Shown piece after piece: positions 1-35,081 of a stretch of 35,081 nucleotides of DNA. Both the position numbers and the translations under genes were made by a program. Origin of the DNA: Natrinema pallidum DSM 3751. Its GTDB lineage: Archaea; Halobacteriota; Halobacteria; Halobacteriales; Natrialbaceae. The notes under the pieces were generated by a model, which was given only the letters and a program-made list of their open reading frames with translations, did not search any database and was not told where the DNA came from. Position 1 is the first letter of the stretch. Every line of letters starts with the position of its first letter. The stretch is from NCBI RefSeq assembly GCF_000337615.1, contig NZ_AOII01000010.1, positions 1 to 35,081 of the forward strand, in the 5' to 3' direction.

Positions 1-68
1 TGAGAGATATATAAATCAAATAGAGGGTGCTGTTTTCAGCCGTCTCAGTGGCTCAGCCAGGAACTCTA

Positions 69-83
69 TGGGGGTAAACACAT
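69..83 (+). repeat. 15-bp direct repeat, copy 1
   Basis: TGGGGGTAAACACAT occurs here and again, identical, at 125-139, a 56-bp period. The flanking bases differ (A before and G after this copy, C before and A after the other). It lies just outside the transposase relic, so it may be part of an insertion-sequence end, a regulatory site, or a local duplication. Both copies were read directly from the sequence; the role is unknown. Confidence 0.7.
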
Positions 84-124
84 GCAATTCCCCGATTTTG
101 AACCTACTGTCCTCCTGCGATTTC

Positions 125-139
125 TGGGGGTAAACACAT
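125..139 (+). repeat. 15-bp direct repeat, copy 2
   Basis: Second identical copy of TGGGGGTAAACACAT, 56 bp after the first. It ends 36 bp before the stop codon of the minus-strand transposase relic. Confidence 0.7.
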
Positions 140-175
140 ACTAATATTCAAATACCAAACAAGCACAGTCTAGTT

Positions 176-550
176 CTACACTTGCTCGACCGACATCTTT
201 CCGTCGAGAGTTTGCTGCGGTCTCTGACGATTGTAGTAACGCATGAACTGTTCAAGCCACTTTCAGACACTCGATCGATCTCCCACCCACGAATTATGGA
301 AGCGGCCGATCCCTATTTGAGTGTCTGAGACCGGTCTCCGATGACGTTTGTAGTTGACCGGACTGCTCAACCCTACTCGAGAGATGGCAGTCCGATAGCC
401 GAATCGATCGACGAGAAATACTGTATCCGAAAGATCGTGTTTCTCTTGGCACCGATAGAGAAACGCAGCCGTCGGACCGGTACTATGCCGACCAAACAAT
501 GCGATCTCAAGGACCAGTTTCATCTCAAGTTCCGAACCGGCCCATGAGAC
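176..550 (-). pseudogene. IS6-like transposase relic (C-terminal part)
   Basis: Reading the minus strand from about 550 down to the TAG at 176-178 gives the C-terminal part of a DDE transposase of the kind found in haloarchaeal IS6-group elements. Recognisable pieces are ALFGRHSTGPTAAFL, EKHDLSDTVFLVDRFGYRTA, RFHNSWVG and, after an interruption, KWLEQFMRYYNRQRPQQTLDG. One reading frame runs through, broken by a single in-frame TGA at 263-265; the residue expected there is probably Arg, so a CGA to TGA change would explain it. The segment between the VDRFGY part and RFHNSW also looks shortened or diverged, and upstream of about 550 the similarity fades. No N-terminal helix-turn-helix domain is present. 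It is a dead element. The family assignment rests on motif recognition only. Confidence 0.72.
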
Positions 551-656
551 GTTACGGGTGTGAGATGGGGAGGACCGATTACTCGAGTCGAAATTGACCG
601 CCTGCGTTGGACGGAATGCCCCGAAGTTATGACCCCGGGGAATCTCACAGTCCCAT
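551..656. other. Spacer between transposase relic and DUF389 gene
   Basis: About 100 bp without a recognisable gene. It must hold the promoter of the DUF389 gene, but I see no convincing TATA box; the sequence around 625-640 is GC-rich. Confidence 0.4.
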
Positions 657-1958
657 GTGCGGCTCGTACAGCTGACGATCCCGACCGGGGAGCAGGAGGC
701 GATCTTCGATGTCCTCGACGGACGGGAGATCGACTACGTCGTCACCGACGAAACGCGGAGCCGGGAGTACACGGCGGTCGTCTACTTCCCGCTCCCGGAC
801 GCGGCCGTCGAACCGGTCCTCGACGAACTGCAAGACGCGGGGATCGACGACGATGCCTACACCGTCGTCGTCGACGCGGAGACCGTCGTCTCCCGTCGAT
901 TTCAGGCGCTGCGCGAGGAGTACGAGGAGAACGATGTCGGCTCCGACCGGATTTCGCGCCAGGAGCTGCAGGCCGAAGCGGACGATCTGACGCCGACGTT
1001 CCCCGTCTACGTCGTGATGACGGTCATCAGCGCCATCGTCGCGACCGCGGGGCTCCTGTTGGATTCGCCGGCGGTCGTCGTCGGGTCGATGGTGATCGCG
1101 CCCCTGATCGGGCCGGCGCTGGGGGCCAGCGTCGGCACGGTGATCGACGACGAGGACCTGTTCGTCGAGAGCGTCTCCTACCAGATCATCGGCGTCGTGG
1201 TCGCGATTGCGGCGGCGGCGATCTTCGCGATGCTGGTTCGCTCGCTGAACATCGTCCCGCCGGACCTCGTCCTCTCGAGCGTCGGCGAGATCTCCGAGCG
1301 GCTCGCGCCGGACCTGCTGTCGCTCGCGATCGCACTCGGCGCGGGGGTCGCGGGAGTCGTGAGCATCGCGACGGGAACGTCCGTCGCGCTCGTCGGCGTG
1401 ATGATCGCGGCAGCGTTGATCCCGCCCGCCGGCGTCGCGGGGATCGCGCTCGCGTGGGGCCAGCCGACATCCGCGATCGGCGCGACGGTATTGGTCCTCG
1501 TGAATCTCCTGTCGGTGAACCTCGCCGGCCTGTTGACGCTGTGGTACGCCGGCTACCGGCCGGAAAACCTGTTTTCGCTCGGCGAGACGGAACAGCGCCT
1601 CCGACAGCGAATCGTCGGCCTCGTCGTCATCGTCCTCGTCTTTACCGTGTTTCTCAGCGGAATTACCTACGCCTCCTACGAGGCGGGTAACTTCGAACAG
1701 GACGCCCGCGACGATGTCGAAACGGTCCTTTCACAGGACCGGTACGAGGACTATCAGCTCCTCGAGTTCCAGCTCGTGATGGACGACAACTACCCGTTCC
1801 GGAACCCGGAGCGGGTGGTCGTGACGATCGGCGGCCCGCCGGGACAGTCGGCACCGGATCTGGCCGACATCCTCCACGACCGGATCAACCGCCACGCTGA
1901 CGGCTCCGTCACCGTCGAGGTCAGATACGTCGAAGTCGTCGAGCGCGACGCCGGCTAG
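657..1958 (+). CDS. DUF389 family (TIGR00341-type) membrane protein
   Basis: A 433-residue protein of the DUF389 family, whose molecular function is not established. The first ~110 residues form a soluble alpha/beta domain (opening VQLTIPTGEQ). From about residue 115 to 340 there are six or so hydrophobic helices, including the family-typical stretch with SPAVVVGSMVIAPLIGP, and the small-residue-rich AALIPPAGVAG segment. The last ~100 residues are again soluble and acidic. The start is a GTG at 657; the ATG at 655 is in another frame. The gene stands alone, converges on the NOG1 gene, and lies just right of the transposase relic. Length and architecture fit intact haloarchaeal members. Confidence 0.88.
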   Translation: MRLVQLTIPTGEQEAIFDVLDGREIDYVVTDETRSREYTAVVYFPLPDAAVEPVLDELQDAGIDDDAYTVVVDAETVVSRRFQALREEYEENDVGSDRISRQELQAEADDLTPTFPVYVVMTVISAIVATAGLLLDSPAVVVGSMVIAPLIGPALGASVGTVIDDEDLFVESVSYQIIGVVVAIAAAAIFAMLVRSLNIVPPDLVLSSVGEISERLAPDLLSLAIALGAGVAGVVSIATGTSVALVGVMIAAALIPPAGVAGIALAWGQPTSAIGATVLVLVNLLSVNLAGLLTLWYAGYRPENLFSLGETEQRLRQRIVGLVVIVLVFTVFLSGITYASYEAGNFEQDARDDVETVLSQDRYEDYQLLEFQLVMDDNYPFRNPERVVVTIGGPPGQSAPDLADILHDRINRHADGSVTVEVRYVEVVERDAG

Positions 1959-2131
1959 CTGGGGGATTGCGAGACGCGCCGAAGACGCCGGTCGCTTGCG
2001 CTCGTTTCGGGGCGTTGCGTTCGCGTTCGAACATGAGTGGCTCCGACAGCAACAGCCCCGCGTCGCCTGCTAGCCAGCGGAATCCGATCCTCCTTTCGGC
2101 TCGGTCGACGGTCCCCGTGTCGTATCGACGG

Positions 2132-3121
2132 CTAGCCGTCGAACGGCAGCTCCGGCTCGTAATCGATCGCATCGACGGCGGCGTCGAGGACCGTCTCGAC
2201 GTTCGCACCGGTCTCGACGCTCATGGTGTAGTCCGCCGCGACGGCCTCGGTCAGGTCGCCATCCTCGAAGCGGTCTTCCTTGTTCGCGATCGTGAGCACG
2301 GGGATCGCCTCGAACCGGGCCGAGATCGCATCCCGAAGCTCGAGTTGCGAGCCGATCGGATAGCCGCACTCGCCGGTGGGATCGACCATGACGAGCATGC
2401 AGTCGGCGAGGTGCTCGATGGCGCTGACCGCCTGGGATTCGATCTCGTTGCGCTCCTGCGGCGGGCGATCGAGCAGGCCGGGGGTGTCGACGATCTGGTA
2501 GCGAATATGGTCGCGTTCGAAGTGGCCGACGCCGATCCCCTTCGTCGTGAAGGGATAGGAGGCGGTCTCGCCGCGGGCGTTGGTGACGTCGTTGACGAAC
2601 GAGGACTTGCCGACGTTGGGGTAGCCGGCGACGACGATCGTCGGCTCGTCGGGGTTGATCTCCGGTAAGTCGCGGAGGTCGTTACGCGACTCGTTGATGT
2701 ACAGCAGGTGGTCGTCGATCTGCTCGACGATGTCTGCCAGCCGGGCGAAGGCCTGTTTGCGGTGCTTGCGCGCCGTGTCCACGTCGGTCTTCCGCAGGCG
2801 TGGCTGGTACTCCTCGTGGATTTCGCGGGCCTTCCGGCTGGCCCACATCACTTCCGACAGCGCCTGCCGGAGTCGGTCGACGTCGACGATCGCGTCGGCC
2901 AGTTCGTAGTAGAACGGATGGACGTCGTCCTCGTACTCGAAGTCCGGCCACGCCGTGACCACGTTTTCCAAGTTGTCCGAAATGATGTTCGCCGCCGTCT
3001 GGAGCATCGACTGCTGGGCCTCGAGGCCGCCTTTGGCCTTGCCGGCCCGTGCCGCCCGCGAAAACGCCTTGTCGATCAACTCTTCCGACGTGGGCGTCGT
3101 CGGAAGGTCTTCGAAAATCAT
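2132..3121 (-). CDS. NOG1-type GTP-binding protein
   Basis: A 329-residue GTPase of the OBG/NOG1 group. The N-terminal ~155 residues are the helical NOG1 domain (starting IFEDLPTTPTSEELIDKAF). The G domain follows: P-loop GYPNVGKSS at ~166-174, G3 DTPGLL, and G4 NKED. In eukaryotes NOG1 acts in 60S ribosome assembly; archaeal members are of this short form without the long C-terminal extension, and a ribosome-assembly role is inferred from family. An in-frame TTG lies two codons upstream at 3127, but the ATG at 3121 matches the family start. A TATA-like box sits about 25 nt upstream of this ATG, suggesting a leaderless message. The gene converges on DUF389. Confidence 0.9.
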   Translation of the reverse strand: MIFEDLPTTPTSEELIDKAFSRAARAGKAKGGLEAQQSMLQTAANIISDNLENVVTAWPDFEYEDDVHPFYYELADAIVDVDRLRQALSEVMWASRKAREIHEEYQPRLRKTDVDTARKHRKQAFARLADIVEQIDDHLLYINESRNDLRDLPEINPDEPTIVVAGYPNVGKSSFVNDVTNARGETASYPFTTKGIGVGHFERDHIRYQIVDTPGLLDRPPQERNEIESQAVSAIEHLADCMLVMVDPTGECGYPIGSQLELRDAISARFEAIPVLTIANKEDRFEDGDLTEAVAADYTMSVETGANVETVLDAAVDAIDYEPELPFDG

Positions 3122-3142
3122 GTCCAAGGCTAGAGCCCCCGA

Positions 3143-3149
3143 TCATAAA
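3143..3149 (-). promoter_or_regulatory. TATA-like box of the NOG1 gene
   Basis: TTTATGA on the minus strand, 22-28 nt upstream of the ATG at 3121. This is the spacing expected for a leaderless haloarchaeal transcript. A second candidate (CTATAAC) lies about 12 nt further upstream. Confidence 0.45.
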
Positions 3150-3249
3150 GGGCGTTCGTTATAGGCCGGGGCCAGTCTGTGATTTCGTCGCCCTCATCCG
3201 CACGCGTCGCGGGTACGGTCTCCGGTGTCGCCGGGATCGGTATCTTCGC

Positions 3250-3502
3250 GCTCGCCGTCGACGCGCTCGCGGACCACAAGTCGGATCGCCGCCTCGAGAC
3301 GAACGTCGAGTTCTATACCGCCACACTGCTCGACGGTGTCGGGCTTCCACAGGCCCTCTTTACCGCAACCTTCGGCGTCTCGCGGGTTGGCAGTTGGATG
3401 GCCCACTGCCTCGAGCAGCGAGCGGACAACCGCCTGATTCGGCCGGTGTCCCGGTACGTCGGTGACAGGGACCGGACGTGGACGCCAGTGTCGGACCGAT
3501 AG
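3250..3502 (+). pseudogene. Citrate synthase C-terminal relic
   Basis: The plus strand encodes the last ~80 residues of a citrate (or 2-methylcitrate) synthase and nothing before it. Visible family segments are NVEFYTATLL, GLPQALFTATFGVSRVG, WMAHCLEQRADNRLIRP and a terminal RTWTP close to the TGA. The normal protein is about 375-430 residues, so roughly four fifths are missing, including the first two catalytic His residues. The family's third catalytic residue, the Asp of the NVDFY motif, is Glu here. The frame is open back to 3179, but those first ~24 codons do not resemble the enzyme. It is probably a decayed duplicate or the junction of an old deletion. A short expressed protein is possible but I think unlikely. 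Confidence 0.78.
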
Positions 3503-3596
3503 AATAGGGGTCGGCTGGGATGGAGCCGCTGTCTCGCCGCTCGCGTTCGACTTCGGGTCGTAACTCCCCGTGTCGGACCCCGCCAATCGACCGCGT

Positions 3597-3944
3597 TCAG
3601 GCCGAGGCCATCTCCCGACAGCTCTCGGCGCACTCCGGCAGCACCTCGGCGCAGGCCTGACAGTGCTCGTGGTCGTATTGCTCGCACTCCGCGGCACACT
3701 CCTCGCAGAGGTCCGCACAGAGTTCGCCCAGTTCCCGATGGTAGCCCGAGTTGCGAGCCATAAACCGGGCGTGCAGCGAGGCGATGTCCGCCACGTCCCG
3801 GCAGAGCCGGATGCAGCGGGCCATCTCGTCGCCCTCGCCTGCACAGGCGTCCGCACACCATTCGCAGACCTGTGTGGCTTCGAGGCAGTTGTCGATACAC
3901 TCCTGCATGTGGTCGTCGGCGTGCTCGAGTTGTTGGAGCGCCAT
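3597..3944 (-). CDS. Cys-rich four-helix-bundle protein (DUF326)
   Basis: A 115-residue protein of the DUF326/copper-storage-like group. It has 15 Cys residues, mostly in C-x3-C or C-x2-C spacings that would line the core of a four-helix bundle (for example CEWCADAC and CADLCEECAAEC), plus HEHCQAC. Related bacterial Csp proteins bind many Cu(I) ions through such cysteines, so copper or other soft-metal binding is inferred. There is no signal peptide, so it should be cytosolic. The ATG at 3944 (MALQQLEHADDH) matches family starts; an upstream in-frame extension to 4004 has unrelated composition. It lies between the citrate synthase relic and the MoxR gene. No metal regulator or transporter is adjacent. 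Confidence 0.88.
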   Translation of the reverse strand: MALQQLEHADDHMQECIDNCLEATQVCEWCADACAGEGDEMARCIRLCRDVADIASLHARFMARNSGYHRELGELCADLCEECAAECEQYDHEHCQACAEVLPECAESCREMASA

Positions 3945-4031
3945 GGTACGAGCACCGACGCCAGTAGGAGACATCAACCTAGTACGGGCGGCTGCAAGCA
4001 GCACGCGGCCGCCGGGTTCACGGCGGCCGAC

Positions 4032-5159
4032 TCACTCGCCGTGCCACGACTCATCCCGTCGGTCGGCCTCGGTAGCGCCACCGTCACCGTGCGGGCCCGT
4101 CGCGTCGCAACCGGACGTGACATCGGCGCTGTCGCCGTTCGCGGCCGCCGATTCGGTCCCGGAATCGGTCGTCGGCTTGGGGTCGTCGGGACCCGGCGCG
4201 ACCGCCGGCACGTCGACCGCGTTCACCGCGTGGCGGACGATGGCGCTCCCGTCGACTCCCTCGACGGTCGCCTCGGTCGTGAGCACGATCCGGTGGGCCA
4301 TCGTCGGTCCTGCGAGCCGCTTGATGTCGTCCGGCGTCACGTACGATCGCCCCTCGATCAGCGCCGCGGCCCGGGCCGCCTCGAACACGCGCTGGACGCC
4401 GCGGGGCGAGACGCCGATCTCGGCGCGCTGGTCCGCCCGCGTCTTCCGGGCGATCTCGACGATATAGCGGCGGACCTTCTCGTCGACGGTGACCTCCTCG
4501 GTCAGAGTCTGCAGGAGCCGAACCGCGTCCGGACTGGCGACCGACTCCACGCTCGGCGAGAGCGAGCGACGGTTCGCCCGGCGCTCGAGCAGCCCCATTT
4601 CGCCCTCGAAGTCGGGGTAGCCGAGCGAGGTTTTGACGCTGAAGCGGTCGCGCTGGGCCTCCGGCAGTCGGAAGGTCCCCTCCTGTTCGATCGGGTTCTG
4701 GGTCGCGACGACCAGAAACGGTTCCGGCAGGTCGTAGGTCGTCCCGTCGACGCTGACCTGTCGTTCCTCCATGGCCTCGAGCAGCGCGGCCTGGGTCTTC
4801 GGCGGCGCGCGGTTGATCTCGTCGGCGAGGACGACGTTCGTGAACACCGGTCCCGGTGCGAACTCGAACTCGCCGGCCTGTTCGTCGTAGATCGTCGACC
4901 CGGTCACGTCCGAGGGCAACAGATCCGGCGTGAACTGGAGTCGCGTGAACTCCAGTCCCATCGCCTCGGCGATCACACGCGCGGTGACCGTCTTGCCCGT
5001 CCCCGGCACGTCCTCGAGCAGGACGTGTCCGCGGGCCAGCGTCGCCGACAACATGGCGTGGAGCACCTCGCGATCCACGACCGCGGCCTCTTCGATGCGG
5101 TCGACGACGCGCCGGACGGTGCGTGCAGCGTCGTCGGCTGTCGCGTTCGTCGCGTCCAT
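4032..5159 (-). CDS. MoxR family AAA+ ATPase
   Basis: A 375-residue AAA+ ATPase of the MoxR group. Walker A (PGTGKT) lies at ~52-57, Walker B (LADEIN) at ~111-116, then the helical insert PPKTQAALLEAMEERQV, sensor 1 VVATQNP, and the C-terminal lid domain. MoxR ATPases are thought to act as chaperones or activators for neighbouring vWA/DUF58 proteins; here the DUF58 gene lies two genes upstream in the same cluster. About 55 residues at the C-terminus form an acidic, Gly/Asp/Thr-rich tail beyond the usual family end. The ATG at 5159 is chosen because the upstream in-frame extension is Arg/Ser-rich antisense-type sequence. An 82-nt gap separates it from the previous gene, so it is probably in the same transcript but not translationally coupled. 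Confidence 0.93.
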   Translation of the reverse strand: MDATNATADDAARTVRRVVDRIEEAAVVDREVLHAMLSATLARGHVLLEDVPGTGKTVTARVIAEAMGLEFTRLQFTPDLLPSDVTGSTIYDEQAGEFEFAPGPVFTNVVLADEINRAPPKTQAALLEAMEERQVSVDGTTYDLPEPFLVVATQNPIEQEGTFRLPEAQRDRFSVKTSLGYPDFEGEMGLLERRANRRSLSPSVESVASPDAVRLLQTLTEEVTVDEKVRRYIVEIARKTRADQRAEIGVSPRGVQRVFEAARAAALIEGRSYVTPDDIKRLAGPTMAHRIVLTTEATVEGVDGSAIVRHAVNAVDVPAVAPGPDDPKPTTDSGTESAAANGDSADVTSGCDATGPHGDGGATEADRRDESWHGE

Positions 5160-5241
5160 ACACGACAATCCAGCTAGATACCCAAGAACCCTCCCCATCG
5201 AGACCGTCGGAGCCGTCCGCGATCGGGTCCCGCCGACGTCC

Positions 5242-6690
5242 CTAGCCGCGCACCGGGAGCAACAGGAGTAACGCACCGAGCGCGACGACGACCGCACCGC
5301 CGGCCGCGCCCCCGCCCGCGAAGACGCCGGCCCGGAGCACCTCGAGACCGGTGACAATGACGACGGCACCGATCGCGACGCCGACGGCGACGGCCCCGTG
5401 GAACAACTCGAGTCGGCGAGTGTCGGGCAGGTGACCGAGCTCGGCCGTCAGTCCGAGCCCGAACGTCGCGCTGTCCCAGACGAGGATCGCGCCGGCGATA
5501 CAGGCGAAGACGACGAGCGGATTGGCACGACCCACGCCGATCGCGGCCACGACGAGTCCCGTCGCAGCGACCGCCGGCCCGGTGGCCCGTGCGGGGAGCA
5601 GGCCGAGTCCGACGCCGACGGCACCGCCCCCGACGACGATCAGGAACGCGAGCGGTCCCAGCACCAGCGCGACGACGAGGCCCAGCCCGATCAGGACGGG
5701 GCCGATGGCGAGCCCGGTCCCGGAGACGATGAGTACCAGCCCGAGCAGCAACGGCAGGGAGAGACAGACGCCGACGACGGCCGCGGCGGTCCGCCGCGTC
5801 GTCTGGGCGGAGTCGTCGCGGGTCAGCCGTCGGAGCAGGACGGCGACCGCGCCGGCGAGGAGACTCACCGCGCCGACGGCGACGATCGGCCAGACGAGCA
5901 GCGGCGAGGACAGCGACGAGAGTAGCCACGCGAGCAACGGGACGCTCGTCACCACGGTATCGACGCCCGCCAGTCCGAGAGCACCGATCCCGATGAGGGC
6001 ACCGATCGAGCCGACGGCCGTGTACAGCAGGCGTTGTCGGACGGCGGTGAGTCGCCGCTCGATTGCCGGACGGCGGTCCCGCGGCGTCACCTGCCGAATC
6101 GGGAGCCACCGTATCGACAGCCGAACGACACCGGCCGTCCCCGCGACGAGTAGGAGGACGCCGGTCACGGACGCGACCGGCGTCGAAAACCCGGTTATAC
6201 TGGTCAGAACCGCCCAGCAGAAGTAGACGACGGCCGTCATGACCCCCGTCAACACGAGCGAACACAGCATCGAGGCGTAGCTGATCACGCTGCCCGCCGC
6301 GGCGGTGCCCAGCCCGTCGCCGCCGATATCTGCCCAGGCGGCCCCGATCCCGGCGAGCGCGAGCGCACAGCCGCTCGCAGCGATCCCGGCTCGAGCGACG
6401 AACGGGGCCGCGAGCACGATCAGCGCGAACGCCGTCCCGAACGTCACCATGAGCGCGTGGGCCACGACCAGGCTGACGAACCCGTCGCGCTCGAGCAGGC
6501 CCACGCCCGCGACGGTCAGCCCGACGACCGGGCCGAGCGTCGGCAACAGCGACGGCTCGCCGATCTCGAAACCGACGACGCCGACGATCGCGACGACGAT
6601 CAGGCTGGCGAGCCAGAGGCTCGCTGCCCGTGCTCGTCCCTCGTCGCCGATCGCGGACGGCCGGTCGAGGCGCGGTCCGGCGAGGGACAT
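5242..6690 (-). CDS. Polytopic membrane protein of the MoxR/DUF58 cluster (DUF7519-like)
   Basis: A 482-residue, very hydrophobic protein with about a dozen predicted membrane helices. A short polar N-terminus (~22 residues) is followed by helix pairs; two basic loops lie near residues 200-225 (around PRDRRPAIERR) and near 290-300. No enzyme motif is visible. The location matches the polytopic protein found next to DUF58 and MoxR genes in many haloarchaea, which I recall as DUF7519. Its ATG at 6688-6690 directly abuts the TAG of the DUF58 gene at 6691-6693, so translation is probably coupled. It may be the membrane partner or substrate of the MoxR/DUF58 pair; this is inferred from context. 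Confidence 0.8.
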   Translation of the reverse strand: MSLAGPRLDRPSAIGDEGRARAASLWLASLIVVAIVGVVGFEIGEPSLLPTLGPVVGLTVAGVGLLERDGFVSLVVAHALMVTFGTAFALIVLAAPFVARAGIAASGCALALAGIGAAWADIGGDGLGTAAAGSVISYASMLCSLVLTGVMTAVVYFCWAVLTSITGFSTPVASVTGVLLLVAGTAGVVRLSIRWLPIRQVTPRDRRPAIERRLTAVRQRLLYTAVGSIGALIGIGALGLAGVDTVVTSVPLLAWLLSSLSSPLLVWPIVAVGAVSLLAGAVAVLLRRLTRDDSAQTTRRTAAAVVGVCLSLPLLLGLVLIVSGTGLAIGPVLIGLGLVVALVLGPLAFLIVVGGGAVGVGLGLLPARATGPAVAATGLVVAAIGVGRANPLVVFACIAGAILVWDSATFGLGLTAELGHLPDTRRLELFHGAVAVGVAIGAVVIVTGLEVLRAGVFAGGGAAGGAVVVALGALLLLLPVRG

Positions 6691-8139
6691 CTACCCGCCA
6701 CCTCCCCATCGCTGCGAGCCGTCGGCCGGGGCCGATCCGGCCCCGTCGTCAGGGCCGCCGTTCCAACTACTGTCCCTCCTCCCTCCGACTCCAGTGCTCG
6801 AGTTGCCGGCGCTGCCCCCGGTCGATCGACGACTCGAGAGGCGCGCATCGACGGCGAAGGCCTGCTCGATGACCACCGGCAGCGGCGTGCCGCGCCGCCA
6901 GTCGACCGTGCGCGCACCGGTGGCCTGACAGCGGGCGAGCCGGGTCCGCCGCCGCGTCTGTTCGAACTGGCCGCTGACGGTGTTCGACGGAACGATGTCC
7001 GGCGAGAGGAGGACGACCGGCAGCCCCGCGCCCCGCCACGTTTCGACCGCGGCCACTGGCGGGTCGTCGAGAACGGGCGAGAACAACGCGACCTGTGCGG
7101 TCGTCGGCGCGAGTTCGAGCACCTTCCGGACCTGTCGCCTCGTCCGTCCGCCGGCTGCCCGTGGCGCACTCGAGTCCCGGTCGGCCGCGGCTTCGTCCGC
7201 GACCCGCCGGAGGAGGTCGAGCGCACGCCGTCGCTGTGCCGGTCCGTTCGCCGGCTCGAGCCAGCGGCAGCCGGCGGGGCCGGGACCGTCCGTCCCGATG
7301 ACGGCGATGCCGACGTCGTGGCCGTGGTCGAGCAGGTCAGACAGCGCACGGGTCGCGGCGTACGCTCCGTATTCGACGGCCGTCGGCCGGCCGCGGCCGG
7401 CGACGACGCGGTTCGCCGGTCGCGCGTCGACGACCAGGACGACGGTCGCCGACACGTGTCGGTCGTAGTTGACCGTCGCGAGCGTCCCGCGTTTCGCGTA
7501 GTGTCGCCAGTCGATGCGGTCGGCGGGGTCGTCGCGATGGTACTCCCGGATCGAGTGAAACGAGATCCCCGTGCCGGGTTCGTCGGTCGTCAACTGCCCG
7601 ACCCGCGTCGAGCCGTCCGCCTCGATCGGTGGCGCATCGGCCGCGAGCCGACAGACGAGCGCCCGGTCACCGGACACCGGCAGCGTCGTCGTGGCCGTCG
7701 CACTCACGCCAAGTCCGCGGACGCGACACTGGGGCGGTTCGAAGTCGTACTCGCCGTGGCGGGCCACGACCACGTACTCCACGGTATGGCTGTCACCGGG
7801 CTCGAGCGTCGCGCCGGCCCGCGGCGATCCCTCGAGGACGGCGATCGACGCGGGGACGCCGTCGGCGATTCGGAGGTCCGTGATCGTTCGATCGGAGCCG
7901 TTGGTCACCTCGAGCGTGACGGTGACCGGCTGGCCCGGCGGCGCGGGCGTCGGCGTCACCGATCTGGTCGCGACGAGGTCGGCCGGGACGCGAACGCGGG
8001 ACAGCGAGCCGTAGGCGACGAAGACCAGCGGGATGACCGCGCCCAGCAGGAGGACGGGGTTCCCGTCTGCGACGCCGGCGACCGTAAGCGCGATCGTCGC
8101 GGCGATAGCCCCGCGCCAGCGCACCCGTCGGTCGATCAC
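6691..8139 (-). CDS. DUF58 domain protein
   Basis: A 482-residue protein. Two N-terminal membrane helices (~10-45) are followed by a beta-rich CARDB-like segment (~55-150), then the DUF58 signature SFHSIREYHRDDPADRIDWRHYAKRG near residues 230-255, and a vWA-like C-terminal domain. The expected metal-ion site after the strand VVLVVD reads D-A-R-P-A rather than the D-x-S-x-S of true vWA domains, so metal binding is doubtful. The C-terminal ~60 residues are low-complexity (Ser, Gly). The start is a GTG at 8139 whose last bases overlap the preceding stop (GTGA), indicating translational coupling. DUF58 proteins co-occur with MoxR ATPases; the role in the cell envelope is inferred. Confidence 0.9.
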   Translation of the reverse strand: MIDRRVRWRGAIAATIALTVAGVADGNPVLLLGAVIPLVFVAYGSLSRVRVPADLVATRSVTPTPAPPGQPVTVTLEVTNGSDRTITDLRIADGVPASIAVLEGSPRAGATLEPGDSHTVEYVVVARHGEYDFEPPQCRVRGLGVSATATTTLPVSGDRALVCRLAADAPPIEADGSTRVGQLTTDEPGTGISFHSIREYHRDDPADRIDWRHYAKRGTLATVNYDRHVSATVVLVVDARPANRVVAGRGRPTAVEYGAYAATRALSDLLDHGHDVGIAVIGTDGPGPAGCRWLEPANGPAQRRRALDLLRRVADEAAADRDSSAPRAAGGRTRRQVRKVLELAPTTAQVALFSPVLDDPPVAAVETWRGAGLPVVLLSPDIVPSNTVSGQFEQTRRRTRLARCQATGARTVDWRRGTPLPVVIEQAFAVDARLSSRRSTGGSAGNSSTGVGGRRDSSWNGGPDDGAGSAPADGSQRWGGGG

Positions 8140-8999
8140 GCGTCGGTCACCTCCGGGTTCCCGTCCCGTGGCTCGTCGGTTCGGTCGGCATCGGTTCCGT
8201 CTCCGTCGGCTCGCTCCCCGGCCACCCGATCGCGGTCGTTCCCGACTCGAGGCCGAACCGGCTGCGGTCCGCGAGCGGTCGCGCGCGGCTCGACGGCCCG
8301 CTGGAGACGGCCGTCCGCTCCGCGCTGGAGGTCCTCGAGACTGGGCTCGAGCATCGGGACGGCCCGTGGGGCGGTCTGGCCCGGAACCGTCGGCAGGGCG
8401 TCGTCGGCCGCTTCGGCGACTGCGTTCGTCGCCCGTCGGGCCCGTCGGCGTACGACGCGTTCCGGGTACAGCCATGCACGAACGCGTTCGCGGAGCGGCC
8501 GCGGCGGCGGCTCGATCTCCGGTGCGAGGACGCTGGCGACGACCCGATCGCCGGTCCAGTTGCCGTCCGCGAGCGCTTCTTCCGCCGCCGACCGCGGCCG
8601 GCCGCCCTGCTCGAGGGCGTCGAGCAACGCCGTCCGGAGCGGGGACCGAACGACCTCGATGCCGTCGTCGACGGTGCCCGAATCGCGGGCCGTCTCGCAG
8701 GCCGTCTCGATCACCCCGGCGAAGGCGTCGCTCGAGAGCGCGGGGTCGCGGTCGGTGCGCTCGGGAGCCGGGTTCGCGAACGGTTCGTCGGCCGCCCAGG
8801 GCACCGCCGGCGCGTCCGCCGTCGTATCGAGCGACCCGCGAACCGTCCAGAGGCCGAGGCCGAGCGCGACGAGCGTGAGCAGGGCAACGAGACCGACGGC
8901 GTCACCCGACCCGTTCGGGGTGCCGACGCCGACGATCGTTCCGATCGCGACGAGCGCCACGCCACACAGGGACACGAGTCGCTGCCGACGCCGGCTCAC
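8136..8999 (-). CDS. Membrane-anchored DUF7269-like protein of the MoxR cluster
   Basis: A 287-residue protein. Two hydrophobic helices (~8-28 and ~35-52) are followed by a soluble region of mixed helices. That region includes WTGDRVVASVLAPEIEPP, a pattern shared with haloarchaeal proteins in this cluster position that I recall as DUF7269. It ends in a long polar, Arg/Asp-rich tail. The start is a GTG at 8999 overlapping the upstream stop by four bases (GTGA), and its own stop overlaps the GTG of the DUF58 gene in the same way. An open frame continues upstream to 9734, but that part is the shadow of the preceding gene. No catalytic motif is seen; it may be an adaptor between the DUF4129 and DUF58 proteins (inference). 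Confidence 0.82.
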   Translation of the reverse strand: MSRRRQRLVSLCGVALVAIGTIVGVGTPNGSGDAVGLVALLTLVALGLGLWTVRGSLDTTADAPAVPWAADEPFANPAPERTDRDPALSSDAFAGVIETACETARDSGTVDDGIEVVRSPLRTALLDALEQGGRPRSAAEEALADGNWTGDRVVASVLAPEIEPPPRPLRERVRAWLYPERVVRRRARRATNAVAEAADDALPTVPGQTAPRAVPMLEPSLEDLQRGADGRLQRAVEPRATARGPQPVRPRVGNDRDRVAGERADGDGTDADRTDEPRDGNPEVTDA

Positions 9000-11320
9000 G
9001 GCTCTCCCTCCGTCTCGGGGTCCGACTCGCGGGACGGGTCCGTCGGGGACGCCGATCGGGTTCCGCACTCGTCTCGTTCGGCCGCCGCCTCGGCTGTCGT
9101 TGCCTCCGTCTCGGCCGCTCGAGCGCGTTCGACCGCGTCGTAGGCCTCGGCCGCCCGTTCGCGACGACTCGCCGAGCGGGGGCGATCGCCGTACTCCACT
9201 TCCCGGAAGAGCGTCGTCAGTTCGCGAACCGGCGTTCGCGGATACCCCTTCGAGAGCGCGCGGCGTTCGATCTCTCCGGGGGTGCGCGTTCGCCACCGTC
9301 CCGGCGCGATCTGGCGTGCGAACGCCCGCCACAGGTCGCGAAACGAGCGCGTCTCGGCCGCCGTGTGACTCGTGTCCGCCGTCGCCGTCTCGGCAGCCGG
9401 CTCCGCGTCGCTGTCTCGCGCGTCCGTCTGCGGGTCTTCCCCGTCGGCGCGGACCGCTATCACGCCGGCAGCGGTGAGCGCCGCGGTGACGAGGATCATC
9501 CCACGGAGACCGTCGACGGCGTAGCCGCCCGCGAGCAGCGGGAGCGCTCCGACTCCCGCCGCAACCGCCCGCAGCGGCAGCGTTCGGGCGGTTGAGAGCG
9601 CCGCCTCGAGCCCGGATCGGACGCGCCCCGGCGCCGTTCCGAGCCAGGCCACGAACCGCGCCCACAGCCTCCGTCCGGACCGTGGCAGCGATCGGACCCA
9701 CTCGTGGACGGCCCCGGCCAGCACGTGCAGCCACTCGAGGAGGACCTCGAGTCGATCGACGAGTCCCAATCCGAGGGCGACGAGTCGGGACAGAAGCCGG
9801 TCCAGCCAGTCACGCGTCGAGGGGCGGTCGCGGACGCTGGGACTGGGCAATCCCCGCCCGGATCGCGACAGGCCGACGCCGAGACCGAGCAGACAGACGC
9901 CGCCGAGGACGGCGACCCCGGCCCACGTTCCATAGAACGCCTCGACGACGAGTACCGCAGCAAGTCCCGCCGTTCCGCCGAGGACGGCCATCGGCCCGCG
10001 TCGGCCGGCGTAGCGATAGGCGAGCACCATCAGTCCGGCGATGATACTCGAGAGCACGAGTGCGGACCCGCCGTAAGCACTGACGAGCGAGACGCTGGCG
10101 GTTTGGCGTTCCGTGCTGACCGTCACCGTCGCGGTCGGATCGAGCGGGAGTCCGGTCACCAGCCGACCGTCGGCATCCGTCGCTCCCACCCTCTCGCCGT
10201 CGACGGTCACCGTCGCACCCGCGACGGGCTCGCCGTCGATCGTCGCTTCGACGGCCCCGGGGCTGCCGGGGATCGGCGCGATACCCGCGGGGGCAAACGC
10301 CGCCTCGAGCAACAGGACATCGACCGTCGTCGTCCCCGCGAAGTCGCCGCGGGCGACCTCGATCTCGAACGTTGCGGTGCCGTCATCGGGGACCCGCACT
10401 GCGGCCCGCCCGCTCCCGTCCGTCTTTCCGACCGCGGTGCCGTCGACGGAGACGGTCGCCTCGCGCATCGGCACGTCCGCGACCGCTGCGTCGATCGTGA
10501 TCGTCTCGCCAGGGGACGGCTCGCCGTCGATGTCGATTGTAACCTCACCGTCGACTGCGTAGGACCCGGTAGCGTTCCCCGACGGTCCGTCCTGGCTGCG
10601 CGCCGCGGTGACGGCCGACGACCCGAGAACGGGCGTAGTCGAGGCTGCTCCGATCTCGGCTTCCAACCCACCTAATCGCCGAGCGTCGTCGGAGCGGTAA
10701 CTTGCGACCCCGGTCGTCGACGACGAGGGCAGCGACGTCGACGTCCCGGCGCGACACGTCGCGTCGGTCGCCGTTCCGACCCGGATGACCAACTCCTCGA
10801 CGTACGGCACCTCGCCAGTCACCCGCCCGGCGTCGTCCGTTTCCCCGACTCGCCGCTCGTCGAACCACACCGGTGTCCCGGCGAGCGGGTCGCCCTCGTA
10901 CCGGATCGTCGCCGTGAGCCGGCTGCCGGGGACCGGCTCCCGATCCAACATGATGACACACCGTGGCTCCCCGTCGGTCTCCGCCGGCGGCTCGACGTCG
11001 TCGTCACGATCGAGGTTGAGCCACTCGAGCAGTCGTCGCCAATCGAAGCCACCGCCCGGACCGTCGCCCGGCTCGCCGTCGGCGTTCCCGCCGTCATCGG
11101 TCCCGTCGATGTCGGGGTCGAAATCGATGTCCGGCACGATGCCGTCCCAGTCGACGTCGGCCCCGGGGCTCGAGTCGCTCCCGCCGCCGGTGAGGCCGGG
11201 CGCGAACGTGGCCGTCAGTACGAGCGCGAGCGCCGCCAGCGCGACGAGCGAGACCTGTCGGTAATCGGCTCCGCCGGACGCGGCCTCGTCTGCGTCGTCG
11301 GGTGTGGCGTCGTCGGACAC
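8996..11320 (-). CDS. DUF4129 membrane protein with Ig-like repeats
   Basis: A 774-residue protein and the first gene of the cluster. A short cytoplasmic N-terminus and one helix (~22-42) lead into a long, Asp/Gly-rich, presumably extracellular region. It contains three carboxypeptidase-regulatory or Ig-like beta repeats, each with a pattern like V-x-V-D-G-x-x-V-G-x-T-D-x-x-G-R (for example TVDGERVGATDADGR). Further membrane helices lie between about 405 and 625, and a C-terminal DUF4129 segment (~675-735, WRTRTPGEIERRAL...TPVRELTTLFREVEYG) is cytoplasmic. Unlike many bacterial DUF4129 proteins there is no recognisable transglutaminase core. The start is a GTG at 11320. An envelope role, perhaps in surface-protein maturation, is inferred from the cluster. 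Confidence 0.86.
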   Translation of the reverse strand: MSDDATPDDADEAASGGADYRQVSLVALAALALVLTATFAPGLTGGGSDSSPGADVDWDGIVPDIDFDPDIDGTDDGGNADGEPGDGPGGGFDWRRLLEWLNLDRDDDVEPPAETDGEPRCVIMLDREPVPGSRLTATIRYEGDPLAGTPVWFDERRVGETDDAGRVTGEVPYVEELVIRVGTATDATCRAGTSTSLPSSSTTGVASYRSDDARRLGGLEAEIGAASTTPVLGSSAVTAARSQDGPSGNATGSYAVDGEVTIDIDGEPSPGETITIDAAVADVPMREATVSVDGTAVGKTDGSGRAAVRVPDDGTATFEIEVARGDFAGTTTVDVLLLEAAFAPAGIAPIPGSPGAVEATIDGEPVAGATVTVDGERVGATDADGRLVTGLPLDPTATVTVSTERQTASVSLVSAYGGSALVLSSIIAGLMVLAYRYAGRRGPMAVLGGTAGLAAVLVVEAFYGTWAGVAVLGGVCLLGLGVGLSRSGRGLPSPSVRDRPSTRDWLDRLLSRLVALGLGLVDRLEVLLEWLHVLAGAVHEWVRSLPRSGRRLWARFVAWLGTAPGRVRSGLEAALSTARTLPLRAVAAGVGALPLLAGGYAVDGLRGMILVTAALTAAGVIAVRADGEDPQTDARDSDAEPAAETATADTSHTAAETRSFRDLWRAFARQIAPGRWRTRTPGEIERRALSKGYPRTPVRELTTLFREVEYGDRPRSASRRERAAEAYDAVERARAAETEATTAEAAAERDECGTRSASPTDPSRESDPETEGEP

Positions 11321-11494
11321 GTGGACTCACTCCGTTCGCGGTCGGGGCGGCGACCGAACTGTCGATACCGCAATGAGTGCGTATGGGACCTACCCCACAA
11401 AGAAAGTACACGTTCGCGGCCGGTAGTCGATCGCCCCGCACGCAGCAGTCGCCCGATAGTGGGACTCGATCTCGCCGCCGAACCGCGGCTCCCG

Positions 11495-11779
11495 TCAGCG
11501 CCGTGCCTCGAGCTCGGCCTCGAGAGCCGACAGTTCCATGTCCTTCATCGCCAACAGGACGAGCAAGTGGTAGACGATGTCGGCGCTCTCGTGGGCGATC
11601 TCCTCGTGATCGTCGTCTTTCGCGGCCAACACGAGTTCGGTCGTCTCCTCGCCGAGTTTTTCCAACACTTCGTTCTCGCCTTTCTCGTGGGTCAACAGCG
11701 AGGCGGTGTAGGAGTCCTCGGGTAGCCGTTCCTTCCGGTCTTCGATGACGGCGAACAGTTCCTCGAGTACGTCGTCCAT
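11495..11779 (-). CDS. hisE: Phosphoribosyl-ATP pyrophosphatase HisE
   Basis: A 94-residue cytosolic enzyme that hydrolyses phosphoribosyl-ATP to phosphoribosyl-AMP and pyrophosphate, the second step of histidine synthesis. It is an all-alpha MazG-like fold; the metal-binding signature GEETTELVLAAK and the helix HESADIVYHLLVLL are both present and the length is typical. HisI is not fused and not nearby, so histidine genes are scattered in this genome. The ATG lies directly next to the stop of the DUF151 gene (TAG 11780-11782), so the two form an operon with coupled translation. Downstream comes a 174-bp gap before the envelope cluster starts. Confidence 0.95.
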   Translation of the reverse strand: MDDVLEELFAVIEDRKERLPEDSYTASLLTHEKGENEVLEKLGEETTELVLAAKDDDHEEIAHESADIVYHLLVLLAMKDMELSALEAELEARR

Positions 11780-12247
11780 CTAGAGCTCACCCGACACGTT
11801 GCGGATGTCTTCGAGTTCGTCGAACTTCTCGCTGTCGTCTCGGCTGTCCTCGAAGACGTCCTCCGTGATCTCGATCGCCGCGTTCGTCCGGGCGGCCAGC
11901 GCGAGCGAATCGCTCGGCCGGGCGTCGATGATCGTCTCGCCGCGGGGCGTCTGGAGGTGGATGTCGGCGATGTAGGTACCGCCCTGACCGTCGTCGCGCT
12001 CCTCGATCCCGGTGACGACGATCCGATCGATCCGGCTGCCCAGTTCTTCCATGACATCGAGCAGGAGGTCGTGCGTCAGGGGTCGTCCGATGTCCTCGGC
12101 CTCGAGACCGCGAGCGATGCTGGTCGCCTCGCTGAACCCGATGAAGATCGGTACGACGTCGCTTTCGCCCTCGACCGCGAGGACGACGACCGGGACCGGT
12201 CCTTCGGGGGTCCCCGCGACGCGAACGGCGTCGATGGATGCCTGCAT
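11780..12247 (-). CDS. Bifunctional nuclease family protein (DUF151)
   Basis: A 155-residue DUF151 protein. It opens MQASIDAVRVAGTPEGPVPVV and carries the family core with FIGFSEATSIA, DIGRPLTHDLL and IDARPSDSLALAART. Plant and some bacterial members have been reported to have DNase/RNase activity; the archaeal substrate is unknown. The C-terminal ~25 residues are acidic (EDSRDDSEKFDELED), typical of haloarchaeal members. The ATG at 12247 fits the family start; the in-frame extension upstream to 12382 does not. It is the first gene of a two-gene operon with hisE. The link to histidine synthesis is positional only. Confidence 0.9.
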   Translation of the reverse strand: MQASIDAVRVAGTPEGPVPVVVLAVEGESDVVPIFIGFSEATSIARGLEAEDIGRPLTHDLLLDVMEELGSRIDRIVVTGIEERDDGQGGTYIADIHLQTPRGETIIDARPSDSLALAARTNAAIEITEDVFEDSRDDSEKFDELEDIRNVSGEL

Positions 12248-12382
12248 AGCCACATCCTCGGGGGGAAGGGGGAAAACATATCCGGTCGCGAATGCATGCA
12301 CAGCGGGCTCGGCCGCCGGCTCCGATCCCCCGGCCCGCGGCGAGGACGAGCCGATACTGTTCGCCCTCATCCGCGACGACAT

Positions 12383-13861
12383 CTATGAGGCCGTCTCGAG
12401 TGCGTCCGTCACCCAAACGCGATTCGGATCGGCCGTCTCGTCCATCCACTCGACCAGTCGGTTCCGCATGTCTCGCCGCACGTCGGCGTAGGCGGGATGG
12501 TCGATTAGGTTTTGTAGTTCCGCCGGATCGGCTTCGAGATCGTACAGTTCGTCGATATCGGGGCCGTTGTAGACGTACTTGTAGCGGTCAGTACGGACCA
12601 TCCGCTGGCTGTAGAGGCCGAACTCGTCGCCGTGATACTGGGCGAACGTCGAGTCACGCCAGTCGGCGCTTTCGGGCAGTTCGCCGCCGTTCTCGAGGAC
12701 CGGAACGAGGCTTCGGGAATCGAAACTGTCGGGGGCCGGCACGTCCGCTAATTCGAGGATGGTCGCCGCGAGGTCGTGGAGGTGGACCGGGACGGAACAG
12801 GTCGCGCCGCCGTCGGTGACCCCCGGCCAGCGAATCTGCAGCGGAATCCGGTAGGTGTCGTCGTACATCAGGGGCCCCTTGTTGAACTGGCGGTGACTGC
12901 CGGCGAAATCGCCGTGATCGGAGACGTGGATCACGACCGTTTCCTCCGCGAGCCCCTGATCGTCGAGGGTCTCGAGGATTCGTTCGAGTTGGTGGTCGAT
13001 CAGTGTGACGAACCCCCAGTACTTCGCGATCGCTTCGGCCCAGTTGTCCCAGTCGAAGTCGGTCACGCCGCGGTAGGCGAGGTAGTTCTCGTGGACCTGC
13101 GGTTTCCCGTCGTAGGTCTCCGCGTAGCTCGCGGGCGGGTCGATCTCGGCGGGGTCATACAGCGACGCGTACGGTTCCGGGACGACGTAGGGGTGGTGGG
13201 GGCCGTAGAAGTCCGTCCGGTGGAAGAACGGGACGTCTCGGTCGCCGTCGGCGTGGGCCTCGATGGCGTCGATCGTCCGCTCCGCGAGAAAGAAGGCCCG
13301 CGTGTCCTCGACGTCGACCGATGTCTTCGCGGCGACGAACGTCCCGTCGGAGCCGTCTCTCGGATCGTCTCCCGTGTACAGCGCTGCCTCGAGTTCGGCC
13401 TCGCCAACGGGGACGCCACGCTCCTCGCGGTACTCGCGGAACGCCTCGTCGATGTCGTCGTGGTGGTCGTCGCTGCCGCCCAGATACGAGAAGCCGAAGT
13501 CGGCGGGAGCCCGATCGCGGCCGACGTGCCACTTCCCCGTGTAGGTGAGGTCGTAGCCCGCCGCGACGAGTTCCTCCGAGAACGTCGGCAGGTCCGCGGG
13601 CAGGTTCGGCTGGATGGCGTCCGGCTCGTGGCAGTTGTTCAACATGCCGTGGCCATGGGGGAACTGCCCGGTCAGCAGCGATGCACGGGCGCTCGAGCAG
13701 ATACTGATCGGCGTGAACGCTCGGTCGAACCGGGTCCCGTCGCTCGAGAGCGAGTCGATCGCCGGCGTCTCGACCGGCGGTCCCGCGGGTGCGCTACAGT
13801 CGTATCGCTCCTGGTCGGTGAGGACGAGGAGGACGTTCGGACGGGTGTCGGCGTCGGCCAT
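12383..13861 (-). CDS. Sulfatase / alkaline-phosphatase superfamily hydrolase
   Basis: A 492-residue type I sulfatase-like enzyme that would hydrolyse a sulfate (or phosphonate) ester. The N-terminal metal site is clear (NVLLVLTDQERYD), as are YTGKWHVGRD and HVSDHGDFAGSH. The Cys that is normally converted to formylglycine is at residue 55, in ICSSARASLLTG. The motif reads C-S-S-A-R, with Ser in place of the Pro/Ala of the usual C-x-P/A-x-R. No signal peptide is seen, so it is probably cytoplasmic. The ATG at 13861 directly precedes the conserved core; a TATA-like box is ~27 nt upstream. It is divergent from the small zinc-binding gene. Substrate unknown. Confidence 0.9.
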   Translation of the reverse strand: MADADTRPNVLLVLTDQERYDCSAPAGPPVETPAIDSLSSDGTRFDRAFTPISICSSARASLLTGQFPHGHGMLNNCHEPDAIQPNLPADLPTFSEELVAAGYDLTYTGKWHVGRDRAPADFGFSYLGGSDDHHDDIDEAFREYREERGVPVGEAELEAALYTGDDPRDGSDGTFVAAKTSVDVEDTRAFFLAERTIDAIEAHADGDRDVPFFHRTDFYGPHHPYVVPEPYASLYDPAEIDPPASYAETYDGKPQVHENYLAYRGVTDFDWDNWAEAIAKYWGFVTLIDHQLERILETLDDQGLAEETVVIHVSDHGDFAGSHRQFNKGPLMYDDTYRIPLQIRWPGVTDGGATCSVPVHLHDLAATILELADVPAPDSFDSRSLVPVLENGGELPESADWRDSTFAQYHGDEFGLYSQRMVRTDRYKYVYNGPDIDELYDLEADPAELQNLIDHPAYADVRRDMRNRLVEWMDETADPNRVWVTDALETAS

Positions 13862-13883
13862 CGGGCGAGCTACATCGTCGCCG

Positions 13884-13891
13884 TAGTTAAT
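13884..13891 (-). promoter_or_regulatory. TATA-like box of the sulfatase gene
   Basis: ATTAACTA on the minus strand, 23-30 nt upstream of the sulfatase ATG at 13861, consistent with a leaderless transcript. It shares a 123-bp intergenic region with the divergent small gene. Confidence 0.45.
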
Positions 13892-13954
13892 GATGGGACC
13901 TGCGGAGGGGTTCAGTGGACCGTCGCATAAGGCAGCCCACTGTGAACCCCACCG

Positions 13955-13963
13955 TTCATTAGA
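13955..13963 (+). promoter_or_regulatory. TATA-like box of the small Cys/His gene
   Basis: TTCATTAGA on the plus strand, 22-30 nt upstream of the GTG at 13985. The spacing supports a leaderless transcript and supports this small frame as a real gene. Confidence 0.4.
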
Positions 13964-13984
13964 GCGCCGTTCGAGGGACGACGC

Positions 13985-14179
13985 GTGCCGAGCGCGTACT
14001 GTGGTGAGTGCGAGTGGCAGTGCCAAACCGACGGGACCGATACGAGCGAACTCAGCCGGGCGATGATCGACCACTTCGTCGAGACCGGTCACTCGCCGGT
14101 CGAGCGGTCCGACGCGGACGAGCGCCTCGCTGACCACGGTGACGAGCGGACATCGGACGCGAAGCCAGGCCCCGAGTGA
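13985..14179 (+). CDS. Small putative zinc-binding protein
   Basis: A 64-residue protein of unknown function with YCGECEWQCQ near the N-terminus and AMIDHFVETGHSPV further on. The C-x2-C plus H...H spacing resembles a small zinc finger (possibly Cys2His2-like), followed by a polar acidic tail. The start is GTG at 13985, close behind a TATA-like box. Composition is acidic and fits haloarchaeal coding sequence, and the frame fills the gap between the sulfatase and hisS; its stop ends one base before the convergent hisS stop. I judge it real from composition, motif and promoter spacing, but do not recognise a named family. Confidence 0.68.
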   Translation: MPSAYCGECEWQCQTDGTDTSELSRAMIDHFVETGHSPVERSDADERLADHGDERTSDAKPGPE

Positions 14180-14180
14180 C

Positions 14181-15479
14181 TCAGGCGAAGTCCTCGAACG
14201 TCGGCCGCTCCCGGTCGCCCGGGAACTCGTCGACCGGGAGCTGCGTCTGGTCGCCCGATGCCATGTCCTTGATCGTTACCTCGTCGTTCGCGAGGTCCTG
14301 CTCGCCGACGATGACGACGGTCTCGGCGTTGATCGAGTCGGCGTAATCGAGCTGTGCACCGAACGATCGACCGGCGATGTCGGTCTCGACGACGTGGCCC
14401 CGGTCGCGGAGTTCGTGAACGATCCGGGCCGCTTCCGAGCGCGTGTCCCCGATCTGGAGGACGTAGTAATCGGTCGTCACCGACTCCTCGGGCCAGACGC
14501 CCGCCCGCTGGCAGAGCAGCGACAGCGTTGCGTGGCCCGGTGCGACGCCGACCGCGGGCGTCGGCTGCCCGCCGAAGCGCTCGATCAGGTCGTCGTAGCG
14601 GCCGCCCCCGAAGATCGCCCGCGAGACCTCGCCCGCCGAGTCGAAACACTCGAAGACGACGCCGGTGTAGTAGTCCAGCCCGCGGGCCGTCTCGAGCGAG
14701 ATCGTACAGTACTCTCGAGCACCGAAGTCCTCGGCCGCGTCCAGGACGTTCCGTAGGTTCTCGACCGCTGCCGTCACGCGCTCGGTGTTCGCGAACGCCT
14801 CGACTTCGTCGAGGTCCCCGCCCGCGATGAGATCGCCGAACTCGGCGGCCTGCTCGGCGGTCAATCCGGCGTCGATCAGCAGATCGTGGTACTCCGCTCG
14901 CGAGAGTTTGTCCGATTTGTCGACCGCGCGGATCGCCGCTTCCGTGTCGACCTCAGTCTCGTAGCTCTCGAGGACGCCCCCGAGGATGTCCCGGTGGGAG
15001 ATCCGGAACTCGAAGTGGTCGCCGGTGAGTCCGAGGCCGGTCAGGGCATCGGCGGCCCACGCGAGGATCTCGGCGTCGGCCTCGGGCTCCGCGGAGCCGA
15101 AGATGTCGACGTTGGTCTGATAGAACTCCCGGTACCGACCCTGTTGGACCTGCTCGTAGCGCCAGAACGGGCGCGTCGAGACCCACTTGATCGGCTTCGA
15201 AAGCGCCTGTTGTTTCGCGACGACCATCCGGGCGACGGTCGGGGTGAGTTCCGGCGTCAACGTGACGTGGCGGCCGCTCTGGTCCTCGAACGCGTAGAGT
15301 TCGTCGACGATGTCGTCGCCACTCTTGTCGGTCCACATCTCGGCGCGCTCCAGCGCCGGGGTCCCGATCTCGCGGAACCCGTACTCGCGGGCCGTGTCCT
15401 CCAACACGTCGATCGCCGCCCGTCTGGCGGACATCTCGCCGGGGTAGAAGTCACGAAAGCCCTTGATTCGGTCGTACAT
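14181..15479 (-). CDS. hisS: Histidyl-tRNA synthetase
   Basis: A 432-residue class II aminoacyl-tRNA synthetase that charges tRNA-His. It starts YDRIKGFRDFYPGEM. Motif 2 is RPFWRYEQVQQGRYREFYQ (~103-121), the HisRS-specific ARGLDYYTG is at ~265-273, and GGGRYDDLIERFGG is at ~291-304. The anticodon-binding domain occupies the last ~100 residues. Motif 3 reads PAVGVAPGHATLSLL (~308-322); the Arg that normally follows the glycine-rich turn (G-x-E-R-L in bacterial HisRS) is Thr here. The rest of the protein is full length and intact. The ATG at 15479 is preceded by a weak CGAAAGGATAGAAG element ~30 nt upstream. Confidence 0.95.
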   Translation of the reverse strand: MYDRIKGFRDFYPGEMSARRAAIDVLEDTAREYGFREIGTPALERAEMWTDKSGDDIVDELYAFEDQSGRHVTLTPELTPTVARMVVAKQQALSKPIKWVSTRPFWRYEQVQQGRYREFYQTNVDIFGSAEPEADAEILAWAADALTGLGLTGDHFEFRISHRDILGGVLESYETEVDTEAAIRAVDKSDKLSRAEYHDLLIDAGLTAEQAAEFGDLIAGGDLDEVEAFANTERVTAAVENLRNVLDAAEDFGAREYCTISLETARGLDYYTGVVFECFDSAGEVSRAIFGGGRYDDLIERFGGQPTPAVGVAPGHATLSLLCQRAGVWPEESVTTDYYVLQIGDTRSEAARIVHELRDRGHVVETDIAGRSFGAQLDYADSINAETVVIVGEQDLANDEVTIKDMASGDQTQLPVDEFPGDRERPTFEDFA

Positions 15480-15710
15480 GGAAACCCGTTCGGGGACGGC
15501 GAACTTCTATCCTTTCGTTCGGGGGCGGTCGTCCGACCCCGCGTTCGACAGGCCCCAGTCCGCAATCGGAATCGATGGCATTGCCACCGATCCGGTGACC
15601 GTCTCCAGCGTTGCTACTGGGCCGTGAGCGATCGGAGCAACTGAACCGATTGACACACTGATCGTACTGCCATCCTGCGATCAGGTGTGCATTGCCTTTC
15701 AGTTACTCCG
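15480..15710. other. Intergenic region upstream of hisS
   Basis: About 230 bp between the hisS start and the stop of the PP-loop gene. Apart from the weak promoter element for hisS, I see no gene, repeat or strong hairpin in it. Confidence 0.5.
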
Positions 15711-16301
15711 CTAGCGGATGTTCGTCACGTACGTCTGCTCGTGATCGGGGAAGTAGTCCGCGATCGCCGCCGGTCCGTCCTCGTCGGCGATGAGCGCGCG
15801 GAGTTCGGCCTCGTAATCCGCCCTCTCGATCTCCTCGCTCGGGCCGACGGTCACGTCCAGTCGCGCCTCGACCAGCCGATCGACGGCCGACCGACCGAAC
15901 CCCGACAGCGGCGCGATATAGTCGACATCGTGGCGATCCTCGAGACTCTGTGCCTGTGCCCGCGAAATCGTCGGGACGCGGTCGTCGCGGCGGGTCCCGT
16001 CCGCAACGGCATCGAACTCCCGGGCCGCGAGTTGCTCGAGGGCGTGCTGGTGGACCAACTGAATGCCGTTGCGCGGATAGCCGTCCTCGCGAATCCGGTC
16101 GACGGCGTCGCGGGCGACTTCCGGGTCGCACTCGAGTCGTTCGAACGCGAAGCCGGCATCCGCGGCCGTCGCGCGGGCGTGTTTCCAGTCGTCGCTGATG
16201 CCGAAGTGGGCCGTCAGCAGCGTCACGTCGTAAAACTCCTCGAGCAAGAGTGCGGCCAGCGTCGAGTCCTTGCCGCCGCTGTAGAGCAGTCCGAGCTCCA
16301 T
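15711..16301 (-). CDS. PP-loop (N-type) ATPase, DUF7411-like
   Basis: A 196-residue adenine-nucleotide alpha-hydrolase-like protein. The PP-loop YSGGKDST is at residues 7-14 and binds the pyrophosphate of ATP in enzymes that adenylate tRNA bases or other substrates. Other visible segments are LLTAHFGISDDWKHA and a conserved ADGTRRDDRVP followed by PLSGFGRSAVDRLV. This haloarchaeal group is, I recall, DUF7411; substrate unknown. The ATG (16299-16301) overlaps the TAA stop of the PDCD5 gene by one base, and S19e is upstream, so it sits in a translation-linked operon. A tRNA- or translation-factor-modifying role is inferred from that context. Confidence 0.85.
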   Translation of the reverse strand: MELGLLYSGGKDSTLAALLLEEFYDVTLLTAHFGISDDWKHARATAADAGFAFERLECDPEVARDAVDRIREDGYPRNGIQLVHQHALEQLAAREFDAVADGTRRDDRVPTISRAQAQSLEDRHDVDYIAPLSGFGRSAVDRLVEARLDVTVGPSEEIERADYEAELRALIADEDGPAAIADYFPDHEQTYVTNIR

Positions 16302-16648
16302 TACCGGCGCTGAATGTCGAAGCTCTGCGAGTCGGGTTTCAGCTCCTTGAGGAGCTGTTTCATCTTGGCGTCGTCGATCTTGCCCTGAATGCGGCCGCTC
16401 CGGGCGAGACTGACGACCTGGCGCTCGACTTGCTCGCCGAACTGGGGTTTGCTCATCTTGACCGTGTTGAGCCGCTTGCGGGCGTCGTCGGTCAGGTGCT
16501 GGCGCAACACGGCTTTCTTCTGGGCCTCGGCCTGCTGCTGGGCCGCTTCCTGTCCGCCCTCGCCCTGGGACTCGGCGCGGTCCTGTAGCTGCTCCATTTT
16601 CTTCTGTCGGAGCTCCTCGAGTTTTTCCTCGTCCGGTGATCCACTCAT
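16301..16648 (-). CDS. PDCD5-family DNA-binding protein
   Basis: A 115-residue homologue of PDCD5/TFAR19. The N-terminal helix is charged ([16 protein letters not shown]), followed by a Gln/Ala-rich linker of ~20 residues and the three-helix-bundle core with [19 protein letters not shown] and [14 protein letters not shown]. Archaeal PDCD5 homologues bind DNA in vitro; eukaryotic members also act on prefoldin/TRiC, so the cellular role is open. The ATG at 16648 (MSGSPDEE) matches family starts; a GTG eight codons upstream is possible. It lies between S19e and the PP-loop gene, with a one-base stop/start overlap to the latter. The S19e-PDCD5 order is conserved in many archaea. Confidence 0.93.
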
Positions 16649-16746
16649 AGTTATACCGTACTTGTCCGGCACGCCGGAAAATGATTACGGACGACGGGAG
16701 CGATGGCTCTGGGCGGCGAACGCGACGTGAAAACTGGAATCGCCAA

Positions 16747-17202
16747 TTACGCGTATCGCTCGAGTTCCGGACGGTCGAGGTCGTCGAGCACCTGACCGGC
16801 GGTGTCGTCGAGCAGGCTCTGTCCCTCGGCGGTGATCCGACGGCCCTCGCCCTCGGCGGTCTCGACGAGGTCCTCGTCCTCGAGTTGCTGGAGGATGGTC
16901 CGGATCAGGTTCTTCGAGCCGTCCGCGCGCTTGTCGGGCGCGACCTGGTAGCGGTTGGAGCCACCCTTCGCGCCGCCGTACTCCGTCGAGAGTCGCTCGA
17001 CGCCGATCGGGCCCCGGTCGGAGACCTTTCGCAGGAGGCTCGCCGCACGGGTCGCCCAGAAGTCGTCCTGTTCCGGGGGGAGTTCCTTGTCGACGCCGCT
17101 CTTGGCGAACGCGCCCCACTCCGGTTCCTCGAGTCGATCCGCGAGATCGTCGGCGAGCGCCTCGATGAGGTCGTCCGCCGGAACGTCGTACATCGTAGCC
17201 AT
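16747..17202 (-). CDS. rps19e: 30S ribosomal protein S19e
   Basis: A 151-residue ribosomal protein of the archaeal and eukaryotic small subunit. It begins MATMYDVPADDLIEALADDL and carries the family segments WATRAASLLRKVSDRGPIG, ERLSTEYGGAKGG and NLIRTILQQLEDEDLV, with the winged-helix ending EGRRITAEGQSLLDD. The ATG at 17202 follows a TATA-like box by ~27 nt, so the message is probably leaderless. It is the first gene of the S19e-PDCD5-PP-loop operon, with a 98-bp gap to PDCD5, and divergent from thiL. A frame extends upstream to 17397 but is thiL antisense. Confidence 0.97.
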   Translation of the reverse strand: MATMYDVPADDLIEALADDLADRLEEPEWGAFAKSGVDKELPPEQDDFWATRAASLLRKVSDRGPIGVERLSTEYGGAKGGSNRYQVAPDKRADGSKNLIRTILQQLEDEDLVETAEGEGRRITAEGQSLLDDTAGQVLDDLDRPELERYA

Positions 17203-17226
17203 TGGCGTGTGATTTCCGTCCGCGGC

Positions 17227-17232
17227 ATTTAA
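17227..17232 (-). promoter_or_regulatory. TATA-like box of rps19e
   Basis: TTAAAT on the minus strand, 25-30 nt upstream of the rps19e ATG. This is the position expected for a leaderless transcript. Confidence 0.5.
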
Positions 17233-17299
17233 GACCATCGTATCTGTGCAGCCGACGCCAGCCCGGACCGTTTTTCGCTCTCGAGTCGAAACGGGAGGT

Positions 17300-18178
17300 A
17301 TGGACGAACGCGCCGCCCTGCGGCTCCTTTCGGACGAACTCGCGGCGGCCGGCGACGACGCGGCGATCGTCGACGGGCTGGTCGTGACGACCGACATGCT
17401 CCACGACCGGACCGATTTCCCGGACGGAACGACCCGCTACACGGCCGGCTGGCGTGCCGTCGGCGCGTCCCTCTCCGACATCGCGGCGATGGGCGGCTCG
17501 GCCACGGCCGCGGTCGCCGCCTACGCCGCGCCGACATTCGACCGAGACGAACTACTCGCCTTCGTTCGCGGCGCGAGGGACGTCTGTGAGCACGTCGGGG
17601 CCGAGTACGTCGGCGGCGACCTCGACGGCCACGACGAGTTTACCGTGTCGACGACCGCGATCGGTCGCACTGCCGACCCCGTTCGTCGGAGCAGGGCCCG
17701 TCCCGGCGATGTCGTCTGCGTGACCGGGACGCTCGGCCGTAGCGGGGCCGCGCTCCGGTTGTTCGATCGGGGCCACACCGACCGGGCGAACGCCCTCTTT
17801 CGGTTCGAGCCTCGAATCGCGACGGGCCGGGCGCTCGCGGCCCGTGCAAGCGCGATGATGGACTCGAGCGACGGACTCGCCCGCTCGCTCCACCAGCTCG
17901 CCGAGGCCAGCGACTGCGGCTTCGCGATCGACGCCGACCGGGTTCCGATCGCCGATGCCGTCCACGACGTCACCGACGGTGACGGGGACGCGCTCGAGGT
18001 CGCGACGACGTTCGGCGAGGACTTCGAACTCGTCGCGACGCTCCCCGAAGACGCGCTTCCGGCGGTCCGGGAGGCGGCCGATGTCCCACTGTCAGTGGTC
18101 GGGTCGGTTCGCGATGCCGCCGACGGAATAACCATGGACGGCGAGGCGCTTGCGGATCGCGGATACACGCACGGATAA
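17300..18178 (+). CDS. thiL: Thiamine-monophosphate kinase
   Basis: A 292-residue cytosolic enzyme that phosphorylates thiamine monophosphate to thiamine diphosphate, the last step of the pathway. It belongs to the PurM/ThiL ATP-binding family: the metal-binding GDDAAIVDGLVVTTDML is at ~18-34, followed by DIAAMGGSATAAV, the EYVGGDLDG segment, and MMDSSDGLARSLHQLA near the middle. Length is slightly short (typical ~300-330) but all family blocks are present. A GGGAGGT lies immediately before the ATG with no spacer, so it may not act as a normal Shine-Dalgarno site. The open frame extends upstream to 17246 but the ATG fits the family. Divergent from rps19e. Confidence 0.95.
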   Translation: MDERAALRLLSDELAAAGDDAAIVDGLVVTTDMLHDRTDFPDGTTRYTAGWRAVGASLSDIAAMGGSATAAVAAYAAPTFDRDELLAFVRGARDVCEHVGAEYVGGDLDGHDEFTVSTTAIGRTADPVRRSRARPGDVVCVTGTLGRSGAALRLFDRGHTDRANALFRFEPRIATGRALAARASAMMDSSDGLARSLHQLAEASDCGFAIDADRVPIADAVHDVTDGDGDALEVATTFGEDFELVATLPEDALPAVREAADVPLSVVGSVRDAADGITMDGEALADRGYTHG

Positions 18179-18218
18179 TCCGGCCGCGGTCCGACTCGAG
18201 TCGGCGACCGAACACCGC

Positions 18219-19379
18219 TCAGTCGATGATCATGACCGGAACCGGCATGAAACAGAGCAGGCCGACCCCGAACGTGACGATCCCGAGGAGGAGCCGGCCG
18301 GAGCCGAGTCTGTCGTCCCGAATCGGGGTTGCCGCTCCCATCGACGCGAACAGAGTCGCCAACAGCCCCCAGAGGACCCAGACGAAGACGGTGTTGATGC
18401 TGTAGTCCCGGAAATAATAGAGGTAGCCGGCGAGCGCGAACAGCGCGCCCGGCACGAGCGCCGCGATGGTCTCCTGATAGTCGCCCACCATCGCCCGGAG
18501 GATGTGGCCGCCGTCGAGTTGCCCCACCGGGATCAGGTTGAGGAAGGTGACGAACATGCCGACCCAGGCCCCGATGACGACCGGGTTCACTCCCATCGTC
18601 GGATCGTTCCGGTACAGCGGCTGATCGAATCCCGCCGCGAGCAACTCGAGCAACGGCGGGTAGCCCAACTCGATCCGGATGGCGTTGGGGTCCTGTACCA
18701 CCGCATCGGAGACGGCCACGGGCGGCAGGTGGAGCCCGATGACGGTTACGACGACCGTGGCCACGAGGCCGGCCAGTGGCCCGGCGACGCCGATATCGAA
18801 CAGCGCCTTCCGGTCCGGCATCCGGCCTTTCATCTTGATCACGGCACCCATCGTCCCGATGAGCGTCGGGACCGGGATGAAGTAGGGCAACGAGGCGTCG
18901 ACCTGGTGGTATCGACTCATGACGTAGTGACCCATCTCGTGGACGCCGAGAACGCCGAGAATCGCCGCGGTAAACGGCCATGCCTGCCAGACCGAGGCTG
19001 GGTCCGCGAACGGATCGAGTTGATACCAGAACGCGCCGGCGAACAGCGTCGAACACACCGTCGCGAGCAAGAGCACGAGGTTCGTCCACGGTATCCCGTC
19101 GATCCCGACGCTGGTCGGTTCGGCGACGAGCACGTACTCGCCGTGGCGTGTCTCGAGTTCGGCGTCGTAGCCGTGCTCGCGGAACGCCGCCCAGAGCTCT
19201 CGCATCACTCGCTCCGGGTGAGTCAACGGGTCGCCGTAGTACACCAGCCGCCCGTCTTCCCGCTGTACCTCGTAGACCGCAAACACTGACTCGATGCGAT
19301 CGATCGGCGGCCCGTCCTCGAGCGAGGGTCCGTCGCGTCCCGCCGTACCGAATCCGGACCGATCGATGTCCTCCATCAT
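18219..19379 (-). CDS. Site-2 protease family M50 metalloprotease
   Basis: A 386-residue intramembrane zinc metalloprotease. The soluble N-terminal ~95 residues contain a domain beginning around SVFAVYEVQREDGRLVYYG; six or so membrane helices follow. The zinc site HEMGHYVMSRY is at residues ~147-157, and the second active-site motif FLNLIPVGQLDGGH is near 280-293. Such proteases cleave membrane-bound substrates such as anti-sigma or signalling proteins; the archaeal substrate is unknown. Two ATG codons in tandem (19379 and 19376) are both possible starts. A good TATA box lies ~25 nt upstream. No PDZ domain, unlike the second site-2 protease in the window. Confidence 0.92.
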   Translation of the reverse strand: MMEDIDRSGFGTAGRDGPSLEDGPPIDRIESVFAVYEVQREDGRLVYYGDPLTHPERVMRELWAAFREHGYDAELETRHGEYVLVAEPTSVGIDGIPWTNLVLLLATVCSTLFAGAFWYQLDPFADPASVWQAWPFTAAILGVLGVHEMGHYVMSRYHQVDASLPYFIPVPTLIGTMGAVIKMKGRMPDRKALFDIGVAGPLAGLVATVVVTVIGLHLPPVAVSDAVVQDPNAIRIELGYPPLLELLAAGFDQPLYRNDPTMGVNPVVIGAWVGMFVTFLNLIPVGQLDGGHILRAMVGDYQETIAALVPGALFALAGYLYYFRDYSINTVFVWVLWGLLATLFASMGAATPIRDDRLGSGRLLLGIVTFGVGLLCFMPVPVMIID

Positions 19380-19400
19380 CCGAGGTTCACTGTCTTCGGG

Positions 19401-19407
19401 TATAAAT
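19401..19407 (-). promoter_or_regulatory. TATA box of the site-2 protease gene
   Basis: ATTTATA on the minus strand, 22-28 nt upstream of the first ATG, a near-consensus haloarchaeal TATA element with leaderless spacing. Confidence 0.55.
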
Positions 19408-19636
19408 CGACTGCCGTCGGCAGGCCCGGCCGTTTCTCATCGCGGGGGAGACGCGAACCACCAGTCGACGTGTAACTGGACTGTCCGGCAGGGCCGACCG
19501 AAAACGGGGACACGGTAGTACGAATCCGTCCGCGGGCGGTCGTGCCGACGAGTCGGTGTGCCGGCACTGGAAGCGGGGACCGTCGTCCGAGCGGTTCGGG
19601 AGACGGTCGCACGTGGGGGAGGGGTGAACGCGACGA

Positions 19637-19876
19637 TCAGGCGGGTGCGACACGCCACGTGGTCGCGCTCGTGTACGACCACTTCTCGATCTCGAGGTCG
19701 TTGACCGAGTCCGAGAGCTTGACCATCATCGCGCCGATCTCCTTGGGGGACATCCCGACATCGTCCGCGATGAACTTGCCTTTGAAGTACATCTCACCGT
19801 CTTCGGCACGGTCGCGCAGGTAGCGTTTCAGGCGGCGTTCCTTGCTTTCCGTGGAGGAGTGGGCTGTCGTACTCAT
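19637..19876 (-). CDS. DUF7123-like small winged-helix protein
   Basis: A 79-residue protein of a haloarchaeal family I recall as DUF7123. After a short polar N-terminus (MSTTAHSSTESKERRL) come two helices and a likely recognition element in MYFKGKFIADDVGMSPKEIGAMMV, then the conserved ending IEKWSYTSATTWRVAP. The pattern suggests a small winged-helix DNA- or RNA-binding protein; the function is not known. The ATG at 19876 is set by the family length; an in-frame extension to 20041 crosses AT-rich promoter sequence. A clear TATA box lies ~32 nt upstream, preceded by ~200 bp of AT-rich DNA. Nothing links it to its neighbours. Confidence 0.88.
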   Translation of the reverse strand: MSTTAHSSTESKERRLKRYLRDRAEDGEMYFKGKFIADDVGMSPKEIGAMMVKLSDSVNDLEIEKWSYTSATTWRVAPA

Positions 19877-19904
19877 CGACAACCATCCATTGGTGGGGAT
19901 ATAT

Positions 19905-19912
19905 GTTATAAA
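19905..19912 (-). promoter_or_regulatory. TATA box of the DUF7123-like gene
   Basis: TTTATAAC on the minus strand, 29-36 nt upstream of the ATG at 19876, giving a predicted 5' leader of only a few bases. Confidence 0.55.
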
Positions 19913-19919
19913 GGGTGGA

Positions 19920-20132
19920 TGATTAGCGGCGTTTCGCTTGTCTTCAGCGATCTGGGGGGTAAAAGACGTTTTATTCTCGATTAAGAGACTATTTATCGAT
20001 CCACGAGAGGCCTCGAGACGTTTTAAAACCGAATCTAACACATTATAATCCGTATAATCAACGCGATTCGGTTACGGTCGCGTTTGCCGACCGGTTCGAT
20101 GTTTGCACGCCGACTTCGATGGAATGTAACGA
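19920..20132. other. AT-rich intergenic region with short repeats
   Basis: About 210 bp, markedly AT-richer than the rest of the chromosome. It holds two copies of GACGTTTTA (19965-19973 and 20017-20025), the perfect palindrome GTTTTAAAAC (20020-20029) and a tandem pair of TATAATC (20044-20050 and 20053-20059). There is no coding frame of note. It lies upstream of the DUF7123-like gene and downstream of the MoaE gene, so it is most likely an extended regulatory region. Confidence 0.5.
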
Positions 20133-20972
20133 TCAGGGTCGGTCGTGGACCCAGAACTCGTCCTCGACCGTCACCTCCTTTTTGAACAGCGGGACTTCGT
20201 CTTTCAGCCGGTTGATCCCGTCCTCGACGGTCCGAAACGCCTCCTCGCGGTGGCCCGCGAGCACGACGACGAAGACGATGTCCTCGCCGTCCTCGACGAT
20301 CCCGGTCCGGTGGTAGAGTTCGACCTCGAACACCCCGTCCCGAGTCTCGAGATCGGTCTCGAGGGCCGCCATCCGCTCGTCGGCGACGCCCTCGTACTTC
20401 TCGAACTCGAGGTACTGGGTCGGAGCGTCGTCCGCGCTGTCCTTCGCGCGGACCCGGCCCGTGAACGTCGCGATCGCGCCCGCCCGGTCCGCCCGCGGCG
20501 ATCGTTTGACGCGAGCGACCAGCGACGCGAGGCTTCGGTAGGGCTCGGCCGACTCGAGGGCCGGGACGAGGGCGTCGAGATCGAGGTCGGCGGGGCCGTC
20601 GACGGCAGCGATGACCGTCTCCCCCGCCTCGCGTTCGGCAGCGGCGTCCGACCCCACCGCGATCGAGGGGTACTGCAGGGACGGGACGCCGACGACGACC
20701 GCGTACCCGCAATCGGTCGCTAGGCTCTCGAGCGCGTCACCGACGGACATCCCCGTCCCCGATGCGGTCCAGTCGCCGTCGACGCCGAGGTCGTAGGTGA
20801 CGTCGCCGCCGAGCGTCGTCGATTCGCGTGCGTGTGTCCCGTCAGCGATCGTCGCATCGTATCTGACGACGCCGACGCGTCCCCGCTCGGCGAGCCGATC
20901 GACGACCCGGTCGACGACCGACTCGAGCGCGCCGTCGTCGGCTCCCGCCTCGCGAACGCCGAGTACGTGCAT
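20133..20972 (-). CDS. moaE: Molybdopterin synthase catalytic subunit (MoaE) with MobB-like N-terminus
   Basis: A 279-residue protein. The C-terminal ~140 residues are MoaE, which with thiocarboxylated MoaD puts the dithiolene sulfurs onto precursor Z. Visible blocks are AGAIATFTGRVRAKD, YHRTGIVEDGEDIVFVVVLAGHREEAF and the catalytic-Lys region VPLFKKEVTVEDEFWV. The N-terminal ~130 residues resemble the MobB-like GTP-binding domain fused to MoaE in haloarchaea, but where a P-loop is expected (residues ~5-16) the sequence is GVREAGADDGAL, with no G-x4-GKT/S. So this half is probably not nucleotide-binding. The ATG at 20972 has a weak TATA-like CTACAAAG ~28 nt upstream. Divergent from the CapA-like gene. 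Confidence 0.88.
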   Translation of the reverse strand: MHVLGVREAGADDGALESVVDRVVDRLAERGRVGVVRYDATIADGTHARESTTLGGDVTYDLGVDGDWTASGTGMSVGDALESLATDCGYAVVVGVPSLQYPSIAVGSDAAAEREAGETVIAAVDGPADLDLDALVPALESAEPYRSLASLVARVKRSPRADRAGAIATFTGRVRAKDSADDAPTQYLEFEKYEGVADERMAALETDLETRDGVFEVELYHRTGIVEDGEDIVFVVVLAGHREEAFRTVEDGINRLKDEVPLFKKEVTVEDEFWVHDRP

Positions 20973-21075
20973 GTGCGAGCTATGGTCCGGTCGGACTTTG
21001 TAGCTGTCGCCGGGCAAGCACCGCGATCGGCGATCGTGACCCGGAGTTTTGCAGTTGGATGGTGACCGTTCGCAT

Positions 21076-22137
21076 ATGCCCCTCCGCATTGGCTTCACGG
21101 GCGACGTGATGCTCGGGCGGCTCGTCGACGCCCGTCAGCGTGACCGGCCGGTCGACGCCGTCTGGGGGACCGTCCTCGAGCGCCTTCGCGAACTGGACGG
21201 GCTCGTGATCAACCTCGAGTGCGTGCTCTCGACCCGCGGACGGCAGTGGCAACGTACGTACCGGCCGTTTCACTTCCGAGCCGACCCCGACTGGGCGATC
21301 CCCGCCCTCGAGCGCGCCGGCGTCGATATCTGTGCGCTGGCGAACAACCACGTGCTCGACTACGAGGAAGTGGCGCTACGGGACACGGTCGACGCGCTCG
21401 ACGACGCCGGGATCGCCCACGCGGGTGCGGGAGCGACGATCGACGAGGCGCTCGCACCGGCGGTGCGGACGATCGGTGGAACGGCCGCTGCCGGTGATCC
21501 CGCGGCCGGGGAGTCGGACGCGGCACCGGCGGCGGGAGACGACGGTCTCGACATCGCGCTCGTTTCGCTGACGGACAACACGCCGGAGTACGCGGCCGAT
21601 GACGCCTCGCCGGGGACGGCCCGGATCGAAATCGATACCGATGACCCGGCCACGCGACGGCGCGTTCGCGAGGCGCTCGAGCGCGCCAGCGAGACGAATC
21701 CGGACCTGCTGGTCGCCTCGCTGCACTGGGGGCCGAACATGGTCACCGAGCCGCCGGCGTCGTTCCGGGATTTCGGCCGCTGGCTGGTCGACAACGGCGT
21801 CGACGCGATTCACGGCCACAGTGCCCACGTCGTTCAGGGGATCGAACACCACGACGGGAGTCCGATCATCTACGACGCGGGCGACTTCGTCGACGATTAC
21901 CGGGTCGACGAGGCGGTGCACAACGACCGGAGCTTCCTGTTCGTCCTCGCGGTGACGCCAGAGGGCCGACCGGTCGACCTCCGATTGCAGCCGACCGTCA
22001 TCGACGGCTGTGCGGTTCACGAGGCCGGTCCGGAGGCCGCCGCGTGGGCCCGCGAGCGGATGCGAACGCTATCGGCTCCGTTCGGGACCGAGTTCCACCA
22101 GGACGGTGACGCACTGGTCCTGTCGCTCGAGGAATGA
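21076..22137 (+). CDS. CapA family metallophosphoesterase-like protein
   Basis: A 353-residue protein of the CapA/PGA_cap group within the calcineurin-like superfamily. Family motifs appear in order: GFTGDVMLGR (~5-14), VINLECVLS, CALANNHVLDYE, ASLHWGPNM, and HGHSAHVVQGIEHH with YDAGDFVDDY where many relatives have S-x-G-N-F. CapA was named for polyglutamate capsule synthesis, but the reaction is unknown and no capBC genes are near. A ~45-residue Ala/Gly/Asp-rich insert sits near 135-160. No signal peptide is visible, so it should be cytoplasmic. The ATG at 21076 fits the family; a TTTTGC element ~26 nt upstream may be its TATA box. Confidence 0.88.
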   Translation: MPLRIGFTGDVMLGRLVDARQRDRPVDAVWGTVLERLRELDGLVINLECVLSTRGRQWQRTYRPFHFRADPDWAIPALERAGVDICALANNHVLDYEEVALRDTVDALDDAGIAHAGAGATIDEALAPAVRTIGGTAAAGDPAAGESDAAPAAGDDGLDIALVSLTDNTPEYAADDASPGTARIEIDTDDPATRRRVREALERASETNPDLLVASLHWGPNMVTEPPASFRDFGRWLVDNGVDAIHGHSAHVVQGIEHHDGSPIIYDAGDFVDDYRVDEAVHNDRSFLFVLAVTPEGRPVDLRLQPTVIDGCAVHEAGPEAAAWARERMRTLSAPFGTEFHQDGDALVLSLEE

Positions 22138-22305
22138 GACGGGCTGTTGTGCCGAGCGACCGGCAACTCCACGCGCCGCCCGTCGGATCGCCGGCACGGA
22201 CTGACAGCGATTCATCCGAGAGCGGTCCCCGTTTCGCGGGGCCGGGCGTCGAGTCGGTCGCGCTCGAGAGGGATGTCACCACGCCGTCCGGGCAGTTGAC
22301 AACCC

Positions 22306-22313
22306 TTAAGATA
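22306..22313 (+). promoter_or_regulatory. TATA-like box of the pyrH-lysS operon
   Basis: TTAAGATA, 25-32 nt upstream of the pyrH ATG at 22338, consistent with a leaderless transcript for the two-gene operon. It also marks the ATG as the right start over in-frame upstream codons. Confidence 0.45.
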
Positions 22314-22337
22314 GCAACTCCGCTACACCGGGGTAGT

Positions 22338-23063
22338 ATGAAAGTGGTCGTCTCTATCGGCGGAAGCGTCCTCGTGCCCGAGCCCGGCGCGGACCGGGTA
22401 GCCGAGCACGCGGCCGTCATCGAAGACCTCATTTCGGAGGGGTGTCGAATCGGTGCCGTCGTCGGGGGCGGCGGCGTCGCCCGCGAGTACATCGGGGCCG
22501 CTCGAGACCTCGGGGCAAACGAGATCGAACTCGATCAGCTGGGTATCGATGTCACGCGACTCAACGCACGGCTGCTCATCGCCGCGCTGAGCGAGGAGTC
22601 CGTCACCGCGCCGGCGCTGGATTACGAGGAGGCCAGCGAGGCGCTTCGGCGGGACGACATCTGTATCATGGGTGGCGTCGCGCCGGCCCAGACGACCGAC
22701 GCGGTCGGGGCCGCCCTGGCGGAGTACATCGACGCCGACCTCCTGATCTACGCGACGAGCGTTCCCGGCGTCTACAGCGCCGATCCGAACAAGGACGCCG
22801 ACGCAACCAAACACGACCGCCTCTCCGCGACGGCCCTGGTCGACGCCATCGCCGGCCTCGAGATGAACGCCGGCGCCTCGGCACCCGTCGACCTGCTGGC
22901 GGCCAAGATCATCGAACGCTCGGGAATGCGGACGATCGTCCTCGACGGCACCGATCCCGACCGGATCGCCCGCGCCGTTCGTCACGGGGATCACGAGGGG
23001 ACCGACATCGTCCCCGACGGTGCCGGCGCGGAACCGACCTACTGGGCGAGCGACGAACGATGA
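22338..23063 (+). CDS. pyrH: UMP kinase
   Basis: A 241-residue amino-acid-kinase-family enzyme that phosphorylates UMP to UDP. Motifs are the N-terminal VVSIGGSVLVPEP (~3-15), VVGGGGVAREYIGAARDLG (~45-63), the UMP-binding DQLGIDVTRLNARLL, and the ATP-site block DLLIYATSVPGVYSADPNKDADA (~135-157). Archaeal PyrH lacks the GTP-binding allosteric features of many bacterial enzymes, and the length fits. The frame is open upstream to 22134, overlapping the CapA-like gene, but that part has no similarity and the TATA box lies inside it. The stop overlaps the lysS start as ATGA, so the two are translationally coupled, a pairing common in haloarchaea. Confidence 0.95.
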   Translation: MKVVVSIGGSVLVPEPGADRVAEHAAVIEDLISEGCRIGAVVGGGGVAREYIGAARDLGANEIELDQLGIDVTRLNARLLIAALSEESVTAPALDYEEASEALRRDDICIMGGVAPAQTTDAVGAALAEYIDADLLIYATSVPGVYSADPNKDADATKHDRLSATALVDAIAGLEMNAGASAPVDLLAAKIIERSGMRTIVLDGTDPDRIARAVRHGDHEGTDIVPDGAGAEPTYWASDER

Positions 23064-24775
23064 GTGGCGACGGCGATGCCGACGCGGAAACGGAACCCGT
23101 CGCGGAATCGGACGCGATCAGCCCCTACACCCTCCAGCGCGAGGAAGCGAGCGAAACGCGACACGCGTTCTGGGCGGATACCGTCGCGGACCGGATCGAA
23201 ACTCGAGAGCCGGACGAGCCGATCGTCGTCAAGGGCGGCATCTCGCCGTCGGGCGTTCCCCATCTGGGCAACGTCAACGAGATTATGCGCGGTTACTTCG
23301 TCGCCGAAGTGCTTCGGGATCGGGGCTACGAGGTCCGGCAGGTCTTCACCGCCGACGACCGCGACCCCCTCCGGAAGCTCCCGCGAACCCTCTGTGACCT
23401 CGAGGGGAACCTGGTCGATCTCGGCGAGGTCGACGCCGGCGCGCTCGGTCGCAACCTCGGCGCGCCCTACACCGACATCCCGGACCCGTTCGGTTGCTGC
23501 GATTCTTACGGCGACCACTTCTCGACGATCATTCAGGACAGCGCCGACGCGATCGGCGCGCAGATCGACCTCGTCTCGAACACGGACCTGTACGAGTCCG
23601 GCGAGTTCGAGGCCGTGACCCGCTTCGTCCTCGAGCATCGGGATCGCGCACGCGACGTGCTCTCGCAGTATCAGGACAAGGTCGATGCGAACGCCGACTA
23701 CGTCCCGTTCAACCCGATCTGCGAGGAGTGTGGCAAGCTCACCGAGACGGTAACGAGCGTCGATCTCGATGCGGGAGCGGCCGGCACCGTCGACTACCGC
23801 TGTACCGACATGGACGCCGGCGATCGGACCATCGATGGCTGTGGCCACGAGGGCACCGCCACGCTGCGCGAGGGGAAACTCCCCTGGCGCTTCGAGTGGC
23901 CCGCCCAGTGGCAGCTGCTGGGCGTCGATTTCGAACCCTTCGGGAAGGACCACGCCGAAGGCTCGTGGCCCAGCGGCCAGGACGTCGCGCGAACCGTCCT
24001 CGAGATCGAGCCGCCGGTGCCGATGGTCTACGAGTGGTTCACCCTCGACGGCGAGCCCTTCTCCTCCTCCGAAGGAAACGTCATCCTCGTCTCGGACGTA
24101 CTCGAGTTGCTCGAGCCCGACGTGCTGCGCTACTTCTTCGCGAAGGACCCCGCGAAGGCCCGGGACTTCAGCATCGAGCGCCTCGACCAGTTGGTCGACG
24201 AGTTCGACCGGCTCGAGGCGACCTACTTCGGCGAAATCGATGCCAGCGAGGACGAACAGGCCTTCGCCGATCGCGTCTACCCCTTCGTGGTCGAGGAGCC
24301 ACGCGAAGAGCGGATTCGGCTTCCCTACACCTTCGCCGCGGTACTCGGGATGACCGACGATCCCGACCTGCGCGAGGAAATTGCGCGCCGCGAGGGCCAC
24401 ATCCCAGACGACGCGCCCGAGTGGGCCGTGGCGGACGCGCTCGAGCGGGTCGAGCAGGCCCGCAACTGGGCGCGCCGGACGGGCAACGAGTTCGATTACG
24501 AGCTCAAGCGAACCGAGATTCCGGCGCACGACTTCGACGCGGAGACCGAAGCCGCGCTCGCGGACCTGGCCGACTTCATCGAGGCGGGTCACGACCCCGA
24601 GGAGATTCAGGGCGAGATCTACGAGGCCGCAAAGCGCCACGACATCGACACTGGCGACTTCTTCGCGGCGGGCTACCGGCTGTTCTTCGACGAAGAGCAG
24701 GGGCCGAAGCTCGGCCCGTTCCTCGCGAAGGTCGATCGCGCGTTCGTCGTCGGACGATTGCGCCGGGAGCGGTGA
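23060..24775 (+). CDS. lysS: Class I lysyl-tRNA synthetase
   Basis: A 571-residue enzyme that charges tRNA-Lys, of the class I type found in most archaea. The HIGH-like motif is PSGVPHLGN (~63-71). The KMSKS-like loop is FSSSEGN (~335), the relaxed form typical of haloarchaeal LysRS. Between them lie the Cys-containing insertion CEECGKL and RCTDMDAGDRTIDGCGHEG, probably zinc-binding. The C-terminal helical domain follows. The first ~20 residues are an acidic extension. The ATG overlaps the pyrH stop by four bases (ATGA). Downstream is a 65-bp gap to the next gene on the same strand. Confidence 0.96.
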   Translation: MSGDGDADAETEPVAESDAISPYTLQREEASETRHAFWADTVADRIETREPDEPIVVKGGISPSGVPHLGNVNEIMRGYFVAEVLRDRGYEVRQVFTADDRDPLRKLPRTLCDLEGNLVDLGEVDAGALGRNLGAPYTDIPDPFGCCDSYGDHFSTIIQDSADAIGAQIDLVSNTDLYESGEFEAVTRFVLEHRDRARDVLSQYQDKVDANADYVPFNPICEECGKLTETVTSVDLDAGAAGTVDYRCTDMDAGDRTIDGCGHEGTATLREGKLPWRFEWPAQWQLLGVDFEPFGKDHAEGSWPSGQDVARTVLEIEPPVPMVYEWFTLDGEPFSSSEGNVILVSDVLELLEPDVLRYFFAKDPAKARDFSIERLDQLVDEFDRLEATYFGEIDASEDEQAFADRVYPFVVEEPREERIRLPYTFAAVLGMTDDPDLREEIARREGHIPDDAPEWAVADALERVEQARNWARRTGNEFDYELKRTEIPAHDFDAETEAALADLADFIEAGHDPEEIQGEIYEAAKRHDIDTGDFFAAGYRLFFDEEQGPKLGPFLAKVDRAFVVGRLRRER

Positions 24776-24840
24776 GCGGGCTCGAACGGCCGCCCGGATA
24801 GACAAAAGTCATTTGAGAACCCCGCCCGGAGATAGTATCG

Positions 24841-26685
24841 ATGGACCACGGCTCTCTCGCTGTCGTCTCGCCGCCTGCAATCTACGGTTCGGAACTCCTG
24901 ACGTGGGTTCTGATCGGTCTTCTGCTCTACTGGATCGCGGTCATCGGCCTCCGAAACGGTGGGTATCTCCCGGACTACATCGGGACCCAAGGGCCGATCC
25001 TCACGTTCCACACGAAACGCGGGCGGGTGCTTCTGGACCGGCTCGCGCGACCGAAGCGTTTCTGGCGGGCGTGGTCGAACTTCGGCGTCGGAATCGCGCT
25101 CGTCGTGATGATCAGCATGTTCGCCGTTCTGATTCGCGTGGCGGTGATCGCGCTCTCATCGCCGCAGTCGGCGAGTTCCCCCGCCAGACAGCCACACAAC
25201 GTGCTCGTCATTCCCGGTGTCAACGACTTTCTGCCGTTGTCGGCGACGCCCGGCATCGTCTTCGGGCTGCTCGTCGGCCTCGTCGTCCACGAAGGGGGCC
25301 ACGGGCTGCTCTGTCGCGTCGAGGACATCGATATCGACTCGATGGGCGTCGCGATGCTCGCGTTCCTCCCCATCGGCGCGTTCGTCGAACCCGATCAGGA
25401 GAGCAGCAAGTCCGCCTCGCGGGGTGGTCAGACCAGAATGTTCGCCGCCGGCGTCACGAACAACTTCGCGATCACGCTGCTGGCGTTCGCCCTCCTGTTC
25501 GGCCCCGTCGTCGGCGCGATCGGCATCGCGCCCGGAGCCGCCGTCGGCGGCGTCGCTCCCGACTCGCCCGCAGCCGACGCCGGGATCGAGCCGAACGACC
25601 GCATTACCGCGATCAACGGCACCGCAGTCGAGGGCAACGACGACCTCGCGACCCGACTCGAGGCCGTCGACAGCGAGCAGGTCGCCATCGAACTCAACGG
25701 CGAGCGGACGGTCCCCGTCGATCGGTCCCTGCTCGTGTCCACCGCGATGGAAAACGGCCCGACGGGACTCTCCGTCGGCGACAAGATCCGCGCGGTCGAC
25801 GGCCGGACCGTCGCGACCGAACGCGGCTTCTACGACGCCGTCGGCGACAGCGAGCGGGTCACGCTGACGATCGAACCCGCAGACGATACGACCGACGACC
25901 GGATCGAGCGCGAGGTAACCGTCGGTGCGGCGGTCTCGGTCGCCGCTGACGGCCCCCTCGAGCGCGAGGCCGGCCCGACCGACGAGACCATGGTGATCAC
26001 CCGCTTCGACGGCGAACGGGTACAGAACTACGGTGAGCTCGCCGCCCTGCTCGAGGACAGCGAGCCCGACCAACGGGTCGCGGTCGCGGGCTACGTCGGC
26101 GACGAACGCGAGACGTACACCGTCACGCTCGACGAGCACCCGCGGGAGAACAGCGGGTTCCTCGGCATTCAGCCCGTGCCGGGCATGTCCGGCGTCGCGG
26201 TGAACGACATCGGCGTCCAACTCTACCCCGCGGACGAGTATCTGGGGCTGCTCGGGGGCGACGGCGAGACGCGATTCGGCCCGATTACCGAGAGCTTCCT
26301 CGGGAAGATCGGTGTCGCGCTGATGCTGCCGGTCATCGGCGTCAGCGGCGCGATGCCGTTCAATTTCGCCGGCTTCACCGGCGGGGTACAGAACTTCTAC
26401 CAGGCCCAGGGGATGCTCGGTGCGTTCGGCGACGGGACCGTCTTCCTCCTCGCGAACCTGCTGTTCTGGACCGGCTGGATCAACGTCCAACTGGGCTTTT
26501 TCAACTGTATTCCGGCGTTCCCGCTCGACGGCGGGCACATCCTTCGGACGAGTACCGAAGCGATCGTCTCCCGACTCCCTGTCGACGCAACCCGCGGGAT
26601 GGTCCGGACGGTGACGACGGCGATCGGAGTGACGATGCTCGTGAGCTTCATCCTCCTGTTGTTCGGCCCGCAACTGCTGGGGTGA
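24841..26685 (+). CDS. Site-2 protease with PDZ-like repeats
   Basis: A 614-residue intramembrane M50 metalloprotease. Two N-terminal helices (~20-40 and ~82-105) precede the zinc motif VVHEGGHGLLCRV (HEGGH at ~150-154). A long soluble insert then holds at least two PDZ-like repeats (GVAPDSPAADAGIEPNDRITAINGTAV and GLSVGDKIRAVDGRTV) and perhaps a third near VITRFDGERVQNYGEL. The second active-site motif NCIPAFPLDGGH is near residue 560, followed by two more helices. PDZ domains in such proteases usually gate access of a substrate already cut by another protease. The substrate is unknown. It follows lysS at 65 bp, so may be read through or have its own promoter. Confidence 0.93.
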   Translation: MDHGSLAVVSPPAIYGSELLTWVLIGLLLYWIAVIGLRNGGYLPDYIGTQGPILTFHTKRGRVLLDRLARPKRFWRAWSNFGVGIALVVMISMFAVLIRVAVIALSSPQSASSPARQPHNVLVIPGVNDFLPLSATPGIVFGLLVGLVVHEGGHGLLCRVEDIDIDSMGVAMLAFLPIGAFVEPDQESSKSASRGGQTRMFAAGVTNNFAITLLAFALLFGPVVGAIGIAPGAAVGGVAPDSPAADAGIEPNDRITAINGTAVEGNDDLATRLEAVDSEQVAIELNGERTVPVDRSLLVSTAMENGPTGLSVGDKIRAVDGRTVATERGFYDAVGDSERVTLTIEPADDTTDDRIEREVTVGAAVSVAADGPLEREAGPTDETMVITRFDGERVQNYGELAALLEDSEPDQRVAVAGYVGDERETYTVTLDEHPRENSGFLGIQPVPGMSGVAVNDIGVQLYPADEYLGLLGGDGETRFGPITESFLGKIGVALMLPVIGVSGAMPFNFAGFTGGVQNFYQAQGMLGAFGDGTVFLLANLLFWTGWINVQLGFFNCIPAFPLDGGHILRTSTEAIVSRLPVDATRGMVRTVTTAIGVTMLVSFILLLFGPQLLG

Positions 26686-26704
26686 GAAACGATCTCGGCG
26701 GCGT

Positions 26705-27232
26705 CTACGAGTCGTCGGGATCGAGCCCGTGGCGATCGGAGAACTCCTCGTGGGTCTCCTCGATGCGCTCGAACTCGGTATCGAAGTAGTGTTCGTAGTG
26801 GCGGGCGACCTGCTCGACGACCCAGCGGCTGAACTCCTCGTCGAAGCACCACTCACACTCTTTCTCCGGAATGTCGAACCGGTCGTCCGTCGAGAACGCC
26901 GCGTAGACGTGGAAAAAGCCGAGGATGACGTCGGCGAAGTCTCGAGCCTTTTCCGGCCCGCTCTCGCGGCGGTCCTCGAGTTCCGCAATCCCGTCGTCGG
27001 TGAGTTCGAAGTATTTTCGGTCCGGTTCGTCTTTGCGTTCGATACGCTCGGCCCATCCCTTCTCCTCGAATTTATAGAGGATCGGGTACACCGAGCCGTA
27101 GGACGGTTCCCAGTGACCGCCGCTGAGATCCCGGATCTCCTTGAGGATCTCGTAGCCGTATCGCGGCTTCTCCTCGAGGAGTTCGAGGACGATATAGGCG
27201 ATGAGTCCTTTCGGCGGCCCACTCTTCCGCAT
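26705..27232 (-). CDS. PadR family transcriptional regulator
   Basis: A 175-residue winged-helix repressor-type protein. The N-terminal PadR domain (~1-95) includes GLIAYIVLELLEEKPRYGYEI, HWEPSYGSVYPILYKFEEKGW and DRKYFELTDDGIAELE. The C-terminal ~80 residues form a helical, acidic dimerisation region (ending SDRHGLDPDDS). PadR proteins commonly regulate themselves and a nearby transporter or stress gene; here it converges with the site-2 protease and is divergent from pitA (170-bp gap). A CGAAACCC/TTTAGC element lies ~25-40 nt upstream and is probably its BRE/TATA. No inverted repeat of the classical PadR type was seen. Confidence 0.92.
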   Translation of the reverse strand: MRKSGPPKGLIAYIVLELLEEKPRYGYEILKEIRDLSGGHWEPSYGSVYPILYKFEEKGWAERIERKDEPDRKYFELTDDGIAELEDRRESGPEKARDFADVILGFFHVYAAFSTDDRFDIPEKECEWCFDEEFSRWVVEQVARHYEHYFDTEFERIEETHEEFSDRHGLDPDDS

Positions 27233-27255
27233 ATGGCTGGTCAGTTATACGGATA

Positions 27256-27270
27256 GCGCTAAAGGGTTTC
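27256..27270 (-). promoter_or_regulatory. BRE/TATA-like element of the PadR gene
   Basis: On the minus strand GAAACCCTTTAGCGC, with a BRE-like GAAA and a TTTAGC core 24-31 nt upstream of the PadR ATG at 27232. Confidence 0.35.
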
Positions 27271-27402
27271 GGTCACGTCCGCACGCGACGGGTCCGACCC
27301 GCGACGGGAGCCGGGCGCTCCGGGCACGGAACCGAGTCCGTCGATGGACGGGAGCGGGGCGAAACCCGGCCCTTCTTGGCGTCTCCGTCCCAACTCGCAT
27401 CC

Positions 27403-28890
27403 ATGGAACGACGACGACCGCCACAGACCGAAGAGGGTTGGTACGTCCTGCACGACTTCCGGTCGATCGACTGGGACGCCTGGCGAAACGCGCCCGAGCG
27501 GCGCCGTTCGCAGGCGATCGACGACGGCATCGACTATCTGACCGCCTGTGAGGCCGTCGACGACGCGGAGGCCGGTGACTCGGCTACGTTCTCGGTGCTC
27601 GGTCACAAGGCCGACCTGCTCGTCCTCCACCTGCGGCCGACGCTCGCCGATATCGATACGCTCGAGCGCCGGTTCGAGCACACCGCGCTCGCCGAGTTCA
27701 CCGAGCGGGCCGACTCCTACCTTTCGGTGACGGAGGTCTCCGGGTATATGTCCGAGGACTACTTCGACGAGGACAGCGAGGTCGAGGATGCCGGCCTCGA
27801 GCGCTACATCGAGTCGCGGCTCAAACCCGAGATTCCCGACAGCGACTTCCTGAGTTTCTATCCGATGAGCAAGCGCCGCGGCCCCGACCACAACTGGTAC
27901 GAACTCCCCTTCGACGAGCGGGCCGACTACCTCGCGAACCACGGCAAAATCGGCAAGGACTACGCCGGCCGCGTCACGCAGATCATCTCCGGCAGCGTCG
28001 GCCTCGACGACTTCGAGTGGGGCGTGACGCTGTTCGGCGACGATCCGACGGACGTGAAGGAACTGCTCTACGAGATGCGCTTTGACCCCTCGAGTTCCCG
28101 CTTCGCCGAGTTCGGTCGGTTCCTCTCGGCCCGCCGGTTCCCGCCCGCGGACCTCGCGACCTTCCTCGCCGGCGAACGCGTTCCGACCGAGGGTGACGGG
28201 CCCCATCACCACGCTGACGGCGACGCCGCGGGACACCACGGCGGGTCCGGCGGCCATCACCACGGCGACGACTCGGCGTCGGGCCACGGCGACGAGAGCG
28301 GAGACATCCGCGACGAACTCGAGGACGAGGGCATCTACGCGGGCCAGCCCCACGGCGAGGATGTCCACGCGGTCGTCCTTTACTCGGCGGCCGACCCCGA
28401 CGACCTGTTCGAGGAGGTTGACGGCTACCGGGAGAACTTCGATCACTACGATACCCACGTGAAGACGGCGGTCTACGAGGCCCAAGACGCGGACAGCGAA
28501 ACCGCCGTCGTCAGCCTCTGGGAGACCGATCGGGCTGCGAACACGGCCGCCGGATTCCTCGCCGAGTTACCCGATGTCGTCCGACAGGCCGGTGACGACG
28601 AGGACGACTCGTGGGGGACGATGGGGATGTTCTATACGGTCAAGCCGGAGCATCGCAGCGACTTCGTCGGGACCTTCGACGATGTCGGCGGCGTCCTCGC
28701 CGATATGGACGGCCACCGCAAGACCGACCTGCTGGTCAACCGTGAGGACGAGAACGACATGTTCATCGCCAGCCGATGGGACTCCCGGGAGGATGCCATG
28801 GCGTTCTTCCGGAGCGACGCCTTCTCGGAGACCGTCGAGTTCGGCCGGGACGTCCTCGCTGACCGACCGCGACACGTCTTCCTGGCTTGA
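27403..28890 (+). CDS. pitA: PitA-type fusion: chlorite dismutase-like heme protein plus ABM domain
   Basis: A 495-residue fusion typical of haloarchaea. Residues ~10-255 are a chlorite-dismutase/ChdC-like domain: SFYPMSKRR keeps the Tyr (~153) and Lys (~157) used by coproheme decarboxylases, and YLANHGKIGKDYAGRVTQIISGS carries the proximal heme His (~180). Residues ~262-300 are a His/Gly/Asp-rich linker with nine His, which may bind metal. Residues ~320-495 are two ferredoxin-like ABM repeats. It lacks the distal Arg context of true chlorite dismutases as far as I can see, so heme synthesis (coproheme to heme b) is a likelier role than chlorite breakdown; that is inference. The ATG at 27403 matches the family start. 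Divergent from PadR. Confidence 0.9.
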   Translation: MERRRPPQTEEGWYVLHDFRSIDWDAWRNAPERRRSQAIDDGIDYLTACEAVDDAEAGDSATFSVLGHKADLLVLHLRPTLADIDTLERRFEHTALAEFTERADSYLSVTEVSGYMSEDYFDEDSEVEDAGLERYIESRLKPEIPDSDFLSFYPMSKRRGPDHNWYELPFDERADYLANHGKIGKDYAGRVTQIISGSVGLDDFEWGVTLFGDDPTDVKELLYEMRFDPSSSRFAEFGRFLSARRFPPADLATFLAGERVPTEGDGPHHHADGDAAGHHGGSGGHHHGDDSASGHGDESGDIRDELEDEGIYAGQPHGEDVHAVVLYSAADPDDLFEEVDGYRENFDHYDTHVKTAVYEAQDADSETAVVSLWETDRAANTAAGFLAELPDVVRQAGDDEDDSWGTMGMFYTVKPEHRSDFVGTFDDVGGVLADMDGHRKTDLLVNREDENDMFIASRWDSREDAMAFFRSDAFSETVEFGRDVLADRPRHVFLA

Positions 28891-28989
28891 ACACCAGCCC
28901 CATCTCCGCCACGACGCGGCCGTCATAGGAGCGGGCCAGTCTCACCGGTACCGACACGGGTTGATCGGTCCCGTTCATAGGGCGGGTCG

Positions 28990-30321
28990 ATGAGTCCGAC
29001 GCAGGAGTCGTTGCCGCGACGAACCTGGAGCCAGTATCGCTCGATTCCGATCATCTACCGTATCGCGGTCGCGTTCGTCCTCGGGACCACACTCGGGGCC
29101 ATCGCCGGGGAACGCGCCAGCGTTCTCAGCCCGCTTGGTGATCTCTTCCTGCGGTTGCTCGAGATGCTGATCATCCCGCTGATCGTCTTTACGCTGCTCG
29201 GTGGGATGCGCAAGCTGACGCCGTCGAAACTCGGCAAAGTCGGCGGGCTGACGGTCTTGCTCTACGCCGCGACGACGACGATCGCGGCCCTGATCGGCCT
29301 CGCAGTCGCGAATCTGTTCGATCCCGGCACGGCCGTGGAGTTCACCGGTGGCGAGGCCCAGCAGGCCGAACCGCCGACGGTCTCCGAGGTCGTCCTCGGT
29401 ATCGTCCCCGAGAACCCGTTGGCCGCGATGGTCAACGGCGAGATCCTCGCGACGATCTTCGTCGTCATCGTCTTCGGGTTGGCGCTGACGATCGTCCGCG
29501 AGTCGACGACCGAGGAGCCGATCGAAGACGCGATCGACGGCTTCTTCGCGTTCATCGACGCCGGCACGCAGGCGTTATTCAAAGTCGTCTGGGGCGTCAT
29601 GGAGTACGGCGTCATCGGCGTCTTCGCGCTCATGGCCGCCGCGATCGGGACCGAGGGACTGGGCGCGATCGTCCAACTGGGCGCACTCGTCGGGGTCATC
29701 ACGATCGGAATCGTGATCCACATGACCGTCACCTACCTCGGCGTGATGACGGTCGGTATCCTCGGCCAGTCGCCGCTTGCGTTTCTCAACGGTGCGAAAG
29801 ACGCGATGGTGACGGCCTTTACGATCCGCTCCTCGAGCGGCACGCTACCGGTGACGATCACCGACGCCGAAACGAACCTGCGGATCGACGAATCGGTCTA
29901 CGGCTTCGGCCTCCCGCTCGGGGCGACGATCAACATGGACGGGGCGGCGATCAGACAGGCCGTGACGGTGGTATTTGCCGCTAACATGGTCGGAGTCTCC
30001 CTCGGCCTGGGCGATCAGGTGCTCGTTCTCGCGACCGTGATCCTGATCAGTATCGGCACCGCCGGTGTCCCCGGTGCGGGGCTGATCATGCTCACCGTCA
30101 TCCTGAACGCCGTGGGCTTGCCCCTCGAGATCGTCGGCTTCGTCGCGGGCGTCGACCCGATCCTCGGCCGGATCGCGACGACGAACAACGTAACCGGCGA
30201 CCTCGCCGTCGCCTCCGTCGTCGGCAAGTGCACCGACGGGATCGACCTCACGGAGGGCGTCTGGGCCGACGGCTCCCGTTCGAGCAGCGAGGGCGGGGAA
30301 CGGGCCACAGCCGGCGACTGA
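28990..30321 (+). CDS. Dicarboxylate/amino acid:cation symporter (DAACS)
   Basis: A 443-residue secondary transporter of the glutamate/aspartate/C4-dicarboxylate symporter family, in the cytoplasmic membrane and driven by Na+ or H+. It has eight or so membrane helices, the serine-rich re-entrant loop RSSSGTLPVTI, GLPLGATINMDGAAI in helix 7, the second hairpin GTAGVPGAGLIML, and the helix 8 substrate motif near ATTNNVTGDLAVASVVGK. The Arg in the SSSGT context and the Asn/Asp residues of helix 8 are present, so it should be active. Substrate (glutamate, aspartate, succinate) cannot be decided by eye. The start is ATG at 28990, 99 bp after pitA. Confidence 0.93.
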   Translation: MSPTQESLPRRTWSQYRSIPIIYRIAVAFVLGTTLGAIAGERASVLSPLGDLFLRLLEMLIIPLIVFTLLGGMRKLTPSKLGKVGGLTVLLYAATTTIAALIGLAVANLFDPGTAVEFTGGEAQQAEPPTVSEVVLGIVPENPLAAMVNGEILATIFVVIVFGLALTIVRESTTEEPIEDAIDGFFAFIDAGTQALFKVVWGVMEYGVIGVFALMAAAIGTEGLGAIVQLGALVGVITIGIVIHMTVTYLGVMTVGILGQSPLAFLNGAKDAMVTAFTIRSSSGTLPVTITDAETNLRIDESVYGFGLPLGATINMDGAAIRQAVTVVFAANMVGVSLGLGDQVLVLATVILISIGTAGVPGAGLIMLTVILNAVGLPLEIVGFVAGVDPILGRIATTNNVTGDLAVASVVGKCTDGIDLTEGVWADGSRSSSEGGERATAGD

Positions 30322-30340
30322 ACGCAGGTCGCCGGTCGTC

Positions 30341-30529
30341 TCAGTGCGTGTCCGAACCGCTTGTCCCGTCGTAGAAAACGTAGGCGGCGATCCCGGCCAA
30401 TCCGAACGCGAGCGTCACGAACGGCCACGGGCCGGCATCGCGATCGGTCAGCGACGCGTGTGCGGTCACGACGATCGCAAACCCGACGTGGGCGGCGAGC
30501 GTGGCGGCGACAAACGCCTGTGGGTCCAT
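30341..30529 (-). CDS. Small membrane protein
   Basis: A 62-residue protein with two hydrophobic segments (FVAATLAAHVGFAIVVTA at ~6-23 and FVTLAFGLAGIAAYVFY at ~37-53) joined by a short polar loop (DRDAGPW). It ends in a polar tail. Probable inner-membrane hairpin; I do not recognise the family and no function can be assigned. The ATG at 30529 is preceded by a AATCG-rich stretch with GCTTTTATCG about 25-30 nt upstream that could be its TATA box. It converges with the transporter gene with a 19-bp gap. Confidence 0.7.
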   Translation of the reverse strand: MDPQAFVAATLAAHVGFAIVVTAHASLTDRDAGPWPFVTLAFGLAGIAAYVFYDGTSGSDTH

Positions 30530-30814
30530 GACTCGAGGGTTCGACGCGGCGATAAAAGCCGTTACGAACGCGGGTGGAAACCGCTCCGGCCGGGAAGGCG
30601 GGTCACCGCACTCGCGGTGAGTCGCCTGACTCGGGGAAGGGCAGGCGTGTCACCGATACCAACCGCGAGTGAGCGAAGCGAACGAGCGGGCCGACGACCG
30701 ACCCACCGAGGGAGAGTGCGTTTGATCGACCTGTTGCCGAAGGACGGCAGACGGCACGCTGGCGGCAGCGGTGCTGCTGCCAGCGTGAGAGACCGAAGAA
30801 CAAAACGTCGATGT
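30530..30814. other. 285-bp hairpin-rich intergenic region
   Basis: No gene is recognisable here. It holds three inverted repeats: a 7-bp stem at 30603-30620, a 6-bp stem at 30623-30647 and a 15-bp stem at 30755-30787. Between them lies GAGTGAGCGAAGCGAACGAG, a kind of sequence seen in many haloarchaeal intergenic regions. A minus-strand frame of 66 codons (30603-30803) crosses the region but has no coding character. It may be a structured RNA, a terminator-like end of the DUF5611 transcript, or a degenerate repeat element. Confidence 0.5.
30755..30787. repeat. 15-bp stem-loop (3-nt loop)
   Basis: CACGCTGGCGGCAGC, loop GGT, then GCTGCTGCCAGCGTG. The arms pair along all 15 positions with one G-T wobble. 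It lies 28 bp past the DUF5611 stop (reading minus strand). It has no following T-run, so it is not a typical archaeal terminator. Confidence 0.75.
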
Positions 30815-31198
30815 CTAGAAGTCGTGATCCGGGTCGTCCTCGACTTTGCGCTTCATCGACTCGCGACGGGATTTGGCGTCGCGGCCGGTCGCCTCGAGCA
30901 GGAAATCGTTTTTCGCGTCGACGGCATCGCCGGCGGCCTCGAGTTCGTCGGGGCCGAGTTCGGTGGGATCGCGCTCGTGGAACTCGACGCCGAGTTTGTC
31001 CTTCTTGCCGGAGTATTCGACGGTCCCGGCGATGATCTTCTCGAAGACCGGATTGGCCGGCTCGCCGATGACGTACAGGTCGCTTCCCTTGTACTCCTCG
31101 GTATCCGTGATCGAGCCGAAGTAGTCCTCGATCGTGGCTTCCATATCCGGAATTCGTTCCTCGAGATATTCACCGCGACGCATCTTGTACTCCTTCAT
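30815..31198 (-). CDS. DUF5611-like protein
   Basis: A 127-residue protein of a haloarchaeal and methanogen family I recall as DUF5611. It starts MKEYKMRRGEYLEERIPDMEATIEDYFG and keeps the family run GSDLYVIGEPANPVFEKIIAG and TVEYSGKKDKLGVEFHERDP. The C-terminal ~40 residues are charged and helical. The function is unknown; no enzyme motif is visible. I chose the ATG at 31198 because the family begins MKEYKMRRGE; an ATG 13 codons upstream (31237, MKRGKHSAV) is in frame. A GTAAACAC element 21-28 nt upstream could be the TATA box for the shorter form. The next gene upstream is 207 bp away. Confidence 0.88.
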   Translation of the reverse strand: MKEYKMRRGEYLEERIPDMEATIEDYFGSITDTEEYKGSDLYVIGEPANPVFEKIIAGTVEYSGKKDKLGVEFHERDPTELGPDELEAAGDAVDAKNDFLLEATGRDAKSRRESMKRKVEDDPDHDF

Positions 31199-31405
31199 GG
31201 CTCGAAGAAACACGGCGGAGTGTTTACCTCTTTTCATAGCCGACGTTTCGCGCGTCTGATGCGTTCTCGAACCCGGAGACCGCCGATACCGATCGCTATC
31301 GGTCGGGAACCGATCGGCAGGGTGTGGGGTATCGGTGAGCGCTCGCGGGACCGCGGCAGCCGACGCGGGAACGCGGGGATCGCCGATCACGTCCGACTGA
31401 CGCTT

Positions 31406-32485
31406 CTATCGTCGCTCGCGCTCGCTGAGGTACCCCTTCCGACAGTCGGGGCAGATGTCGCCGGTGCGAAGCGATTCCCGATCGCCAGCGGAGACGTAGT
31501 CACACCGCGGGCAGTAGAGTTCGGTCGGCACGTCGTCGGACGCGCCGTCGCTTTCGGCGGGCGTCGGCGCGGACGCGGCGCGCTCGATTCCGGTTCCCGG
31601 ATCGGGATCGGGATCGGGCGCGGGCTCGGCGTCGCCTCGGACGTCCGTCGGCGGGTCCGCAGTCACCGACCGGGCATCGGCCGCAGCCGCAGCCGCACCG
31701 TCGGGCCCGGTCTCGCCGCCTGCCTGGGCACCTCCGACGGGGTCTTCGGTGTCGAGGAGGACGGCATCATCGTCGATCTCGTCGGGATCGAGGGCGTCAG
31801 TGTCGGACGCCGTCTCGCCGTCGACCGGGTCGTCCGGCCAGTTGGTCGGATCGGATTCGCCATCGACCGGCGGGCCGACGTCGTCCGAATCGGGCCACTC
31901 GCCGTGGTCGCGGTCCCGATCCCGTTCCGTCGCGGGCTCGTCCTCGAGGATTTCGCCGTCGTCAGTGACCGGATCGCCGTGCTCGTCGGTGGGCAGGTCG
32001 ATCTCGGCCGTGTCGTCGTCGGTCTCGAGACCGCCGGCCGCCGCTTCCGGGGTCGGCTCGGACGGATCGGCTGTCGGGCTCGCGGACGGCTCCGCCACCG
32101 GTGTTCCCGTCTCGAGCGCGTCCGATCCGTCGTCGTCGGCGTCGATGAGCTCGGCGTCGTCGCCGTCGGTCGACGCGACCGCATCCTCCGCGGCGGCGAC
32201 TTCGGGGTCCGAGGCCGACGTCGCATCGGGCGCATCCGTCGCGTCGGGCTCGAGTGGTGGTTCGGGCGGTTCGGTATCGGGCTCGTCGGGGACCGAGTCG
32301 GCGTCCGTTCCGGCGAAGAGGCTGGTCACTTCGGTGTTTTCGCTGATGACGTTGCGATCACCACAGCGGGCACACTCCTCGTACTCCTGGACGGTTACGA
32401 CGACCTCGCTGCCCCGTTCTTCGCGCTCGCGTTCGACTTCGGAGTCCCCGTAGTCGTGTCCGAGCAACGAACATCGAAGGGCCAT
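31406..32485 (-). CDS. DUF7093-like protein with zinc ribbons at both ends
   Basis: A 359-residue protein. The N-terminus (MALRCSLLGHDYGDSEVER...YEECARCGDRNVISENTEV) has the CSLLGH and C-x2-C of a small zinc-binding domain; the C-terminus (LYCPRCDYVSAGDRESLRTGDICPDCRKGYL) is a second C-x2-C...C-x2-C ribbon. Between them lie about 260 residues of Asp/Glu/Pro/Ser/Thr-rich, presumably disordered sequence. I recall this arrangement as the haloarchaeal DUF7093. Function unknown; zinc ribbons at both ends of a flexible linker suggest bridging of two partners. The ATG at 32485 has a T-rich TATA box ~28 nt upstream. Divergent from the DUF6432-like gene. Confidence 0.85.
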   Translation of the reverse strand: MALRCSLLGHDYGDSEVEREREERGSEVVVTVQEYEECARCGDRNVISENTEVTSLFAGTDADSVPDEPDTEPPEPPLEPDATDAPDATSASDPEVAAAEDAVASTDGDDAELIDADDDGSDALETGTPVAEPSASPTADPSEPTPEAAAGGLETDDDTAEIDLPTDEHGDPVTDDGEILEDEPATERDRDRDHGEWPDSDDVGPPVDGESDPTNWPDDPVDGETASDTDALDPDEIDDDAVLLDTEDPVGGAQAGGETGPDGAAAAAADARSVTADPPTDVRGDAEPAPDPDPDPGTGIERAASAPTPAESDGASDDVPTELYCPRCDYVSAGDRESLRTGDICPDCRKGYLSERERR

Positions 32486-32509
32486 TGTCCCACCGTACCC
32501 AGTCATACC

Positions 32510-32517
32510 ATAAAAAA
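32510..32517 (-). promoter_or_regulatory. TATA box of the DUF7093-like gene
   Basis: TTTTTTAT on the minus strand, 25-32 nt upstream of the ATG at 32485, within the 213-bp region shared with the divergent DUF6432-like gene. Confidence 0.5.
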
Positions 32518-32698
32518 CGTGTTGCATGATGGACTGTCACGACGACCGAACGGTGGCGACGCGTTTCGTCGGGATGTCTCACCGGGTCGGATCGGGCCGG
32601 GCATTCTCCGCCAGCCTGCGTCGGTGTTCGCGACGCCGGTGCTCTGGAACCGGCGGAACGACAAACGTCAAATCCCAGGTGGTCGAATACACACATAG

Positions 32699-32995
32699 AT
32701 GAGAGCAAAGCGGGAGTACCGGAACCGGGAACGGACGGAGGTGGCGGTACTCGACGCGCTGGTCGATCGCGCCGACGACGGAATGTCCGTCTTCGAGCTC
32801 CGCGCGGCCGTCGAAGTCGACATCGACGAACTCGAGGACGCCCTCTCGACGCTCAAGCAGGACGACCTGATCGTCGTCGACTCGGGGTCGGAGACGGTGA
32901 TCAAGCCCGCCGAACGCGTGGTTCCCGAGACGCCGGCCGAGGGGGACGGGGAGCAATCGATCGGCGACTGGCTCCGCGAGCGGTTGCCCTTTTGA
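32699..32995 (+). CDS. DUF6432-like small winged-helix protein
   Basis: A 98-residue haloarchaeal protein that I recall as DUF6432. It begins MRAKREYRNRERTEVAVLDALVDR and has a winged-helix-like pattern: GMSVFELRAAVEVDIDELEDALSTLKQDDLIVV, followed by a short strand pair (ETVIKPAERVV) and an acidic end with SIGDWLRERLPF. Probably a small DNA-binding regulator. The start is the ATG at 32699. It lies 39 bp upstream of the GcvT/YgfZ-like gene on the same strand, so the two may be co-transcribed. Confidence 0.86.
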   Translation: MRAKREYRNRERTEVAVLDALVDRADDGMSVFELRAAVEVDIDELEDALSTLKQDDLIVVDSGSETVIKPAERVVPETPAEGDGEQSIGDWLRERLPF

Positions 32996-33034
32996 ATCGA
33001 AACGCCTGATACGCTCAGGCCCCAGGGAATACGC

Positions 33035-34126
33035 ATGAGCGTCATCGAGTCGATCCACGAGGACCACGGGGCTACGTTCGGCGAGCGCGCCGATCGGCGG
33101 GTCGTCGAACACTACGGACGGCCGGCGCGCACCCATCGGGCGGTACGCAACGGCGTCGGCCTGCTCGAGCAGGCCTACGGCGTGATCGTCGTGACGGGCG
33201 ACGACCGCGTCGAGTACGTCGATAACGTCGTCTCGAACCGCGTCCCGACGACGGACGGGCAGGGCTGTTACGCGCTCGTCCTCGATCCCCAGGGCGGGAT
33301 CGACGTGGAACTCTACATCTACAACGCTGGCGAGCGACTCTTGCTTTTCACCCAGCCCGAAACCGCCGCCCCCCTCGCCGAGGAGTGGTCGGAAAAGGTG
33401 TTCATTCAGGACGTGGAAATCCGCGTCGCGACCGACGACTACGCGGTTTTCGGCATTCACGGCCCGCAAGCGACGGAGAAGATAGCCAGCGTCCTCAACG
33501 GGGCCGGCTCGCCGGACGAGCGGTACTCGTTCGTCCGCGGAACGATGGGTGACGTGGGCGTCTCCGTCATCCGCACCGACGCGCTCACCGGCGAGGAGAG
33601 CTACGAAGTGATCTGTGCCGCCGCCGACGCCGCTGCCGTCCACGACACGCTGCTCAACCAGGGGTTGAACGCCGCTCCCTTCGGCTATCGGACCGTCGAC
33701 AGCCTCGCGCTCGAGGCCGGATCGCCGCTCTTTCACACCGAACTCGAGGGGACGCTCCCGAACGTGCTCGGCCTCCGGAACGCGCTGGACTTCGAGAAGG
33801 GCTGTTACGTCGGGCAGGAGGTGGTGTCCCGCGTCGAGAACCGCGGCCAACCCAGCCGACGACTCGTCGGGCTCACCCTCGACGGCGAGGCCGTGCCCGA
33901 GTCCGGCGCGGCCGTCTTCGATGGCGACGCGTCGGTCGGCAACGTGACCCGCGCCGGCGAGAGCCCGCTGCTCGGCGACGTCATCGCGCTCGCGATCGTC
34001 GACTACGACCTCGAGAGCGACGAGCTGACGGTCCGAGTCGATGGCGCGGAGGTGACGGCGACGCGGACGGAACTGCCGTTCGTCGAGGGGTCCGATCGAT
34101 CGGACCGGCTGCCCGCGTATCAGTAA
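33035..34126 (+). CDS. Folate-binding GcvT/YgfZ-like protein
   Basis: A 363-residue protein of the aminomethyltransferase-related folate-binding family. The YgfZ signature is present as KGCYVGQEVVSR (~265-276), with the Cys that in YgfZ is needed for iron-sulfur cluster repair or assembly. Other family segments are VVTGDDRVEYVDNVVSNRVP, FGIHGPQATEKIA and a C-terminal beta-barrel domain (GQPSRRLVGLTLDG). Either tetrahydrofolate-dependent Fe-S maintenance or a glycine-cleavage-like reaction is possible; the CYVGQE motif favours the first. No gcvH or gcvP is near. The start is ATG at 33035, 39 bp after the DUF6432-like gene. Confidence 0.9.
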   Translation: MSVIESIHEDHGATFGERADRRVVEHYGRPARTHRAVRNGVGLLEQAYGVIVVTGDDRVEYVDNVVSNRVPTTDGQGCYALVLDPQGGIDVELYIYNAGERLLLFTQPETAAPLAEEWSEKVFIQDVEIRVATDDYAVFGIHGPQATEKIASVLNGAGSPDERYSFVRGTMGDVGVSVIRTDALTGEESYEVICAAADAAAVHDTLLNQGLNAAPFGYRTVDSLALEAGSPLFHTELEGTLPNVLGLRNALDFEKGCYVGQEVVSRVENRGQPSRRLVGLTLDGEAVPESGAAVFDGDASVGNVTRAGESPLLGDVIALAIVDYDLESDELTVRVDGAEVTATRTELPFVEGSDRSDRLPAYQ

Positions 34127-34177
34127 TCGGCCACACCGCGCGGTCGTTTGCTCCGCGCCGCGTCCGAGAGGGCGGCA

Positions 34178-34993
34178 TCAGGCTCCCGGGTCTTTGATCC
34201 GCGGGAGGCCCGCCGTCACCAACCGGCGAAGCAACACCACGATCCCGTTTTCGAGACCGCGGGCGAAGACCGCTTGCTCTTTCGCGTCGCTACCGGCGGT
34301 GTTGGGGTAGTAGGAGCCGACCAGAAGCGTTTCGCGGTCGACGAGCAGGATGCGGCTGATCGCGACTTCGTCGTCGCGTTCGATTCCGGTGAGCCAGTCG
34401 AGGCCGGTCTCGAACACGTGCGTCGCGGAGAGTCGGTCCCCGAGCGTCTCCGTGACTGCATCCGTCTGGCCGCCCAGAACGAGCGAGATGTCCCGATCCG
34501 CCGCCGTCTGCAAGCCGTCGAACAGCGACTCGGACAGAATGTCCTCGTCGACGACGATGAGTGCAATCTCGGATTCGGCCTCGTCGATGAGTTCGATCGT
34601 CCGCGACTCGATCGCCTCGTGCCCGGTCAGCGACCAGACCTCCTGGACCTGGTCGTCCTCGTCGGTTTCTCGGACGTCCGTGTTCCTGAGATGCGTCTCG
34701 AGCGTCTCGATCCGGTTGTCGTACTTCTGCCGCAGCGTCTGTGTCGCCTCGTCGATGCTGACGGCGCGATACACCTGCGGGCTCGTGTGCTGTACTTCGA
34801 CCAGCCCCTGGGACTCGAGGACGCGAATAGCGTCGTACACCCTGGTTCGCGGAACGTCGGAGATTTCGTGTATCTCCTTTGCAGTTCCGCTCGGAAGTTT
34901 GTTCAACGCGATAAAGCAGCGTGCTTCGTACTCCTGGAGCCCGAGGTCCTGCAACAGGCTAATCGCCTCTCTGGTAGTAGTATCCTCTGTCAT
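34178..34993 (-). CDS. TrmB family transcriptional regulator
   Basis: A 271-residue regulator of the TrmB type. The N-terminal winged helix (~1-75) reads ISLLQDLGLQEYEARCFIALNKLPSGTAKEIHEISDVPRTRVYDAIRVLESQGLVEV. A coiled-coil linker follows (LRQKYDNRIETLETHLR), then a C-terminal phospholipase-D-like effector domain with SEIALIVVDEDILSESL and DREIS-like strands. This domain senses sugars in some TrmB proteins; the ligand here is unknown. It is the last gene in the window, with 88 bp of upstream sequence visible. A 14-bp perfect palindrome lies 15 bp upstream of the ATG, a plausible operator for autoregulation. Confidence 0.92.
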   Translation of the reverse strand: MTEDTTTREAISLLQDLGLQEYEARCFIALNKLPSGTAKEIHEISDVPRTRVYDAIRVLESQGLVEVQHTSPQVYRAVSIDEATQTLRQKYDNRIETLETHLRNTDVRETDEDDQVQEVWSLTGHEAIESRTIELIDEAESEIALIVVDEDILSESLFDGLQTAADRDISLVLGGQTDAVTETLGDRLSATHVFETGLDWLTGIERDDEVAISRILLVDRETLLVGSYYPNTAGSDAKEQAVFARGLENGIVVLLRRLVTAGLPRIKDPGA

Positions 34994-35007
34994 GGCCCAA
35001 CCACGAA

Positions 35008-35021
35008 TTCGGATATCCGAA
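35008..35021. promoter_or_regulatory. 14-bp palindrome upstream of the TrmB gene, possible operator
   Basis: TTCGGATATCCGAA is a perfect palindrome whose centre is ~22 nt upstream of the TrmB ATG at 34993. Its centre GATATC could also overlap the TATA region. A dimeric winged-helix regulator would fit. The known Halobacterium TrmB operator has a different sequence, so this may be a distinct specificity. Confidence 0.45.
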
Positions 35022-35081
35022 CACGCAGAGTAGGGTGTGCGGATGGAAAAGCATTCGTGTCTTACTTTCCTGTCACAAGCA

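Follow-up and report, generated by a model that had tools for sequence, protein, structure and literature searches.

In the portions of the published work covered here, the two arginines of the class II aminoacyl-tRNA synthetase 'Arginine Tweezers', one in motif 2 and one in motif 3, are described as 'invariant in sequence' and were found in 482 of 524 structures (Kaiser 2018, PMC5919687), and that of motif 3 is again called 'absolutely conserved' (PMC8821087). The motif 3 arginine serves as a signature of class II and also in ideas on the origin of the class. Mapping of the tweezers failed for PDB 4yrc, the histidyl-tRNA synthetase (HisRS) of Trypanosoma cruzi, where alignment ambiguity was named, and the same source states, citing Merritt 2010, that some synthetases may bind their ligand differently (PMC5919687). 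Passages of two reviews describe the ATP site or binding interactions of trypanosomal or T. cruzi HisRS as divergent from those of the human enzyme (PMC4695845, PMC9978631).

In the HisRS of T. cruzi and T. brucei (PDB 3hrk, 3hri, 4yrc and others) motif 3 reads GFGFGDCVIVELL and has no arginine, while an arginine is found in the segment FRALCGGGRYD. The listed sequence of 4yrc is the same as that of the Arg-less 3hrk and, judged from it, the arginine that could not be mapped is truly absent. As the entry title of 3hrk is that of a T. cruzi histidyl-adenylate complex, an Arg-less HisRS holds the reaction intermediate. The HisA arginine of the T. cruzi enzyme is numbered Arg314 (PMC4335047), which matches the alignment used here. 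The HisRS of Thermoplasma acidophilum (PDB 1wu7) is similar, with GFGMGDAVISLL in motif 3 and RAILGGGRYD upstream of it. The adenine pocket reportedly differs in the 2010 work of Merritt, and the trypanosome part of the trait may have been described there. No statement of the trait in archaea was found in the portions of the literature reached by our searches. The initial suggestion that it may have escaped comment is partly right, given the failed mapping of 4yrc and the divergent ATP site noted in reviews.

The window, a stretch of 35,081 nucleotides from Natrinema pallidum, includes a full-length hisS gene (positions 14181–15479, minus strand) for a histidine--tRNA ligase of 432 amino acids. 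The protein matched the HisRS core (PF13393) and the C-terminal HGTP anticodon-binding domain (PF03129, 51 bits against a cut-off of 21), and scored 370.8 bits with TIGR00442, the NCBIfam equivalog for hisS, for which the curated cut-off is 286.75. It has a HisRS-like fold in common with HisZ, the regulatory subunit of ATP phosphoribosyltransferase, but differs from HisZ in retaining the anticodon-binding domain and in scoring below the curated cut-off of TIGR00443 (208.7 against 271.65 bits). A search of the N. pallidum genome, which is rated 99% complete, using the window protein recovered a single HisRS and no second hisS or hisZ, the next match having an E value of 0.14, in agreement with the initial annotation, which had seen only one hisS. 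Among the 145 genomes of the class that were searched, all encode a HisRS scoring over the cut-off and none encodes a second one. Upstream of hisS, the next gene (15711–16301, minus strand) is for a DUF7411 protein, which matches Asn_synthase weakly, just below the cut-off.

The E. coli, human and methanogen HisRS belong to the same family and have the same motif 2, HisA arginine and anticodon domain as the window protein, but they keep the motif 3 arginine (GLERL, GVERI or GFDRV). In the window protein, motif 3 (PAVGVAPGHATLSLL, residues 308–322, 14514–14558, minus strand) retains neither the E nor the R of G-x-E-R. When aligned with AVGFAMGLERLVLL of E. coli, Glu310 corresponds to Ala317 and Arg311 to Thr318 (codon at 14526–14528, minus strand), and the report of a threonine in place of the motif 3 arginine was thus correct. 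The arginine of motif 2 (Arg107, E. coli Arg113, codon at 15159–15161, minus strand) and the HisRS-specific catalytic arginine in the HisA motif R-G-L-x-Y-Y (Arg266, E. coli Arg259, codon at 14682–14684, minus strand) are both intact, also as first reported, and are conserved in 29 of 29 Arg-less and 75 of 75 Arg-bearing sequence clusters. Thr318 means that the tweezers signature fails for this protein but, because the solved HisRS of the same branch also lack the motif 3 arginine, its membership of the HisRS family stands. In the same genome, the motif 3 arginine is retained in ThrRS (GSYERFF), AspRS (GLGGERL), SerRS (SGLAIPRV) and ProRS (SWGLSWRA), where motif 3 was placed by eye.

An AlphaFold model of the window HisRS was of moderate confidence (pLDDT 82, pTM 0.72) and predicts strands at residues 290–294 and 309–314 and a helix at 316–326. 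The top solved match to the model was T. cruzi HisRS (Z 36.2, rmsd 4.8, 408 residues aligned), followed by the Thermoplasma enzyme (Z 35.8, rmsd 4.6, 411 aligned), with E. coli HisRS at Z 30.3. In the structural alignments, identity to the window protein was 30–33% for the trypanosomal enzymes, which are eukaryotic and have valine where the window protein has threonine, and 36% for that of T. acidophilum, which is in the same branch as the window protein.

To determine how far the trait extends, 333 HisRS sequences (322 distinct) were collected and 332 were scored, 206 as Arg-less and 126 as Arg-bearing; 80 loci gathered with an Arg-less query do not constitute a sample. A HisRS from the Thermoplasmatota set (L279), which has one in-frame TAG, was unscored, and two further loci (L002 and L259) gave no profile match. 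The motif 3 arginine was absent from all 70 haloarchaeal genomes covered out of the 145 in the class, which together with the window represent each of 58 genera by hand count. Among 56 places from other members of the phylum, three were Arg-less, all in a single family (f18) that includes Methanocella, as the locus from Methanocella sp. PtaU1.Bin125 had the same place and score as a genome of that family. In the Thermoplasmatota set, where 83 of 88 places were covered, 18 of 82 scored sequences were Arg-less, and in the nanohaloarchaeal set 26 of 30 were, though some genes in the latter were counted more than once. Bacteria were sampled via five plasmid records and PDB chains, and eukaryotes via PDB chains. 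Of eight plasmid records, haloarchaeal ones included, four were Arg-less, three haloarchaeal and one from Streptomyces, and three PDB chains, which were chosen for being Arg-less, lack the arginine; human, Nostoc and Elizabethkingia HisRS keep it. The initial view that this may be a feature of a clade was right in that the trait is clade-wide, but the limit to haloarchaea was too narrow, as the T. cruzi, T. brucei and Thermoplasma enzymes are included. A scan of viral contigs found no relative that could indicate a viral source.

A DNA pattern combining the upstream arginine codon with a non-arginine codon in motif 3, which also admits some serine codons at the arginine place, matched 369 of 391 haloarchaeal genomes; an earlier pattern covered GGGRYD alone and was uninformative on the arginine. 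Two of the 22 misses were inspected (L083 and L096) and both features were present in each, with threonine or alanine where the pattern required a codon with T in the middle. The possibility that a shifted alignment supplies the arginine, which the initial annotation had raised against its own reading, was rejected because, of the 206 Arg-less sequences, 204 contain no arginine among the seven residues that follow the motif glycine. In the two exceptions an arginine is displaced from the usual position by two residues towards the C-terminus. Six haloarchaeal HisRS (L006, L019, L020, L024, L030 and L084) have a motif 3 lengthened by additional residues past the glycine, as GVMNSTL or GVLNSTL.

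The initial annotation did not include a second change, which lies on the strand before motif 3 in the segment RAIFGGGRYD (residues 287–296, 14592–14621, minus strand). An arginine three residues ahead of GGGRYD, Arg287 in the window protein (codon at 14619–14621, minus strand; E. coli Gly280, T. cruzi Arg334 by alignment), was found in all 206 Arg-less sequences and in three of the 126 that bear the motif 3 arginine (195 of 195 against three of 126 when distinct proteins are counted). The E. coli, human and methanogen enzymes mostly have G, S, N or K at this position. As lysine is found there in 58 of the 126 Arg-bearing HisRS and arginine in three, a basic residue at 287 is compatible with a motif 3 arginine and does not on its own indicate replacement. 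Arg287 is invariant in the Arg-less group, while the old motif 3 position varies (Thr in 104, Val in 45, Pro in 38 and Asn in eight). The breadth of the trait and its strict pairing with Arg287 are newly seen here.

A phylogenetic analysis of 104 cluster representatives placed all 29 Arg-less rows on one side of a single branch (SH-aLRT 98). Support for this branch remained at 93 (103 rows) when the columns for the trait, Pro80 and Trp99 were removed, in a second tree that omitted one row (L260.2). Both trees were built rapidly and have no bootstrap values, gave composition warnings, contain a few long rows and are unrooted; as class II enzymes generally carry the arginine (in the part of PMC5919687 covered), a loss within HisRS is the simplest account of the change. 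The missing arginine is a property of the whole branch, and the enzyme itself is an ordinary one. Five sister rows retain the motif 3 arginine, and at 287 they show G, L or a gap; a sixth (L260.2), which grouped with the sisters in the first tree only, has S there. All six lack Arg287 and Pro80, and five of the six lack Trp99. Pro80 (codon at 15240–15242, minus strand) is replaced by alanine or valine in nearly all other HisRS, and Trp99 (codon at 15183–15185, minus strand) by arginine in the five sister rows L234, L238, L266, L267 and L315. Loss of the motif 3 arginine, gain of Arg287 and the changes at Pro80 and Trp99 thus fall on the same branch. Arg163 was also considered as a substitute and was rejected, as all six sister rows (L260.2 among them) carry it and keep the motif 3 arginine, so that it is not tied to the loss.

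In the class II fold, the strand ahead of GGGRYD is antiparallel to that of motif 3. If the model is read with the strands in this arrangement, Arg287 would lie next to the first residues of the motif 3 helix, at the place that Arg311 occupies in E. coli. The explanation we favour, by a little over an even chance, is that the window protein is the normal, active HisRS of the cell and that Arg287 most likely replaces the motif 3 arginine. Arg287, on the strand beside motif 3, would reach into the same site, contact ATP and take over, with Arg107 of motif 2 and the HisRS-specific Arg266 working as usual. Going by the sequence comparisons, relocation of an arginine is the likely mechanism, though a swap on one branch amounts to one event with no independent repeats and Pro80 and Trp99 change there too. 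A fuller history, to which we give slightly less than even weight, is that one of the two ATP-holding arginines relocated just once, from motif 3 to the strand beside it and with function kept, and that the resulting HisRS was then passed on within archaea and across domains, reaching trypanosomes and a Streptomyces plasmid.

The strongest competing possibility, which we consider appreciably less probable though far from negligible, is that the entire ATP site was rebuilt and no single residue stands in for the lost arginine. ATP would then be held by Arg107, arginines of the motif 2 loop, magnesium and aromatic residues (Trp106 and Trp99, for instance), and the conservation of Arg287 would have a different cause, such as a structural salt bridge or a tRNA contact. 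The columns that best separate the two groups across the 104 clusters are Pro80, Arg287, Asp125, Arg163, Trp106 and Arg294, and Trp99 also separates them; that several positions do so, two of them (Pro80 and Trp99) changing on the same branch, is consistent with a rebuilt site, as is the divergence of the T. cruzi ATP site from the human one noted in the passages of the two reviews. However, among the basic positions conserved in Arg-less HisRS, Arg287 alone is nearly absent elsewhere (two of 75 Arg-bearing clusters) and is not found in the sister rows, whereas Arg163 and Lys191 are largely common to them, which argues for Arg287 as the substitute.

That the window protein is HisRS-like with weak or no charging activity, His-tRNA being made by another enzyme, is very improbable. 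It is missing a residue called invariant in the passages of PMC5919687 and PMC8821087, but no other HisRS was found in its own genome and no second one over the cut-off in any of the 145 genomes of the class, Arg107, Arg266 and the anticodon-binding domain are all present, and by its entry title the T. cruzi enzyme of the same branch was crystallised with histidyl-adenylate. Adaptation to high salt, the least probable explanation of all, would fit the presence of the trait in every haloarchaeal genome covered and of the combined DNA pattern in most, but is refuted as its origin by the non-halophiles in the branch, which also holds Thermoplasma, DHVE2 archaea, Methanocella, trypanosomes and the Streptomyces plasmid copy.

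If replacement by Arg287 is correct, the 'invariant' motif 3 arginine can be substituted from another position, and the ATP site of trypanosomes represents an architecture of the whole clade rather than an oddity of the parasite. A large branch of HisRS without the motif 3 arginine is a natural test of whether this residue can be replaced, and a two-residue prediction, Arg287 versus Thr318, is available for the bench. The same change may explain the failed tweezer mapping in T. cruzi HisRS and an ATP site unlike the human one, and is relevant to inhibitor work.

Divergent hisS genes with 43–48% identity to that in the window are found on plasmids of Halomicrococcus and Haladaptatus (L261, L262 and L263, at about 3983–5300 in each), and in the tree L261 groups with copies from the nanohaloarchaeal set and with L098 of the haloarchaeal class. 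In one genome of the class (G122), the sole HisRS over the cut-off (L097) resembles this divergent plasmid hisS. A genome in the nanohaloarchaeal set (G396, loci L240 and L260) has three HisRS-like genes, two of them adjacent, of which one is Arg-less and one is long-branched and has the arginine. The Arg-less hisS on a Streptomyces goshikiensis plasmid (L264, 9971–11272) is near genes for an adenylate-forming enzyme, an aminotransferase and a methyltransferase, and may belong to a biosynthetic cluster as a self-resistance copy. Three sequences from the Thermoplasmatota set (L294, L300 and L310) group with T. cruzi HisRS in the tree (SH-aLRT 99), suggesting that the gene was transferred between archaea and kinetoplastids.
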